From: Alphaproteobacteria bacterium
Lineage (GTDB): Bacteria > Pseudomonadota > Alphaproteobacteria > Rhizobiales > Rhizobiaceae
NCBI GenBank assembly: GCA_024742485.1
Contig: JANSYK010000001.1
Span: 744,001 to 808,000, forward strand
Direction of reading: 5' to 3'
Length of the DNA stretch: 64,000 bases
The translations under genes and the position numbers were made by a program. Every line of letters begins with the position of its first letter. Positions within the stretch are counted from its first letter, which is position 1. The notes beneath the pieces are model-generated. The model worked only from the letters and a program-made list of their open reading frames with translations, did not search any database and was not told where the DNA came from. Below are positions 1 to 64,000 of the stretch, in pieces.

Positions 1-1
1 T

Positions 2-652
2 CTTGCCGCAACGGCAGATGAAATCCGCACGCAGACCGGCGCTTCCATTGTGGAGGTCGCCGCCGATGTGTCGAGCAATGACGGACAGGCTGCCCTGCTT
101 GAGGCCTGCCCGGAGCCAGACATTCTGGTCAACAACAATGGTGGACCGCCCTTTCGCGACTTTCGCGAATTGGATCGCGCGGCCCTGCTGGAGGGTGTTA
201 CGCAAAACATGATCACACCGATCGAACTGGTCCAGCAGGTCATCGACGGCATGTGCGCACGCGGCTTCGGTCGGATAGTCAACATAACATCCACTTCCGT
301 TTACATGCCCATTCCCGGCCTTGATCTTTCATCCGGCGCCCGCGCCGGACTGACATCGTTCCTGGCTGGAGTCGCACGCTCCGTTGCCGACAGGAATGTC
401 ACGATCAACACCCTTCTTCCCGGAAAAATGGATACCGACCGTCTGGCACCGGCTGTCGACAAGGCGGCGTCGGAATTCAATCTCAGTCGCGAGGAAGCGA
501 AGGCCAAACTGGTGGAAACGGTCCCGGCCCGGCGCATGGGAACGGCAACGGAATTCGGCCAGGCATGCGCCTTTTTGTGCTCGGCACAGGCCGGCTACAT
601 CACCGGACAAAATCTGCTTGTTGACGGCGGGCTGGTTCCCAGCGCCTTCTGA
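2..652 (+). CDS. SDR family oxidoreductase (5' truncated by window edge)
   Basis: The frame is open from the first bases of the window, so the start and the N-terminal Gly-rich NAD(P) motif lie upstream. About 216 residues are visible. The NNNGGPP stretch and the C-terminal GQNLLVDGGL end are typical of short-chain dehydrogenases of the beta-ketoacyl-ACP-reductase-like type. The usual YxxxK catalytic pair is not present: the aligned segment reads LSSGARAGL, with Leu where Tyr is expected and Arg where Lys is expected. This fits the known atypical BKR-like SDR subgroup, whose substrates are unclear. maeB starts 66 bp downstream on the same strand. Family assignment is firm; substrate is unknown. 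Confidence 0.85.
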   Translation, partial: LAATADEIRTQTGASIVEVAADVSSNDGQAALLEACPEPDILVNNNGGPPFRDFRELDRAALLEGVTQNMITPIELVQQVIDGMCARGFGRIVNITSTSVYMPIPGLDLSSGARAGLTSFLAGVARSVADRNVTINTLLPGKMDTDRLAPAVDKAASEFNLSREEAKAKLVETVPARRMGTATEFGQACAFLCSAQAGYITGQNLLVDGGLVPSAF

Positions 653-718
653 ATCTGGCACATCGATGCGACAACGGCACGGCGAAATGCCGAACACCGG
701 AACCACGGAGCTGTAGAA

Positions 719-3031
719 ATGGACGCGGACAATCGGGAAAAAGACGGCTTGCAGGGTGGTGATCTGGATGAAAATGCCCATTTCTACCATCAATATCCAA
801 GACCCGGTAAGCTCGAAATTCAGGCCACCAAGCCGCTGGGCAATCAACGCGACCTGGCGCTGGCCTATTCTCCAGGCGTTGCAGCACCCTGTCTGAGCAT
901 TCAGGACAATCCCGAAAGCGCCGCCGACTACACCGCCCGTGCGAACCTTGTTGCCGTCGTAACCAATGGTACCGCCGTTCTCGGGCTGGGTTCGATCGGA
1001 CCATTGGCCTCCAAACCGGTGATGGAGGGCAAGGCCGTCCTGTTCAAGAAATTCGCCGGCATTGACGTCTTCGATATCGAATTGGATGCGCAAACCGTTG
1101 ATTCGATGGTTTCCGTGGTCGCGGCACTCGAGCCGACATTCGGCGGCATCAATCTGGAGGATATCAAGGCGCCCGAATGTTTTGAGATCGAGTCGCAACT
1201 CCGCGAGAAAATGAACATTCCGGTCTTTCACGACGACCAGCACGGAACTGCCATCATTGTTGCAGCAGCGGTTCTCAACGGACTGGAACTTGCCGGCAAG
1301 AAACTGGCGGAGGCAAAAATCGTCACCAGCGGTGCCGGCGCCGCCGCGCTGGCCTGCCTCAACCTGCTTGTTGAACTGGGTGCCAGGCGCGAAAACATCT
1401 GGGTCCACGATATTGAAGGGCTCGTATATGAGGGCCGTACTGAATTGATGGACCAATGGAAAGCTGTTTACGCCCGAGCATCGAAAGCGCGGACATTGCA
1501 GGAAAACATTTCCGGTGCGGATGTCTTTTTGGGCCTGTCAGCCGCCAATGTTCTCAAGCCGGAGATGCTCACCGATATGGCTGAGAAGCCGCTGATCATG
1601 GCGCTTGCCAATCCGGTTCCCGAAATCATGCCCGAGGTGGCACGGGACGTTCGTCCCGACGCAATGATCTGCACCGGACGCTCCGATTTTCCGAACCAGG
1701 TCAACAACGTCCTGTGCTTTCCCTATATTTTTCGCGGGGCGTTGGATTGCAGTGCCAGCACCATCAATGAAGAAATGAAGATGGCGGCGGTCAAGGCCAT
1801 CGCCGGCCTGGCCCGTGAGGAAGCCTCGGACGTGGCAGCAAAAGCCTATTCCGGCGACACGCCCGTATTTGGTCCCGATTATCTGATTCCATCGCCCTTC
1901 GATCCGCGCCTCATATTGCGCATCGCACCCGCTGTCGCCAAAGCCGCCCATGATTCCGGGGTCGCCGTCCGGCCGATCCAGGATCCGGATGCCTATCTCG
2001 ATCAGCTCAACCGGTTTGTTTTCCGTTCTGGATTGATCATGAAACCGCTGTTCACGGCGGCAAAAACAGCCCGCAAAAAACGCGTGATTTTTGCCGAGGG
2101 TGAGGATGAGCGGGTTCTGCGTGCCGCGCAGGTTCTGATCGAGGAACAAATCGCCGAACCGATCCTCATCGGCAGACCCGGCATTCTGGAGACCCGTTTG
2201 AAGCGCTTTGGCCTCAAGATAAGGCCCGGCAAGGATTTTGCCGTAACCAATCCTCTGGACGATCCGCGTTACCGCGACTATGTCGATCTGTATTTTTCGC
2301 TGGTCGGCCGCATGGGAATCAATCCGGAAGCCGCCCGCACTATCGTTCGCACCAATACAACCGTCATTGCTGCACTGGCCGTGCACCGCGGCGATGCGGA
2401 TGCAATGATATGTGGTGTCGAAGGCCGATATGCAAAGCACCTGACTGTCGTCGATCAGGTGATCGGCAAACGCGATGGCGTTCACGATTTTTCCGCGCTG
2501 AGCCTGCTGATTTCACAAAGGGGTGCGACCTTTTTCACCGACACCTATGTCTCATTCGATCCGCCCGCGGAGGAAATCGCCGAGATGACGCTCATGGCGG
2601 CAAGGGAAATCCGCCGTTTCGGTATCACACCGCGTGCGGCTCTGGTCTCACACTCCAATTTCGGCACCCGGGAATCCATCTCCGCCAGCAAGATGCGTGA
2701 GGCGGTTCGGATAATCCATGAACGGGAGCCCGAGCTGGAGGCAGACGGGGAAATGCATGGCGATTCGGCCATATCGGAGGCCTTGAGAAACCGGGTCATG
2801 CCCAATTCAAATCTGACCGGTGAAGCCAATCTTCTGGTGTTTCCCAATCTGGATGCGGCCAATATTGCGTTGGGTGTCGTCAAGACCATGACGGATGCTC
2901 TGCATGTCGGGCCAATCCTGCTTGGCAGCGCAAAACCCGCGCACATTTTGTCACCCTCAGTCACCTCCCGCGGCGTTGTCAACATGTCGACACTCGCCGT
3001 CGTGGAGGCATCGATACCCGATGATCAGTAG
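719..3031 (+). CDS. maeB: NADP-dependent malic enzyme with C-terminal phosphotransacetylase-like domain
   Basis: 770 residues, the usual length of the bacterial MaeB fusion type. It catalyses oxidative decarboxylation of malate to pyruvate with NADP in the cytoplasm, feeding NADPH and pyruvate pools during growth on C4 acids. The malic enzyme half (about 1-430) shows YSPGVAAPC near the N-terminus and HDDQHGTA near residue 171. The second half (about 440-770) begins near [12 protein letters not shown] and matches phosphotransacetylase-like domains, which in MaeB proteins are generally regulatory (acetyl-CoA response) rather than catalytic. The ATG is preceded by GGAG at 8 nt. No partner gene is evident except the upstream SDR. 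Confidence 0.96.
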
Positions 3032-3209
3032 CGGGATGGCGGATCTGGAACATGATCAATCCAGGATCGCCACTTCCGTAATAATTCCGCCGCATTGCGC
3101 GTAAATAAGTCTTTACCTCGGCAGGATACACTTCACGATGTTTGTGACTGGTTCCCTAGAGCCAGTCATTTTCTCGAGTTCAGTGTGTTTCAACGTCACT
3201 GGTGGACGC

Positions 3210-4223
3210 ATGGTTTTCGTACCGAGATTTGCAGCACTGATCCGGATCACCGCCGTCGCGGCTGCTGTCTTTGGCGTCGTGTTGCCGGCCCATGCGCAGG
3301 ACAGAGCGCTTTGCGCACGGCTCACATCGCAGCTCTATGATTATGTCAGCGACCGTCCCCCATCGCGTCATTTCAACCGGTTTGCTGTGGCTGTTGATGA
3401 CATGCTTCAACTCATTGAACGAACCGAACATGACATGAAGCGAATGGGCTGCGCCAGCGGCAGCGTCATTATCTACGGCAACAGCGAGCACTCCGACTGC
3501 CGGCGGCTGGCCGCAGATATGAAGCGCATGCAATCGGATTTGCGCCTTTTTGAGCGCAAGCGGGACGCGCATGCCGGCCGCAGTGGCTCAACGGCACGGG
3601 ATCGGATTATTGCAGCGCTCCACGCCAATGGATGTGACGTTCCCGGCGGTGTGCGGATCAGGGAAACACTTGGTGTATCAGGTGACGATGGGTTGTTTGA
3701 TCTCAACAACCCGAATGTACGCTATCGCACGCTCTGCGTACGAACCTGTGACGGATATTATTTCCCCATATCTTATTCAGCTTCGCCGATGACATTCGAC
3801 AGCGACGCGGCTCAATGCAATGCCATGTGTCCCGGCTCGCGAGTCCAGCTCTATTTTCACCGAACCCAGGGTCAGGATAGCGAGGACATGGTGTCTGTTG
3901 CCGACCAGATGCCCTACACTGCCCTGCCAAACGCATTTGCCTACCGAAAACGCGATTTCAGCGCGTCACAGCAATGTAGCTGTGATGCACCACCACAACC
4001 GGTGCAATCCGGTTCGCAATCGGATCCGGGGTCATCGATTGTCAAGCTTCAGACAGCTAAACCGCCTTTGACGACCCATGATGACTCTGCGACGGATATT
4101 GTGGAGCCCCCCGTGCGGGACCTCGACCCCGATCGCCGTGTCAGGGTTGTCGGTCCAATGTTCTTGCCCGACCAATCAGAGGCAATAGATCTGCAAGCTC
4201 AGGACCGGATCGACTACCCGTAA
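3210..4223 (+). CDS. Exported DUF2865 domain protein
   Basis: I chose the ATG at 3210 because it opens a clear signal peptide (hydrophobic stretch ending VLPAHAQ, about 30 residues); an in-frame upstream start at 3138 would bury it. The mature protein of about 307 residues contains the DUF2865 signature: [14 protein letters not shown], conserved Cys in CNAMCPG, then LYFHR and LPNAFAYR. The C-terminus [11 protein letters not shown] is also usual for the family. Function is unknown; it is a cysteine-containing periplasmic protein common in Hyphomicrobiales. Its last 83 bp overlap the 3' end of gltX on the other strand. Confidence 0.85.
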
Positions 4224-5535
4224 GCGCAATGCGCAACGGCATGAAAAGGCCTTTGCCTTTTCGCCCCGTCGCTGCCTTCACTTCGGCTGTCCAACTGGCC
4301 CAGGTTTCGCCATCCCAAGGATCAGGCGGCAGGAGGGCAAACGCCTCTCGCACGAATTCGCGGTCTTCGCGCGCCAGTTCGGCTTCGGACTCCGGTCCCT
4401 CTTCGACAACCTTCCACCAGCGCGAAACATCCTTGACGAAGTCGATATTCTTGCGGACGGCCAGCCAGAATGCTTCCGCTGATGGCCCACTGATCCCCAA
4501 TTCCTCGAGCGGATCGGCAACCTGCTCGAACGCAAGCTGGTGAACCAGAATTCTGTTCAGCCCCGTCAATTCGGCCGGATCGAATTTTGCTGCCGATTTC
4601 GAAGCAAATTCCGGCCGGAACACTTCGAGAAGAGCGTCCATGCTGCTCATTGCTGCAACACTTTCCGACGTCCCGATCAGCACAGCCAGACTGTTGATTG
4701 CCATTGGTTCGTATCCCGCCGACCGCAGCGATCCGATCGACAGTGCGTTGGATCGTTTTGACAGCCCCTCTCCGGATGTGGCGGTCAACAGATTATGGTG
4801 ACCAAAGTCGGGCGCCTCGGCGCCAAGTGCCTGAAACAGTGCGATCTGCGCACCGGTATTGGTGACGTGATCGTCACCCCGGATGATGTGAGTCACGGCC
4901 ATTTCGATATCGTCGACCACGGATGGCAATGTATACAGATAGGATCCGTCTTCGCGGATAAGGACGGGGTCCGACATGGACGCAAGATCGACCGTTTGCG
5001 GCCCGCGCACCACATCATCCCAGTGAATTTCCGTGCGCCGTGTTTCGAACGGGTCTTGTGCATAGTTCGGCAATCGGAAACGCCAATGTGGCCGGCGGCC
5101 CTGGGACTCGAATTCGGCCCTGTCGTCGTCGGTGAGCCTCAGCGCCTCGCGTCCGTAAATCGGCGGCAGCCGCCGGGCCAGCCGAAGCTTGCGGCGCCGT
5201 TCGAGTTCCTCACCGGATTCGTAGCACGGATAGAGCAGTCCCGAAGATTTCAGTTTTTCGGCTGCCGCATCATATGCATCAAACCGCTTGGACTGCCAGG
5301 CGATGGTGTCGGGATCAATACCAAGCCAACGCAAATCAGCTTCAATCGCCTCGGCAAATTCAGCCTTCGAGCGCGCAACATCCGTATCGTCGAAGCGCAA
5401 AACAAAGGATCCACCATGCTTTTGCGCAAACAGCCAATTGAAAAGCGCCGTGCGTGCGTTGCCAATATGGATGTAGCCGGTTGGCGACGGTGCAAACCGA
5501 ACGGTGACGGGACTGTTGTTTTCTGCTTCACTCAT
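4141..5535 (-). CDS. gltX: Glutamate--tRNA ligase
   Basis: 464 residues from the ATG at 5535 (MSEAENNSP); an in-frame codon 12 positions upstream only adds non-conserved residues. Class I aminoacyl-tRNA synthetase charging tRNA with glutamate. The HIGH motif appears as HIGN at residues 23-26, within [17 protein letters not shown], and the KMSKS motif as GLSKRSN near residue 255. Alphaproteobacteria often carry two GluRS paralogues, and this may be the copy that can also charge tRNA-Gln for the GatCAB route; the sequence alone does not settle that. It lies 79 bp downstream of the MFS gene on the same strand, and its stop lies inside the convergent DUF2865 gene. Confidence 0.95.
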
Positions 5536-5614
5536 AGGCGCCGGGTTACTCAAGCACAGCTGTGTTTGCAAGCGGTATTATACCGATGGCTCCCAATATC
5601 GCGGGCTGTCGGGA

Positions 5615-6850
5615 TTATGCAGCAGCCGATGCCGCATATTGCCTGTTGCGCTCTGCAACCATGCGTCCAACCATGACCATAAGAAGGCATATGACAAGAC
5701 AACTGGCTCCCATGACCAGAATCTGCAACGGATAGGACACGTTGAAATCGATCAGGAACCCGGTCACGCCCGGCCCCATCGCGGAGGCAAAGACCATGAG
5801 GGCAACCACGACGGCGCGGATCGAACCAAGATGGGCAGTGCCATATATCTCTGGCCAGACGGCGCCGAACAGCGTCGACGAAAGACCATAGGATACGCCC
5901 ACAAGTGCCATGAAGGCGAAGACTCCCCACTGTTCCTCGACCGTTCCGAGTAAGAAACAGGCGCCGGCAAGCGGCAGCAGAAAGGACGGCAGCAGTGCGA
6001 CTGCAGTGAAGCGGTCGACCAGCACGCCGGCGATCAGGGCCAGGCAAACCGTCATCACTGCCATAAACGCGTATGACCCGGCGAATGCTCCGACCGACCA
6101 GCCGCGCAGTTCGATCAGATACACTTGGTGGAAGAAAATTGTCGTGCCGATGAAGGACGGTGCGAGAAGTCCGACCGAGACCAGCCAGAAGAGCGGATCA
6201 CGCAGAACCTCGGCGCGTGTCCAATTCCGTGCCGCGGCCCGCCGGCTGGTCATATCGGCGGACTGGGGACGGCGTTCGACCCGCATCAATCCGAAACCCA
6301 GTGGCAGAGCGACGAGAATCAAAACGGCAGCCGCCATCATCCAGGTTTCGCGCCAACCGACGAAAGCAACAATGCTGACATACAGGAACGGTAAAGCCGC
6401 CTCCCCGACCTGGTGGCCGACAGTCACGACGGAGACGGCCCGCCCCCGCTGACCCACATACCACCGGCCAATCGCCGTTATGGCATTGTGTGTCATCATG
6501 CCTTGCCCAAACAGCCGCAGGCCGTAGATGACCACGATCAGCATGATGAGATTGCTGGTGAATGCCATGCCAAGGCAGGCGATCGCGAGCGCCGGTATGA
6601 TGATCAGAACCACCTTGGAAACGCTGATATAATCGACAATCTTGCCGAGTTGGGTCAGCGTCAGCGCACTCGCAAGTGTCGCGATCATGTAGATTGTCCC
6701 GAACTCACCGTGGCTGAGTTCGAATTCCGAGCGGATACTGCCGGCTGACAGAGCAATGAAGAATGTCTGACCAAAACTTGAAAAGAAGGTCAGCAAAAAC
6801 CCGCCGGCCAGCCAGCGGACATTGTCACGCACGAAGGCAAAGAAGGGCAT
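5615..6850 (-). CDS. MFS transporter
   Basis: 411 residues with about twelve hydrophobic segments, in two six-helix halves separated by a basic loop rich in Arg near residues 195-215. The N-terminal half has the SAGSIRSEF and GQGMMTHNAI segments seen in major facilitator carriers of the monocarboxylate/oxalate-formate-like type. It would act in the inner membrane; substrate cannot be told from sequence. It lies upstream of gltX in the same orientation with a 79 bp gap, so cotranscription is possible but there is no functional link. About 210 bp between it and the divergent VWA gene should contain both promoters. Confidence 0.85.
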   Translation of the reverse strand: MPFFAFVRDNVRWLAGGFLLTFFSSFGQTFFIALSAGSIRSEFELSHGEFGTIYMIATLASALTLTQLGKIVDYISVSKVVLIIIPALAIACLGMAFTSNLIMLIVVIYGLRLFGQGMMTHNAITAIGRWYVGQRGRAVSVVTVGHQVGEAALPFLYVSIVAFVGWRETWMMAAAVLILVALPLGFGLMRVERRPQSADMTSRRAAARNWTRAEVLRDPLFWLVSVGLLAPSFIGTTIFFHQVYLIELRGWSVGAFAGSYAFMAVMTVCLALIAGVLVDRFTAVALLPSFLLPLAGACFLLGTVEEQWGVFAFMALVGVSYGLSSTLFGAVWPEIYGTAHLGSIRAVVVALMVFASAMGPGVTGFLIDFNVSYPLQILVMGASCLVICLLMVMVGRMVAERNRQYAASAAA

Positions 6851-7060
6851 TCTGGAACCTTTGCGGGCATGGCGAATTTGCGCGAACGGAAAAACGCGTG
6901 AAGGGCTGCCGATTATGCAGGGACCCCACCCCTATGCACAGAGAATGGAAAATCCGTCAAGGGTCGCCACGGCGAACACATGCCGCGGCAACCCGATTGA
7001 CTTGGTTGTGGCGAAACGCTTTTCTGTCACGGCTTGCGAATTCCAGATGGGGGAAGATCC

Positions 7061-9145
7061 GTGAAAAACCTAAAATCAAGAGTGTCGCTTTGCGCCATGT
7101 TGGCGGTAACGTGCCTGGCCTCGGGCAATGCGGCCTATGCGCAGGAGCAGCCCGGCAAGGCAATGATCGTGCTCGACGGGTCAGGGTCCATGTGGGGGCA
7201 GATCGAGGGCGAGGCAAAGATCTCCATTGCCCGACGGGTGCTCACCGATGTTCTTGCGAGCTCTCCCGACACACTCCATCTCGGTCTGATGGCCTATGGC
7301 CACCGTGAAAAGGGGAATTGCAAGGATATTGAACTCCTTGTCTCGCCATCCACCCAGTCCGCCGGCCAAATCTCGAGCCTTGCCGCCGAAATCAAACCGA
7401 AAGGCAAGACGCCGCTCTCCGACGCAGTCAAATCCGCTGCGGAAGCCCTGAAATTCGAGGAGGAAAAAGCCACTGTTATCTTGATTACCGATGGGCTGGA
7501 GACCTGCCGTGCCGATCCTTGCGCGCTGGGCAAGGCTCTGGAAAGCGCCGGTGTCGACTTTACCGCGCATGTGGTTGGATTTGGCCTGTCGGCAAAGGAA
7601 GGCAGGCAGGTTGCCTGCCTCGCTGAAAACACCGGCGGCCGCTATCTTCCGGCGCAGGACGCAGACAGTTTGGGCGCGGCACTGGATGAAACGGTGACGC
7701 AAGCTGCAGCGCCTGTGCAGAGCGAACCGGAACCGGCTCCTGAAAAGCTCCCTACCGCAACGGTGTCAGGACCCGAGAGCGTCGAAATCGGCCGTCAGTT
7801 TGCCGCAAGCTGGGATGGTCCGGGAGAAAAATGGGACCGTATTAGCCTGTTCGACCCGCGCGCGGCCAATGGCGAGGGACGCGAAGTGACCGGCCGCAGG
7901 ATCCAGCACTCCAGATCAGACAACCAGGAAGTGCTCCTCGTGGCACCGGTTCGCACCGGCACCTATACGCTTCAATACCGGTTTGGACCACGCGGTCATG
8001 TCATCGGAACGGCACCGATTGAAGTTGTCGACGCAGCCGTGTCACTGGAAGCACCGGCCAATGTCGATATCGGACGAAGCTTCACGGTCGAGTGGGTCGG
8101 CCCCGGCGGTCGCAGGGACAGGGTGCAGATCATCGATCCCATCGCGAACAACGGAGAAGGCAAGGTGGTCTCCGGCAAGCGGCTGCGCAATGACGATTTT
8201 GACAACCGCAAGGTCAGTCTTGTCGCTCCTGCAAAACCCGGCTTCTATCGCCTGCAATACTGGAATGGAGACAACCGCGCGGAACTGGCAACACGTCAGA
8301 TCGAAGTGCTCGACGCCGAGGTCGCCATCTCGGCACCCGATACCGTGGCCATCGGAACGGATTTCGACGCCGAGTGGATCGGACCCGGAGGGCGGCGCGA
8401 CAGCATCAACATCGTCAATCCGCAGGCCGATGGCGGCCGCGGCAAGAGCGTCGGAGGCAAGCGCCTCACAAATGGAGATTTTGACAACCGAACGGTCACC
8501 TTGATTGCACCGGCCAAACCCGGCGAATACCAATTGCAGTATTACAATGGAGATAACCGGGTGGTCCTGGCGACACGACCGCTCATCGTGGAAACGATGG
8601 CTGTCTCGCTTGACGCTCCGGCAGAGGTTACCATGGGACACACCGTCAAGGTCGGTTGGTCAGGTCCGGGTGCCCGCCGAGACCGGGTCGAGATCTACGA
8701 TCCCAATGCGAAGGGCGGTCGGGGCAAAGTGGTTTCGAGCAAACGGGTTGTCGGCGCAAACAGCGACGACAATACGGTCGAACTGGTGGTTCCGGTCAAA
8801 CCCGGCAGCTACTTGCTTCGCTACTGGAATGGAGACAGCAGTGTCGTTTTGGCGGAATTGCCCATATCGGTTGTGACCATGGATGTTGGTCTGACGGCAC
8901 CACCAACGACCGAAGCGGGAACGCTGCTCAGCGTTGAATGGCGCGGACCCGGCGCCAGGCGAGATGCCGTACAGTTCTTCAAACCGGCTGACGGGAAAGT
9001 CCACGCTTCGAAGCGCGTCTTTACGGACGACTATGACAATCGCAAGGTCACTATCAAGGCGCCAAAGGCAGGAGAATACCTTCTTCGCTACTGGAGCGGT
9101 GATGGTGCAATCGCCTTGGCCGAGCAGCCGATCAGCGTTCAATAA
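7061..9145 (+). CDS. Exported von Willebrand factor A domain protein with five C-terminal repeats
   Basis: 694 residues from the GTG at 7061, which has a strong GGGGGAAG site just upstream; an in-frame TTG at 7034 lacks one. A signal peptide ends near residue 27 (AAYAQ). A VWA domain follows (about 33-210) with the metal-ion-dependent adhesion motif DGSGS at 39-43, so it probably binds a divalent cation. After a short Pro/Glu linker come five repeats of about 93 residues, each with a W-x-GPG-x-RD core, a DP or NP turn, a DNR motif and a Y-x-L-x-Y-W-N-GD end. The architecture suggests a secreted or periplasmic adhesion or scaffold protein. Partner unknown. Confidence 0.88.
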   Translation: MKNLKSRVSLCAMLAVTCLASGNAAYAQEQPGKAMIVLDGSGSMWGQIEGEAKISIARRVLTDVLASSPDTLHLGLMAYGHREKGNCKDIELLVSPSTQSAGQISSLAAEIKPKGKTPLSDAVKSAAEALKFEEEKATVILITDGLETCRADPCALGKALESAGVDFTAHVVGFGLSAKEGRQVACLAENTGGRYLPAQDADSLGAALDETVTQAAAPVQSEPEPAPEKLPTATVSGPESVEIGRQFAASWDGPGEKWDRISLFDPRAANGEGREVTGRRIQHSRSDNQEVLLVAPVRTGTYTLQYRFGPRGHVIGTAPIEVVDAAVSLEAPANVDIGRSFTVEWVGPGGRRDRVQIIDPIANNGEGKVVSGKRLRNDDFDNRKVSLVAPAKPGFYRLQYWNGDNRAELATRQIEVLDAEVAISAPDTVAIGTDFDAEWIGPGGRRDSINIVNPQADGGRGKSVGGKRLTNGDFDNRTVTLIAPAKPGEYQLQYYNGDNRVVLATRPLIVETMAVSLDAPAEVTMGHTVKVGWSGPGARRDRVEIYDPNAKGGRGKVVSSKRVVGANSDDNTVELVVPVKPGSYLLRYWNGDSSVVLAELPISVVTMDVGLTAPPTTEAGTLLSVEWRGPGARRDAVQFFKPADGKVHASKRVFTDDYDNRKVTIKAPKAGEYLLRYWSGDGAIALAEQPISVQ
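7761..9142 (+). repeat. Five tandem ~93-codon repeats in the VWA protein
   Basis: The W-x-GPG core recurs at about 7814, 8092, 8372, 8653 and 8937, a period of 278-284 bp. Units 2-4 are the most alike, with GPGGRRD or GPGARRD and YWNGD/YYNGD. The first has lost the RD pair (GPGEKWD) and the fifth has a shortened middle. Predicted beta-rich, probably an Ig-like fold. Confidence 0.85.
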
Positions 9146-9156
9146 CGCGCCGACCG

Positions 9157-9179
9157 GGAGGGCAAGGCAATTGCCCTCC
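9157..9179 (+). terminator. Stem-loop downstream of the VWA gene
   Basis: A perfect 9-bp stem, GGAGGGCAA with TTGCCCTCC, and a 5-nt loop lie 12 bp after the stop codon. The T-run after it is weak, so this may be a terminator helped by Rho or a 3'-end stabilising hairpin. Confidence 0.6.
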
Positions 9180-9286
9180 TGGCATTTCAAGCTTCCCGCC
9201 ATTTGGCACTTCTCCACGGTTGGCTTGCGATGTTGTGGAAATTGGTGCACGCAGGGCTGAGCATCCTCTCATAAACTGAAGCCCGC

Positions 9287-10090
9287 ATGCCTGAACCCGC
9301 CACATTGGTCATCATTCTTGCCGTCTTCCTGCTGGCCGGTTTTGTCAAAGGCGTTGTCGGAATGGGTCTTCCGCTCGTCAGCGTGGGCCTGCTAACGGCT
9401 ATCATCGGACTGCAGCCGGCCATAGCACTGCTTGTTATTCCGGCGCTGCTGACAAACATCTGGCAAGGCTTGTCCGGCCCCGATACGGTCCGACTGTTTC
9501 GTCGCTTCTGGCCACTGTTTCTTCCGACAATGTTCTTTACCTGGCCGGGAACGATGGCACTGAAACATCTGGATGTCAGTTATCTGTCCGCCTTGCTGGG
9601 TGTATTGTTGATCATCTACACCCTGCTCAGTCTGATGCGGATCACCTTCAACGTTCCACCGAATTGGGAGCGGCCTCTCAATCCGGTCATCGGTGCGGTT
9701 AGCGGCGTTCTTGCAGGTCTGACGGGAGCCTTTTCGGTGCCGGGTGTCGTCTATCTGCAATCCACAAGACTGTCCCGTGAGGAACTCGTACAGGCGATGG
9801 GTATGATTTTCACACTGGCCGCGATTGGCATGAGCGTCTCACTGAGCGGGCAGAACCTGCTGCCGGCTCAATTGGGTTTGGTTTCGGCAATTGCCGTCAT
9901 CCCGGCCGTTATAGGCATGACAATCGGCACCCGTATCCGAATGAAGACGTCAGAGCAGAGCTTTCGGCGGATATTCCTCATCGCCCTGGGTGTGCTGGGC
10001 GCCTATATCGTTGTCACTTCGACCTACTCAATGTCACGGTCCGAACAGGCCGCTGCCGGACCGATGCTGGTATCGCCAGCGGCGATTTAG
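9287..10090 (+). CDS. Sulfite exporter TauE/SafE family permease
   Basis: 267 residues, nearly all hydrophobic, with about eight predicted membrane helices. The N-terminal half has the GFVKGVVGMGLPLVSVGLL segment and the second half the repeated GAVSGVLAGLTGAFSVPG segment, the two inverted half-motifs of the TauE/SafE family. Members move sulfite, sulfoacetate or other small organosulfur anions across the inner membrane, but many have no known substrate. No sulfur metabolism gene is adjacent. It converges on nadE with a 10 bp gap. A second member of the family lies at 53452-54270. Confidence 0.87.
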   Translation: MPEPATLVIILAVFLLAGFVKGVVGMGLPLVSVGLLTAIIGLQPAIALLVIPALLTNIWQGLSGPDTVRLFRRFWPLFLPTMFFTWPGTMALKHLDVSYLSALLGVLLIIYTLLSLMRITFNVPPNWERPLNPVIGAVSGVLAGLTGAFSVPGVVYLQSTRLSREELVQAMGMIFTLAAIGMSVSLSGQNLLPAQLGLVSAIAVIPAVIGMTIGTRIRMKTSEQSFRRIFLIALGVLGAYIVVTSTYSMSRSEQAAAGPMLVSPAAI

Positions 10091-10100
10091 GCACAGGTTT

Positions 10101-11789
10101 CTAATCCCCTACCCGGTCCCTGAACCGGTTGGTGATGGGATAGCGACGGTCGCGGCCAAAATTCTTCCGGGTAATTTTAACACCGGGCGCCGATTGCCGT
10201 CGTTTGTATTCGGCAATGTAAAGCAGATGTTCGATCCGATTGACGACATCTTCGGGATGACCACGCGCGACGATCGCATCCAGATCCATTTCCTTTTCGA
10301 CCAGGCATTCAAGAATGTCATCCAGCACTGGATACTCCGGCAGGGAATCCTGATCGGTCTGGTCCGGCCGTAATTCAGCAGATGGTGCCTTGTCGATGAT
10401 ATTGATGGGGATGACCTCGCCGGACGGTCCGAGCGCACCTGGCGGCACATTATCGTTGCGCCAGCGCGAGAGGTCATAGACCTGCATCTTGTATAGGTCC
10501 TTGATGGGGTTGAATCCGCCATTCATGTCGCCATAAAGCGTTGCATAGCCGACGGACATTTCCGATTTGTTCCCCGTGGTCACCACCATGGAGCCGAATT
10601 TGTTGGAAATCGCCATGAGGATCGTACCGCGGGTCCGACTTTGCAGATTCTCCTCGGTAACGCCTTCGTCCGTACCCTCGAAAAGGGTCGACAATGCGTG
10701 GGAAAACCCCTCCACCGGTTCAAAGATCGGCACTGTGTCATACCGGCAACCGAGCGCCCTTGCACATTGTTCCGCATCGTCGATCGATTCTTCCGACGTG
10801 TAGCGATAGGGCAGCATCACCGCCCGTAATCGCTCTTCCCCAAGCGCATCGACCGTGAGCGCTGCACACAATGCACTGTCGATGCCTCCCGACAGGCCGA
10901 GCACGACATTCTTGAACCCGTTCTTGTTGACATAGTCTCGAAGCCCGATCATGCAGGCCCGGTAATCTGCTTCCTTGACATCCGGCAAGCGCGACATGGG
11001 TCCATCACTGCACGACCATCCATCCGCCCCGCGACGCCATGTGGTCACCACTACCTGCGCCTCGAACTGGCTCATCTGAAAGGCCAGCGTCTTGTCCGCA
11101 TTGAGGGCAAAACTGGCGCCGTCGAACACCAGCTCATCCTGCCCGCCGAGCTGGTTGGCGAAGATCAGCGGCAATCCACTTTCAATTACCTGCCGCAGGG
11201 CGACCTGCTGGCGCACATCCGCCTTGCCGCGATAATAGGGCGACCCATTGGCCACCAGCAACAGTTCGGCACCCGTTTCCGCGAGCGTTTCGCAAACACC
11301 GAAATCACCCCAGATGTCTTCGCAAATGGGCAACCCGAGACGAATGCCGCGAAAATTGACCGGTCCGGGCATCGGGCCGACATCGAACACCCGTTTTTCG
11401 TCAAATTCGCTGTAATTGGGCAGGTCAACCTTGTAGCGCTCCGCCACGATGGTACCGCCATCCAGCAGCACCACTGCATTGAATCGCCCGGTGTCATTTA
11501 CCCGCGGAACACCCATGATAACACCCGGACCGCCATCCGCCGTGTCGTCCGCAAGCGCTCTCAAGGCTTGGTCGCAAGCACGCAAAAACGCCGGTTTCAG
11601 CACAAGGTCTTCAGGCGGATAACCAGACAGGAACAGTTCCGTAAACAGCACCAGATCGGCCCCGTGGCGCGCTGCATCGGCCCGCGCCCGGCGGGCCAGC
11701 TGCAAGTTGCCCTCAATATCGCCCATCGTCGGGTTTTCCTGAACGATGGCCACACGAAGAATGTCAGTCAGTTCTGCTTCTTGGCTCAT
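10101..11789 (-). CDS. nadE: Glutamine-dependent NAD(+) synthetase
   Basis: 562 residues from the ATG at 11789 (MSQEAELTD); the frame stays open 18 codons further upstream without conserved sequence. The N-terminal half is a nitrilase-type amidohydrolase domain (RVAIVQENPTMGD at the start, nucleophile Cys in LPICEDIWGD) that releases ammonia from glutamine. The C-terminal half is the synthetase, with the ATP P-loop LSGGIDSAL and TTGNKSEMSVGY. It makes NAD from deamido-NAD in the final biosynthetic step. Length and domain order match the two-domain enzyme. Confidence 0.96.
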   Translation of the reverse strand: MSQEAELTDILRVAIVQENPTMGDIEGNLQLARRARADAARHGADLVLFTELFLSGYPPEDLVLKPAFLRACDQALRALADDTADGGPGVIMGVPRVNDTGRFNAVVLLDGGTIVAERYKVDLPNYSEFDEKRVFDVGPMPGPVNFRGIRLGLPICEDIWGDFGVCETLAETGAELLLVANGSPYYRGKADVRQQVALRQVIESGLPLIFANQLGGQDELVFDGASFALNADKTLAFQMSQFEAQVVVTTWRRGADGWSCSDGPMSRLPDVKEADYRACMIGLRDYVNKNGFKNVVLGLSGGIDSALCAALTVDALGEERLRAVMLPYRYTSEESIDDAEQCARALGCRYDTVPIFEPVEGFSHALSTLFEGTDEGVTEENLQSRTRGTILMAISNKFGSMVVTTGNKSEMSVGYATLYGDMNGGFNPIKDLYKMQVYDLSRWRNDNVPPGALGPSGEVIPINIIDKAPSAELRPDQTDQDSLPEYPVLDDILECLVEKEMDLDAIVARGHPEDVVNRIEHLLYIAEYKRRQSAPGVKITRKNFGRDRRYPITNRFRDRVGD

Positions 11790-11988
11790 GTCTCGCCGTT
11801 TATCCTGCCTTGATAGGCGGTGCAAGACCGCTCCGGTGTCCAAACACTACAGGCCCGATCGAACCAGCGCGAACCAAGACAAGGGGACCGCGTCAATCAT
11901 CGGCGGTTTCCGTGGATCTACCTGAATCTAAAACCAAAGTATTTCCGGCAAACCGTTGCATTGAAAGAATAATATTCGGTCTTGGCCT

Positions 11989-12348
11989 CTATCCGAAAAC
12001 GCCACCCAGTTTGCCGACTAAAACCGACAACCAGATCACACCGGCCAGAAAGGTCGACAGAAGCACTGCCGCGGACCCGCAATCCTTGGCAATCTTGATT
12101 TCCTTCATGAAGTCGCGGGAAAGCCCATCGCACACTGCCTCAATTCCGGTGTTCAGCAGTTCGACAATCATTATCAGGATGATGCTGCCCGTCAAAGCAA
12201 GGAAGATCAAGGTCGTGTCGGACAAGAGATAGGCCACGGGAACAGATACGACAAACAGGATGATCTCCAGACGAAAGGCCGCCTCGTGCCGTGCCACATA
12301 TATGAGACCATCACGGGAGTTTCGAAACGCGTTCAGCAATCGGATCAT
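11989..12348 (-). CDS. dgkA: Diacylglycerol kinase
   Basis: 119 residues from the ATG at 12348 (MIRLLNAFRNS), the normal DgkA size of about 120; upstream in-frame starts would add a basic non-conserved leader and run into the neighbouring gene. Three membrane helices follow an amphipathic N-terminus. The active-site segment ELLNTGIEAVCD is intact, as is the later KDCGSAAV. The enzyme recycles diacylglycerol to phosphatidate in the inner membrane, for example after head-group transfer to periplasmic glucans. The next gene upstream on the strand ends 83 bp away. Confidence 0.93.
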   Translation of the reverse strand: MIRLLNAFRNSRDGLIYVARHEAAFRLEIILFVVSVPVAYLLSDTTLIFLALTGSIILIMIVELLNTGIEAVCDGLSRDFMKEIKIAKDCGSAAVLLSTFLAGVIWLSVLVGKLGGVFG

Positions 12349-12431
12349 AGCCGTCTCAAACCGGTGTCGAGGCCATAAGCCCGCCCGAATCCGTTGTGAA
12401 TCCATGAGACGCCACGGCTCCAGGCTGCGGC

Positions 12432-12818
12432 TCACGGTGTCTGCGGCGCATCGTCCGGGATCTCGTAGTAATCGCCCTTGGTGGCACAATAAATGTGCTT
12501 GCCGGTTTTCAGACCGGTTTCTCCGTCCAGGCTACCGGCCAAAACGGCTGTGAAATCGTCTTCCTTGTGCTTCCAGAAAAGCACCGAGCCGCAGATTCGG
12601 CAAAAGCCGCGTTTTGCATTCTCACTGGCGTGATACCAGTTCACATTGTCACCACCTTCGATGGAAAGGTGCTCGTCAGCGACATTCGTCGACGCAAAAT
12701 AATGGCCGGATTGCTTGCGGCACTGGGTGCAGTGGCAGGTGACCACATCGCTGACCGGGCCTTCGGCCTGATACCGGACCGATCCGCATAAACACGAACC
12801 ACGATAGGTTTTCGTCAT
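12432..12818 (-). CDS. GFA family protein (glutathione-dependent formaldehyde-activating-like)
   Basis: 128 residues. The zinc-binding cysteines of the GFA fold are all present: GSCLCGSVRYQ at the N-terminus, CHCTQCRKQSG around residue 30, and FCRICGS near residue 75. Members are small cytoplasmic zinc proteins; a few react glutathione with formaldehyde, but most are uncharacterised, so no substrate is assigned. It precedes dgkA in the same direction. No formaldehyde dehydrogenase gene is nearby. Confidence 0.88.
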   Translation of the reverse strand: MTKTYRGSCLCGSVRYQAEGPVSDVVTCHCTQCRKQSGHYFASTNVADEHLSIEGGDNVNWYHASENAKRGFCRICGSVLFWKHKEDDFTAVLAGSLDGETGLKTGKHIYCATKGDYYEIPDDAPQTP

Positions 12819-12931
12819 TCTGCTCCTCGCCGCGTAATTCGCATCTGCAACCCTCGACCGGAATGGTCATTTATCGATTGCCGAGTACAATATGCACAGT
12901 GTTTTTATCGGACCCTGTTTCGGCACATCTG

Positions 12932-12967
12932 CCGGACACCCGAAGCTTTCGATCTTCAAGTGTCCGG
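12932..12967 (-). terminator. Stem-loop downstream of the DAHP synthase gene
   Basis: CCGGACAC and GTGTCCGG form an 8-bp outer stem, with an inner GAAG/CTTC stem after a 2-nt bulge on each side. It lies 14 bp past the DAHP synthase stop on the minus strand. No clear U-run follows, so termination is an inference. Confidence 0.5.
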
Positions 12968-12980
12968 TATCTTTGTTGAC

Positions 12981-14357
12981 TCAGCCCGTGGCTGCGACCC
13001 GCGCATCCTCATCGCGGCCGCCCTTCATGAGTTCAGCCACCAGAAATGCCAGTTCCAGTGCCTGATCGGCATTCAATCGAGGATCGCAATGCGTGTGATA
13101 GCGGTCTGACAGATCGTCCGCGGTTACGGTGCGCGCACCGCCGGTGCACTCCGTGACATTCTTGCCGGTCATTTCGACATGAATGCCGCCGGGATGGCTG
13201 CCTTCCGCGCGGTGGATCTGGAAAAAGCTCTCCACCTCCGAAAGAACCCGTTCAAAGGGTCTGGTCTTGTAGTTGTTGAGTGTGATCGTATTGCCATGCA
13301 TCGGATCACAGGACCAAACAACCTTTTTGCCCTCACGCTCCACGGACCGAATGAGATTGGGAAGGTGATCGGCAACCTTGTCGTGCCCGAAACGCGCAAT
13401 CAGGGTCAACCTTCCCGGGTCATTCTCCGGGTTCAGAATATCGATCAGTTCCAGAAGACCATCCGGATCCATGGATGGACCACATTTCAATCCGATCGGG
13501 TTTTTTATGCCCCGGCAATACTCGACATGAGCATGATCAGGCTGACGAGTCCGGTCACCGATCCAGATGAGATGTCCAGAGGTTCCATACCAATCCCCCG
13601 ACGTGGAATCGGTGCGGGTCAGCGCCTGTTCGTAGCCGAGCAGAAGCGCCTCATGACTGGTAAAGAACTCGGTCTCGCGAAGCCGGTGATGATTGTCCGA
13701 TGTGATGCCGACGGCACGCATGAAATCCATGGTTTCGGACAGCCGGTCAGCCAGTTTGCGATACCGTTCCGCCTGTGGGCTGTCACTAATGAATCCCAGC
13801 ATCCATTGATGCACATTCTCCAGATTGGCGTAACCGCCCTGTGCGAATGCGCGAAGAAGGTTCAGTGTGGCAGCCGATTGGCGATAGGCCATCACTTGGC
13901 GTTGCGGATCGGGAATGCGAGATGCGGCGTCAAATTCGATCCCGTTGATGATATCGCCACGATAGCTCGGCAGCTCGATATCATCCTTCATCTCGAAATT
14001 TGACGAGCGTGGCTTGGCAAACTGGCCGGCAATCCGGCCCACCTTGATGACCGGCTGCTGGGCGCCGAATGTCAGGACGACCGCCATTTGCAGAAACACC
14101 CGAAAGAAATCGCGGATATTGTCGGCGCCATGCTCGGCAAAGCTCTCGGCACAGTCACCGCCCTGAAGCAAAAAACCGTTGCCGTTTGCAACATCGGCAA
14201 GACGATCTCTGAGCTGGCGGGCTTCTCCTGCAAAAACCAACGGCGGATAGGAAGAAAGACGCTCTTCCGTTGCCTCCAATTTCTTCAAATCCGGATAATC
14301 CGGCACCTGAAGAATTGGCTTGTTGCGCCAGCTGTCGGGTGTCCATTTCTGTGCCAT
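12981..14357 (-). CDS. 3-deoxy-7-phosphoheptulonate synthase, class II
   Basis: 458 residues, the class II (plant-like) DAHP synthase length. It condenses phosphoenolpyruvate with erythrose 4-phosphate as the first step of the shikimate pathway to aromatic amino acids. The family opening is present (W[18 protein letters not shown]), followed by [11 protein letters not shown] with the metal-binding Cys, and in the C-terminal half [10 protein letters not shown] and [18 protein letters not shown]. It stands as a single gene with a stem-loop behind it and about 165 bp before the next gene. Class II enzymes are often feedback regulated; nothing in the DNA shows a leader attenuator. Confidence 0.96.
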
Positions 14358-14524
14358 TTCAACTCACCTGAATACATGGATAACGGGAACAGATGTCCCA
14401 AGGGCGGGCTTATAGCTGCAAACCGTTTCAAATGCCAGCGCCAAGGACACCGGATTGGCCCTGACCGTTTCGAAACGAACGAAGGGACAACCCTTTGCGC
14501 TTCCGGCCGCAATCCATCGGAGCG

Positions 14525-15160
14525 TCAGACGTATGTGACGCCCTTTTCAAGCAGCAGTCCGTCAAACAGATCGCGCTGATGCGCCGGCAAATCAACCGCG
14601 CGCGCATAGACCGGATCATGCCGGTCCGACCGCACCGGCCGCTCAAATCCATCTGTGCTGTGCAGGAAGCCGCGTACGCCGTTTTCACCGAATTCATGCA
14701 TGAACCCCTGCATGACGGCGTCAAGATAGGATTGCAGGATCGGATCACCCGGATCATGCGGAGCGGTGTTGGTGTGGGCTTCGTAAATGTAGACCGGACA
14801 CTCTTGCGGAACCGCGACATCAATTGTCAGACTGTCGAGACTGACCGACACACGGTCATATTTGGCCTCCCGTCGATCAACTTCGGGCAAATTTTCCAGA
14901 CTGTCATAGACCAGCAGACCGTCAATGGCGTGATCATCATGCCGACGGGCGCTGAGCATTGATGAAACATGTCCTGCCACGGATTCATCACCTGCGGGGC
15001 GGGGCCGCCAACACCGTTTCCAACCGCTCAACCGCGCCGGCACAGCATCGATATATCGGGTTCTCAAGGTGGCACGGTTGACCAGCGATCCATAGCCGAA
15101 ATAGGCGACGATCGGTCCCTCGTCCGTCGCTCGCATTAACCTTGCAGCTGTTTCGTTCAT
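14525..15160 (-). CDS. Gamma-glutamylcyclotransferase-like protein
   Basis: 211 residues. The N-terminal FGYGSLVN is the substrate-binding loop of the gamma-glutamylcyclotransferase (AIG2/BtrG-like) fold, and the catalytic Glu position is plausible in the following half. Such enzymes release pyroglutamate from gamma-glutamyl peptides or glutathione degradation products. It begins only 9 bp after the stop of gor on the same strand, and a glutathione-related role fits that neighbour, but this is inference. The C-terminal third is not recognisable to me. Confidence 0.75.
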   Translation of the reverse strand: MNETAARLMRATDEGPIVAYFGYGSLVNRATLRTRYIDAVPARLSGWKRCWRPRPAGDESVAGHVSSMLSARRHDDHAIDGLLVYDSLENLPEVDRREAKYDRVSVSLDSLTIDVAVPQECPVYIYEAHTNTAPHDPGDPILQSYLDAVMQGFMHEFGENGVRGFLHSTDGFERPVRSDRHDPVYARAVDLPAHQRDLFDGLLLEKGVTYV

Positions 15161-15169
15161 GGAGTTGAT

Positions 15170-16561
15170 CTATTCTACACGTTGGCCATTTTCAACACGG
15201 TAAGTGGGTTGATACATCGTCACCAGCTCTTCGGATGCAGTCGGATGAACGGCCATCGTGCGGTCAAAATCATCTTTGCTGCAACCCGCCTTGAGCGTGA
15301 TGGCCAATATCTGCGCCAATTCACCGGCATCCGGTCCCAGGATGTGCGCGCCGAGGACCTTTCTGTCGGCGCCATTCACGACCAGTTTCATGATCGTCTT
15401 CTCCTGTCTGCCCGACAAAGTGTGCCGCATCGGTCGGAACTCGGCCCGGTACACTTCCAGGTGGTCAAAACGACCGGCCGCTTCGTCCTCCGACAAGCCC
15501 ACCGTGCCGATTTCCGGCTGCGAAAACACAGCGGTCGCAATCAGATCATGATCCGGCGTGGTCGGATTGTCGCGAAACGCAGTCTCGACGACACACATCG
15601 CTTCGTGGATCGCAACCGGGGTAAGCTGCACACGATCGGTCACATCGCCAACGGCAAATATATTCTCGCTGCTTGTCCGCATGTGCTCATCGACGATGAT
15701 GGCCCCTGCTTCATCGACACGAACACCAGCCTTGTCGAGACCCAGATTAGCAGTGTTCGGAACGCGTCCGATCGCCAGCATCGTCTGGTCGACCTTCAAA
15801 TTCTTGCCGGCGGAGGTGGTCACGTCCAGCCGGTCATCGGCAGACCGAACGATCTTGCTGATGACTTCGCCACAAAGAATTCGAATGCCCTTGGCCTCCA
15901 TCGCCTTGTGCAGCGGGCGTCGCATATCCATGTCGAAGTTCTTGAGGATCTCGGCACCGCGATAGATGAGTGTTGTTTCAACACCCAGTCCGTGGAAGAT
16001 ATTGGCAAATTCGACCGCGATGTATCCACCGCCGGCAATAAGAATGGCCTTGGGCAATTCGGGTAGATCAAAGGCCTCGTTTGACGTAATGGCCAATTCA
16101 TGGCCCTCAAGGCCGTCCACGTGGTTGGCCCGCCCGCCCACGGCCACCAGGATCTTGTCTGCCGTCACGATTTTGTTTGAATTCAATATCCGAACACTGT
16201 GATTGTCGACAAGCTCTGCTCGGCTTTCGAAGATCTCGGCGCCAGCATTACCGAGGCCCATTTTGTAGAGCCCTTCCAGGCGCGCGATCTCCCGATCCTT
16301 GTTTCTGATCAGGGTCGGCCAGTCGAAGCGGCTTTCACCAACGGTCCATCCATATCCCGCTGCGTCTTCAAATTCCTCGGAAAAATGGGATGCATAGACC
16401 AGCAGTTTCTTTGGAACGCATCCACGAATGACACAGGTTCCGCCATAGCGATATTCCTCTGCTATGGCGACCTTCTTTCCCATGCCGGCAACCAGGCGAG
16501 CGGCGCGTACGCCGCCCGATCCACCGCCTATTACAAAAAAATCATAATCGTAGCTGGCCAC
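15170..16561 (-). CDS. gor: Glutathione-disulfide reductase
   Basis: 463 residues from the GTG at 16561, chosen because GGAGGG lies 8 nt upstream; the frame extends 14 codons further without conserved sequence. FAD/NADPH pyridine-nucleotide disulfide oxidoreductase that keeps glutathione reduced. FAD motif GGGSGG at the N-terminus, redox disulfide GGTCVIRGCVPKK near residue 45, NADPH site GGGYIAVEFA mid-protein, and C-terminal VHPTASEE with the active-site His. It forms a run with rpiA and the DUF2059 gene upstream and the gamma-glutamylcyclotransferase-like gene downstream. Confidence 0.96.
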   Translation of the reverse strand: MASYDYDFFVIGGGSGGVRAARLVAGMGKKVAIAEEYRYGGTCVIRGCVPKKLLVYASHFSEEFEDAAGYGWTVGESRFDWPTLIRNKDREIARLEGLYKMGLGNAGAEIFESRAELVDNHSVRILNSNKIVTADKILVAVGGRANHVDGLEGHELAITSNEAFDLPELPKAILIAGGGYIAVEFANIFHGLGVETTLIYRGAEILKNFDMDMRRPLHKAMEAKGIRILCGEVISKIVRSADDRLDVTTSAGKNLKVDQTMLAIGRVPNTANLGLDKAGVRVDEAGAIIVDEHMRTSSENIFAVGDVTDRVQLTPVAIHEAMCVVETAFRDNPTTPDHDLIATAVFSQPEIGTVGLSEDEAAGRFDHLEVYRAEFRPMRHTLSGRQEKTIMKLVVNGADRKVLGAHILGPDAGELAQILAITLKAGCSKDDFDRTMAVHPTASEELVTMYQPTYRVENGQRVE

Positions 16562-16719
16562 GGCACTGTCCCTCCGGAATTGAATGCGATCGATCGGATA
16601 CAACGATCAACGGCCGCAACGGACAGGCCCGTCCGCTACGGCACCGCCCGTAGATAATGATTGACTGCGGAAGAAAACACCTGCTTCCGGTCAGGTGCTT
16701 TCAATATTGCGTGACGGTC

Positions 16720-17277
16720 CTACTGCGACGTGTCAGTGGCGCCGTCTGCGTTTTCGGTGGGGGTTTCGCCAAGGCGTGCCCTCAAAGCCTCCTGAGTCGC
16801 CGAGGCCAGATCACGCGAAATGCCGTTCGACCAGACTTCGGCCGCCTGCAGCAACTCACGCGTGACGATCGGCCCTGTGCTGATCAGCTTCTTGCCCGCA
16901 TCGCTGACGTAAAATGCCTCGATAGCATTGAGCTCTTCGATCGTGAAGCTTCGCGCATAGATCGTTGCGGCTTCGCGCTCGAGATCAGCGCGTCTTCCTG
17001 CCATTTCAATCGCCGTTTCATCGACGGTGGCGGAAATGATTTCCTGCAGATTTGGCGCCGTCTGAATGAGGTTCGACTTAAGGTTCTGGGCAGCATTCAG
17101 CAAAATGGCATCGAATTGGTCTGTGGCCTTGATGGCCGCAATCGTTGCCCGGGCAGCTGCCACATGCTCGTCAGTGGGCTCCTGGGCCTGCGCCGGCAAG
17201 GCGACCACAACGGCTGCCGCGACCGCTATTGCCATCGCGCAACGGCGCAATCCAGTTGCCATACTCAACTGTTTCAT
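16720..17277 (-). CDS. Exported DUF2059 domain protein
   Basis: 185 residues with an N-terminal signal peptide ending in LPAQAQ at about residue 32. The rest is helical and charged and contains the DUF2059 region (IEELNAIEAFYVSDAGKKLI), whose FY-x-S-x-x-G-K-K/R motif is the family hallmark. Function unknown, predicted periplasmic. The gene lies 16 bp after rpiA and 158 bp before gor, a gene order seen in related Hyphomicrobiales, suggesting an operon of rpiA, this gene and gor. Confidence 0.85.
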   Translation of the reverse strand: MKQLSMATGLRRCAMAIAVAAAVVVALPAQAQEPTDEHVAAARATIAAIKATDQFDAILLNAAQNLKSNLIQTAPNLQEIISATVDETAIEMAGRRADLEREAATIYARSFTIEELNAIEAFYVSDAGKKLISTGPIVTRELLQAAEVWSNGISRDLASATQEALRARLGETPTENADGATDTSQ

Positions 17278-17293
17278 CGGTTCCGAAATCCTT

Positions 17294-17986
17294 TTATTTT
17301 TTCATTGTCCTAATACCAGATGACCCGGCAATAATCGCTGCGGATGCTATATTAAGGAACAATCCGTGCTCCACAACACCGGGAATGGCCTGCAGTGCAT
17401 TTGCCAGTGCTTCTGCATCCGGAATGCGGCCAAAAGATGCATCCAGAATATAGTGTCCACCGTCCGTTTCAAACGGCACGTCCCTGTCTTTTCGCAATTC
17501 AATCGCGCCGTGGAGACCAAGTGAGGATGCAGCCGATTCAATCGCGATCCGGCTGACGACATGGCCGAACATGTTAATCTCAATCGGCAGCGGAAACCGC
17601 CCGAGAACATCGACAACCTTTGATTCATCGGCAATCACGATGAGCTCGTCCGATGCAGTGGCAACGATTTTCTCGCGCAGCAATGCACCGCCGCCGCCTT
17701 TGATGATCTGCAAGTCACCATCAACCTCATCCGCACCATCAATCGTCAAATCGAGTTGCGGTAGTTCATCGAGTGAAAACAGCGGCACACCGAGTTCCAC
17801 ACAAAGACCGGCTGTTCGCTCGGAGGTCGGCACGGCCTGGATCTGCAGGCCACCTTCGATCCTCTCGGCCAGCAAACGCACAAACTCCTCGGCTGTACTT
17901 CCAGTGCCGATTCCGAGCTTCATGCCAGCCTCGACATTTTCGAGCGCGACCCGGGCGGCTTCGATTTTCAACTGACGGGCGTCCAT
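17294..17986 (-). CDS. rpiA: Ribose-5-phosphate isomerase A
   Basis: 230 residues. Interconverts ribose 5-phosphate and ribulose 5-phosphate in the pentose phosphate pathway. The RpiA hallmarks are present: [12 protein letters not shown] at the phosphate-binding loop (about 25-36), TIDGADEVD near residue 82 with the catalytic acid, and [12 protein letters not shown]. Length and start agree with the family. It is the first gene of the minus-strand run with DUF2059 and gor, and is divergent from gph over about 208 bp that must hold both promoters. Confidence 0.96.
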
Positions 17987-18194
17987 ACGCCGTTGGCTCC
18001 CAGAAACTATTCTGTGGCGCTGTTACCATGCGGCAGGTCTCAAGCAAAGCCGTATTTCTTGGTGACTTTCGCCAGGGTGACACCAATTCTTCGATTGGCG
18101 TGACTGCCAGTCAGCTGGAACCAGCCTTCTCTTGCATTCTTCTGCATGCTGCCCTACGCCGGAAAGCAAAATGCGATTGAGGACTTGAACCGCG

Positions 18195-18872
18195 ATGCCA
18201 ACGCCACTGGTCATTTTCGATCTTGACGGAACTCTGCTTGATACGGCACCCGATTTGATGAAAAGCCTCAATGAAACAATCGGCGACCTTGGACTCGAGC
18301 CAGTCCGCTATGACGACATAACCTTTCTGGTTGGTGCGGGGGCCAGAGCAATGATCGTCCGGGCGTTGGAAATGCGAAACACCGTCGTGCATGATTCCGA
18401 AATCGAGAGGCTCTTCGGGCGGTTCATCGAGTTTTACGCCAATTCGATGCCGGGCGTTTCAACACCCTATCCCGGTCTGATCGAGGCGCTTGACCGACTG
18501 GATGCAGCCGGAATGTCCTTGGCGGTGTGTACAAACAAGACGGAATCGCTTGCCCGCCGCCTCCTCGACCTGCTGGATTTGACCGGTCGGTTTTCGGCCA
18601 TCACAGGGGGTGACACATTCCCGGTCCGCAAACCGCACGGCGATCACATCCACGGAACCATCGAAATGGCGCTGGGTTCCAGCAATGCTGCTGTCATGAT
18701 CGGCGATTCCATCAATGATATTCATGCGGCAAAAAACGCCGGCATTCCATCAATTGCCGTTCCATTCGGATATTCCGACACGGCCGTCCAACATCTCGGG
18801 CCTAACCGGATCATCCAGCATTATGATGAGTTGACTCCCGATCTTGTAACCGGGTTGCTGTCGCGGGCGTAA
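18195..18872 (+). CDS. gph: Phosphoglycolate phosphatase (HAD family)
   Basis: 225 residues. HAD motif I is FDLDGTLLDTAPD at residues 8-20, motif II is in CTNKTE, and motif III/IV is GDSINDIHAAKNAG near the C-terminus. The cap region and length match bacterial Gph, which hydrolyses 2-phosphoglycolate formed during repair of oxidative DNA ends and by RuBisCO. It is divergent from rpiA, a pairing found in related genomes. Substrate specificity inside the HAD family is hard to prove from sequence, hence less than full confidence in the exact activity. Confidence 0.88.
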   Translation: MPTPLVIFDLDGTLLDTAPDLMKSLNETIGDLGLEPVRYDDITFLVGAGARAMIVRALEMRNTVVHDSEIERLFGRFIEFYANSMPGVSTPYPGLIEALDRLDAAGMSLAVCTNKTESLARRLLDLLDLTGRFSAITGGDTFPVRKPHGDHIHGTIEMALGSSNAAVMIGDSINDIHAAKNAGIPSIAVPFGYSDTAVQHLGPNRIIQHYDELTPDLVTGLLSRA

Positions 18873-18911
18873 ATGCAACGCCCACGACTATTCACGCCAA
18901 TCGGAAATCCG

Positions 18912-20816
18912 TTAGCCCTGTGCGCCGCGCACTTCCTGGGTGCGTTCGATCGCCATGCCCAGACGTTTGTCGCGGCCATACATGTCCGAATAGTAGCCCA
19001 CGGAGCCATCTTCCTTCGGCCAGGCGGTGAAATAGGAAACATATACCGGAATCTTGCCGGGTACCGGCTCGGCCATGTTACGCCCCTGGGCTATTTGCGC
19101 CGCAATATGCTCACGTGAGGAGCCAAGAACAGCGGCAGCCATTCCCCTTGGGTCATGCAGACGGATACAGCCATGGCTGAATGCCCGCGCATCCCGGTCG
19201 AACAGGCTCTTCGACGGTGTGTCGTGCATGTAGATCGCATGTTTGTTCGGGAACAGGATTTTCAGCTCACCGAGTGCGTTCTTCCGGCCGGGCGGCTGCC
19301 GGACGTCCACCGGGACATTGGTACCCACTGCATACCAGTTGACATTGCGCGACGACACACGCTGGCCACGCCGGTTTGTCAGCTCATAGCCAAGCCGGTC
19401 GAGATAAGAGGGATCGGCCCGCAATTTCGGCAACATCTCATTGATGATAATCGACCGCGGGACACCCCAATACGGATTGTATTCAACGGTCTCGATTTCA
19501 TCGTGGAAGAAGTTGGTCTGGTTGCTCTTCTTGCCAACCACGACCCGCATGGAAATATTTTCCTTGTCGTCCTTGATGAACGTTGCGCGAAATGCCGGCT
19601 GATTGATGAATACATGCTTTGTACCCAGGTTGCGGGGCAACCAGCGCAGGCGCTCCATCGCCAATACGAGTTTGTCCATCTTGTCAGCGTTTGACAGGTC
19701 AGTCAGCTTGGCGATTGTCATCTTGCCGACAATGCCGTCCGCAGCCAGTTTGTTTTCGCGCTGGAAGTCCTTGACCATCGCAACCAGTTCCGGCGTGTAG
19801 TCGAGGCCACCGGACAGTTCGTATTCGTAAAGTGTGATGCCGTGATCCACCAGAAGCTTGTCCGAACCACGTTTGCGGATCGCAGCCACGACATTGGCAA
19901 CTTCAGGATTTTTGGCGCCGGGTTTGAGGAACGTTCCCTTGGCGATCACGATCAGTTCGTTTTCTTCAGCCGCGCGCAAGTCCGCGAGTTCATCCTTGAG
20001 CGCTTTGAACTGACGGTTGCCCGGATTGCTGCCGGCCAGATAAACACCGGCATCCGGTGTCGCGGCCAGATTGCCCAGAGCCGCTTCAAGGTCAACTTCC
20101 TTGCGCTTGAAATCATGATATCCGGACAGCCTGTTCGGATCGATCCGCCCACGCGTGGCATCAAGTACGTAACTCAGGGCCTTCGCGCTCATGTTCATTT
20201 CGAACATCATCAATTGACGCTGCCGGTTGGCCATGTCGGTCATGTCGAAACCGTCAGACGGGATGTCGACCATGTAGTCGGATGGTGACAGTCCGAATTC
20301 ATCGGCTTTTGCCATCTCGGCAATGGCCGCACGTGCATTGTCATTTGCCGCCGTTCCGTCCACCCAGACAAAATCCGGGTTGGCGGAGTAATACTCGATA
20401 ATGGCCGCACCGACCTCATCAGCGGTCCTGATCTTGACGCCATCCAGAAAACGCCGGGACTCGTCAAAGGCGCTGCTGCCGAGCTGCGGCAGATAGGGAT
20501 CGGCGGAGGCAATCTCCACTCTCGACAATGACGACAGGTCGAACGTTTTCATCTTGTCGGGTTTGTAGGTGTAGATACGCGGAGAGCTGACCCTGACAAC
20601 CGGAGCCTTGGCCGCCCGTTGGGCTTTTCTGCGCTGCTCCTCAAGGCGCTGGCGATGCACCCTTTCGCGCCGCGATTTGTTGTTGAAAATGATATCGAAA
20701 AGTGATGTCCGTTGCTGAGCCTGCGCTGGCCCTGCTGTTGGCAGTACGACGCCAACCGACAAAGTCAATGTCAGAGCCGCAACTGTGCAGCCCACGATCA
20801 TTTTTCTGGTGTTCAC
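18912..20816 (-). CDS. L,D-transpeptidase family protein (YkuD domain, YcbB-like)
   Basis: 634 residues from the GTG at 20816, with GGAGGG 7 nt upstream; an in-frame ATG 5 codons earlier has no such site. A signal peptide ending at AGPAQAQ leads to the periplasm. An N-terminal domain of unknown fold precedes a peptidoglycan-binding domain (about 340-370, VAMVKDFQRENKLAADG) and a YkuD catalytic domain with SHGCIRL, the nucleophile Cys near residue 548. The layout matches LdtD/YcbB-type enzymes that make 3-3 crosslinks, important in Hyphomicrobiales polar growth. It converges on gph. Confidence 0.92.
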   Translation of the reverse strand: MNTRKMIVGCTVAALTLTLSVGVVLPTAGPAQAQQRTSLFDIIFNNKSRRERVHRQRLEEQRRKAQRAAKAPVVRVSSPRIYTYKPDKMKTFDLSSLSRVEIASADPYLPQLGSSAFDESRRFLDGVKIRTADEVGAAIIEYYSANPDFVWVDGTAANDNARAAIAEMAKADEFGLSPSDYMVDIPSDGFDMTDMANRQRQLMMFEMNMSAKALSYVLDATRGRIDPNRLSGYHDFKRKEVDLEAALGNLAATPDAGVYLAGSNPGNRQFKALKDELADLRAAEENELIVIAKGTFLKPGAKNPEVANVVAAIRKRGSDKLLVDHGITLYEYELSGGLDYTPELVAMVKDFQRENKLAADGIVGKMTIAKLTDLSNADKMDKLVLAMERLRWLPRNLGTKHVFINQPAFRATFIKDDKENISMRVVVGKKSNQTNFFHDEIETVEYNPYWGVPRSIIINEMLPKLRADPSYLDRLGYELTNRRGQRVSSRNVNWYAVGTNVPVDVRQPPGRKNALGELKILFPNKHAIYMHDTPSKSLFDRDARAFSHGCIRLHDPRGMAAAVLGSSREHIAAQIAQGRNMAEPVPGKIPVYVSYFTAWPKEDGSVGYYSDMYGRDKRLGMAIERTQEVRGAQG

Positions 20817-20960
20817 TCCGGCACCCTCCACGGATATTTTATAACCAACGCCCCACCGTTGAACGTATATTATTTGGTCATTGCTACGACGTGTGCAATG
20901 CCGAACGCAACATTGAACGGCCGAATTCCTTAAAATACGGCCAATTTCCTAAAAAATTGA

Positions 20961-21647
20961 TCAAGACTGTTGCGCGGTGCCATCATTCGGAGCGCTGAGC
21001 AGCCACTTGCAAAGCAAATGCGCCAAAAAAGCGCCCAGAAGCTGTACCAGCACGAAGGGAATCACGTCCTGAGGCCGGATTCCTGCGAAACTGTCTGAAA
21101 AGCCACGTGCGATCGTCACGGCCGGGTTGGCAAAGGACGTCGATGCAGTGAACCAATAGGCGGCGGTGATATAAAGACCGACGGACATTGCCACCGCTCT
21201 CTCATTGGCCTTGATCGTCGCCAGGATCGTGAAGACAAGTCCGAAAGTGGCAACAGCCTCCGCAAACCACTGTGCGGATCCGGTGCGGGCCTTTTGTGAA
21301 AATTGCAGCACATCCAGATCGAACATGAGGTGTGCCGCCCAGACGCCAACCAGACCACCGGCAATCTGGGCCGCAACATAGGCCGCCGCCTTTCCCGGTG
21401 ACAGGGCACGGCGCAGCGCAAAAACCATGGTCACGGCCGGATTGAAATGGGCACCGGAGATCGGCCCGAGCATGGTGATCAGCACCACGAGTATCGCGCC
21501 TGTCGGAATGGTGTTTCCGAGCAGCGCAATCGCAACATTGCCACCGGCAAGCGCTTCGGCCATGATGCCGGAGCCCACAACCGTCGCAAGCAGAAATGCG
21601 GTTCCTATAAATTCCGCCCCGATCTGTCGGCTCGTTTCTTGCTGCAT
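20961..21647 (-). CDS. MIP/aquaporin family channel
   Basis: 228 residues from the ATG at 21647, with GGGGAG about 9 nt upstream. Six membrane helices and two NPA boxes, HFNPAVT and FANPAVT, which define aquaporins and glycerol facilitators. The closest style I recognise is AqpS, an aquaglyceroporin that moves arsenite in Sinorhizobium, but no ars genes are adjacent, so water, glycerol or another small neutral solute is equally possible. It is divergent from the ferredoxin-domain gene over 314 bp. Confidence 0.88.
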   Translation of the reverse strand: MQQETSRQIGAEFIGTAFLLATVVGSGIMAEALAGGNVAIALLGNTIPTGAILVVLITMLGPISGAHFNPAVTMVFALRRALSPGKAAAYVAAQIAGGLVGVWAAHLMFDLDVLQFSQKARTGSAQWFAEAVATFGLVFTILATIKANERAVAMSVGLYITAAYWFTASTSFANPAVTIARGFSDSFAGIRPQDVIPFVLVQLLGAFLAHLLCKWLLSAPNDGTAQQS

Positions 21648-21961
21648 ATGGTTGATCTCCCCATCCGGCTCCATTCATCCGTACCGGCCGCGTCGACGAT
21701 ACAGCCGCCACTGTGACCCGTGTAGAGAGAACCCTCACCTGGGCAGGTGATATTACGGTTTTGTGACAATTCGATAACACCACGTTGGACACCGAACATC
21801 ACCGTTCCACCATTTAAAGGGCGGCACCTTGTTTCCGAACAGAAATGGCCATCGGGGAACATCGCATACGGCATTCGGACGGTCCGTCAGTCAGGAAAAA
21901 GAGATTTGACCTGCCGTGAGAAACGCTCCAAGAATGGCGCCAAACTGGACAGGATGGGGAT
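21648..21961. other. Intergenic region between aquaporin and ferredoxin-domain genes
   Basis: 314 bp without a supported gene. It contains a perfect palindrome, TCACCT-GGGC-AGGTGA, at 21735-21750, 88 bp upstream of the aquaporin start. This could be an operator or a short hairpin. No tRNA or riboswitch-like fold was recognised, and no clear sigma-70 promoter could be chosen by eye. Confidence 0.4.
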
Positions 21962-23146
21962 ATGGTCCGAAATCTGAGAATGCTGAGTGGAACGGTGCTT
22001 TTCGTTTTCGTCACGCTCCATCTGCTGAACATGGCCTTTGGTCTCATATCCATCGACGCAGTTGAAACCGCCCGGACCTATCTGACGGCGCCGTGGTCCT
22101 ATGGGCCGGTTTTCGTTCTGCTGATGATTTCGATGATCGTCCACATGGTCCTTGGACTCTATTCGCTTTATCGCCGCAGCACGCTGAGAATGTCGGGATA
22201 TGACGGCAGTCAGCTGATCTTTGGTCTCCTGATCATGCCTCTGCTGGCGTCTCATATCGTTGGGATCTACGCCACGAAGTACATTTTCGAGGCCGATCCG
22301 ACATATCGGCTCATCTTGAGCGTGTTCTGGGTCAGTTCTCCGCTTGAAGGACTTCGCCAGGTCTTCGTCGTGGTGGTGGTCTGGGTCCATGGCATCATCG
22401 GAATTTTCAGTTGGATGCGGATCAAACCGTGGTGGGAGCGCGTGTCGTGGTTCATCTATCCGCTGATCGTTGCCGTCCCGGTGGTTGCGCTGCTCGGCTT
22501 TGTCGATGCGGGCAATCAGGTGATTGCCGAAGCCGAACAGGCCGCGCAGGAATATGCAGCCTATGTGGAAACGGAAGAAACGGAAGAGGAACTGAGCGAG
22601 GACGAGCTGCGCGCGGAAGAAGAAGCCGCAGAAGAGCGGCGCGCGCTCAACAATGAACGGTTCGCGCTGACCTATTTCATTTTGTGGATGGTGCTCGCGG
22701 TTTACGCCGCAATGGTGGTGATAACACTTGCCTTGCGGGCCTGGCGGCTGCGGTCACGAAGCCAGCGGATGGCAACGATCAACTATGTGGATGGCCCGAC
22801 GGTTGAGGCGAAGGTCGGTCTCAGCCTCTTGGAAATGTCACGCATCAACGAGGTCGCACATGCCAATCTGTGTCGCGGCCGAGGCCGCTGCGGCACCTGC
22901 CGCGTGCGGGTAGTCGAATCGGAATCTGAGCTGAACAATCCGTCTACTGTAGAGGTGGCAACCCTTGCTCGCCTCGGCTCGCCGCAGGATGTCCGGCTGG
23001 CCTGTCAGATCTGTCCCCAGGCCGGTTCGCTGACAGTCGAGCGGCTGGTGTCGCCCGATATCGCACCGCGTGACATGGTTTTGAACCAGAAGGCTGAAGC
23101 CAGAGCCAGGACAGGCGCGCCGGCCCCGGAGATGGCAGATGCCTGA
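21962..23146 (+). CDS. Six-helix membrane protein with C-terminal 2Fe-2S ferredoxin domain (CyaC-input-like, no cyclase)
   Basis: 394 residues. Five hydrophobic helices lie within residues 8-184 and a sixth at about 235-260. Four carry a histidine well placed for heme or quinone binding: H20, H61, H98 and H143. A highly acidic loop (about 189-229) separates helices 5 and 6. The C-terminal domain has the ferredoxin pattern C304-x5-C310-x2-C313-x34-C348, so it should bind a 2Fe-2S cluster on the cytoplasmic side. The same layout precedes the cyclase in redox-responsive adenylate cyclases such as CyaC of Sinorhizobium meliloti; here the protein ends without one. The stop overlaps the start of the MscS gene by 8 bp. 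Confidence 0.8.
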   Translation: MVRNLRMLSGTVLFVFVTLHLLNMAFGLISIDAVETARTYLTAPWSYGPVFVLLMISMIVHMVLGLYSLYRRSTLRMSGYDGSQLIFGLLIMPLLASHIVGIYATKYIFEADPTYRLILSVFWVSSPLEGLRQVFVVVVVWVHGIIGIFSWMRIKPWWERVSWFIYPLIVAVPVVALLGFVDAGNQVIAEAEQAAQEYAAYVETEETEEELSEDELRAEEEAAEERRALNNERFALTYFILWMVLAVYAAMVVITLALRAWRLRSRSQRMATINYVDGPTVEAKVGLSLLEMSRINEVAHANLCRGRGRCGTCRVRVVESESELNNPSTVEVATLARLGSPQDVRLACQICPQAGSLTVERLVSPDIAPRDMVLNQKAEARARTGAPAPEMADA

Positions 23147-25574
23147 TATGACTGCAAATTTGCGTGTGGCCAGGTCACTGATCGTGGCAACCATCTTGCT
23201 GTTTTTCGCCATCGGCTCGGCTGGAGTTTCACAGGCGCAGATGATTCCCGGTGCACCGGCACCGCAAGCCGAGCCGGAAGCCGAGCCCACGCCCCCCTCG
23301 CCCAACGACATTCGTGAATTGATGCGTCTGCTGGCCGATCCCAGCGTGGTTGTCTGGCTCCGCTCTCAAGGCGAGCAGATGCTGGACGGGGAATCCGGCT
23401 TTGACGACAGTGAAAGCTTTCAGGAGGAACTGGCCGAGCGTGTGGAAAGAACCCGCCTCCGGTTGACCAGCCTCGCGATCAGCTGGCGCAACCTGCCCGC
23501 CGCACCGGCCTTTTTGAGCGAAGCCTGGCAGGAACAGGTGACCAGTGACCAGACTTTGCGCAGCATCATCTATGTGGTGATTTTCCTGGTCATCGGCAGC
23601 GGTCTTGAGTGGCTGTACCGGCAATACACGCTGCAACCGATGCTGCGACTGGAACTCAACAAATCAACTTCACTGAGCCACCGGCTGAACGCGGCCGTTC
23701 TGCGTGCCGTCCTTGTCTTTGGCGGCCTCTTGATCTTCTCGATCGGGACGATTGGTGCATTTCTCAGCTTCACCTGGCCCAGCTTCGTCGAGAACATCGT
23801 TCTGAACCTGCTGACCATCGTCATCACCATTCGCGTTGCCTCCACCGTATCCATGTTCTTTCTGGCGCCACGTGTGCCCGAACTCAGGCTTGTCCCGCTG
23901 AGCAGCGCGTTGGCAAGACCATTGCATTATTGGTTGGTGCTGATCGCGTCCATCGGCGTCATTTCCTTCAGTGTGACGGATGTCTTCGTCCATCTGGCGG
24001 GGAATACGGATGCGCTGGGCGCGACACTTGCCGTCGCGGTTGGCACGGGTGCAGCGTTGGCCGTTGCTGTCATCCTGGCCGTATGGCACCTGTCCTGGAT
24101 CATCGGCAAACGTTCGCTGCGTGAAGACGCGATTGTCTCAAGCCGGCGACTGAAATTCTGGCCGGGCTACCTGACCCTTTTGACGGCTGCAACCTGGTGC
24201 CTGTGGCTGCTCAGCGCCACGGAGCTGATGTGGACCGTCATCATTCTGGGTCTGCTGTTCCCGGTCACGCGCCTGCTCAATGGTTGGATCGACTATTTCT
24301 TTGACGAGGCGGAGGCCAAACACGAGCCCGAACAACAGGAGAATTTCGAGCCCGAGGCCGTCGAAGCGCCACCGATAGTGCCGGTAGCAGAGGCAGCGCC
24401 GGCTGACGCTGGTGTCGGTGCCGATGGACCACTTGAGCAGACGGCCGTCGCTGAGCCTGGATCCATCACACCGGTTGAGCCCACGCCAGCCGAACCCGAA
24501 GGGGCAGAAGAGGAAGAAGAGGCGGTCAGCGCGCTTGAACTCTATCGACCGGTTGCCCGCCGTTTTGTCCGGTTCGTCGCGGTCCTGTGTGCAATATTTG
24601 CTTTGCTTGCCGCCTGGGGCGGCAATATTTTCAGCCTGTCGGAATCTCAGACCTTTTCCGGGCGGTTCGTTGGCATACTGGCCGATATCATTACGGTGCT
24701 GCTGATTGCCGATCTGATCTGGATCTGGGCAAAATCCGCGATAGACCGGCGACTGGCGAATTACGTGCCGCCGCAGGGCAGCGAAGCCCCTGGCCCTGAG
24801 GCAAGAATGGCGACATTGCTGCCAATCCTGCGGGTCACCCTCATGGTGACACTGATCGCCATCGTCATCATGACGATCCTGGCGTCCATGGGCATCAATG
24901 TCGGACCATTGCTTGCTGGCGCCGGCGTAATCGGCATAGCCGTCGGCTTTGGTGCGCAGGCGCTGGTCAAGGATATCGTGTCAGGAATTTTCTTCCTGAT
25001 CGATGATGCCTTTCGCATTGGTGAGTATATCGAAGTGGGCAGCCTGCGCGGTACGGTGGAATCCATGTCGATCCGTTCTTTGCGGGTCCGTCATCATCTT
25101 GGCGCTATCCACACAATCCCGTTTGGTGAGCTGACATCACTGACCAACTACAGCCGCGATTGGGTCATCATGCGGCTGGAGTTCCGGGTGCCCTTCGACA
25201 CCGATCTGAAACTGGTCAAGAAAATCGTCAAGAAAATCGGTGCCGAATTGCAGGAAAACGAGGTCTATGGCGACGGCATCATCCAGACGCTGAAATCCCA
25301 GGGCGTGCGGCGTATGGAGGAGTTCAACATGGTGGTTGGCGTGAAATTCATGGCCAAGCCCGGTTCCCAGTGGCTGGTGCGGCGTGATGCCTATCAAAAA
25401 CTCCGGGACGCGTTCGATGCCAATGGCATCAATTTTGCCCAGCGCAATGTCACCGTGGAAGTCCTCGGCGACCAACCGCTTGGCGAGGAAGCCAAGAAGG
25501 CCATCGCCGGGGCGGCGCAGAATGCAGTCGACTCGGCCGCCGGTCCGCCACAGCCGGTTCCAGACGAGCCCTGA
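23139..25574 (+). CDS. Large MscS-family mechanosensitive ion channel
   Basis: 811 residues, far longer than the minimal MscS of about 285. A signal-like N-terminus ends near SQAQM, then a periplasmic stretch, several membrane helices, and an acidic Pro/Glu/Ala-rich linker at about 388-465. The conserved channel module follows from about 560: pore helix VGPLLAGAGVIGIAVGFGAQ, then LVKDIVSGIFFLIDD, FRIGEYIEV and the beta domain IPFGELTSLTNYSRDW. It would open under membrane tension during hypo-osmotic shock. Its ATG lies inside the end of the ferredoxin-domain gene, so translational coupling is likely. Confidence 0.92.
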   Translation: MPDMTANLRVARSLIVATILLFFAIGSAGVSQAQMIPGAPAPQAEPEAEPTPPSPNDIRELMRLLADPSVVVWLRSQGEQMLDGESGFDDSESFQEELAERVERTRLRLTSLAISWRNLPAAPAFLSEAWQEQVTSDQTLRSIIYVVIFLVIGSGLEWLYRQYTLQPMLRLELNKSTSLSHRLNAAVLRAVLVFGGLLIFSIGTIGAFLSFTWPSFVENIVLNLLTIVITIRVASTVSMFFLAPRVPELRLVPLSSALARPLHYWLVLIASIGVISFSVTDVFVHLAGNTDALGATLAVAVGTGAALAVAVILAVWHLSWIIGKRSLREDAIVSSRRLKFWPGYLTLLTAATWCLWLLSATELMWTVIILGLLFPVTRLLNGWIDYFFDEAEAKHEPEQQENFEPEAVEAPPIVPVAEAAPADAGVGADGPLEQTAVAEPGSITPVEPTPAEPEGAEEEEEAVSALELYRPVARRFVRFVAVLCAIFALLAAWGGNIFSLSESQTFSGRFVGILADIITVLLIADLIWIWAKSAIDRRLANYVPPQGSEAPGPEARMATLLPILRVTLMVTLIAIVIMTILASMGINVGPLLAGAGVIGIAVGFGAQALVKDIVSGIFFLIDDAFRIGEYIEVGSLRGTVESMSIRSLRVRHHLGAIHTIPFGELTSLTNYSRDWVIMRLEFRVPFDTDLKLVKKIVKKIGAELQENEVYGDGIIQTLKSQGVRRMEEFNMVVGVKFMAKPGSQWLVRRDAYQKLRDAFDANGINFAQRNVTVEVLGDQPLGEEAKKAIAGAAQNAVDSAAGPPQPVPDEP

Positions 25575-25595
25575 TCAACCGGCACCTCCGCAATA

Positions 25596-26342
25596 TCACG
25601 CAGCGTCGTGAAAGATGATCCCCAAAACATGGCGTTGGCCGCTCAAAACCCGGCTTACGCCATGGCGCATGCGAACCCGGTACACCCCGCGCTTTCCGAT
25701 GACCGGACGCTCATTGACGGCAAAAACAACCGCCTCGCCAAGACCCAACGGTATGACCTCGACCCTTGACTGCATGCGCGGTCGCTGCTCGGTCAAAATG
25801 AACTCGCCGCCTGAGAAATCCGTTCCCGGTTCCGACAGCATGATTGCCACCTGCAATGGAAAAACGTGATCGCCGTACAGGTCCTGATGCAGACAATTGT
25901 AATCGCCGACACCATAGCGCAATAAAAGTGGCGTCGGGTGGCACTGACCAGCCTCGTGGCAGCGGTCAACAAACGCCTTATGATCTTTGGGAAACCAGTC
26001 GTTCCGACCGAGCATCTCCAGCCAGGTATTGGCAACAGGTTCCAACCGTCCATAGAGCGTTTGCCGCAACGCGGTGACGAGTCTCGGCAGCGGATCGGCG
26101 AAGTATTTATACTCTCCCCGTCCGAAGCCATGTCGTGCCATGTCGATATGACTGCGATACCATGCGTCCTCATCGAACCATCGGCTCACAGACTGGCATG
26201 TCGTCGGGTCAAGCAAAGGGCCGATCGCTGCAAATCCGCGCTCCAGCAGAGCTTCGGAGTGCCGGCCCCAATCGACGTGATCGAGGCTGGATAATTCGCA
26301 ATCAATGTCCCTGTCGCCGGCCGTTACCGCCGGCCCGCTCAC
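25596..26342 (-). CDS. 2OG-Fe(II) oxygenase, ada-linked
   Basis: 248 residues. The iron ligands of the 2-oxoglutarate dioxygenase fold can be seen: HQD at H152 and D154, then H227 with R231 four residues on as the likely 2-oxoglutarate-binding residue (RHGVSRV). The ending RHVLGIIFHDA is characteristic of a group found next to ada in many alphaproteobacteria. A DNA alkylation repair role like AlkB is suggested by that linkage, yet it is not a close AlkB relative and the substrate is unknown. Its ATG overlaps the ada stop by 4 bp, so the two are translationally coupled. Confidence 0.85.
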   Translation of the reverse strand: MSGPAVTAGDRDIDCELSSLDHVDWGRHSEALLERGFAAIGPLLDPTTCQSVSRWFDEDAWYRSHIDMARHGFGRGEYKYFADPLPRLVTALRQTLYGRLEPVANTWLEMLGRNDWFPKDHKAFVDRCHEAGQCHPTPLLLRYGVGDYNCLHQDLYGDHVFPLQVAIMLSEPGTDFSGGEFILTEQRPRMQSRVEVIPLGLGEAVVFAVNERPVIGKRGVYRVRMRHGVSRVLSGQRHVLGIIFHDAA

Positions 26343-27421
26343 GCCGCCGCCTCGCGCGAAAGAAGCGCCCTTTTGCGGTCAACACCCCAGCGGTATCCCG
26401 AGACATCGCCGTCAAGACGTACGACCCGGTGACACGGGATGGCAACGGCGATCCGGTTGGCGCTGCATGCCTGCGCGACGGCACGAACCGCTGAGGGCTT
26501 TCCAATCGCCTTGGCAATGTCGGTATAGCTGACTGTCTTGCCAGCCGGAATCGCCCGCAATGCAGCCCATACCTGGTGCTGAAACGCCGTGCCGCGAATA
26601 TCCAGCGGCAAATCAAGTTCACCATGCGGTTCTTCTAGGTAACCAATGACCCTGGCCACCAGTCTTTCGAAGGCCTCATCGCCACCGATGAGATCAGCCT
26701 GCGGAAAACGGTCCTGCAACGATGCCAGCAGCTCAGCGGCATCCGAGCCTAGATCGATGGCACAGACGCCCTTGTCGGTCGCGGCGACCAGCACGGAACC
26801 GAGTGAGCACTCCCCAATGGCGAATTTGATCTGTGTATCACGTCCACCATCACGAAATTGTTTGGGACGCATTCCCAGTCGGCTGGTCGACTCCTCGTAA
26901 AAACGACTGCTGGCATTGTATCCGGCGTCAAAGATCGCCCGTGTGACGCTCGCACTTCCGACCAGTTCTCCGCGCAGTTTTTTGACCCTTGCGGCGGCAG
27001 CATAAGCTTTCGGCGTGACACCGGTCACCGATTTGAAAATTCGATGAAAGTGGTATCGGCTCACACCTGCTGCCTTCGCCAGAACTTCGAGGCTTGGAGG
27101 CTCCTCAGCCCCCTCGATCATACGGCATGCATGTGCGATCATCTCAGCCCTTTGTACGGCTTGACCCTGTTCATTGGGACGGCAGCGTTTGCAGGCCCGG
27201 AACCCCGATTTCTCGGCATCCGATGGATCGTCGAAATAGACGACGTTTTCACGGCGGGCAGCCTTCGATCCGCAAGACGGCCGGCAATAGATGCCAGTGG
27301 TCGTCACGCCATAGACAAAGGTGCCGTCAGCCTTTTCACTGCGCTGCTCGACCGCGAGCCAGCGCTCGGCATCACCAGACGAGGGATTGGTGGTGTTCAT
27401 GTCGGTGGATATCTCAAACAT
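26339..27421 (-). CDS. ada: Bifunctional regulator / O6-methylguanine-DNA methyltransferase Ada
   Basis: 360 residues from the ATG at 27421, preceded by GAGG; a start at 27400 is also possible. The N-terminal zinc domain has the four-Cys pattern (YCRPSC and ACKRCRP) that accepts methyl groups from phosphotriesters, which turns Ada into an activator. An AraC-type helix-turn-helix follows (SRYHFHRIFKSVTGVTPKAY). The C-terminal methyltransferase domain ends with the suicide-acceptor motif PCHRVV. It repairs O6-methylguanine and induces the adaptive response, presumably including this operon and the coupled 2OG oxygenase. No Ada box was picked out by eye. Confidence 0.95.
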   Translation of the reverse strand: MFEISTDMNTTNPSSGDAERWLAVEQRSEKADGTFVYGVTTTGIYCRPSCGSKAARRENVVYFDDPSDAEKSGFRACKRCRPNEQGQAVQRAEMIAHACRMIEGAEEPPSLEVLAKAAGVSRYHFHRIFKSVTGVTPKAYAAAARVKKLRGELVGSASVTRAIFDAGYNASSRFYEESTSRLGMRPKQFRDGGRDTQIKFAIGECSLGSVLVAATDKGVCAIDLGSDAAELLASLQDRFPQADLIGGDEAFERLVARVIGYLEEPHGELDLPLDIRGTAFQHQVWAALRAIPAGKTVSYTDIAKAIGKPSAVRAVAQACSANRIAVAIPCHRVVRLDGDVSGYRWGVDRKRALLSREAAA

Positions 27422-27647
27422 TTTGGACCTCAAATCGCAAGACATTCATCATTTCGGTCAATCTATGCTGGTCAGACGGGTCCCACACCCCGTCCCTTGC
27501 TCTTGAATTCGAGCTTTGTCCTTGAAATTTGTTTCGGCTGCCGCAGTTATTCACGGCAGTCACGATTTCACCTGCTCATGAGATCGTGAAATGCACATAT
27601 TTCGATTCCATGTATGATGCCCGCATCGAACCAACAGAGGGATACAG

Positions 27648-28190
27648 ATGAAAACCGCGATTACATCCTTGGCAATTGTATTGTCCGCAGGCCTGATGGT
27701 ATCCGCGCCGGCCTATGCGGCAGGTAGTGGGGATAGCTCGAGTTCCACCGTCAAAAAATGTAAACGAGGCGAAGTCTGGAACGCCAGCAAGAGAAAATGC
27801 GTCCAGAAAAGCTCCAGCCTCGACAAGGAAACGATCTACCAGGCGGGACGCGATCTGGCCCATGCCGGCCGCTATGAGGAAGCCATCGATGTGCTGACGA
27901 TCGGCGCAGATCGTGGCGACAAGCGCATCCTGAATTATCTAGGGTTTTCGCACCGCAAGGCCGGGCGCGTTGAAGTCGGCCTGACCTATTACCGCAAGGC
28001 GCTGGAAATCGATCCGGAATACACGCTGGTGCGCGAATATATGGGTGAAGCCCTGTTGCAGAAAGGCGATCTCAAGGGAGCGCTTGATCAGCTGGCTGAA
28101 ATCCGCCGCCTTTGCCAGGGCCGTGGTTGTGGCGAATACCAGGAATTGTCGGGCCAGATCGCCGACTACATCAACAACCAGGACAGCTGA
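27648..28190 (+). CDS. Exported tetratricopeptide repeat protein
   Basis: 180 residues. A cleavable signal peptide ends near APAYAAG (about residue 25). A short Lys/Ser-rich segment with a KCKRGEVWNASKRKCV motif follows, whose two cysteines could pair, then at least two TPR units (AGRYEEAIDVLTIGADRGD and KAGRVEVGLTYYRKALEIDPEYTLVREYMGEALL). Predicted periplasmic adaptor of unknown partner. Ada is divergent over about 226 bp. A strong rho-independent terminator follows. Confidence 0.85.
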   Translation: MKTAITSLAIVLSAGLMVSAPAYAAGSGDSSSSTVKKCKRGEVWNASKRKCVQKSSSLDKETIYQAGRDLAHAGRYEEAIDVLTIGADRGDKRILNYLGFSHRKAGRVEVGLTYYRKALEIDPEYTLVREYMGEALLQKGDLKGALDQLAEIRRLCQGRGCGEYQELSGQIADYINNQDS

Positions 28191-28220
28191 CCACCACATC
28201 AGGCTTGATCTGAATTCTGA

Positions 28221-28247
28221 CGGGCAGCCCTTGTGGGCTGCCCGTTT
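28221..28247 (+). terminator. Rho-independent terminator after the TPR gene
   Basis: A perfect 10-bp GC-rich stem, CGGGCAGCCC with GGGCTGCCCG, a TTGT loop and a following TTT lie 30 bp after the TPR stop codon. Confidence 0.85.
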
Positions 28248-28307
28248 GCATTCGCGCGAACCGATTGCATTCTGGCACCCATCGGCATAAATCCTGTCAG
28301 AGCAATG

Positions 28308-28396
28308 CGGGTTTTGACGGAATCGGCAAAATCTGAATGCACCGGCAAAATCAACTGCCAACACCGTTTCTCGTTTCTGACAAAACAAGAGCCGGT
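28308..28396 (+). repeat. Dispersed ~90-bp intergenic repeat, copy A
   Basis: Begins with GGTTTTGACGGAATCGG and ends with an imperfect stem-loop around CTCGTTT. It matches, in inverted orientation, the sequence at 54271-54360; the first 45 bp agree at about 40 positions. It lies between the TPR terminator and the fumarase gene. Confidence 0.75.
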
Positions 28397-28430
28397 CTGA
28401 TCCGATCATAAGACAACAAGGGACCGCCGA

Positions 28431-30050
28431 ATGTCCGACGCAGCAAAAGCCGACCTGTTCCCACTTGGAGCGGACGACACGCCCTATCGGAAACTGTCCT
28501 CGGAACACGTATCCGTCGATACATTCAAGGGCCGGGAGATCCTGACGGTGGAGCCTGAAGGCATCCGAATGCTCGCCGAAGCGGCCTTCTCCGACATCAA
28601 TCATCTACTGCGCCCGGCTCATTTACGGCAGCTTGCATCCATTCTGGAGGACCCTGAAGCCACTGAAAACGACCGGTTTGTTGCTTACGACCTCTTGAAG
28701 AACGCCAATATTGCGGCAGGCGGCGTTCTGCCGATGTGTCAGGATACGGGCACGGCCATCATCATGGCCAAGAAAGGCCGCCTTGTATGGACGGACGGAG
28801 GCGACAAGACAGCCCTGTCACAAGGCGTTCTGGACGCATATGAGAAGAAAAATCTGCGTTATTCGCAACTCGCGCCGCTCGCCATGTTCGAAGAGAAAAA
28901 CACCCGCAACAACCTGCCGGCACAGGTCGATATCTATCACGATGGTGAGGATGCCTACAATTTCCTGTTTGTCGCAAAGGGTGGCGGCTCAGCCAACAAG
29001 ACCTTTTTGTACCAGGGCACACCATCATTGCTGACGCGTGACCGCCTGATCGAATTTCTCAAGGAAAAGATCCTCACCCTCGGCACGGCCGCCTGTCCGC
29101 CCTATCATTTGGCCATCGTCATTGGAGGGACATCGGCGGAGATGAACCTGAAAACGGTCAAACTCGCATCCACCAAATATCTCGATGCGCTGCCGACGAA
29201 GGGCTCGGAGGACGCGCACGCCTTCCGCGACCTGGAGATGGAGGCCAGTGTGCACGAATTGACGCGGCAAATGGGCGTCGGTGCTCAATTTGGCGGGAAA
29301 TACTTTTGCCATGATGTTCGTGTCATCAGGCTGCCGCGGCATGGTGCATCCCTGCCCATCGGACTGGGTGTGTCCTGTTCCGCGGACCGGCAAGCCAAGG
29401 GTAAGATCACGCGAGACGGGATCTTCCTGGAAGAGCTCGAAACCAATCCGGCAAAATTCATGCCCGAAATCGATGAAGCGGCGCTGACCGAGAATGTTGT
29501 CCCCATCGACCTCAATCAGCCGATGAATCACATTCTCAGGGAACTGAGCAAACACCCTGTTAAGACTCACCTTTCCCTTACCGGTACGATCATCGTTGCG
29601 CGTGACATTGCGCATTCGAAAATACGTGCACGGCTTGAGGCTGGGGAAGATATGCCCGACTACTTCAAGGACCATCCGATTTATTACGCTGGGCCCGCCA
29701 AGACACCCGAAGGTTATGCTTCCGGATCATTCGGCCCAACCACGGCGGGACGAATGGACAGTTATGTCGATCAGTTCCAGTCTTTCGGCGGTTCCAAGGT
29801 CATGCTGGCGAAAGGCAACCGGTCCCGCGCCGTGCGGCAGGCCTGTGAGCGTCATGGAGGCTTCTATCTGGGCTCGGTCGGCGGACCAGCGGCACGGCTG
29901 GCTCAGGACTGTATCAAGAGTGTCGAAGTGGTCGAGTATCCCGAATTGGGAATGGAGGCGATCTGGAAAATCGATGTGGAGAATTTCCCCGCCTTCATCG
30001 TCATTGACGACAAAGGCAATGATTTTTTCCAGGAACTCAATCTCGGATGA
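28431..30050 (+). CDS. fumA: Fumarate hydratase, class I (iron-sulfur)
   Basis: 539 residues, the one-chain class I form in which the alpha and beta domains of the heterodimeric enzyme are joined. It interconverts fumarate and malate in the TCA cycle and needs a 4Fe-4S cluster. The N-terminal domain has [12 protein letters not shown] and later ARNLPAQV-like and [12 protein letters not shown] segments; the C-terminal domain holds [16 protein letters not shown] and [21 protein letters not shown] lies about 9 nt before the ATG. DUF2332 overlaps its stop by 4 bp. Confidence 0.95.
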
Positions 30051-31120
30051 CGGGAAAGCCTTTTCCGCCGCTTTTGACAGCCGCATTCGAGAAGCAGGAG
30101 GCGGCCTGCCGGAACCTAGGCTCACCGTTCACGTCCCTCATCTGCGGCACAGTCGCCCGCATCGGCCTCCCGGTATCAAAGACCAGAGCAACCATGGTGA
30201 ATTGGGATGGCGATCCGTCCTCGGCCGGGGATGCACTGCCAATCAGGCTATGCGGCGCATTGCATGAACTTGTCCTAACAGGCTCTGATCGGCACCTGAG
30301 CCGCCTTTATCCGCCGAATCACGAAGGGGTCACATCACAGACGCTCCATGCCGCGATCAGTTCAGCTGTTCATCACCATGACGACTTTCTGGCAGAACGC
30401 CTGCTCCGTGCTCCGCAAACCAACGAGGTGCGCCGATCGACAGCGCTCATCGCCGGACTCCTGCACATTGCTGACCGCACAGGGATGCCGCTACACCTGT
30501 CGGAGATCGGCGCGAGCGCGGGCCTGAACCTGCATTTCGACCGTTTTGCACACAGGATTGCCGGCCACCCATACGGAAAGTCCACATCGAGCATTCAGCT
30601 CGAACCGGATTGGCAGGGACCGCCTCCACCTCTCGCAAAGCTTGTGATCGCCGACCGCGCGGGATGCGACCTGTCTCCGTTCGATCTGTCGCGAAAGCAA
30701 GAGCAGACAAGGCTGTTGTCCTATGTCTGGGCCGATCAACACGAACGGTTGGAGCGGTTGCGCACCGCGATCGCCCTGGCCGCCTCCCGACCGGTCAGGA
30801 TCGATCGATCGGATGCCCTTGACTGGTTGAAAACTCGCCTGCAGACCGCACACGAGGGCCACGCGCGCGTGCTCTTTCACACCATTGCCTGGCAGTACCT
30901 GCCCGAAGCGGCCAAGAAAGAGGGGCGCGATATGATCGAACAGGCCGGTGCACGTGCAACGCGAGACGCCCCTCTCTTTCTGCTGGCAATGGAACCGGAT
31001 GGCAAATCTCCTGGCGCCGGGTTGCGGCTCGATGCCTGGCCGGACGCCACGTCTAAGGAACTGGCACGGGTCGATTTTCACGGACGCTGGGTTCACTGGA
31101 ACAAGGACCAGGATATGTGA
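30047..31120 (+). CDS. DUF2332 family protein
   Basis: 357 residues. The N-terminal [24 protein letters not shown] segment and the later [19 protein letters not shown] (a SAM-binding-like Gly-rich loop) are typical of DUF2332, a widespread uncharacterised cytoplasmic family. The central GASAG resembles methyltransferase motif I, but I would not assign activity from that. It overlaps fumA by 4 bp (ATGA), which suggests cotranscription rather than a shared pathway. Confidence 0.85.
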
Positions 31121-31310
31121 TCCGAGAGTGCTCCCGGACTGACAGACTTTGTCTTGCCGGACCTCCGCGTGCATTGGATGCGGCTGCGTGTGACCAGCTG
31201 GCATGTTTAAAGCAAAAGGCGTTTGCAAACTGCGCGGCACTTGATATCGACTGTACCGGAGCGGCCCCGGAGATCGGGTTTCGACATTCCTTCGTCGCGG
31301 AGTGTGCGCA

Positions 31311-31688
31311 TTGGCGGATAGAAAAATACCTCAGATCGTTCGTTTCGCGACCGTTGGTCTGTTTGCCACCGCCGTTCACTCGCTGCTGTTTGCTGGACTG
31401 GTGGGAGCCGGATTGAGCGGCATCATGTCCAACCTGCTATCGTTCTCCGTTGCCTGGTGCGTATCCTTTTTCGGTCACGCCAAATTCACGTTCGAAGTGG
31501 GCAAGGTCCGATTGGATCAATCAAGGCGATTCATAGCAACTTCGATTATCGGTCTGATCTCCAACTCGATCTTTGCATATGTGATTGTTGACCAACTGAT
31601 GTGGAACCCGTGGATCGCCGTGGCATTGATGGTCCTTGTCACGCCGATCATCGTGTTTGTGTTACTGAAAACCTGGGTGTTCGGGTAA
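31311..31688 (+). CDS. GtrA family membrane protein
   Basis: 125 residues from the TTG at 31311, which has GGAG 8 nt upstream; the GTG at 31302 is possible but has no site. Four membrane helices and the GtrA opening FATVGLFATAVHSLLF and KFTF loop are clear. GtrA proteins are thought to flip or escort lipid-linked sugars for surface glycosylation. No glycosyltransferase is adjacent, so it is either a stand-alone unit or works with genes outside the window. Confidence 0.82.
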   Translation: MADRKIPQIVRFATVGLFATAVHSLLFAGLVGAGLSGIMSNLLSFSVAWCVSFFGHAKFTFEVGKVRLDQSRRFIATSIIGLISNSIFAYVIVDQLMWNPWIAVALMVLVTPIIVFVLLKTWVFG

Positions 31689-31694
31689 AACCGG

Positions 31695-32306
31695 TCACCA
31701 CATGGTTTTGCTGGCACGATCATGCCAGGTATCATCATAGGCTTTGCCGCCAACATCACCCTCGCCCATCGACGCCAGAATTTGGCCAGGTGTCGGCAAT
31801 CCTGCCAGATCAACGTGACTGTCAGCCTCCCAGAGCCTGGAGCGGATGAGCGCTCTGGCGCACTGGAAATAGATCTCATCAATCTCGACGACCAGAACGC
31901 TCCTGGGCGCTTTGCCATCAACGGAAAAACTGTTCAGCAATTCCGACTCGACACTGACTTTCGCGCGGCCATTCAGGCGGAGCGCGTTTCCCGATCCCGG
32001 AATCAGAAACATCAAGGCAACGCGCGGATCACGAATCACGTTGCGCAGCGAATCGATACGGTTGTTGCCTCGCCGGTCCGGCATGATCACCGTGCGTTCA
32101 TCTTGAATGCGTACAAATCCGCGGACATCTCCGCGGGGAGAACAATCCAGCCCCTCTGGACCGACGGTCGCCAGCGCGCAAAAGGGAGAAGCCTTGATAA
32201 TCGTTGCGTATTCCGGCGTCACCTGGTGCGCAACTTTTACCAGCGACGCCTTTCCCGGATACCCGTAAAGCGTTTCAAGCTCTTCGACGGTCTCTACAAA
32301 TCGCAT
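31695..32306 (-). CDS. Pyridoxamine 5'-phosphate oxidase family flavoprotein
   Basis: 203 residues from the ATG at 32306, with GGAG upstream. Belongs to the PPOx-like split-barrel flavin-binding group (segments FCALATVGPEGLDCSPRGD, VIMPDRRGNNRIDSLRNV and VALMFLIPG) that includes the MSMEG_1061-type enzymes. Members bind FMN or F420 and reduce small molecules; no specific substrate is visible. Convergent with GtrA with a gap of only 6 bp. Confidence 0.82.
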   Translation of the reverse strand: MRFVETVEELETLYGYPGKASLVKVAHQVTPEYATIIKASPFCALATVGPEGLDCSPRGDVRGFVRIQDERTVIMPDRRGNNRIDSLRNVIRDPRVALMFLIPGSGNALRLNGRAKVSVESELLNSFSVDGKAPRSVLVVEIDEIYFQCARALIRSRLWEADSHVDLAGLPTPGQILASMGEGDVGGKAYDDTWHDRASKTMW

Positions 32307-32381
32307 GGGCTGATCTACTCCGGATAGTGAATGGCCTGGAACGGGCTGACTTTTCACCAACCATATACCGGCTCCCGATTG

Positions 32382-33338
32382 TCAGGAATGTGTCAGGCCG
32401 GTTGGTGTTGCAGAATAAGGAACGTTGCCGGGTGACGGCTGCGTATCAGCATTGGCTCGCTCAACAAATTCAGCGACGACCTGTGACACATCACGGGCGC
32501 TCAATATGCGCCGATGTCCATAGCCGTCGGCCCAAAACACCTCCACATGGGCTCCTGCCCCAACAAGACTGTAGGCATTGTCGACAACCACTTCCTTGTC
32601 ATCATGGGCATGAACGACCAATGTCGGGATGTTGAGTGCTGCAATCTGCCGAGCGGTAACAAACTCCTGCAGCGGACGCCCGGTGACGCGCTGGATTTCA
32701 CCAAACAGGACCTCTTTGCTCGCGGCCGACAACCCGATCCAATCGGCAAACCAGGAAAAGAAATCAGGCAGGGAATTCGGCGCCGAAATGGTTACCAGGC
32801 GTGCAGGAGGGTGTTTTCGCACGCCGCAAACGGACCCATAGGCCGCATTGACCGCAACAGCCCCGCCGAATGAGTGACCGATCATTGTGGAAAACGGTCC
32901 GAATTGTCGCCAGGCGGCATCGACAGCCTCGACGGCCAAGCCCATATGCAGCATACGCCCGGTCGACGCCCCATGCCCGGGAAGGTCCAGCGCGACCACA
33001 GTGTGGCCGGAACTCCTGAGTGCCTCAACCAGAGGCAGCATATGCTCCGACCGCGAGCCCCATCCATGAACCACGAGTACGGTTTCATTCGCCTCTGCCA
33101 CATGCGGCCTGAATGCATATGTGGCGACGGCCCCCGTCGTAATGGGCAGCATCAAACGCTCTGCCCGCGCCATTGCCGGCTGGGCGTCCTTCAGAACAGC
33201 ATGGGCCTTTTCGGAGGACGGCGTTCTGGATGGCGTTCTGCAGAACAGGCGAAAGGCCATTCGGCCAGACCATGAAGGTGCCACATGTCCAGTGATTCGA
33301 AATCCAAGACGGATGACCTTTTGTATCAATGATGGCAT
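32382..33338 (-). CDS. Alpha/beta hydrolase
   Basis: 318 residues. The nucleophile elbow GHSFGG and the oxyanion-hole segment VLVVHGWGSRSEHM are clear; the catalytic Asp is probably in HAHDDKEV and the His in GYGHRRIL. N-terminal residues 1-60 are Arg-rich and may be membrane-associated or a leader. Substrate unknown. It is transcribed divergently from a MarR regulator 47 bp away across two palindromic operators, so regulation by that protein is likely. Confidence 0.85.
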   Translation of the reverse strand: MPSLIQKVIRLGFRITGHVAPSWSGRMAFRLFCRTPSRTPSSEKAHAVLKDAQPAMARAERLMLPITTGAVATYAFRPHVAEANETVLVVHGWGSRSEHMLPLVEALRSSGHTVVALDLPGHGASTGRMLHMGLAVEAVDAAWRQFGPFSTMIGHSFGGAVAVNAAYGSVCGVRKHPPARLVTISAPNSLPDFFSWFADWIGLSAASKEVLFGEIQRVTGRPLQEFVTARQIAALNIPTLVVHAHDDKEVVVDNAYSLVGAGAHVEVFWADGYGHRRILSARDVSQVVAEFVERANADTQPSPGNVPYSATPTGLTHS

Positions 33339-33357
33339 AGTCAGAATCCGAAAATAA

Positions 33358-33391
33358 GTTCAACCATGAACATAATTGTACAACTATGAAC
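33358..33391. promoter_or_regulatory. Paired MarR-type operators
   Basis: Two palindromes with a 6-bp spacer: GTTCA-ACCA-TGAAC at 33358-33371, with perfect 5-bp arms, and GTACA-ACTA-TGAAC at 33378-33391, with one mismatch. The 20-bp period puts both on the same face of the helix. The MarR start codon (33386) lies inside the second palindrome, so bound protein would block both the regulator gene and the divergent hydrolase. Confidence 0.65.
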
Positions 33392-33844
33392 AAAAATCAA
33401 GACCTGCCCTGGGACAATCCGCGATTCAAGAACTGGATCGCGGTCGCGAAGGCCAGCCAGATCATTCATCAGAAACTGGCAAAATCGCTCAACGCACTGG
33501 ATATCAAGGTCCCTCACCTTGATATCCTCGCCAATCTCTACCGCTTCGAAGGCATCTCCCAGCAGGATCTGGCGCGCAAATTGCTCGTGGGGCGGTCAAA
33601 TATCAGCATGCTGCTACCGCAGATCGAGAAACGCGGCCTGATCGAACGCCGCCCCGACGATCGGGACAAACGAATCCTGCGCCTGCATTTGACCGACAAG
33701 GGGCGTGACATTACCCGCAAGGCACTGGCGATGGAACTCGATCTGATCGAGCACTCAATGTCCACGACAAGCGTGGACGAATGCAATCATGTCGGAGAGA
33801 TCATGAATCGAATGATCCGCAAGATGGAAGAATACGATCGATAG
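33386..33844 (+). CDS. MarR family transcriptional regulator
   Basis: 152 residues. A winged helix-turn-helix with the MarR recognition region QQDLARKLLVGRSNISMLLPQIEKRGLIERRPDDRDKR and the wing DDRDKRILRL. N- and C-terminal helices would form the dimer. The start lies within its own presumed operator and there is no Shine-Dalgarno sequence, so translation may be leaderless or start later. Divergent from the alpha/beta hydrolase, its likely target. Confidence 0.88.
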   Translation: MNKNQDLPWDNPRFKNWIAVAKASQIIHQKLAKSLNALDIKVPHLDILANLYRFEGISQQDLARKLLVGRSNISMLLPQIEKRGLIERRPDDRDKRILRLHLTDKGRDITRKALAMELDLIEHSMSTTSVDECNHVGEIMNRMIRKMEEYDR

Positions 33845-33880
33845 CCAGATATCCCCGAGACGGACGCACCGGGGGATGTA

Positions 33881-34264
33881 TCAGCGCGGCGTCTCCGCGC
33901 GGTCGCGGGTCATGCCTTTGGACTCAAGCTCCGCAAGATATCCTGACCAGCGGGATTCGAATTCGGTCCCCAGTTCCCACAAATATTTCCAGGTGAAGAT
34001 CCCGGTGTTGTGCATATCATCGAACGTGATCATGACAGCGTAGTTGCCGACCGGTTCGACCCCGATAATCTGGACGTTTTTCTTGCCCGGCACCGTAACC
34101 CGTTGTGACGGTGAGTGACCCTGCACCTCTGCCGATGGGGACAGGACCCTGAGGGCCTCGGCCGGCAAGGCAAACTGGCTTCCGACATCGAACCGGACCG
34201 ACAAGGTTCGCTTGTCCTTTGAAACCCGCAGTTCCGTCGGCCGGATTGAGTTGTCCTGTGTCAT
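33881..34264 (-). CDS. DUF971 domain protein (GBBH-like N-terminal domain)
   Basis: 127 residues. DUF971 is the small zinc-ribbon-like domain found at the N-terminus of gamma-butyrobetaine hydroxylases and also as stand-alone proteins in iron-sulfur or Mrp-type contexts. Core segments seen are TELRVSKDKRTLSVRFDVGSQFALPAEALRVLSPSAEVQGH and NYAVMITFDDMHNTGIFTW. No oxygenase domain is attached. Function unknown. Its ATG overlaps the stop of a 55-codon upstream frame. Confidence 0.85.
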   Translation of the reverse strand: MTQDNSIRPTELRVSKDKRTLSVRFDVGSQFALPAEALRVLSPSAEVQGHSPSQRVTVPGKKNVQIIGVEPVGNYAVMITFDDMHNTGIFTWKYLWELGTEFESRWSGYLAELESKGMTRDRAETPR

Positions 34265-34428
34265 AGATATTCCGGTTCAATTGTTCGCACATGCACGCCC
34301 TGCAGCAAGGCAGTTAGGGTCGATTGCTCGATTTGTCCATGAGCCAACACCACAATCGGCCGGTTCGATCGCTTGTTTCCGACCACTGCACCGTTCTTGA
34401 TCGCTTTGAACAAAGAATCTTCTCGCAT
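34261..34428 (-). CDS. Small hypothetical protein coupled to DUF971
   Basis: 55 residues from the ATG at 34428. The frame stays open upstream, but this codon starts the part that reads like a protein: [17 protein letters not shown], then [14 protein letters not shown] and VRTIEPEYL. Its TGA overlaps the DUF971 ATG by 4 bp, the coupling pattern used by other gene pairs here. An AAGGCGG-like site precedes the start. I do not recognise a family. It reads as a small cytoplasmic protein with no signal or membrane segment. Confidence 0.5.
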
Positions 34429-34553
34429 TTTGCCGCCTTGACGAATACAGGTTTGAGCGCAACATAAACGGGTTCGGTTGGAACCACTCGCAAAGAGTGG
34501 CGCCGGCCGATTCACAGGACCGAACGGACAAGCGCCACACAGGGAGCTGGATT

Positions 34554-35606
34554 GTGCAAGGGGAATTGACGAAGAGTATCGCCAGGAGTGGCCTGCCCGG
34601 CGGCGATGGCGCGCCAATGACTGATCCCTTCGGCCGCGCCATATCCTATCTTCGTGTCTCCGTGACAGACAGGTGCGACTTTCGATGCACCTATTGCATG
34701 TCGGAGAACATGACTTTTCTGCCCCGCAAGGATCTTCTCACCCTGGAAGAGCTGGACCGGCTTTGCACCGTGTTCATTGAAAAGGGCGTCAAACGCCTGC
34801 GCCTGACCGGTGGCGAACCGCTCGTGCGCAAGAACATCATGCATTTCATCAAGGGCATTTCCCGCCATATTGAATCCGGGAACCTTGACGAACTCACCTT
34901 GACCACCAATGGTTCGCAACTGCCGAAGATGGCCGAGGAACTGGCCGCCAATGGTGTTCGGCGCATAAATATCTCACTCGACACACTCGACGCCGACAAG
35001 TTTCGAAAGATCACGCGCTGGGGCAACCTGGATCGCGTGCTCGCCGGCGTCGACGCCGCCCGAAAAGCCGGGATGAAGGTGAAGATCAACAGCGTTGCGC
35101 TGAAGGGTTTCAATGATGTCGAGATTCCGGACATCATGCAGTGGGCGCATGGTCTTGGCATGGACATGACCGTGATCGAGACCATGCCGATGGGCGAAAT
35201 CGACGAAGATCGAACCGACCACTACCTGCCGCTGTCGCAGTTGCGCGCCTCTCTTTCCGAACAGTTTTCCCTCGTGGACATCCCTTACAAAACGGGCGGT
35301 CCCGCACGCTATGTCGAAGTTGCGGAAACCGGTGGCAGGCTGGGTTTCATCACTCCCATGACACACAATTTCTGTGAAAGCTGCAATCGAGTGCGCCTGA
35401 CATGCACCGGTACGCTCTACATGTGTCTCGGGCAAAATGATGCCGCGGATCTTCGCGAACCGTTGCGCGCTTCCGACGAAAACGCGCTGCTCTCGCAGGC
35501 GATTGACAATGCCATCTTGCGCAAGCCCAAAGGCCATGATTTCATCATCGACCGCGAGAACAATCGACCCGCCGTGGCTCGCCACATGAGTGTAACGGGC
35601 GGTTGA
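34554..35606 (+). CDS. moaA: GTP 3',8-cyclase MoaA
   Basis: 350 residues from the GTG at 34554, which has GGGAG 7 nt upstream; the ATG at 34617 (MTDPFGRAI) would also give a complete enzyme. Radical-SAM protein that starts molybdenum cofactor synthesis by converting GTP to 3',8-cyclo-GTP. The first cluster motif is CDFRCTYC. The second cluster lies near the C-terminus in [18 protein letters not shown], and the chain ends in the conserved Gly-Gly needed for activity. It opens the cofactor gene cluster; moaC and moaE are not in the window. Confidence 0.96.
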
Positions 35607-35825
35607 TCAACGCGTAGAAATTGATATGGATAAATATCCGGCACCAATTCTCATGTGCTGCGAAAAGTCATTTGCGCGGCCCACCCGGATTATCGGGTAG
35701 CGGCGGCTGACCTCCTGATAACGTCTTTATGAGTGCGCTCATCGGGGGATATTTGCGCTAACGGGCCGATTCCTGCCGGATTTCCGACCGGATAACGACG
35801 CGTACCGGCCGAAGGATACGGTGTG

Positions 35826-37040
35826 ATGGAAAGAACCCAGTTTCTGGATCGATTGTCGCCGCCGCATATCGGCACGCTGGTGCTCATCACGGGCGCCGGT
35901 GCGCTCAATATGAACATCATTCTGCCGTCCCTTCCTGCCATCGCCGAGTACTACCAGGTCAGCTACACCTATGTTCAGCTCCTGATTTCGGCCTATCTTG
36001 GCGCAACCGCTTTCATGCAGCTCATTCTTGGGCCGTTGTCTGATCGCTACGGGCGACGGCCGGTGATGCTTGTGAGCATTGTCGTGTTTCTGGCTGCCAC
36101 GCTGTTGTGCATATTTGCGCCGAATTTCGAAACGCTGCTCATCGCAAGGATTATCCAGACAGTCATCGTCTCCGGCCTTGCCCTTTCCCGCGCCGTGGTA
36201 CGGGATATGGTGTCCACCAATGAAGCCGCCAGCATGATCGGCTACATCACCATGGGCATGGCGATGGTGCCGATGATCGGGCCCATCATCGGCGGTTTCC
36301 TGGTGGAGATTTATGGCTGGCAGTCCTCATTCGTCGTCACGCTGGTCTTTGGGATCGTGGTGCTTCTGCTGGTCATCTGGGACATGGGTGAAACCAACAA
36401 CGCTCCGTCGGAGAGTATCGCGGCACAGTTTCGGGCCTATCCGGAACTGATAACGTCCCGCCGTTTTTGGGGCTACGCCCTTTCCGCAGCCTTTACGTCG
36501 GGCACATTTTTCACCTTTCTTGGTGGCGCGCCCTATGTCTCGGTTCATATTCTGGGTTTGAGCCCATCGGAACTGGGTGCCTATTTTGCCTTGACCGCCG
36601 TCGGCTATGTGCTGGGCAACTTCCTGTCCGGCCGATACGCGACGCGGGTTGGCATCAATCTAATGATGCTTGCTGGAAATTTCGTTGTCGCGCTCGGGGT
36701 TATCGGCTCCATAGCCGCGTTTTCGCTGGGCTCCACACATCCACTGGCCTTTTTTGGGTTCATGCTGTTTCTCGGCGTCGGCAACGGGCTCACAATGCCC
36801 AGCGCCAATGCCGGCGTTGTCAGTGTCCGGCCGCACCTTGCCGGCTCGGCATCGGGATTGGGTGGCGCACTGATGATCGGCGGCGGTGCGGGCCTGTCGG
36901 TGCTTTCAGGCGCCTTACTCGGACCCGAAACCGGTCCCTATCCGATGTTATACCTCATGCTGACGGCAGCGATTGCCGGTTCGCTCATGACCTTCTACGT
37001 TATTTATGTGGCCCGCAAGGTGGCCATGGAAGCAGCATAG
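35826..37040 (+). CDS. Bcr/CflA-type multidrug MFS transporter
   Basis: 404 residues from the ATG at 35826. Twelve hydrophobic helices; the LGPLSDRYGRRPVML segment is the MFS motif A of drug:H+ antiporter group 1, and NMNIILPSLPAIAEYY at the N-terminus is Bcr/CflA-like. Such pumps export bicyclomycin, chloramphenicol and other small molecules. It sits between moaA and fdhD and is only 12 bp from fdhD, so it is probably part of the cofactor operon; there is no known reason for it to be there. Confidence 0.88.
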   Translation: MERTQFLDRLSPPHIGTLVLITGAGALNMNIILPSLPAIAEYYQVSYTYVQLLISAYLGATAFMQLILGPLSDRYGRRPVMLVSIVVFLAATLLCIFAPNFETLLIARIIQTVIVSGLALSRAVVRDMVSTNEAASMIGYITMGMAMVPMIGPIIGGFLVEIYGWQSSFVVTLVFGIVVLLLVIWDMGETNNAPSESIAAQFRAYPELITSRRFWGYALSAAFTSGTFFTFLGGAPYVSVHILGLSPSELGAYFALTAVGYVLGNFLSGRYATRVGINLMMLAGNFVVALGVIGSIAAFSLGSTHPLAFFGFMLFLGVGNGLTMPSANAGVVSVRPHLAGSASGLGGALMIGGGAGLSVLSGALLGPETGPYPMLYLMLTAAIAGSLMTFYVIYVARKVAMEAA

Positions 37041-37052
37041 AACGGCTTGGAC

Positions 37053-37934
37053 ATGACAGATCAGGGGTTTTTATTAAAACCGGAACCGGACGACCCGCGA
37101 CTTTCAAAAGCGGTTGAGGGCATCGACGAGAACGGGCATGCGGTCACGACCCGCGTGGTGACCGAAAAACCTCTGACGCTCTACCTCAACCGGCAGGAAA
37201 TCGTCACCATGATGACGATCGGCGACTATCCGGATTTGCTGGCGGTCGGCTATCTGCTCAATCAAAACATGCTCTCCAGACGCGATGTCATCACCGAAAT
37301 AGAATTTGATGATGATCTCGATGTTGTCATTGTCCGGACCGAACGGGAAACCGATTACGAGGAAAAACTGCAGAAACGCGTACGCACCTCCGGCTGTGCG
37401 CAAGGCACGGTATTCGGTGATGTTCTCGACGGCTTCGATGCGATTGATCTGAGCACTGAGGCCAGGTTGAAAACCTCGTGGCTTTACACACTGGCAAAAA
37501 CAATCAACACCGCCCCTTCACTGTACCTGACCGCCGGTGCCATTCACGGCTGCGTTTTGTGTCAGGAAGACCGCACGCTTGCCTACATGGAAGACGTTGG
37601 TCGCCACAACGCTGTCGACAAGATTGCCGGATGGATGTTCATGAATGGCATCGAACCCCATGACAAGATCTTCTACACCACCGGTCGGCTGACGTCGGAA
37701 ATGGTGATCAAGACGGCCCTGATGGGGCTCCCCATTCTTGTGTCGCGATCCGGATTTACCGCTTGGGGTGTCGAACTGGCGCGTCAGGTCAATCTGACAC
37801 TGATCGGCAGAGCCCGCGGCAAACGGTTTCTGACCCTGTCGGGTGAAGAGCGCATTGTGTACGACCGCGATCCGAGCCAGATCACGGATGAAGACAGGCG
37901 GCATGCGCGAAAGGGTGCATCCGTGCAGCGATGA
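37053..37934 (+). CDS. fdhD: Formate dehydrogenase accessory sulfurtransferase FdhD
   Basis: 293 residues. FdhD moves sulfur from a cysteine desulfurase to the molybdenum cofactor of formate dehydrogenase. The C-terminal half is characteristic (DVGRHNAVDKIAGW, FYTTGRLTSEMVIKTA, LIGRARGKRF). The catalytic segment reads RTSGCAQGTVFG, with one cysteine where the Escherichia coli protein has a CxxC pair. ATG at 37053; a TTG 6 bp upstream is possible. Its stop overlaps mobA by 4 bp. No formate dehydrogenase gene is in the window. Confidence 0.9.
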   Translation: MTDQGFLLKPEPDDPRLSKAVEGIDENGHAVTTRVVTEKPLTLYLNRQEIVTMMTIGDYPDLLAVGYLLNQNMLSRRDVITEIEFDDDLDVVIVRTERETDYEEKLQKRVRTSGCAQGTVFGDVLDGFDAIDLSTEARLKTSWLYTLAKTINTAPSLYLTAGAIHGCVLCQEDRTLAYMEDVGRHNAVDKIAGWMFMNGIEPHDKIFYTTGRLTSEMVIKTALMGLPILVSRSGFTAWGVELARQVNLTLIGRARGKRFLTLSGEERIVYDRDPSQITDEDRRHARKGASVQR

Positions 37935-38596
37935 TGGCGATTGATCAAGATATTGTCGGCTGCATTCTAGCCGGTGGTCTGTCTCGCCGCATGGGCGGCG
38001 GCGACAAGCCGTTGAAAATGCTCGGCGGCAAGACAATGCTCGACACGGTGATTGACCGTTTCAGCCAGCAGGCCAATTATCTGCTCATCAATGCCAATGG
38101 CGATCCACGGCGAATGAGCGAATACGGCCTTCCAGTCGTCCCCGATGCCATAGCCGGCCATGCCGGCCCACTGGCCGGCATCTCGGCCTGTATGGACTGG
38201 GTGGCAGATCACCACCCGCACGCGACCCACATTGCCACCGCCGCTGCCGACACGCCGTTTTTTCCCGGCGACCTTGTCTCGCGTTTGAGCGAGGCGGCCA
38301 ACGCCGATGGAAGCGATATCGCCATCGCAACATCCGATGGCCATCGCCATCCGGTTTTCGGCCTGTGGTCGCTGTCCCTTCGCAACCATCTGTCCCAATG
38401 GATGCAGGAAACAGACACGTTCAAGGTTATCGTCTGGGCGCGCCTGCACCGGTTGACCATGGTTGAGTTTCCGCTCGTCGGTAGGTCACAGGACATCGAT
38501 CCGTTCTTCAACATCAACACACCTGAAGATCTGGCCACGGCTGACGAGCTGCGCCGGCAAATCGAGTCTATGCCTGGGGAAGGCAGATTACAGTGA
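37931..38596 (+). CDS. mobA: Molybdenum cofactor guanylyltransferase MobA
   Basis: 221 residues. Adds GMP to Mo-molybdopterin to form the guanine dinucleotide cofactor used by DMSO-reductase-type enzymes. Nucleotide-binding start CILAGGLSRRMGGGDKPL, then LPVVPDAIAGHAGPLAGI and the AAADTPFF metal site. ATGATG at 37931 leaves two starts one codon apart. Its ATG overlaps the fdhD stop, and its stop overlaps mobB (GTGA), so the three genes are tightly coupled. Confidence 0.95.
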   Translation: MMAIDQDIVGCILAGGLSRRMGGGDKPLKMLGGKTMLDTVIDRFSQQANYLLINANGDPRRMSEYGLPVVPDAIAGHAGPLAGISACMDWVADHHPHATHIATAAADTPFFPGDLVSRLSEAANADGSDIAIATSDGHRHPVFGLWSLSLRNHLSQWMQETDTFKVIVWARLHRLTMVEFPLVGRSQDIDPFFNINTPEDLATADELRRQIESMPGEGRLQ

Positions 38597-39114
38597 AGAA
38601 CCGGGTCTTCGGCATCACCGGGTGGAAAAACTCCGGTAAAACAGGATTGACCGTTCGCCTGGTCGAGGAATTGACGCGCCGCGGTTGGCGGATTTCCACC
38701 ATCAAACACGCCCACCACATTTTCGACATTGACCGGGAGGGCACTGACAGTTTTCGCCATCGTCAGGCCGGTGCCAGCGAGGTCGCAATCGTATCGGGCA
38801 ATCGCTGGGCGCTGATGCATGAGTTGAGGGACGAGCCGGAACCGGAACTGGACACGGTGTTGGACAGGCTCTCCCCCTGTGACCTGGTCATCATTGAAGG
38901 ATACAAACGGGAAAACCACCCGAAACTGGAAACCCGGCGGCTTGAATCGAAAGATCGTGAGCCGATGGCGCCCGCAAACCGCTCGATCGTTGCCATCGCG
39001 TCCGACCATTCGATCCAAACGGAATCATTGCCGGTTTTCAACCTTGATGATACGGCATCCATTGCGGATTTTGTCGAACGCTACACAGGATTGAAGGAAC
39101 CACCAGCCCCATGA
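38593..39114 (+). CDS. mobB: Molybdopterin-guanine dinucleotide biosynthesis protein MobB
   Basis: 173 residues with a GTG start in the overlap with mobA. A GTP-binding protein that assists MobA. The P-loop is GWKNSGKT at residues 8-15, and the LVIIEGYKREN segment near residue 100 is the family Walker-B-like region. Its stop overlaps the moeA start by 4 bp. Deletion mutants of mobB in Escherichia coli have mild phenotypes, so its role is accessory. Confidence 0.93.
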   Translation: MKNRVFGITGWKNSGKTGLTVRLVEELTRRGWRISTIKHAHHIFDIDREGTDSFRHRQAGASEVAIVSGNRWALMHELRDEPEPELDTVLDRLSPCDLVIIEGYKRENHPKLETRRLESKDREPMAPANRSIVAIASDHSIQTESLPVFNLDDTASIADFVERYTGLKEPPAP

Positions 39115-40394
39115 GCCCGCGCTCAAATCTCCTCAATGACTGCTTCCTTCATGACAAGGACCGTATGCGTCACGACGAGGTGATCGAACTTCTTGTGTCC
39201 CGATTGAGCTCGGTTGCAGAACCCGAAATTGTGTCTCTTCGAGACGCTTCCGGCCGAATCCTAGCCGGCCCCGTCAAGGCACCACGCAACGTTCCGATGC
39301 ATGACAACAGCGCTGTCGACGGCTATGCCTTCGCGCACGCGGATTATGAAAATGCCACCAGCATGCCGGTCGGACCGCGCATAGCGGCCGGCGATCAAAA
39401 TGAAGCATCCCTTCAACCCGGCGAAGCCGCACGGATTTTCACCGGTGCTGCAATGCCTCAGGGTGCAGATACCGTTGCCATGCAGGAGGATTGCACACTA
39501 TCCGAAGACGGTTCTGTCGTTTCTGTTCCACCCGGTCTGAAGACGGGCGCCAATCGCCGCATGGCGGGTGAGGACGTTGCCGCCGGGGACACGATTTTGG
39601 ACAAGGGTCAGCGTCTGAGGCCACAGGACCTGGCGGCTCTTGCCTCGCTCGGCGCCGCCGATATTTCGGTTTTTCAAAAATTGCGCATCGGCCTTGTTTC
39701 AAGTGGAAATGAACTGGTGCGCCCTGCCCCTTCTGCGGAACTGACACTCGGTCAGGTCTTCGACTCCAACCATCCCATGCTCGAAGCACTGTGCCAGAGC
39801 CAGCCGGTCGATATCAACGATCTTGGTATCGTTGAGGACAATCGCAGCGCGGTGCAGCGCATCCTGTCGGAGGCCGCGGCCAACCATGATGTCATCCTGA
39901 CCACAGGCGGAGCGTCTGGCGGCGACGAAGACCACATGGTCCATGCGCTTGATCAACTCGGCCAGCGCCATCTGTGGCAGATCGCCATCAAACCCGGTCG
40001 ACCGATGTCATTTGGCCAGATCGGCAATTGCGTCTTTCTTGGCTTGCCAGGCAACCCCGTCGCGGCGTTTATCTGCTTTCTGCTCTACTGCCTTCCAGTG
40101 ATCCGCATCCTTTCCGGAGGTGTCTACCGCGAACCGATGCGCATTCCGGTCGCTGCAGGCTTTGAAATCGCCAGAAAGAAAATTGACCGGCGCGAATTTC
40201 AGCGCGGATGGCTGGAAGCCGATGATGACGGATCGCTGGTTGCCAGGAAGTTTCCGCGCGACGGATCAGGCCTGATTTCCGGTCTGTGCGAAGCCAATGG
40301 CCTGATCGAGATCCCCGAAGAGGTCGACCGCATCGTGCGCGGAGATTTGGTGCGGTACATCCCCTTTTCGGAGTTTGGCCTGGTCACGAGCTGA
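39111..40394 (+). CDS. moeA: Molybdopterin molybdotransferase MoeA
   Basis: 427 residues. Inserts molybdate into adenylated molybdopterin. Conserved segments are DNSAVDGYAFA near residue 65, GAAMPQGADTVAMQED around 115, and the MPT-binding domain TTGGASGGDEDH and PGNPVAAF. The first 20 residues before MRHDEVIELL are not conserved, so a start at 39165 is also possible. Last gene of the cluster; 141 bp follow before the ABC binding protein, with no obvious terminator. Confidence 0.95.
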   Translation: MSPRSNLLNDCFLHDKDRMRHDEVIELLVSRLSSVAEPEIVSLRDASGRILAGPVKAPRNVPMHDNSAVDGYAFAHADYENATSMPVGPRIAAGDQNEASLQPGEAARIFTGAAMPQGADTVAMQEDCTLSEDGSVVSVPPGLKTGANRRMAGEDVAAGDTILDKGQRLRPQDLAALASLGAADISVFQKLRIGLVSSGNELVRPAPSAELTLGQVFDSNHPMLEALCQSQPVDINDLGIVEDNRSAVQRILSEAAANHDVILTTGGASGGDEDHMVHALDQLGQRHLWQIAIKPGRPMSFGQIGNCVFLGLPGNPVAAFICFLLYCLPVIRILSGGVYREPMRIPVAAGFEIARKKIDRREFQRGWLEADDDGSLVARKFPRDGSGLISGLCEANGLIEIPEEVDRIVRGDLVRYIPFSEFGLVTS

Positions 40395-40535
40395 ATCCTC
40401 AATCCAGTGAATTTTCCAGTTGCATTTTTGTCAAAAACAGTAGGAAAACATGGTTTGGACTAAAAACCGGGGTATTTCGCGAAACAGCGCCAACAAATTG
40501 AATGAGAAATTGGCGAATTTGGAGAAAGGCACAAC

Positions 40536-41324
40536 ATGTATCTCGAGAAAACACTGACCTTGGCGGCAACTGCGCTTGCACTGACACTCGCTGTTGGAAC
40601 CGCTCAGGCCGACAACCACATCAAAACGATCAAGATCGGCACGGAAGGGGCTTATCCACCCTTCAACAATCTGACTTCGGATGGCCAACTTGTCGGTTTT
40701 GACATCGACATCGCAAATGCGCTTTGCGAGGAAATGAAAGTCAAATGCGAATTCGTGACCAATGACTGGGATGGTATTATACCGTCTTTGTTGAGCGGCA
40801 AATTTGACGCCATCATTGCATCGATGTCGATCACGGACGAACGCAAGGAAAAGGTCGATTTCACCGAAAAATATTACAACACGCCGCCAGCCATTGCGGT
40901 GCCGAAAGATTCCGACATTGCAGACGCGACGGAAGCCGGACTTGATGGCCGGATCATCGGTGCGCAGGGCTCCACAACCCATTCCAACTATGCGGAAGAA
41001 AAGTTCACTACGGCTGATGTGCGCCTTTATCCAACGCCGGATGAATACAAGCTCGACATCGTCAGTGGACGCGTCGATGGCGTCATCGACGACGTGATCG
41101 TATTGTCCGAATGGCTGAAAACCGACGACGGTGCCTGTTGCAAGATTCTGACGACCCTGACCCCGGACCCGGTCATCAACGGTCTGGGTGCGGGCATTGC
41201 CATCCGCAAGGGCGAAGACGAGCTTCGTGAGATGTTCAACAAAGCCATCACCGCCATTCGAGAGAACGGAAAATATAAGGAAATCAATGATAAGTACTTC
41301 GAAGTAGACGTTTACGGCGGCTAA
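40536..41324 (+). CDS. Polar amino-acid ABC transporter substrate-binding protein
   Basis: 262 residues with a signal peptide ending around VGTAQA (about 24). Periplasmic binding protein of the lysine/arginine/ornithine type: IKIGTEGAYPPFN opens the mature chain and FDIDIANALCEEM, NDWDGIIPSLLSGKFDAIIASMSIT follow. Two pairs of cysteines (residues 66/73 and a Cys-Cys pair near 202) could form disulfides. It precedes two permease genes, from which it is separated by a strong stem-loop. Confidence 0.9.
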   Translation: MYLEKTLTLAATALALTLAVGTAQADNHIKTIKIGTEGAYPPFNNLTSDGQLVGFDIDIANALCEEMKVKCEFVTNDWDGIIPSLLSGKFDAIIASMSITDERKEKVDFTEKYYNTPPAIAVPKDSDIADATEAGLDGRIIGAQGSTTHSNYAEEKFTTADVRLYPTPDEYKLDIVSGRVDGVIDDVIVLSEWLKTDDGACCKILTTLTPDPVINGLGAGIAIRKGEDELREMFNKAITAIRENGKYKEINDKYFEVDVYGG

Positions 41325-41329
41325 TGCGC

Positions 41330-41367
41330 TGCGGTAGGATGGTGGCCGCAACCCCCATCCTGCCGCA
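41330..41367 (+). other. Intercistronic stem-loop between binding protein and permeases
   Basis: TGCGGTAGGATGG pairs over 13 positions (one G-T pair) with CCATCCTGCCGCA around a 12-nt loop, 5 bp past the binding-protein stop. There is no U-run. Such hairpins in ABC importer operons protect the upstream message and give more binding protein than permease. Confidence 0.7.
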
Positions 41368-41405
41368 CAGCTGCCGCCGGTAGCGCGCAACGACGAAGGA
41401 ATTTG

Positions 41406-42119
41406 ATGGAAGAGACACTATCTCTTTTGAGCTTTGGTCCGGACGGTTGGGGAGATCAGATAGCTTCCGGCGTGCTCGTAACGATGGGTCTTGCACTGGC
41501 AACCTTGCCCTTCGGTCTTGTCCTCGGTTTCTTTCTGGCCCTTGCCAAGCAGAGCCAGGAGCGCTCCGTGCGCATGGCGGCGGAAATCTACACCACCATT
41601 TTCCGCGGACTGCCTGAACTCCTCACCCTGTTTCTGGTTTATTTCGGGCTGCAGATTGGCGTGCGCCAACTGATGACCATGCTCGGCTTCGAATCCGGCT
41701 TCGAAATCAATTCCTTTGTTGCCGGAATGATCGCGCTCGGCGTGGTTTTTTCAGCTTTCGCCAGTGAAGTTTTCGTCTCGGCCTTCAAGGCTATCCCTCA
41801 TGGTCAATATGAAGGTGGCGACGCTCTGGGACTGCGCCGTTCGCAGACAATGGTCAAGATCATCCTGCCGCAACTGATCAGGATCGCACTGCCTGGTCTT
41901 GGCAATCTGTGGATGATCCTGTTGAAGGAAACCGCTCTGGTTTCGGTTATCGGGCTGCCCGACATATTGCGCCAGGCGGGAATTGCTGCCCGCGTCAGCA
42001 AGGAAGCCTTTTTGTTTTTCGGCATCGCCTGCCTGCTATTTCTGGTGCTGGCCATCCTGTCTTCCATCGTTATCGGCTTCATTGAACGCCGTGTCGAACA
42101 ATCGGAGGTTCGGGTATGA
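41406..42119 (+). CDS. Amino-acid ABC transporter permease (HisQ-type)
   Basis: 237 residues from the ATG at 41406, preceded by GAAGGA; an upstream TTG is unlikely. Inner-membrane subunit with about five helices. The family EAA-loop is EGGDALGLRRSQTMVKIILPQLIRIALPGLGN, where it would contact the ATPase, and FRGLPELLTLFLVYFG is the typical HisQ-like segment. Its stop overlaps the next permease by 4 bp. Confidence 0.92.
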   Translation: MEETLSLLSFGPDGWGDQIASGVLVTMGLALATLPFGLVLGFFLALAKQSQERSVRMAAEIYTTIFRGLPELLTLFLVYFGLQIGVRQLMTMLGFESGFEINSFVAGMIALGVVFSAFASEVFVSAFKAIPHGQYEGGDALGLRRSQTMVKIILPQLIRIALPGLGNLWMILLKETALVSVIGLPDILRQAGIAARVSKEAFLFFGIACLLFLVLAILSSIVIGFIERRVEQSEVRV

Positions 42120-42946
42120 GCGTCGCCAAGAAACTGATCGATGCCCGGATGCCGCCGCCCATTATGGCACGGGAATTCAGCAAAACGAGAGTTGCCGGCC
42201 TCTTGATGATGGCGATCTGGCTGCTGCTTGGAATCAGTATCATCTTCTTTTTGACCAGCGAATGGGACCCGGAGAAGGTCGCCAGATATGGCCCACGCTA
42301 TCTTTCCGGCCTGGGTGTCACACTGACACTGGTCAGTATTTCAATTGTCCTTGGTGCCCTGCTCTCCCTACCGGTGACCTATGGAAGAATGTCGTCGAGC
42401 GCCTGGCTCTCCGCTCCGGCCTATGGTTACGTCTATTTCTTCCGCGGCACACCGCTCATTGCCCAGCTCTTCTTGATTTACTACGGCCTCGGAGAGTTCC
42501 GACCGCAATTGCAGGCGATGGGCCTTTGGGGCTTTTTTCGTGAACCGTGGAATTGCGCGATCCTGGCCTTCACCCTGAATACCGCGGCCTACCAGGCTGA
42601 AATCCTTCGGGGCGCCCTGCAAAGCGTGCCGCGTGGTCAGTTCGAGGGAGCCCAGGCGCTTGGCCTGAACCGGTTTGTGATCTACTGGAAAATCATTCTT
42701 CCACAGGCTCTGATCGTGGCACTCAGACCCTATGGCAATGAAATCATCCTCATGATCAAGGGGTCCGCAATTGTCGCGATCATCACCGTCTTCGATCTGT
42801 TTGGAGAAACGCGACGCGCCTTTTCACGCACATTCGATTTCCAGACCTATATCTGGGCGGCGATTTTTTACCTGCTGATCGTGGAGGTCCTGCGCAATCT
42901 GTGGAACTGGCTTGAGGCGCGTCTGACCCGCCACCTGAAACGGTAA
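42116..42946 (+). CDS. Amino-acid ABC transporter permease (HisM-type)
   Basis: 276 residues. Second permease of the importer, again with an EAA-loop (EGAQALGLNRFVIYWKIILPQALIVALRPYGNE) and FRGTPLIAQLFLIYYGLGEF. An N-terminal extension of about 40 residues before the first helix is typical for HisM-like subunits. No ATP-binding subunit gene follows; the next gene converges from the other strand 20 bp later. Confidence 0.92.
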   Translation: MSVAKKLIDARMPPPIMAREFSKTRVAGLLMMAIWLLLGISIIFFLTSEWDPEKVARYGPRYLSGLGVTLTLVSISIVLGALLSLPVTYGRMSSSAWLSAPAYGYVYFFRGTPLIAQLFLIYYGLGEFRPQLQAMGLWGFFREPWNCAILAFTLNTAAYQAEILRGALQSVPRGQFEGAQALGLNRFVIYWKIILPQALIVALRPYGNEIILMIKGSAIVAIITVFDLFGETRRAFSRTFDFQTYIWAAIFYLLIVEVLRNLWNWLEARLTRHLKR

Positions 42947-42966
42947 CGGTTCCCATCGCGCCGGGT

Positions 42967-45426
42967 TCATCGGGGCACCAATTGCCAGCTTCCGACAATC
43001 GCCGGTTCCCAAGATGCGGGATCAGTTGGAATCCGGATCGACTCGACATTCGACCATGGCACCGCGAAGTCGCGATAGTGCCTTGAAAACGGATTGCCCG
43101 ATTGCCCGGTGGTGATGATGTAGGTCGAGTTATCGAGATCGGCAAAATCATAAATGCCGCGGAAACTCGCGCCGCTGACATTGACATAGGGAGTCTTGGA
43201 ATTGCTCAGACGCGTAACACCGCGATCGAGGGTAAACGGACCACCCGGGCTTGCTACCTGAACATCGAAAAATCGCTTCAATATCGGGACTTTGCCAAAC
43301 GGCGTATGCTCGCCCGAGCTTAGATGGGCCCCGCCCCATTGCCAATTTTCGCGATCTGTCCCAAACCGTTCTTCAAGATCGACCAGCGCCCGCTCCAGGC
43401 TCTCGGCCAGAATATCGGCACAGCTCTCTTCTCCCGGCGTCGAACGGTTGTCGCACCAGTTTCGGGCGGTTTGCCCGGCCAGTACATTGACCATGACATT
43501 GCCGCGTGCACGGAACCAGGGATCGAAAGTCGGTCCCAGATCATCCTTGAATATGCCGATCATGCTTTCGCGCACCCAGGCAATGAAGATGAGCGGTGCG
43601 GCGCTCTCCCGTACCATCTGATAATCCCAATTCTTCAGTCGTGCGATGACATCAGGGTCAACATTCTTCTTGCCTTCGATCAGCCTGATCATCTGCGGCC
43701 CCATGGCGGCAAAACCGGTTGAAAAAACATCGGCTTGCACGTCACGGGACATTTCCACGGATTGTGGCTGAACATCCTCGACAACCAGTTCGTCGAGGCG
43801 GTCCTGTCGCCAGGCCTCCTCCCAGTCAAACGTCAGGAAATAGGGATAGTCCGGACCGACCATCTTGGCGTTGGCAGTAGCGATGGCGCCGATCGCGGGA
43901 CTGTTCCGCCGCGGCAAGCCATCAAACGGAATCATGCCCTGCCAGTCATACAACGGATCCCAGCCGGGCACGGGCGCGCGACCCATGACCTGGTTTTCCG
44001 GGTTTCTGATCGGTACGCGACCCGGCGCGATCAGGCCTATGTCTCCGCTTCTGTCCGCCACGACCATGGACTGCATAGGGGTCACGTAATCGGCCATGGC
44101 GTCCTGGAATTCGGCCACGGTGGTGCTGTCCCATAATTTGATCCCGCTCATCACTGTTGTGTCGTCTTTCGCCAATGCAACCCACTGGAGCGTGGCCAGT
44201 GTACCGCTCGGCAAATAGGCTTCAAGATTCCGATACCCCATCGGCAAAACCGGCCCGTGACGCGTCCAGCGGCGGTCGAAGGTAACATCGTCGTTGCCGC
44301 TGACTTTGATCGTTTCCTCCTGCGATCCAAAAGGCTTCCAGCCATCAGGCGTGAGATACTCGTCCGCATTGTCCGGGTTTATCTTTTCGATAAAGATATC
44401 CTGCACATCGGAGGCGGTGTTGGTGAAACCCCACGCTATGGTGTCGCTGCGGCCGAGAAGAACCAGTGGTGCGCCCGCAAGAGTTGCCCCGACGAGGTTG
44501 CGCGAACCACTTTCATCGGTCACCCGCAGATGAGCCAGATACCAGATTGATGGCGCTGACAGGGACAGGTGCGGATCGTTGGCCAGAACCGGCAGACCGG
44601 TGGTTGTTCGATCACCGGCGAGCACCCAATTGTTTGACGCGCCACGGCGCGCATCATCCTCGAGCACCGGCAGGTCCAAGCGGGCCTCCCGTTCTTCGGC
44701 AATGTCCAGAGGACCGCTTTCAAGGTCCAGCAAGCGCGCCAAATCGGGAAGCGGCGGAGGATTGTCGCCTGGCCCCGGGGGCAGAAGATCATTGATTTCA
44801 TCTGCGCTCAGGCCAAGTCGCGCAAAGGACAGGCGCATGACTTCAAACGGAAGATTGGCGCCAAGGGTAACCGACATCATCTTGATGGCCCCGACCGTGT
44901 GGGCGGGCTCCCATGGCTCAGGCGTATGCCCGAGAATGACGAATTCCGGCGGCAATCTAGAGGCAAATGGGCGGCCCTCGCGCTCGATCCAGGCATTTAC
45001 GCCGGCCGCATAGGCTTTGAGCGCGTCCTGGCCCGACTCCGGCATGTCTTCATAGGACGTTTCGGACGCTTCGAAGATGCCCATGCTGCGGAGCCAGATA
45101 TCCGTATCGACCGTCGGTTCGCCAAACATCTCAGACAGTCGGCCCTGGGCCGCCATGCGGGAGACTTCCATCTGCCAAAGCCGGTCTTGCGCATGGGCAA
45201 ACCCAAGACCGCTGAACACATCATTCATAGATGTGGCTGCGATATGGGGAACGCCATTCTCATCACGCGAAATGGTGACCGGTCCGGTCAGGCCCTGCAG
45301 GTTCATCGAACCCGAAACCGGAGGCAACGACCGCGCCATCCAGAAGAAGCCCGCACCGGCCACCACCAGAAACAGCGGTACGGCAAAAAAAATAAAACGG
45401 ATAAGGGCTTTGATGATCCGCCGCAT
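42967..45426 (-). CDS. Penicillin acylase family protein (Ntn hydrolase)
   Basis: 819 residues with an N-terminal membrane anchor or signal helix (FIFFAVPLFLVVAGAGFFW). The precursor would self-cleave before the Ser near residue 264 in GASNNWVLAGDR, giving alpha and beta chains. Ntn family features GVPHIAATSMNDVFSGLGFAHAQDRLWQMEVSR, ANDPHLSLSAPSIWY and AWGFTN are present. Members hydrolyse penicillins, acyl-homoserine lactones or other amides, so quorum-signal or beta-lactam turnover is possible, but the pocket residues do not decide which. It has its own promoter region 54 bp from the divergent dehydrogenase. Confidence 0.92.
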   Translation of the reverse strand: MRRIIKALIRFIFFAVPLFLVVAGAGFFWMARSLPPVSGSMNLQGLTGPVTISRDENGVPHIAATSMNDVFSGLGFAHAQDRLWQMEVSRMAAQGRLSEMFGEPTVDTDIWLRSMGIFEASETSYEDMPESGQDALKAYAAGVNAWIEREGRPFASRLPPEFVILGHTPEPWEPAHTVGAIKMMSVTLGANLPFEVMRLSFARLGLSADEINDLLPPGPGDNPPPLPDLARLLDLESGPLDIAEEREARLDLPVLEDDARRGASNNWVLAGDRTTTGLPVLANDPHLSLSAPSIWYLAHLRVTDESGSRNLVGATLAGAPLVLLGRSDTIAWGFTNTASDVQDIFIEKINPDNADEYLTPDGWKPFGSQEETIKVSGNDDVTFDRRWTRHGPVLPMGYRNLEAYLPSGTLATLQWVALAKDDTTVMSGIKLWDSTTVAEFQDAMADYVTPMQSMVVADRSGDIGLIAPGRVPIRNPENQVMGRAPVPGWDPLYDWQGMIPFDGLPRRNSPAIGAIATANAKMVGPDYPYFLTFDWEEAWRQDRLDELVVEDVQPQSVEMSRDVQADVFSTGFAAMGPQMIRLIEGKKNVDPDVIARLKNWDYQMVRESAAPLIFIAWVRESMIGIFKDDLGPTFDPWFRARGNVMVNVLAGQTARNWCDNRSTPGEESCADILAESLERALVDLEERFGTDRENWQWGGAHLSSGEHTPFGKVPILKRFFDVQVASPGGPFTLDRGVTRLSNSKTPYVNVSGASFRGIYDFADLDNSTYIITTGQSGNPFSRHYRDFAVPWSNVESIRIPTDPASWEPAIVGSWQLVPR

Positions 45427-45480
45427 TGATCTATTCCCTCCGGTAAAATTTCAGTTGCACTTTGCAGAAGGGTAAATCAG

Positions 45481-46350
45481 ATGGCAACAGTTGCTTTTAT
45501 CGGGCTGGGTGTGATGGGATTTCCAATGGCGGGGCACCTTGCAAGCGCCGGCGGCCATGAGGTCTGCGTCTACAACCGCACCGAGTTGAAGGCCCAAAAC
45601 TGGGTTGATCAGTTCGGTGGAGCAATGGCGCCGACACCCAGGGCGGCCGCTGAAGGCGCCGAGTTCGTTTTCGCCTGTGTCGGCAATGACGACGATTTGC
45701 GCGGTGTCACGACCGGCCCGGACGGGGCCTTTCACGGAATGCAGCCGGGTGCCACTTTCATCGATAATACCACCGCTTCCGCCCACATTGCCCGTGAACT
45801 TGATGCGGCCGCCAGCAAGATCGGCTGCAGTTTCCTGGACGCGCCGGTTTCCGGTGGCCAGGCTGGTGCGGAAAACGGTGCATTGACGGTCATGGTCGGC
45901 GGTGAAAAGGCGGTCTTCGACAAGGCAAAACCGGTCATCGAATCCTATGCGAAGATGGTCGGCCTGATGGGGCCTGCCGGAAGCGGCCAGCTAACCAAAA
46001 TGGTCAATCAGATCTGCATCGCCGGACTGCTTCAAGGCCTGTCGGAAGGCTTGCATTTCGGCAAGATCGCCGGACTCGACATCACCGAAGTCGTCAAGGT
46101 CATCTCCAAGGGCGCAGCGGGGTCATGGCAGATGGAAAACCGGCATCAGACCATGGATGCAGGTGAATACGACCATGGATTTGCCGTCGACTGGATGCGC
46201 AAGGATCTGGCAATCGTGCTGGAAGAAGCCCGGGCCAATGGTGCCACTTTGCCGGTCACCGCGCTGGTCGACCAGTTCTATGGCGATGTGCAGAAAATGG
46301 GTGGCAACCGCTGGGACACTTCCTCCCTGCTGGCCCGCCTTGAACGGTGA
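45481..46350 (+). CDS. NAD(P)-dependent 3-hydroxyisobutyrate dehydrogenase family oxidoreductase
   Basis: 289 residues, normal length for the beta-hydroxyacid dehydrogenase family. The NAD site is FIGLGVMGFPMAGHL at residues 5-19, the substrate loop DAPVSGGQAGAENGALTVMVGG, and the catalytic Lys is in GQLTKMVNQI. Substrate may be 3-hydroxyisobutyrate, tartronate semialdehyde or a related acid; the sequence does not say which. The AlkD-like gene starts 1 bp after its stop. Confidence 0.9.
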   Translation: MATVAFIGLGVMGFPMAGHLASAGGHEVCVYNRTELKAQNWVDQFGGAMAPTPRAAAEGAEFVFACVGNDDDLRGVTTGPDGAFHGMQPGATFIDNTTASAHIARELDAAASKIGCSFLDAPVSGGQAGAENGALTVMVGGEKAVFDKAKPVIESYAKMVGLMGPAGSGQLTKMVNQICIAGLLQGLSEGLHFGKIAGLDITEVVKVISKGAAGSWQMENRHQTMDAGEYDHGFAVDWMRKDLAIVLEEARANGATLPVTALVDQFYGDVQKMGGNRWDTSSLLARLER

Positions 46351-46351
46351 C

Positions 46352-47077
46352 GTGAGCTTATCAAAACCATCGCCCGAATGGGACGCAGCAACGGTTGTGG
46401 CCTGGCTTGAAGCCAATCGCTCGCCGGAAAATCTTGATGGTATGGGCCGCTTCGGCATTGTAACAGACACGGCTTTCGGCATACCGAATGCACAATTGCG
46501 TCCGCTGGCACGCAAGATCAAACGCCGGCATGATCGCGCCCTCTCCCTTTGGGATACCGGCATTCGCGAAGCCCGCATCCTCGCCTGTTTTTCCGACGAG
46601 CCGGACAAGGTGACGGTGGAGCAGGCAGCCGACTGGGCTGCGGAATTCAACTCCTGGGAAATCGTCGACCATGCGGCGAGCCTGTTTATCGAAGCAGGGC
46701 TGCATGACGCGCTGATCGGCCGTTTTGCCGCGGATGAGCGTGAATTCGTCCGACGCACGGGATTTGCCATGATGGCCTGGGGTGCCGTTCATCTGAAGAG
46801 GAAGCCTGATTCACTGATGGTCTCCTGGCTGCCGCTAATCAAGGATCACGCTACGGATGAGCGCAATTTCGTCAAGAAAGCGGTCAATTGGGCGCTCAGA
46901 CAAATCGGAAAACGCTCTCTGGAACTCCATGATCCGGCCCTTCAACTCGCCCGGGAACTGGCCGCTGACACCAACAAGACCGCCCGCTGGATTGGTAAGG
47001 ATGCGGTGCGCGAACTCACGAGCCAGAAGACACTGGATCGCCTGTCATCCAAAAAGCGGGTCGCCATGGACAAATGA
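46352..47077 (+). CDS. DNA alkylation repair protein (AlkD-like HEAT-repeat)
   Basis: 241 residues from the GTG at 46352, directly after the preceding stop; a TTG at 46340 would overlap it. The chain is built of short helical repeats like AlkC/AlkD glycosylases, with FGIVTDTAFGIPNAQLRPLARKI, WDTGIREARILACF, NSWEIVDHAASLF and NWALRQIGKRS. AlkD-type enzymes excise N3- and N7-alkylpurines without base flipping. Placement next to the dehydrogenase looks like chance cotranscription. It is followed by the DNA-ligase-associated genes, so repair functions accumulate here. Confidence 0.88.
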   Translation: MSLSKPSPEWDAATVVAWLEANRSPENLDGMGRFGIVTDTAFGIPNAQLRPLARKIKRRHDRALSLWDTGIREARILACFSDEPDKVTVEQAADWAAEFNSWEIVDHAASLFIEAGLHDALIGRFAADEREFVRRTGFAMMAWGAVHLKRKPDSLMVSWLPLIKDHATDERNFVKKAVNWALRQIGKRSLELHDPALQLARELAADTNKTARWIGKDAVRELTSQKTLDRLSSKKRVAMDK

Positions 47078-47180
47078 TCGCTGCCGGGTGGTTGAGCAGG
47101 CCGGCATGTCGACTGATCCATTTGTTTCACACGGTCTTTGACCTATCTTAGCGCTCTGAGCCGGACTGGAGCGATGGTCA

Positions 47181-48206
47181 ATGACTGATGTATCACCGGA
47201 GAGCTGGATGCAGGTCCGGCCCGAGGGGCTATATTGCAAGCCTGCGGATGCTTTTGTTGATCCGCATAGACCCGTTGGCCGGGCTATCGTCACACACGGA
47301 CATGCCGATCATGCCCGGTCAGGCCATGAGACGGTTTTCGCAACGGCCGAAACCGTGGCCATCATGCGAACGCGCTATACCGACGATGCCGTCACCGGCG
47401 CACAACCGATGACCTACGGCGAACGCAAAGATCTTGGCAACGGCGTAACGCTTTGGCTGGCGCCCGCTGGCCACATTCTCGGCAGTGCCCAGGCCGTGAT
47501 TGAGTTCGGTGGTCGTCGTATCGTGATATCCGGCGACTACAAGCGCCATTTCGATCCGACCTGTGCACCATTTGAGCTGGTTCCCTGTGATGTCTTTGTC
47601 ACGGAGGCAACCTTCGCCCTGCCCGTCTTTTCGCACCCGCCGATCGAGCATGAAATGGCCAAGCTCATGCGTTCCATGGCCTCATTGCCCGACCGCACCC
47701 ATCTGGTGGGGGTCTACGCGCTTGGCAAATGCCAACGGGTGATGGCCGCACTGAGGGAGGCTGGATACCCACATCCGTTTTTTCTGCACGGCGCGCTGGT
47801 GCGATTGACCCAATTGTATGAAGGCCTCGGATATGACTTTGGTTCCTGGCAGGAGGTGTCGAAAATCGACCGGTCAGACCGCGACCAGTTTCGCGGCAGA
47901 GTCGTGCTGTGTCCACCATCGGCACTAGCAGACCGATGGAGCCGGAGCCTGCCCGATCCGCTTCCGATCATGGCGTCCGGCTGGATGCAGATACGGGCGC
48001 GCGCGCGTCAGCGGAGGGCCGAAATGGCGTTGATCGTCTCCGATCATGCCGACTGGGCCGACCTTCTCGAAACGGCACGGGAAACCGGTGCCGGGGATGT
48101 CTGGATCACCCATGGGCGGGTTGAAGCTCTGGAACATGCGCTCAAACAGCAAGGCATCCGTGCAAAGGCACTCGACCTTGTCGGCCGAGAGGAGGAGCCG
48201 GAATAA
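47181..48206 (+). CDS. Ligase-associated DNA exonuclease (MBL fold)
   Basis: 341 residues. Metallo-beta-lactamase fold of the beta-CASP type: metal motif THGHADHARSG at residues 38-48, then APAGHILGSAQAVIEFGGRRIVISGDY, and the C-terminal VSDHADWADLLE. The family is known as ligase-associated exonuclease because it is found with the cisplatin-response ATP-dependent ligase, and here its stop overlaps the ligase start. It probably trims DNA ends before ligation. Confidence 0.93.
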   Translation: MTDVSPESWMQVRPEGLYCKPADAFVDPHRPVGRAIVTHGHADHARSGHETVFATAETVAIMRTRYTDDAVTGAQPMTYGERKDLGNGVTLWLAPAGHILGSAQAVIEFGGRRIVISGDYKRHFDPTCAPFELVPCDVFVTEATFALPVFSHPPIEHEMAKLMRSMASLPDRTHLVGVYALGKCQRVMAALREAGYPHPFFLHGALVRLTQLYEGLGYDFGSWQEVSKIDRSDRDQFRGRVVLCPPSALADRWSRSLPDPLPIMASGWMQIRARARQRRAEMALIVSDHADWADLLETARETGAGDVWITHGRVEALEHALKQQGIRAKALDLVGREEEPE

Positions 48207-49804
48207 TGGAGCGTTTTTCCAACCTTCTCGATGATCTCTATTTCACCAATTCATCACGAGCAAAGGAATCCATCCTTGCCGATTATCTCCGCAGTGCACC
48301 CGATCCGGATCGCGGCTGGGCGCTTGCGGCGATTGGAGGCACCCTGACATTTGATCTGTTCAAGCGGAACCTGGCCCGGACGCTGATGACCGAGCGCATG
48401 GATCCCGAATTGTTTGCCTTGTCCTATGACTATGTCGGCGAGTTGTCTGAAACCATTGCCCTCGCCTGGCCAGTTTCAGACAATCCGAAGCGGCTCAACC
48501 GCCTGCCATCTCTTTCCGAAATCATCAACGAATTCAACAGCCGTGGCAAACTGGGTATTCGCGACTATTTGATCGAACTGCTTGACGCCATGACACCCCC
48601 CCAGCGGTGGGCTTTGCTGAAATTGGGGACCAGGGGATTGCGCATCGGCATGTCGGCACGGTCGGTCAAGCGAACCCTGGCCAATATGAAAAATGTCGAA
48701 CTGGATGTCATCGAAGAACTCTGGCACGGTGTTTCGCCACCCTATCAGGAGCTGTTCGAATGGATCGATGACCGCGCTCCAATGCCGGACATATCGAAAA
48801 GGCTGACCTATTCACCTGTCATGCTCGCCCATCCGATCGATGTCGAAAAGGACTTCAGCCGCATCGCGCCGCACAGTCACCAGGCCGAATGGAAATGGGA
48901 CGGTATTCGCGTCCAAATCGCCGCAAACGCGTCTGACGTCAAGATTTTTTCCCGCAAGGGTGACGATATTTCCCACAGCTTTCCGGATCTTGTCGAGGCG
49001 GTGGATTTTGATGCCGTGATCGATGGTGAATTGCTCATCAGCCGGGATGGCGAGATCGGATCCTTCAACGATCTGCAGCAGCGGCTCAACAAGAAGAAGC
49101 CGACCAAAGCCCTGGTGCAAAAACTGCCGGCGCATGTGATCGCCTATGACATCTTGCGCGAAGGCAACACCAATTTGCGCCCGCTGCCTTTGTCGCAACG
49201 ACGCGAGGCACTCAAGACGTTCATCGACCCGCGCGATCCCGGCCGCTTTTCCCTCTCCCGTGTATTGCCGTTCGAGACTCATGCCGATCTGTCTGCGCTG
49301 CGGCAAAAGGCGGCCGATACGGGTGGCCTGATGGAAGGGCTGATGATCAAGAATCTGTCGAGCGACTATGTGTCCGGTCGGCCGAAACACGCCTGGTACA
49401 AATGGAAATGCGATCCCCATCTGCTGGACGCGGTGCTGATGTATGCGCAACGCGGTCATGGCAAACGGTCGTCCTACTACTCAGACTATACATTCGGATT
49501 ATGGGCTGGCGACGGCCAGCTCCTGCCAATCGGCAAAGCCTATTTCGGCTTTACCGACGAGGAGCTCAAGCAGTTGGATACGTGGATACGCAATCACAAA
49601 CAGCAGCGCTTCGGTCCGGTGCAGGAGGTCGAGAAGGAATTGGTTTTCGAAGTTGCCTTCGACAGTGCCCAGACAAGCAGCCGACATAAATCAGGCTACG
49701 CATTGCGCTTCCCGCGCATCAGCCGCATCCGTTGGGACAAGCCGGCCGCTGAAGCCAATCAGTTGGAGGACCTGGCTCAGCTCGTTGATCGCAAGCGCAA
49801 CTAA
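48206..49804 (+). CDS. Cisplatin-damage-response ATP-dependent DNA ligase
   Basis: 532 residues. The adenylation motif is EWKWDGIRVQ with Lys near residue 229; motifs III to V include DGELLIS, PLSQRREALKTF and EGLMIKNLSSDYVSGRPKHAWYKWK. A long N-terminal domain (1-200) is typical for this bacterial group. It seals nicks in a damage-response pathway separate from the NAD-dependent LigA. Its start overlaps the exonuclease stop, and its own stop overlaps the Lrp gene on the other strand by 4 bp. Confidence 0.94.
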   Translation: MERFSNLLDDLYFTNSSRAKESILADYLRSAPDPDRGWALAAIGGTLTFDLFKRNLARTLMTERMDPELFALSYDYVGELSETIALAWPVSDNPKRLNRLPSLSEIINEFNSRGKLGIRDYLIELLDAMTPPQRWALLKLGTRGLRIGMSARSVKRTLANMKNVELDVIEELWHGVSPPYQELFEWIDDRAPMPDISKRLTYSPVMLAHPIDVEKDFSRIAPHSHQAEWKWDGIRVQIAANASDVKIFSRKGDDISHSFPDLVEAVDFDAVIDGELLISRDGEIGSFNDLQQRLNKKKPTKALVQKLPAHVIAYDILREGNTNLRPLPLSQRREALKTFIDPRDPGRFSLSRVLPFETHADLSALRQKAADTGGLMEGLMIKNLSSDYVSGRPKHAWYKWKCDPHLLDAVLMYAQRGHGKRSSYYSDYTFGLWAGDGQLLPIGKAYFGFTDEELKQLDTWIRNHKQQRFGPVQEVEKELVFEVAFDSAQTSSRHKSGYALRFPRISRIRWDKPAAEANQLEDLAQLVDRKRN

Positions 49805-50286
49805 TCTGAGGAACGGCCGGATTCCAGCACCATGTAGTCGAGCGGTAGTTCGGTGGTGTATTTGATCTGCTCCATGGCGAAGGACGAAGACACGTCGCGA
49901 ATTTCGATTTTCTGGATCAGCTTCTGATAGAATGCGTCATAGGCCGCAATGTCGGGCACCACGATCCGCAACAGATAGTCGACGTCACCGCTCATCCGGT
50001 AGAATTCCACGACTTCCGGAAATTGCGAAATGACTTCGGAGAACCGCAAGAGCCATTCACTTGAATGGGAATTCGTTCGGATGGACACGAAGACCGTGAC
50101 CTTGGCGTTGATCTTCGTCTGATCGAGAAGCGCCACCCGGCGTCGAATGACCCCCTCTTCTTCCAGCTTCTGGACCCGTCGCCAGCACGGCGTCGTTGAA
50201 AGCCCCACTTTCTTAGCGACATCCGCCACCGCCAGGGTCGAGTCCTCCTGCAGCAAGCGAAGAATCTTCCGGTCAAGCCTATCCAT
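49801..50286 (-). CDS. Lrp/AsnC family transcriptional regulator
   Basis: 161 residues. An N-terminal helix-turn-helix (DRKILRLLQEDSTLAVADVAKKVGLSTTPCWRRVQKLEEEGVI) and a C-terminal RAM ligand domain (GDVDYLLRIVVPDIAAYDAFYQK). Such regulators usually sense an amino acid and often control themselves. The 150 bp upstream are AT-rich, a likely promoter-operator. Neither the ligase nor the glycosylase next door suggests a target; the amino-acid ABC importer 7 kb upstream cannot be excluded. Confidence 0.92.
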   Translation of the reverse strand: MDRLDRKILRLLQEDSTLAVADVAKKVGLSTTPCWRRVQKLEEEGVIRRRVALLDQTKINAKVTVFVSIRTNSHSSEWLLRFSEVISQFPEVVEFYRMSGDVDYLLRIVVPDIAAYDAFYQKLIQKIEIRDVSSSFAMEQIKYTTELPLDYMVLESGRSSD

Positions 50287-50438
50287 ATCTCACTCCTGAT
50301 AACGAATGCCTGTTGCTGGGCAGCGATGGCCTGCTGGCCGGGAACAAATTTTTTCTACAGATTGGGATATAATCGCACCAGTATTAAAATTTCAATCCCA
50401 CTAATAACAATTTATAGAACATTTTCCTAAAAATTGCA

Positions 50439-51101
50439 TCACTCCAGGCAATCTCTGACCGCTGCCCGGAGTTCGGGCAGCAGGTCCTGCTCAAACCAGG
50501 GATTGCGCTTTAGCCAGGCATTGTTGCGCCACGAAGGATGCGGCAGGGCAAAGACCGGCGCACCCTCCCGCTCCGCATGAATCCGGCGCCAGTCGGCTAC
50601 CGTTTCGGTCAGGGTGCGTCTGCGCAGGGCGCCCAGATGGAATGCATGGGCGTATTGGCCAATGACGAGTTTCAATCGAACGTCTTTCAATGTGTCCATC
50701 ACCTGATGGTGCCACAATTCCCGACATTCGCGCCGCGGCGGCAAGTCCCCGCCCTTGGCATCAAGACCCGGAAAGCAGAAGCCCATGGGAACAATCGCGA
50801 TCTTGCGTCTGTCATAAAACGTGTCGCGACTGACATCCATCCACTCCCGCAGCCGATCGCCCGAAGGATCGTTGAACGGAATGCCTGTCGCGTGCACCCG
50901 TGTACCGGGCGCTTGACCGGCAATGAGGATCCTGGCCCCTGGCGAGACAACACAGACCGGTCGCGGTTCATGCGGCAACGCGCCCCCATATTTGGGCGCG
51001 TCGCGGCAAATCCTGCAGGATGCTATCCGGTCCTGCAATTCCCGGACGTCGGCACCCAATGGATCAGGCGGATGCGCTGGGGCGTGACGACACATCGTCA
51101 T
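50439..51101 (-). CDS. Uracil-DNA glycosylase family protein
   Basis: 220 residues. N-terminal CRICRDAPKYGG with two Cys is followed by LIAGQAPGTRVHATGIPFNDPSGDRLREWM, the family 4/5-like active site (GQAPG plus GIPFNDPSGDRLR), and the C-terminal ALPHPSWRNN motif. The family includes uracil-DNA glycosylases and relatives of unsettled substrate. Position of the start is uncertain: the ATG at 51101 overlaps the upstream GST gene by 38 bp, and a TTG at 51059 would avoid the overlap. Confidence 0.85.
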   Translation of the reverse strand: MTMCRHAPAHPPDPLGADVRELQDRIASCRICRDAPKYGGALPHEPRPVCVVSPGARILIAGQAPGTRVHATGIPFNDPSGDRLREWMDVSRDTFYDRRKIAIVPMGFCFPGLDAKGGDLPPRRECRELWHHQVMDTLKDVRLKLVIGQYAHAFHLGALRRRTLTETVADWRRIHAEREGAPVFALPHPSWRNNAWLKRNPWFEQDLLPELRAAVRDCLE

Positions 51102-51675
51102 ACCAGCGCATAAGGTTTTCCAGGTGAACTGGCCGATCGATGCGGGCCGGCTTGAGCATGTCGACCGCCATCATCGCCGTGATATCGGCGATGGAGTAGC
51201 GCTCCCCTGCAATGAAGCGGCGCAGTCTCAGTTCTGAATCGAGGAATTCCATCGTTTTCAATGCCTTGGGCCGGTTCGCCTCGCCATATTCCGACACCTG
51301 AGGGACCTCCCATTCTTTCATCGCGGGATGGGTGTGACGGAAAGCGGCAGCAACATACCAAAAGAAATGAAACTCCATGCGCCTGTTCCACATCTCCACA
51401 ACCGCCTGGTCCACCGCATCGGTACCCATCAGAGGCGGGTCCGGGTGAAGCGCTTCGAAATAACGGCATATCGCCACGGACTCGGTCAAGACCGTTCCGT
51501 CATCAAGTTGCAATACAGGCAAACGCTGAAACGGATTGAGCGTCGTGACTTCATCCGACCGATGGCCCAACTCGGCCATGTCGACATGTTTCAAGGGTAT
51601 CTCGATCCCTTTTTCGGCAAGGAATATGCGCACCCGTCTTGGATTGGGGGCCCGTCCACCATCGTAAAGCAGCAT
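51064..51675 (-). CDS. Glutathione S-transferase family protein
   Basis: 203 residues from the ATG at 51675, with GGAG 6 nt upstream. The N-terminal thioredoxin-fold half has NPRRVRIFLAEKG and the glutathione-binding LPVLQLDDGTVLTESVAICRYFE, and the all-helical C-terminal half contains YSIADITAMMAVDM. Cytosolic detoxification or isomerase role; substrate not predictable. The uracil-glycosylase-family gene downstream overlaps its end. Confidence 0.92.
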   Translation of the reverse strand: MLLYDGGRAPNPRRVRIFLAEKGIEIPLKHVDMAELGHRSDEVTTLNPFQRLPVLQLDDGTVLTESVAICRYFEALHPDPPLMGTDAVDQAVVEMWNRRMEFHFFWYVAAAFRHTHPAMKEWEVPQVSEYGEANRPKALKTMEFLDSELRLRRFIAGERYSIADITAMMAVDMLKPARIDRPVHLENLMRWYDDVSSRPSASA

Positions 51676-51810
51676 CTCTGTCTCCTCAAAACAGCTAGAA
51701 ATCACTCCAGAGATCAATCATAGCAAATTGATTATATGAGGTTTTTTCGATCAATCATCCCTTTTCACCGACAATACGCACAATGCGCAGATTGAAGGTT
51801 CTTTTAATCA

Positions 51811-53385
51811 TTGGCTCTTATTGTGCCAAAGAGTAATCCAGTTCAGCACGGTATCAGAGTGTCCAAGGCGAACGCAGACAAGAACATCGTCGACAAGTCG
51901 CGCAATTACAGAGACCCGGCAATCGCCAGGACTGTGAAGGCGACCAGAGACCGTTTGCAGTCCGATAGCGAGCGCAACGTACAATACGACCGCGAGCTGA
52001 TGTCGATGTACATCACCTCGGCGATTCAGGGCGCGGCCGCCATGCCGGCGCTCGCCCTCATGGCCGCTGGTGTCAGTGTGCTCTATTTCAACGGGCCCAA
52101 CATTTTTGCCTGGGTCATGGCAACATTGGCTTCCTACGCCTTGATGGCCTTTCTGGCAAAACGGGCACAAAGCCAGAAGATCACCTTCGAGAGCGCCAAA
52201 CGCTGGGAAAAACATTTTATTGCCGCCCAGGCGCTAACGGGCCTGTCATGGGCGATATTCGCCTACCAGCAATGCCCCCAATGCAACGGTCAGGAATTCG
52301 CCTTTTTCAAGGGGATCGTGCTCCTGGTCGCCATCGCCATCACCGCCATGTCGAGCTTCACGCTGCGACGGCTGCCGCTGATGATCTTCACCACACCGAT
52401 CATCGTGGTCTATATGGTCGGCTCGCCGCCCAGCAATCCGATGGAGATGGTCATTGTCGCAATGCTGATCGCGACATTCGGGTTTTTCCTTTTCATCTCC
52501 AGCCGACTCTATAATGCCAATCTGGTGATGTTGTCGATCCAGGCGGAAAAGGACTGGCTGATCGCCGAGTTGGAGATCGCCAAATCCACCTCCGATGAAG
52601 CGAGACGGCGGGCGGAAGAAGCCAATCTTGCAAAATCCCGTTTCCTGGCCTCCATGAGCCACGAGCTCCGCACACCGCTGAATGCCATTTTGGGATTCTC
52701 GGAAGTGATCAAGAACGAGGTCCTGGGACCGCTCGGCAACGAGACCTACAAGGAATACATTTCAGACATCCACCGGTCGGGCGGTCACCCCCTGCATCTG
52801 ATCAACGAAATTCTAGACCTCTCGCGCATCGAAGCCGGCCGCTATGAATTGAACGAGGAGTCCGTCAGCATCCGCGACATTGCCGAAGACTGCATCGGCA
52901 TGATTGGAATGAAGGCACAAAACAAGGACATCAAGATCAGCGAACAGTTCGAACGCGCCCTGCCCCGTGTCTGGGCCGACGAGCGATCATTGCGGCAGGT
53001 CGTTCTCAACCTTCTTTCGAACGCGGTGAAATTCACGCCGCAAGGTGGTGAGATCACGGTCAAGGTCGGTTGGACAGCGGGCGGTGGACAATATGTTTCC
53101 GTTAAGGATGATGGACCCGGCATTCCCGAAGACGAGATTCCGGTTGTCCTGTCCGCCTTTGGTCAAGGGTCGATTGCGATCAAGAGCGCCGAACAGGGTA
53201 CGGGCCTTGGACTGCCGATCGTACAGGCAATTCTTGCCGAACACGGCGGCGATCTGATCTTGAAGTCCCGCTTGCGCGAAGGCACGGAAGCCACCGCGAT
53301 TTTACCGAGAAATCGCGTTCTGGTCGACGCGCCAAGCATCGAAATGCCCGATCCGGAAAAAAACCGCCGCAAATCCTTTGCCTGA
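51811..53385 (+). CDS. Membrane sensor histidine kinase (PleC/DivJ-like)
   Basis: 524 residues if the TTG at 51811 is used; a GTG at 51859 would shorten it by 16. Six membrane helices lie between about 70 and 235. A coiled region leads to the H-box SHELRTPLNAI, phospho-accepting His near residue 283, followed by the ATPase N-box LLSNAVKF, G1 DDGPGIPEDE and G2 GTGLGLPI. The H-box region (LGFSEVIKNEVLGPLGN) is very like that of Hyphomicrobiales PleC/DivJ/PdhS kinases that feed DivK and CtrA. No response regulator is adjacent. Confidence 0.88.
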   Translation: MALIVPKSNPVQHGIRVSKANADKNIVDKSRNYRDPAIARTVKATRDRLQSDSERNVQYDRELMSMYITSAIQGAAAMPALALMAAGVSVLYFNGPNIFAWVMATLASYALMAFLAKRAQSQKITFESAKRWEKHFIAAQALTGLSWAIFAYQQCPQCNGQEFAFFKGIVLLVAIAITAMSSFTLRRLPLMIFTTPIIVVYMVGSPPSNPMEMVIVAMLIATFGFFLFISSRLYNANLVMLSIQAEKDWLIAELEIAKSTSDEARRRAEEANLAKSRFLASMSHELRTPLNAILGFSEVIKNEVLGPLGNETYKEYISDIHRSGGHPLHLINEILDLSRIEAGRYELNEESVSIRDIAEDCIGMIGMKAQNKDIKISEQFERALPRVWADERSLRQVVLNLLSNAVKFTPQGGEITVKVGWTAGGGQYVSVKDDGPGIPEDEIPVVLSAFGQGSIAIKSAEQGTGLGLPIVQAILAEHGGDLILKSRLREGTEATAILPRNRVLVDAPSIEMPDPEKNRRKSFA

Positions 53386-53451
53386 CATCCAGGGCATCAC
53401 TTGTCGGACCGATGGCTCATCATCTTGTCCGAAACAGCCGGAAGACATCCC

Positions 53452-54270
53452 ATGGTTCCGATAGGTGAACTGATCTGGTTTGTCGGTGTCCTGGCCGTGG
53501 CCAGTGCCGTTGCCGGCTTTCTGGCAGGGCTCTTCGGCATTGGTGGCGGCGCCATCATCGTACCGGTGCTCTTTCAGGCCTTCACCCTGCTCGACACACC
53601 TGACACGGTCCGTATGCACATGGCTGTCGGCACATCCCTTGCCGTCATCGTCCCGACATCGATCAGTTCATTTCGGGCTCACTATCGCGCCAAGGCCCCG
53701 GACATGCGATTGCTGAGAAACTGGGTTCTGGTGGTACCCCTTGGCGTTGTTGTCGCGTCGATCGTCGTCGCCGATACATCCAGCGCGGTCCTGCGCGCGG
53801 TCTTTGCCGTGATAGCGGTGTTGATCGGCCTTAGAATGATTTTCAACCGTGACAGTTGGCGGCTTGCCAATGATCTGCCCGGAAACCCGATCCGCACGAT
53901 GGTCGGACTGTTAATCGGATTTCTGTCCGCACTGATCGGAGTCGGCGGTGGCATCTTGGTCAATACCTTCATGACGTCGTTCGGACGTCCGCTCCACCAG
54001 GCGGTGGCGACATCCTCCGGCGTCGGAATCCTCATCTCGATCCCGGGTGTGATCGGGTTTATCTGGGCCGGTTGGGGCAACCCGGATCTACCGATCTACT
54101 CCACAGGATATGTCAACTGGATCGCCTTCCTGCTGACCATTCCGATCACGCTATTCATGGCGCCAGTCGGCGCCAACACGGCGCACAGACTTGGCAGGCG
54201 CCCGCTTGAAGTCGCATTCGGACTGTTCCTGCTGCTGGTCGCCGCCCGATTTGCCTGGAGTTTTTTCTAG
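53452..54270 (+). CDS. Sulfite exporter TauE/SafE family permease
   Basis: 272 residues from the ATG at 53452. Eight predicted helices in two halves, each starting with the TauE-type motif: GFLAGLFGIGGGAIIVPVLFQA and GFLSALIGVGGGILVNTFMTSFG. The GIGGG and GVGGG loops are more canonical than in the permease at 9287-10090. Substrate unknown. The dispersed repeat copy B begins directly after its stop codon. Confidence 0.88.
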   Translation: MVPIGELIWFVGVLAVASAVAGFLAGLFGIGGGAIIVPVLFQAFTLLDTPDTVRMHMAVGTSLAVIVPTSISSFRAHYRAKAPDMRLLRNWVLVVPLGVVVASIVVADTSSAVLRAVFAVIAVLIGLRMIFNRDSWRLANDLPGNPIRTMVGLLIGFLSALIGVGGGILVNTFMTSFGRPLHQAVATSSGVGILISIPGVIGFIWAGWGNPDLPIYSTGYVNWIAFLLTIPITLFMAPVGANTAHRLGRRPLEVAFGLFLLLVAARFAWSFF

Positions 54271-54360
54271 ACCGTTTCTCGTTTTGCCAGAAACGAGCCA
54301 ACGTTATTAGCCTTTGATTTTGTTGATGCATTCAGATTTATCCGATTCCGTCAAAACCTG
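54271..54360 (-). repeat. Dispersed ~90-bp intergenic repeat, copy B
   Basis: Reverse complement of the repeat at 28308-28396. The plus-strand 5' end carries a 7-bp stem, CTCGTTT with AAACGAG, at 54278-54297. It starts one base after the TauE stop, so it may also act as the 3' end of that transcript. Confidence 0.75.
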
Positions 54361-54375
54361 AATTGCCCTGGCCAG

Positions 54376-54906
54376 CTATTTGACAATCCATCTGGCAAGG
54401 ACCGGGTCGGTTTCGTCGCAGGATCCGAGGGTGAGATCGCGAGACATGAACGGCCCGGCAGAGCGGCTCTGTGCCGCAACGACAACGCACAGACTGCTAT
54501 CGACGGACGGATGAATATGGCCTGTCTCGGCCTGATAGACAAAACGCTGGCTATCGTCACCCGACCGGCAATCCACAAGGCCAAAGGGCACGGTCCGGTT
54601 CTCCGGGTCCCGCAAGCTCATGCATTTGCCTTTGAACGGGACCGAGGCGATCTGTCCGCTGTTTGCATCGTAGGAAAACTGCACATCGCCGCCCTGCGGT
54701 TTGCAGCTATGCGCCTGAAGCGTCTCGGCAAATCCACGTCCCAGCGTGTCGATACACCAGCCCAGATTGTCCTCTTCATCGAGATTGTCGGCCAGATAGA
54801 TGACCGGCGACGGCGTCTGCAATTGTGGCGGTGCCGCCTGTACAGACAGCGGAAGGACCAAGAGCAGCAAGGCGGTCCGGCACAGATGCCAAAGATGGGT
54901 GTTCAA
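54376..54906 (-). CDS. Exported ricin-type beta-trefoil lectin-like protein
   Basis: 176 residues with a signal peptide ending at SVQAA (about 24). The mature chain has six cysteines in pairs and two imperfect QxW-like ends (DDSQRFVY and DPVLARWIVK), with GKCMSLRDPENRTVPFGLVDC giving a ricin B-type repeat. A carbohydrate-binding periplasmic or secreted protein is likely, though the family match is weak. No enzyme domain is attached and no known partner is adjacent. Confidence 0.7.
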   Translation of the reverse strand: MNTHLWHLCRTALLLLVLPLSVQAAPPQLQTPSPVIYLADNLDEEDNLGWCIDTLGRGFAETLQAHSCKPQGGDVQFSYDANSGQIASVPFKGKCMSLRDPENRTVPFGLVDCRSGDDSQRFVYQAETGHIHPSVDSSLCVVVAAQSRSAGPFMSRDLTLGSCDETDPVLARWIVK

Positions 54907-54998
54907 GTCTGTCTCCTTTGATGCTTTGGAACATCAGAGTGGGGATGCGTGGCTCGCGATACACGTCAGATTTCTCCCATGATGACCCGGCGATCTGT

Positions 54999-55703
54999 TC
55001 AGTCGCGAAGGATGATCTGATCGCCGGTCATCTGAACCGAGGACAATGAACCCAGATAGCTCATACCCAGCAGACTCTCCGCCAGCTTGCCGCGTTCCAG
55101 CACACCCGCACGCACATTGCTGCGCGTGATACCGCCAACCGAAATCTCAGGCAATGTCACCGGCGCGGCCATGGCCACACCATTGGCAGTGCGCACCGGC
55201 TGCACGAATTGCAGGCTGCCGACATCGATACCGATGCGCTCCGCGTCGCGATAGGACAGGGCCACCGTGCTGGCTCCGGTATCGATCATCATGTTGAGTG
55301 TCTGTCCATCAACCTCGACCTGTGCCTGAAAATGTCCGCCAAGGCCCTTGGTCAGAATTGCCTCGCGGTTCCCATCATTATCCACACGACTGATCGTCCA
55401 ACCCGGCACCAATCCACCGGCTAGCCGCATCCCGACATCACGCAGTTCGAAGCGATACAGATAAACCGTGCTGAGGAGCAAAAGAGCCATCAGCCAGATC
55501 GCCGCATTACGGGCCATCTCCCCCAATCGCTGTCCCGATCCGATGATCGCCGTGGCAACCACTGTACCCCAGATGCCGAGGTACAGCGTGCTGGCAAACG
55601 TGTCGTTTGGCAGCCCCAGCGTTTCACCGGCCTGATGGTTGATCAGCAACAGAACCAGACCGACGCCGATGACACCAAAGACGATCCAGAGCATGCGGTT
55701 CAC
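54999..55703 (-). CDS. TIGR02281 family clan AA aspartic protease
   Basis: 234 residues. Three hydrophobic helices at the N-terminus (two in residues 3-52, one near 66-85) anchor it to the inner membrane, and the C-terminal retropepsin-like domain has the active-site DTGAS near residue 140. A single DTG copy means it must dimerise. Members of this family are usually found next to a DUF1289 gene, as here; biological substrate unknown. The GTG start overlaps the DUF1289 stop by 4 bp. Confidence 0.9.
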   Translation of the reverse strand: MNRMLWIVFGVIGVGLVLLLINHQAGETLGLPNDTFASTLYLGIWGTVVATAIIGSGQRLGEMARNAAIWLMALLLLSTVYLYRFELRDVGMRLAGGLVPGWTISRVDNDGNREAILTKGLGGHFQAQVEVDGQTLNMMIDTGASTVALSYRDAERIGIDVGSLQFVQPVRTANGVAMAAPVTLPEISVGGITRSNVRAGVLERGKLAESLLGMSYLGSLSSVQMTGDQIILRD

Positions 55704-55936
55704 GACGCGCCTCCCGCCTGGGCCCGCGCCATGCGCCTGCGCCGAGTCTCACGCCTCGGTTTTCGTTCCACCTGCTCAAGCCGTGCGGCAAGCACATCAT
55801 TGACGGATTGGCGTTCGGCCGGCGAGAAATTCAGCCAGTTGGCAATTTCATCACCGGTGCGCCCGCAACCGAAACAAAATCCAGTCTTTCGGTCGATGGA
55901 GCAAACCAGGATGCATGGGGAATCGCTGCTACTCAT
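55700..55936 (-). CDS. DUF1289 domain protein
   Basis: 78 residues from the ATG at 55936; the longer open frame upstream has no conserved sequence and runs into cobS. The Cys pattern SPCILVCSIDRKTGFCFGCGRT is the DUF1289 signature, suggesting a small zinc- or iron-sulfur-binding protein. The C-terminus is Arg-rich. It lies 43 bp downstream of cobS and overlaps the aspartic protease start, so the three genes probably form one transcript. Confidence 0.85.
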   Translation of the reverse strand: MSSSDSPCILVCSIDRKTGFCFGCGRTGDEIANWLNFSPAERQSVNDVLAARLEQVERKPRRETRRRRMARAQAGGAS

Positions 55937-55979
55937 ATCCGTCCACGAAATTGTGCTGTCACATGCGCATATTGTGACG

Positions 55980-56756
55980 TCAGGACCAAAGAGCAAGGCC
56001 CAACAGCGCCGCAACCTCGCAAATCTGTTGCGTTGCACCGATCGTATCGCCCGTGTGACCGCCGATCTTGCGCTCCGCAAACCGTGTAAAGGCGATGCAG
56101 GCCGCGGCGACCAGGACCAACATGAAGACCGCGCCACCGGCACCGATTGAGCGAAGCGCCAGAACAAACCCGAGGACAGCGCCGCTGATCAGTGCAAACC
56201 GCATTGAACCATCGTCAGGTTGGCCGGCAGATGCCGCAACCCCGTCGGTCTTTGCCGCTGGTAGCGCCTGCCAATGCCAGACCATAGCTGCCCGGCTCAC
56301 CACGCCCGCCGCCAGGAACCCCAGCGTCGCGGCAACCGGTGAGACTGCACCTGCAAGGGCCGCGATACCGGCCACACGCAGCACCAGCGACATGACAAGC
56401 GCGATACCGCCATAGGCCCCGATCGTGCTGTCCTTCATGATAGTCAGTGTCCGGTCGCGATCGGAACCACCGCCGAAACCATCAGCGCAATCGGCCAGCC
56501 CATCCTCATGCAGTGCACCCGTGACCAGCAAATGGCAGGACACAGCCAGAGCGGCGGCAAAAAGCGGAGCAAGCCCCATGACCAAAAGCAGCGACAACAC
56601 CAATGCACCCGGCAGCGATATCACCAATCCGGCAAATCCATAGGCACGCGCGGGGCGGGAGATCGAAACGGTATCCCCCTCGAAGAAACGCTCGGGCACA
56701 GGCAGCCGGCTCAGAAAGGCAACGGCTCGTCCGGTGTCCTGGACAAGTTCATTCAT
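55980..56756 (-). CDS. cobS: Adenosylcobinamide-GDP ribazoletransferase
   Basis: 258 residues, highly hydrophobic with several membrane helices. It joins adenosylcobinamide-GDP to alpha-ribazole to finish the cobalamin nucleotide loop. The active region is DGLADCADGFGGGSDRDRTLTIMKDSTIGAYG near residue 85, and RLPVPERFF is the family start. It is divergent from cobT, the usual pairing for this pathway in alphaproteobacteria. No cobalamin riboswitch fits in the 111 bp between them. Confidence 0.95.
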   Translation of the reverse strand: MNELVQDTGRAVAFLSRLPVPERFFEGDTVSISRPARAYGFAGLVISLPGALVLSLLLVMGLAPLFAAALAVSCHLLVTGALHEDGLADCADGFGGGSDRDRTLTIMKDSTIGAYGGIALVMSLVLRVAGIAALAGAVSPVAATLGFLAAGVVSRAAMVWHWQALPAAKTDGVAASAGQPDDGSMRFALISGAVLGFVLALRSIGAGGAVFMLVLVAAACIAFTRFAERKIGGHTGDTIGATQQICEVAALLGLALWS

Positions 56757-56867
56757 TCATTTCTCCGGGCAACAGGCAGGCATGTTGTTGGGCACTTCGA
56801 AAACCGGTTGCAAATATCACGATTTACCCTATTGCCAGACTGCTGTTGAAACACAAGGACATTGTTC

Positions 56868-57884
56868 ATGGCAACGACCGGCCTGCCCTTTGATGACTTT
56901 CGTGAACTCCTGGCCAATTTGCCGGGTCCCGACGAAGCGGCGGTCAATGCCGTCCGCGAACGTGATCCCAAATTGACCAAGCCACCCGGCGCGCTCGGGC
57001 GCCTCGAGGATATCGCCGAGTGGCTTGCGGCCTGGACCGGCCGCCCGCCGGCCGTGACTCGGCCGCTTGTCGCGGTATTCGCCGGCAATCACGGCGTTAC
57101 GAATCAGGGTGTTTCGACATTTCCGCCGGAAGTAACCGCACAGATGGTTTCCAATTTCGCCGCCGGCGGCGCGGCCATCAATCAGATCTGCATTGCCCAC
57201 GATCTGGGCTTGAAGGTCTTTGATCTGGCTTTGGAAATCCCGACCGGGGACATTACACGGGAAGCCGCGCTGGATGAGCGTGCCTGCGCCGCGACAATGG
57301 CCTTCGGCATGGAATCGATCGCCGGCGGCACTGATCTGCTATGCATCGGCGAAATGGGCATCGGCAACACGACCATCGCGGCGGCGATGTTCCATGGTTT
57401 GTATGGTGGTACGGCAGAGGAATGGGTCGGCCCCGGTACCGGCGCAAAGGGCGAAGCCCTGATGCGCAAGATCGCGGCGGTCGAAACCGCGGTCGCGTTG
57501 CACAAGCCGCATTTGGGGGACCCTCTGGAATTGCTCCGCCGACTGGGTGGCCGCGAAATCGCCGCCATGGCGGGTGCGGTGCTGGCTGCAAGGGTCGAGA
57601 AGGTCCCGGTGATTATCGACGGATATGTCGCAACCGCGGCCGCAGCTGTCCTGCACGCCGCCAATCCAAGAGCGCTCGACCATTGCATCGTCGGCCATGT
57701 TTCCGCGGAACCTGGGCACATCAAGGCGTTGGAAAAGCTCGGGAAAACGCCGCTCCTGGCGCTCGGTATGCGCCTCGGGGAAGGCACGGGCGCAGCGATG
57801 GCGGCAGGGATCGTGAAAGCAGCCGCCCAATGCCATTCCGGCATGGCCACGTTTGATCAGGCAGGTGTCAGCGACAAGGAATGA
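56868..57884 (+). CDS. cobT: Nicotinate-nucleotide--dimethylbenzimidazole phosphoribosyltransferase
   Basis: 338 residues from the ATG at 56868; an upstream TTG adds two residues only. It transfers the phosphoribosyl group from nicotinate mononucleotide to the lower-ligand base to give alpha-ribazole phosphate, which after dephosphorylation is used by CobS. The loop GNHGVTNQGVSTFPPEVT and the catalytic Glu in RLGEGTGAAMA near residue 305 are clear. Divergent from cobS; convergent with the extensin gene 12 bp downstream. Confidence 0.95.
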   Translation: MATTGLPFDDFRELLANLPGPDEAAVNAVRERDPKLTKPPGALGRLEDIAEWLAAWTGRPPAVTRPLVAVFAGNHGVTNQGVSTFPPEVTAQMVSNFAAGGAAINQICIAHDLGLKVFDLALEIPTGDITREAALDERACAATMAFGMESIAGGTDLLCIGEMGIGNTTIAAAMFHGLYGGTAEEWVGPGTGAKGEALMRKIAAVETAVALHKPHLGDPLELLRRLGGREIAAMAGAVLAARVEKVPVIIDGYVATAAAAVLHAANPRALDHCIVGHVSAEPGHIKALEKLGKTPLLALGMRLGEGTGAAMAAGIVKAAAQCHSGMATFDQAGVSDKE

Positions 57885-57896
57885 CACAAAAATCTG

Positions 57897-58616
57897 CTAT
57901 CGGCAGTATTTGTATCCGCGCCGCCTCTGGGCCATATCGAAGTGAAAATGGTCCTTGTGATAGCCGTCGCTGCCGGGTCCGAGCACCGTCTTGAAAAACG
58001 TGCATCCGGCTGTGCGCAGCTTTTTCAGGAACGCTTTCCGGCGTGTTTCCCTGGCGCCCGGAAAGCCGACTTCTACCGACTTTCCATCGGCCAGTATGAA
58101 CCGTCCAAGGTCGATGGCGCTGCCCTTGGCGTGTTCCGAGAGTCTGGCGCCCTTCTTCGAATTTCTCGATCGGCAGGCATAGGAGGCAAACTGGTCGATC
58201 CGCACCAGCCTGGAACCATAAATGCGTCTGGCCGCCGGCGCCGCTGACTGGCTGGTCCAATTGGCGAGCGCCAATCCGGTCGTACAATTCAGTATGGTTC
58301 GGCCCGATAGCGTAATGCCGCCGGGGAGTTGACGGATCTCGATGGGGTGTTCGATCCCGCATCCGCCCCTGCCCGATACTCTGCGGACCGGTGTAAAGCG
58401 CACATCCAGGCGTTTCAGCCGGTCGCGGCAAACACGTTCTTCCTCCGGCAATCCGCCGGATGACTTGGGTTTGTTCTTTCGCGCCTGCTCGATTTCAGCC
58501 GCAGATGGCCGAGGCTTTGGTATGGGAATTTCGTCGGACGCGACGGCACCCGTCATTTGCCCAAGCAAAGACGCTGCACACAAACACAACACAAACGTAC
58601 CCCATCGCATCATCAT
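57897..58616 (-). CDS. Exported extensin-like C-terminal domain protein
   Basis: 239 residues, signal peptide ending near GAVASD (about 27). A Pro/Arg/Lys-rich segment leads into the extensin-like C domain: GGCGIEHPIEI, LNC, YACRSRNSKKGARLSEHAKGSAIDL, and the C-terminal HKDHFHFDMA. The HAKGSAIDL and DHFHFD pair resembles the zinc site of LAS/M15-type peptidoglycan peptidases, so a wall-modifying activity is possible but unproven. Starts with three Met codons in a row; the first is shown. Confidence 0.88.
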   Translation of the reverse strand: MMMRWGTFVLCLCAASLLGQMTGAVASDEIPIPKPRPSAAEIEQARKNKPKSSGGLPEEERVCRDRLKRLDVRFTPVRRVSGRGGCGIEHPIEIRQLPGGITLSGRTILNCTTGLALANWTSQSAAPAARRIYGSRLVRIDQFASYACRSRNSKKGARLSEHAKGSAIDLGRFILADGKSVEVGFPGARETRRKAFLKKLRTAGCTFFKTVLGPGSDGYHKDHFHFDMAQRRRGYKYCR

Positions 58617-58702
58617 CCGATATCACGCCGCACCGCATTTGCAAATGCAGTGTTGCCCTGCGTGGCACCGGTTTCCGGCAGATGGTCGCCGACCGGATCC
58701 AG

Positions 58703-59383
58703 CTAATCGACGACCCGCCGGATCCAGCCATTGAGCGGCGCCACGGCCGTCAGGATCTCTGTCATGAACGCAACGGCATCCGGTCCGAAAACCCGATCGT
58801 CGAACCCGTCACGCTGCTGCGACATCACTACGATACCCTTTCGGCGCAGAAACGCCGCAGCAGGGCTGTCCGCATCGAACCCGCGCGGAACTTTCTTGAG
58901 CGCCGGTTCGCCGGGAACACAACCAACCGAGGCGGCCGATTCAAGAGCTTCCTTGAGTGCGGACATCTCGGATTTGGTCTGAACCGCAGCACGGTACCGG
59001 TCCAGCCCCTCCCCTTCGAACGCCCAGTGCCCGGCACCGAACCCAAAATGTTCGTGGGACAGGACAAGGTGTGTTCCGGCCGACTTGTTGGGATGATCCC
59101 CAGTCCAGAACTCAATATGCATGCTGGTATTGTAAGGTGTTTTGTCCTTTGCAAATCGTGTGTCACGATGGATGCGGCGCAATGACTTGTTGATCTTGGC
59201 GATCCCCTGATGAGGCGGATCCAGCGCTTCGGCAACAGGCGTTAGCGCATTGATCAGTTCAACCGCCGGTTTGACATAGTATTCGTCATAGTCGGCTCGA
59301 TGGTTCTCGAACCATTCCTTGGTGTTGTTCGCCCGCAGCGCCTTCAAGAATTTGACCGTCTCTTTTGGGAAGCCCTGAAACAT
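58703..59383 (-). CDS. DUF2461 family protein
   Basis: 226 residues from the ATG at 59383 (MFQGFPKETVKFLKAL), the normal start of the family; the frame is open upstream but without conserved sequence. Typical pieces are LRANNTKEWFENHRADY, RIHRDTRFAKDKTPYN and AGHWAFEGEGLDRYR. A widespread cytoplasmic family of unknown function. Lies 13 bp upstream of nothing obvious and 13 bp after the TfoX-like gene, in the same direction. Confidence 0.88.
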   Translation of the reverse strand: MFQGFPKETVKFLKALRANNTKEWFENHRADYDEYYVKPAVELINALTPVAEALDPPHQGIAKINKSLRRIHRDTRFAKDKTPYNTSMHIEFWTGDHPNKSAGTHLVLSHEHFGFGAGHWAFEGEGLDRYRAAVQTKSEMSALKEALESAASVGCVPGEPALKKVPRGFDADSPAAAFLRRKGIVVMSQQRDGFDDRVFGPDAVAFMTEILTAVAPLNGWIRRVVD

Positions 59384-59396
59384 GCTTCGGTTCCTT

Positions 59397-59747
59397 CTAT
59401 TTTGGCGGCAACGCGCCCACAAACTGTGCGGTAAAGTCCAGCCAGGATTTGAGTCCTGCATCGATCGCCTCGTCGGCGTTGACCCAGATGAGCCCCCCCA
59501 TCTTGCGACCGGTGAAGTCCATTGGCCGCGCACCAGGGCGTTTCAGCGCTTCCGGCTCAAGCGCCTTGCCAACACGAAACATGAAACTGTCATGATTGGC
59601 GACGCCGGCAAACATGTTGCCATTGAGCAGAAAACAGACACCGCCAAACATGTTCTTTTCGGTGATGCCCGCCCTGTCGGCCAGAGCCTCACGCAGAATT
59701 TCAGCCAGATGCGGATCATGCGCCACAGGCAAATCCTCCCTGTTCAT
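59397..59747 (-). CDS. TfoX/Sxy family N-terminal domain protein
   Basis: 116 residues. The TfoX N-terminal signature is visible: ITEKNMFGGVCFLLNGNMFAGV and then the RVGKALEPEALKRPGARPMDFTGRKMGG segment. The C-terminal domain of the competence regulator TfoX is absent, as in the many stand-alone members whose role is unknown. Start at 59747 (MNREDL). No competence genes are adjacent. Confidence 0.88.
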   Translation of the reverse strand: MNREDLPVAHDPHLAEILREALADRAGITEKNMFGGVCFLLNGNMFAGVANHDSFMFRVGKALEPEALKRPGARPMDFTGRKMGGLIWVNADEAIDAGLKSWLDFTAQFVGALPPK

Positions 59748-59750
59748 TAC

Positions 59751-60143
59751 TCATGTCAAAACCCCCATCGCATTACCAAGCAGAAAGACCGCAAGAACCA
59801 GCATCACCAGCGTGGTCAGCGTCGCGCCGGCAATCCTTGAAGCATTGCCGCCATATCCGGACATGTGTGCGGCGTGAGACAGGCGCGATACGACCAATAC
59901 GCTCCCACTGGCGGTCAGCAGCCAGGCCGGCGCACCAGCCAGTTCGCTGGCGCCCATGGCAATCAGAACCATCGGCACATATTCGATGAAATTGCCATGC
60001 GCCCGGATGGCTTTCAACATCGCCAGATCGTCATTGTCACCATAGTCGATCTTGAGTTTGGCGCGTGTGGCGCTTGTCCGGATGGACAGGAAAACCTGTA
60101 TCAGCAACAGGAACGCGATAAAGGGCGCGGTTGTGGTCAACAT
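59751..60143 (-). CDS. MAPEG family membrane protein
   Basis: 130 residues from the ATG at 60143 (MLTTTAP). Four membrane helices. The family motif RAHGNFIEYVPMVLI (MAPEG glutathione-binding helix) and SRLSHAAHMSG are present. The family includes microsomal glutathione transferases and leukotriene synthases; bacterial members are mostly of unknown substrate. It follows the VOC gene by 57 bp and ends 3 bp before the TfoX-like start. Confidence 0.88.
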   Translation of the reverse strand: MLTTTAPFIAFLLLIQVFLSIRTSATRAKLKIDYGDNDDLAMLKAIRAHGNFIEYVPMVLIAMGASELAGAPAWLLTASGSVLVVSRLSHAAHMSGYGGNASRIAGATLTTLVMLVLAVFLLGNAMGVLT

Positions 60144-60200
60144 GGCGACCTCCCGATGAAGTGAGAAAATGCCGGCGCGGCAAACCGCGCCGGCTGCCAA

Positions 60201-60590
60201 TCAGCCCTGCGGGGCCTCATAGGTGATGATGGCAATGGACGCGCCGTGCGGATCCCTGATCGTCGCGATCCGTCCCACGCCCGGAAAGTCCGCCGGGTCG
60301 CTGACGGCCTCAGCGCCATTGTCGAGCGCCGATTTGAAACGTTTGTCGACATCGTCGACGGTGATGTAGATGAGCCATTGGCCCTCTGGAACAGGCTGCG
60401 GCATGAAACCTCCCACCGGATTCTCACCGACCATGATACCGGGATAGGCCGCACCGTCCTGCATCGGCATGTCGGCAACGGTCCAGCCGAGGACTGTTTC
60501 ATAGAATTTGCGCGCAGCGGCGGGATCTTTTCCGCTGTGCTGAATCCAGCTCGGTGCGCCGTGTTGATTCATGGGACTGTCCATTTTCAT
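60201..60590 (-). CDS. VOC family protein (glyoxalase-like)
   Basis: 129 residues. The vicinal-oxygen-chelate fold: WIQHSGKDPAAARKFYETVLGWTV, then MVGENPVGGFMPQP and GVGRIATIRDPHGASIAIIT. Similar proteins occur widely as glyoxalase or dioxygenase relatives of unknown substrate, and as neighbours of ECF sigma factor/YciI pairs. Here it lies 67 bp downstream of the ECF gene. Start at 60590 gives MKMDSP; a second Met is possible. Confidence 0.88.
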   Translation of the reverse strand: MKMDSPMNQHGAPSWIQHSGKDPAAARKFYETVLGWTVADMPMQDGAAYPGIMVGENPVGGFMPQPVPEGQWLIYITVDDVDKRFKSALDNGAEAVSDPADFPGVGRIATIRDPHGASIAIITYEAPQG

Positions 60591-60657
60591 TCTCCTTGTT
60601 CAGTGTTGATGAACCAAGGACGCCTGACAGACCGACAATCCGACACACGGCTGAAAA

Positions 60658-61911
60658 TTATTTTTGGCGGGCCTCGCAGAGCGCGATTTGCTGCTGAATA
60701 TGCTCGGTTTCCTGCCCGGTCGGCCCCAGTGAAAGCGCCTGCCGAAAAGCAACGACAGCCAGATCCGGTCGATCTGTTTCCATGAGAAAGGAAGCGCGCG
60801 TTGTGTGGAAATAGAGATAGTTTCCAAGATCGCCGGAAAGCCGGTCGAGATGGTCCAACGCAGCGCTGGCGCCCTGAATCTTGGAAACCGCCACCGCGCG
60901 ATTGAGCGATACGACTGCTGTCGGCTGAACATGTTCCAGCGCTTCATACAGACGTTCGATTTCGGGCCAATCGGTTTCATCTGCCCGTCTGGCGCGGCCA
61001 TGGGTTGCCGCAATGGCTGCCTGTATCTGGTAAGGTCCCGGCCGACCACGCCGTAAAGCCTTTTCCAACAGCACTTGCCCTTCGGAAATCTCGGCGCGGT
61101 GCCATTTTCGGCGGTCCTGGGACTCGAGCGGCACCAGATCGCCGTCAGGTCCGAGCCTTGCGTCACGACGCGAATGCTGGATCAGGCATAGTGCGAGGAG
61201 CCCCATCACTTCCGATTGCGCTGGAAACAAATTCAACAGCAAACGAAGCAACCGAATGGCCTCGTCGCACAATTCGCCGCGAATATGGACATCACCACCA
61301 CCGGCGGAATAGCCCTCATTGAACAGCAGATAGATCATCGTACACACGGCGTCGAGCCGGGCCGTGCGCTCCTGCAGGCTGGGCGTCTCGAGGCGCACGG
61401 CCATTGCTGATGCTTTCTTCTTGGCGCGTGTAATTCTCTGTTCCATCGATTTCGGACGAACGACCAGCGCACGGGCGATCTTTTCAACCGAAAAACCTGC
61501 TATCACCTTGAGCGCAAGCGCCAACTGATCCTGCAGCGACAGATCGGGGTGACAACACATGAAGAGAAGCCGCAGGACATCATCCCGCAGTTCGGCCATG
61601 TCGATCTGCTCGGCAATATCCTGCTCGGCATCATCGCCGGACACCTCGGCTTCAGCCAGACCGTCGTCGAAAACCAGACGTCTGTCCTTGCGCAGGCGAT
61701 CGAGCGTTGCGTTTCGTCCGGCCACCAGCAGCCATGCGGTCGGGTCGCGTGGAACGCCGGAATCAGGCCAGCGCACAAGCGCTCTGACACAGGCTTCCTG
61801 AAACGCTTCCTCGGCGTTTTCCAGGCTGCGGAACTGCCGCGTCAGCGCCGCAACGACCTTGGGACGGGCGAGTGCCAGATGAGCGGCGACCCCGCTATCG
61901 ATCCCGGCCAT
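60658..61911 (-). CDS. ECF-type RNA polymerase sigma factor (ECF42 group, DUF6596)
   Basis: 417 residues from the ATG at 61911, 4 bp after the YciI stop. Sigma region 2 (FRSLENAEEAFQEACVRALVRWPD and TAWLLVAGRNATLDRLRKDRR) and region 4 (LALKVIAGFSVEKIARAL) occupy the first 170 residues. The long C-terminal extension has the TIYLLFNEGYSA-like segment of DUF6596 followed by TPR-like helices, the hallmark of ECF42, which lacks a cognate anti-sigma factor and uses this extension for activity. The coupled YciI gene is the characteristic partner of the group. Confidence 0.9.
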   Translation of the reverse strand: MAGIDSGVAAHLALARPKVVAALTRQFRSLENAEEAFQEACVRALVRWPDSGVPRDPTAWLLVAGRNATLDRLRKDRRLVFDDGLAEAEVSGDDAEQDIAEQIDMAELRDDVLRLLFMCCHPDLSLQDQLALALKVIAGFSVEKIARALVVRPKSMEQRITRAKKKASAMAVRLETPSLQERTARLDAVCTMIYLLFNEGYSAGGGDVHIRGELCDEAIRLLRLLLNLFPAQSEVMGLLALCLIQHSRRDARLGPDGDLVPLESQDRRKWHRAEISEGQVLLEKALRRGRPGPYQIQAAIAATHGRARRADETDWPEIERLYEALEHVQPTAVVSLNRAVAVSKIQGASAALDHLDRLSGDLGNYLYFHTTRASFLMETDRPDLAVVAFRQALSLGPTGQETEHIQQQIALCEARQK

Positions 61912-61915
61912 TTTT

Positions 61916-62296
61916 TCAGTCTGTCTCGCTGTCCGGTTTTTCCAGGGCCCCGCCCATCCAGCCGATTGGACGGACTTCGTAGGCGGCAACGCCCTGCGGA
62001 AGTTTCTTCGCCTGCTCGATGGCATCATCAATGCTGTCGCATTCGAGCAGATACAGACCCAGCAACTGCTCCTTTGTTTCCGCAAAGGGGCCGTCGAGCA
62101 CCAGCAGGCTGTCCCCTTTCTTGCGGATCGTCATTGCCGCCGATGTGTCCATCAGCTTTGCGACCGCGCCAAGTGCACCCTTTTCGTTCAGGTCCTTTTG
62201 CAGCGCGCGGTGCTGATCCAGTGCGTTTTCCTGTTCCTCCTCCGGCAATCGGTCAAAGAAGCCCTCGGATGCATAGATCAGGATGGCATATTGCAT
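61916..62296 (-). CDS. YciI/DGPF family protein
   Basis: 126 residues. A ferredoxin-like-fold YCII domain with the DGPFAETKEQLLG motif that names the DGPF proteins, and an N-terminal MQYAILIYASEG strand. DGPF proteins are partners of ECF42 sigma factors in many bacteria and are usually their targets; biochemical role unknown. It is the first gene of the pair and lies 46 bp downstream of a candidate ECF42 promoter. Confidence 0.92.
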   Translation of the reverse strand: MQYAILIYASEGFFDRLPEEEQENALDQHRALQKDLNEKGALGAVAKLMDTSAAMTIRKKGDSLLVLDGPFAETKEQLLGLYLLECDSIDDAIEQAKKLPQGVAAYEVRPIGWMGGALEKPDSETD

Positions 62297-62619
62297 GGCG
62301 TACTCCAGTTCGATGATTGCACGATGAAATCGTCATATAGTGAACGTATGGGCAGGCTGATATCCGACAATGTGCAAGGAAATTTTATTGTTTTGTTTTG
62401 ACCGTCCAATTTCGCAGCATTGACCGTCTTGGTCCAGTTTCAAGACATGGTTATTGTGACAATGGCTCAATTCACGTCACGGAGAAACTTTGCGAGGCAA
62501 GCATAGAATTATTGTGAAGGGCGTTCCAACGCACGGGCATCGCCATAATTACTGGTTAGTGCAACAGCATTGACCGTTCGTCGGTCATGTCCGAAACCCA
62601 AACCTGCGAGGCAAGACAC
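62297..62619. other. Intergenic region between yciI and the small secreted protein
   Basis: 323 bp without a supported gene. Besides the candidate ECF promoter it has three copies of TTGACCGT (62398, 62420 and 62570), two of them within a 13-bp identical stretch CAGCATTGACCGT 150 bp apart, and two copies of TGCGAGGCAAG (62491, 62605). This looks like an imperfect local duplication or a cluster of binding sites. Confidence 0.5.
62342..62369 (-). promoter_or_regulatory. Candidate ECF42-dependent promoter for yciI-sigma operon
   Basis: Read on the minus strand, TGTCGG, a 17-bp spacer and CGTTC lie about 46 bp before the yciI start. The motif I recall for ECF42 is TGTCGA with CGA/TC at -10, so this differs by one base at -35 and fits loosely at -10. 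Autoregulation is an inference. Confidence 0.4.
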
Positions 62620-62931
62620 ATGAAAAAACTCATTCTGGCTTTGTGCATTACCGCCGTCAGTTTCCCGGCATTGGCGATCCAGAGATACAATGTTCAATCG
62701 ATGAGTTGCGCGGCCGTCCAGGCGGCGGTCAATCGCGATGGCGCCGCGATATTGCGTTACAGATCGGCGCGCAATCCCAGCCTGCCGCTTTACGACCGGT
62801 ATGTCCGAAACAGCGCCTATTGCGATGGCCAGCAATATGCCAAGCCTTCCTCCGTCCCGACACGAGACAACAAGCGCTGCCCGGTGCGCAAATGTGCTGA
62901 CACGCCGTTTGATGATTTCTTCGGCGACTGA
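62620..62931 (+). CDS. Small exported hypothetical protein
   Basis: 103 residues from the ATG at 62620 (MKKLILALC); an earlier in-frame start would hide the signal peptide. The signal ends around FPALA (about 19). The mature part has the SCAAVQAAVNRDGAAILRYRSARNPSLPLYDRYVRN region and four cysteines that could pair. Similar small proteins occur in other Hyphomicrobiales; function unknown. GAGGCAAG is its likely ribosome site. Confidence 0.78.
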   Translation: MKKLILALCITAVSFPALAIQRYNVQSMSCAAVQAAVNRDGAAILRYRSARNPSLPLYDRYVRNSAYCDGQQYAKPSSVPTRDNKRCPVRKCADTPFDDFFGD

Positions 62932-63043
62932 GCGGTAAATCTGTCGACCATTGGCACAATGCCGGGCGATTTCCTCCAGACCCTGTTGCCCGGCACCCTC
63001 CGACTCTGTAGCAAGAGCGCATCTGGCACAAAAGGGACTGATC

Positions 63044-63427
63044 ATGGCGGATGCGGAACAGCCGAGAGGCACCCTGACCCTGCGCACATTGGCCATGCCG
63101 GGCGACGCCAATGCCGCGGGCGACATTTTCGGCGGTTGGGTCATGGCCCAGATGGATCTGGCCTGTGGCATTCGAGCGGCCGAACATGCCGGCGGACGTG
63201 TCGTCACCGCCGCAGTCAATGAAATGGTATTCGAAAAGCCGATGCATATCGGCGACACGCTCTGTGTCTATATCGACATAGAAAAGATCGGACGCACATC
63301 GATGACCTTGCTGGTTCAGGCATGGGCACAGCGCTACCTGACATCCCATCGTGAAAAGGTCATTGTCGGCCGATTTGTGATGGTGGCGCTGGATGAGGAT
63401 GGCAAACCAACCCGCATTCCCGACTAA
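63044..63427 (+). CDS. Acyl-CoA thioesterase (hot-dog fold, YciA-like)
   Basis: 127 residues from the ATG at 63044, preceded by AAGGGAC. The hot-dog acyl-CoA hydrolase motif GDANAAGDIFGGWVMAQMDLA is clear (catalytic Asp in GDIFGGW), followed by VNEMVFEKPMHIGDTLC. YciA-type enzymes hydrolyse a range of acyl-CoAs to fatty acids and CoA in the cytoplasm. Convergent with the MFS gene 16 bp later. Confidence 0.92.
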   Translation: MADAEQPRGTLTLRTLAMPGDANAAGDIFGGWVMAQMDLACGIRAAEHAGGRVVTAAVNEMVFEKPMHIGDTLCVYIDIEKIGRTSMTLLVQAWAQRYLTSHREKVIVGRFVMVALDEDGKPTRIPD

Positions 63428-63443
63428 ACGGCCAAGTTTTCCG

Positions 63444-64000
63444 TCAGGCCGGTTTGAGTTTGGCCTTTGGATCACCGAGGAAAACTGCGAAAAACGCAAG
63501 AATGAACATCGCGAAGGCGATCTTTTCCGCAATCTGGGAAATCGTCAGAATCTGCATCTGAAGCTCCAGCAAATCCCCCATATAGGCCATTTTGGTGTCA
63601 TAGGTTACGGAACCCAGGTCATTGAGATACTGACCGGTCGCAGGGTTGGAGTCGGAAATGTTTCCGACATATCGGTTCCAATTGGACCGTTGACCGAAAT
63701 AGAACAATGTCCCAACCGCCGTTGTTCCGAAAGAAAAGCCGAGCGTCTTGACCAGATTGAACAGGCCCGCACCCTCGTCACGCAATTCAGGCGACAGGTT
63801 CGTAAAGGCACGCGCAGCCAGCAGGGGAAAGACCAACAACATGCCGAATTCGATGAGCACACCGGCGGGAACAGCCTGCCACATGCTGATATTCTCATCG
63901 AGACGACTGAACAGATACCAGCCGATCGAAAACAGCATGCAACCGATGAAAAAGATCGTTCGCATGGAAACAAACGCCTGGATGCGACTGGCGACAAAGC
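63444..64000 (-). CDS. MFS exporter of the EmrB/QacA type, C-terminal part (5' truncated by window edge)
   Basis: About 185 residues of the C-terminal half; the coding frame continues past 64000. Membrane helices near the FIGCMLFSIGWYLFS and AVPAGVLIEFGMLLVFPLLA segments, the GAGLFNLVKTLGFSFGTT segment and a final helix (FAMFILAFFAVFLG) are those of drug:H+ antiporter group 2 (14-helix) efflux proteins. A soluble loop with RSNWNRYVGNISDSNPATGQYLNDLGS lies before the last helix. Substrate unknown. Confidence 0.82.
   Translation of the reverse strand, partial: FVASRIQAFVSMRTIFFIGCMLFSIGWYLFSRLDENISMWQAVPAGVLIEFGMLLVFPLLAARAFTNLSPELRDEGAGLFNLVKTLGFSFGTTAVGTLFYFGQRSNWNRYVGNISDSNPATGQYLNDLGSVTYDTKMAYMGDLLELQMQILTISQIAEKIAFAMFILAFFAVFLGDPKAKLKPA

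Follow-up and report, generated by a model that had tools for sequence, protein, structure and literature searches.

The locus described here raises the question of why the gene for a membrane protein with a ferredoxin-type domain should run into the gene for a mechanosensitive channel. Mechanosensitive channels are usually regarded as tension-gated safety valves, and we know of no regulator for many large bacterial members of the MscS family. We consider it fairly probable that the two products, here called P1 and P2, work as a single unit in which a membrane redox sensor controls an MscS-type channel. A sequence-only reading of the window, i.e. the whole stretch of 64,000 nucleotides that was analysed, had described two open reading frames overlapping by 8 bp and encoding a 2Fe-2S protein and an MscS channel. 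Both frames were found as described (Table 1), and Pfam searches placed a Fer2 domain in P1 and three MscS domains, all exceeding their cut-offs, in P2.

Table 1. Features of the P1–P2 gene pair, in window coordinates. Pair proteins are relatives of P1 encoded beside an MscS gene; fused rows are relatives in which the module continues into a further domain.
Feature	Position	Strand	Description
P1, 394 aa	21962-23146	+	ORF, ATG start; stand-alone CyaC-type redox module
P1 His20 codon	22019..22021	+	putative heme b ligand, helix 1; 32/32 pair proteins, 54/55 fused rows
P1 His61 codon	22142..22144	+	putative heme b ligand, helix 2; 32/32 pair proteins, 55/55 fused rows
P1 His98 codon	22253..22255	+	putative heme b ligand, helix 3; 32/32 pair proteins, 54/55 fused rows
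P1 His143 codon	22388..22390	+	putative heme b ligand, helix 4; 32/32 pair proteins, 55/55 fused rows
P1 2Fe-2S domain, residues 277-353	22790..23020	+	Pfam Fer2, 9.6e-10
P1 stop / P2 start overlap, 8 bp	23139..23146	+	bases common to both genes: ATGCCTGA
P2, 811 aa	23139-25574	+	ORF, ATG start; MscS-family channel
P2 MscS core, residues 570-766	24846..25436	+	pore helix PF21088, beta domain PF00924, C-terminal domain PF21082

The membrane part of P1 comprises six predicted helices (hydrophobic segments) with four histidines, and matches no curated family above cut-off in Pfam or NCBIfam. In Sinorhizobium meliloti CyaC, a class III adenylate cyclase under redox control, the sensor half aligns with P1 at 34% identity over 381 aa (E 1.3e-65), with four histidines and four cysteines in register, which together make eight putative ligands. 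The putative cluster ligands Cys304, Cys310, Cys313, and Cys348 are present in 32/32 pair proteins and 55/55 fused rows; the four membrane-half histidines that match CyaC did not figure in the earlier description of the locus. Both proteins have a six-helix, four-histidine anchor followed by a four-cysteine 2Fe-2S domain, but in CyaC a cyclase domain follows (Pfam Guanylate_cyc), whereas P1 has no cyclase match in Pfam and ends after the 2Fe-2S domain, at residue 394, with the MscS gene next. CyaC is reported to contain two hemes b and a [2Fe-2S] cluster, and to undergo oxidation or reduction by ubiquinone (PMC10463352). The same type of anchor is found in a cluster of 30 ferredoxin-associated class IIIb adenylate cyclases, for which two hemes were predicted from four intramembrane histidines; unlike P1 these are defined as cyclases, and the available text of that study does not mention a channel output (PMC4821796). 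The anchor of the cyclase relatives has there been likened to the cytochrome b anchor of succinate dehydrogenase/fumarate reductase. A profile of 29 pair proteins, searched against solved chains (50 distinct sequences at E <= 0.1), matched only in or adjoining the 2Fe-2S part, and gave no sequence match between the P1-type anchor and the solved cytochrome b anchor of these enzymes. Judging by its ligands alone, P1 would bind a [2Fe-2S] cluster, and its four histidines probably ligate two b hemes in the six-helix anchor. A cytoplasmic location is predicted for the [2Fe-2S] domain, and we infer that P1 makes contact with quinone.

The signal might also run the other way, P1 being an electron-transfer enzyme that is altered by membrane tension or by ion flow in the channel. 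An anchor followed by a 2Fe-2S domain would suit quinone-linked electron transfer as well, and the present data do not fix the direction. We nevertheless give this reading very little credence, as CyaC, the closest characterised relative, uses its redox module as input (PMC10463352). Moreover, Pfam shows no dehydrogenase, flavin, or NAD domain in P1, whose NCBIfam matches fall in the ferredoxin part, far below cut-off.

Ahead of the MscS core, P2 has a long N-terminal part that includes a signal-like segment and several additional membrane helices (hydrophobic segments). The solved chains closest to it by sequence are 9go3 and 7a46 (best PDB match, E 1.6e-43), and its best NCBIfam match is NF008542 (PRK11465 mechanosensitive channel equivalog) at 191.7 bits, far short of the 596-bit cut-off. 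We take NF008542 to be the model of E. coli YbiO. P2 shares the MscS core and the long N-terminal membrane part with YbiO-like large MscS channels, and differs in being paired with a redox module; we know of no such partner for YbiO. The MscS partners of P1 belong to two MscS groups, with one row unsure. P2 has no conserved cysteine. Three histidines are conserved (His652, His653, and His658), but they also occur in 17, 13, and 14 of 20 other MscS rows, so that P2 shows no mark of an electron acceptor. Relatives at ∼50% core identity without an adjoining P1 are found in Azospirillum and Ruegeria, and other MscS paralogues are also present in pair-bearing genomes; this channel type thus has no general need of the module.

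How often the module and the channel are neighbours was surveyed across genomes. Among the matches listed, beyond which weaker stand-alone modules may exist, 41 genomes carry a relative of P1 in a short frame, and in 33 of them this is a true stand-alone module. The other eight, candidates for a stand-alone module without MscS, were dropped: one (G294) is an anchor lacking the 2Fe-2S domain, and seven are cyclases that are truncated or broken in frame. Of the seven, two (G648, G985) continue into the beginning of a cyclase, which the contig end truncates, one (G999) is an in-frame cyclase whose N-terminal side is cut by the contig start, one (G1054) shows a cyclase start in a frame ending 116 bp before the contig end, and three (G848, G1115, G1483) have cyclase sequence in a broken frame. 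Two loci on the same contigs as others (L037 and L038, identical to L074 and L075) were counted once. One P1 (G1485, locus L177) is truncated by a contig start and has no N-terminal part; it is included in the 33 and excluded from the tree, ligand, and neighbourhood counts of 32.

An MscS gene lies directly downstream on the same strand in 33/33 true stand-alone modules among the matches listed, and the pair is present in 8/8 genus genomes examined, the window's own included; on both counts the pairing goes beyond chance. Pairs also occur in three families besides that of the window, with P1 at 34-40% identity, and the adjacency is therefore not restricted to very close relatives. In a control using the same test, MscS was found within 3 kb of the match in 0/20 cyclase-fused loci vs 31/31 pair loci, the 20 being picked by hand for spread from the fused loci at hand; an earlier control of 56 loci includes two genomes twice. 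Conversely, an MscS protein matching P2 at E <= 1e-100 is present in 15/199 genomes of the family, and all 15 adjoin P1. Fusions of the module to MscS, on the other hand, were not found among the loci surveyed, which counts against a joint unit. Four long frames had been candidates for such fusions: those in G060 and G097 are cyclase fusions with spurious frame extensions, and those in G932 and G1132 lie in loci without an MscS match. Three of at least 30 plasmid matches of P1 were examined as possible plasmid-borne pairs, and all three are cyclase fusions.

The overlap of the two genes is also widely kept. The in-frame 8-bp overlap is retained in 7/8 genus members, and an in-frame ATG, GTG, or TTG, a possible start by frame check, overlaps the P1 stop in 30/33 pairs. 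In two of the others the MscS start follows the P1 stop, as an ATG 2 bp past it (L084) or a GTG 68 bp past it (L090), and in the third (L079, genome G399) the ATG at the P1 stop is out of frame and the nearest in-frame MscS start, a TTG, lies another 29 bp on. The G399 genome also has an internal TGA within its P1 match. From the overlap we infer translational coupling of P1 and P2.

Coupled translation is the most that a gene overlap indicates, and the two proteins might only be co-expressed for one physiological purpose (e.g. envelope or respiratory stress) without ever making contact, the signal or electrons of P1 going to another partner. The MscS relatives without an adjoining P1 and the missing electron-acceptor mark in P2 would agree with this. 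We still regard it as unlikely, given that all 33 stand-alone modules among the matches listed have an MscS neighbour across varied surroundings, and that elsewhere the module and its output are joined covalently. The cyclase motif sought is present in 52/55 fused rows, and on reading a 53rd (L023) can be added as a cyclase in which this motif varies. Of the remaining two, L043 is apparently a cyclase that has degenerated, and L031 ends in a different C-terminal domain. As for the surroundings, the 32 loci represent 10 neighbourhoods if any flanking gene in common is accepted, and 16 if two are needed, from which it follows that conservation applies to the pair itself.

In the phylogeny, a branch with an SH-aLRT of 100 separates the 32 pair proteins from the 55 fused rows. 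G311 is one of the residues that mark the pair proteins, and Ser occupies this position in 52/55 fused rows. Distances of P1 and P2 correlate with r 0.90 over 25 pairs and 0.77 over 32, although vertical descent alone would also give a correlation. The pairs seem to go back to a single ancient pairing, and they are not independent events. Strict pairing and overlapping genes would be expected of an obligate subunit no less than of a sensor, and P1 could be needed for assembly or stability of the channel, its redox cofactors being structural or relics that carry no signal. This seems rather improbable to us: all eight putative ligands are invariant in 32/32 pair proteins down to 34% identity, unlike what relics would show, and P2 relatives manage without such a neighbour.

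Our best reading of these sequence comparisons is that the input module of CyaC was re-wired from a cyclase to a channel, and that the redox state of quinone would tune MscS gating. P1 would correspond to the input half of a CyaC-like protein, and its anchor would exchange electrons with the respiratory quinone pool. The redox state would then be handed from the anchor to the [2Fe-2S] domain on the cytoplasmic face, and the output would be the channel from the next, overlapping gene in place of the fused adenylate cyclase of CyaC. The sequence-only reading had proposed joint production and a working link between a redox protein and an MscS channel, which conserved adjacency, overlap, and co-occurrence support well. 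It had named the envelope redox state as the signal; here the respiratory quinone pool fits better, since CyaC is the characterised relative and the prediction for the [2Fe-2S] domain is a cytoplasmic location. P1 and P2 may be in physical contact, with gating that depends on redox state. That a diheme-b/[2Fe-2S] subunit reads the quinone pool and directly opens or closes the MscS pore is a more tentative proposal, which we hold as possible and stop short of calling probable.

A link between an MscS homologue and the redox state of a respiring membrane has been described for Arabidopsis mitochondrial MSL1, a parallel to the link proposed for P2; there the link is physiological, and the available text describes no redox-sensor subunit (PMC7757850). 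A search of the open-access literature by title and abstract start found no paper on a ferredoxin- or CyaC-like partner of MscS. If redox state does alter channel gating, an MscS channel would gain a metabolic input from a conserved sensor subunit responsive to the redox state of respiration, and the CyaC input module would be a portable redox sensor driving different outputs. Direct gating would mean that, in these bacteria, the state of electron transport is coupled to membrane leak or turgor. With two genes, the system is amenable to standard osmotic-shock, patch-clamp, and redox-titration methods.

With up to 2 mismatches allowed, an FNR-type box had 0 matches in the 287-bp gap before P1. 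Over the whole window there were 39 matches vs 29.4 expected, a number reached by 4/100 shuffles.

The stand-alone redox module gene P1 and the MscS-family channel gene P2 directly downstream share 8 bp (ATGCCTGA). P1 contains six hydrophobic segments and, at its C-terminal end, a Fer2 domain (Pfam, 9.6e-10), which the six helices and positively charged loops would place in the cytoplasm. P2 has a signal-like start, followed by several hydrophobic segments and an MscS core. Its closest solved relatives by sequence are chains 9go3 and 7a46, and its top NCBIfam match is PRK11465, the E. coli YbiO type, at 191.7 bits, below the cut-off of 596.

Genes of the pair and its surroundings in the window
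Feature	Position	Strand or orientation	Remarks
Aquaporin (MIP family) gene	20961-21674	divergent from P1	287 bp between it and P1
P1	21962-23146	+	394 aa, open from ATG
P2	23139-25574	+	811 aa, open from ATG
PF09859 2OG-Fe oxygenase (DNA repair type) gene and Ada gene	25596-27445		4-bp overlap

P1 aligns with Sinorhizobium meliloti CyaC (CP090106.1) over 381 residues (34%, E 1.3e-65), with His20, 61, 98 and 143 and Cys304, 310, 313 and 348 in register, whereas the cyclase domain of CyaC is absent from P1. CyaC is reported to have six helices, two bound hemes b and a [2Fe-2S] cluster, and ubiquinone can oxidise or reduce it (PMC10463352). For 30 ferredoxin-associated cyclases that form a cluster, anchors with four spaced histidines and a resemblance to the cytochrome b subunits of fumarate reductase and succinate dehydrogenase are described (PMC4821796). 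With a profile of 29 pair proteins, solved relatives were found for the 2Fe-2S part and none for the anchor. The eight His and Cys residues named above are invariant in 32/32 pair proteins (a 33rd P1, truncated at its N-terminus, was left out here and wherever 32 are counted), and each is kept in at least 54 of 55 rows of fused modules. Residues marking the pair group include D81, W158, P167 and, in the cluster-binding loop, G311, a pattern that would fit an output surface altered close to the cluster. A rival explanation makes P1 a structural subunit. In P2 no conserved Cys was found; three His of its core are kept among the partners and are also common in other MscS proteins (17, 13 and 14 of 20 rows).

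Genome sets that overlap one another were searched with P1 itself or with a pair-protein profile, which gave module matches in 8/8 genomes of the genus, 164/394 of the family (E <= 1e-20), 117/397 of the order (E <= 1e-8), 112/385 of the class and 34/299 of the phylum (both E <= 1e-30), and 11/100, 4/5 and 15/39 of three other families (E <= 1e-40). Most frames among the matches listed span 550-730 residues, the size of the cyclase fusion. All 41 genomes with a frame below 500 residues among these matches were taken as stand-alone candidates, and 33 hold a true stand-alone module; the other eight were rejected as cut or frame-broken cyclases (seven) or as an anchor without 2Fe-2S (one). Against its own genome P1 matched itself alone at E <= 0.001, leaving no sign of a cyclase-fused copy. 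Genomes G087, G150 and G198 each have the pair and a separate, longer-frame module copy, in G150 about 9 kb apart (L205:2674-15468). Two relatives differ in their domains. G294, the rejected anchor just mentioned, encodes six helices without a 2Fe-2S domain (L042:5653-6729), preceded by a presumably CobW-like gene. In G289 the six-helix and 2Fe-2S module is fused to a different C-terminal domain (L031:1471-3024), which reads as neither cyclase nor MscS, is without a Pfam match at E <= 1, and is possibly a third output of the module.

An MscS gene lies directly downstream on the same strand of all 33 true stand-alone modules among the matches listed. All 33 genomes belong to one class: 27, counting the window, to the window's family, and three, two and one to families f50, f112 and f74. 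Judged by possible in-frame starts read from the sequence, the P1 stop and MscS start overlap in 30/33 pairs, by 8 bp in 7/8 genus members and by 4 bp (ATGA, GTGA or TTGA) in 23 further pairs. In the remaining three the first in-frame start follows the P1 stop by 29 bp (L079), 2 bp (L084) or 68 bp (L090). L079, from genus member G399, has the usual 8-bp overlap in another reading frame than its MscS gene (around 4971-5008), and a TGA is reported inside its P1 match; a real change and a sequencing error would look alike here. No MscS gene was found within 3 kb either side of 20 chosen cyclase-fused modules, a test positive in 31/31 pair loci, nor any match to P2 near 56 fused loci, a set with mostly shorter flanks that overlaps the first. 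Conversely, MscS matches to P2 at E <= 1e-100 occur in 15/199 family genomes and adjoin P1 in 15/15, and no P1-type gene is annotated alongside MscS relatives that are more distant, from Azospirillum and Ruegeria. Genome G463 has an MscS gene, a redox module and another MscS gene in a row on one strand (L095:3179-8948); the first of the two MscS genes falls among other paralogues, apart from the downstream partner.

In a tree of 87 modules built by a quick method, one branch (SH-aLRT 100) splits the 32 pair proteins from the 55 fused rows. The MscS core tree, whose deep joins are unsure because of long branches, splits the partners into a main group of 25 (99) and another of six (100), with row L039 unsure, and the partner label accordingly needs three changes. 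This could reflect far divergence of a single pair, or recruitment by the module of a second kind of channel. Loci of one group share flanking genes, loci of different groups mostly do not; joined by one shared flanking gene, the 32 loci form 10 sets, and joined by two, 16. P1 and P2 distances correlate (r 0.77 for 32 pairs, 0.90 for 25), with 0/999 permutations as high, which vertical descent alone could explain.

In the simplest and most likely account, the quinone redox state, acting through the anchor and the [2Fe-2S] domain, changes MscS opening. The input parts of the CyaC-type module are kept, and a channel from the overlapping gene takes the place of the fused cyclase; the P1 anchor would read the quinone pool and relay its state to the [2Fe-2S] domain, and from there opening of the channel would be altered. 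Another rival has the two proteins co-expressed without contact, and a further one reverses the flow between them. Candidate purposes of redox-dependent opening are the venting of ions from cells with an over-reduced pool, or adjustment of turgor. For plant MSL1, an MscS homologue, a connection with redox state in a respiring membrane has been recorded, as noted in PMC7757850. Both proteins are of known kinds; the novelty would lie in a channel serving as the output of a CyaC-type sensor. Literature searches listed no paper with this combination in its title or the opening of its abstract, within an open-access library that covers few subscription journals.

Among the neighbouring genes, the aquaporin may be of the arsenite type, since in locus L038 a gene of ArsC-like look lies between it and P1. 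The PF09859 oxygenase and Ada genes are likely an alkylation-repair pair, and both families flank the pair in 8/8 genus loci.
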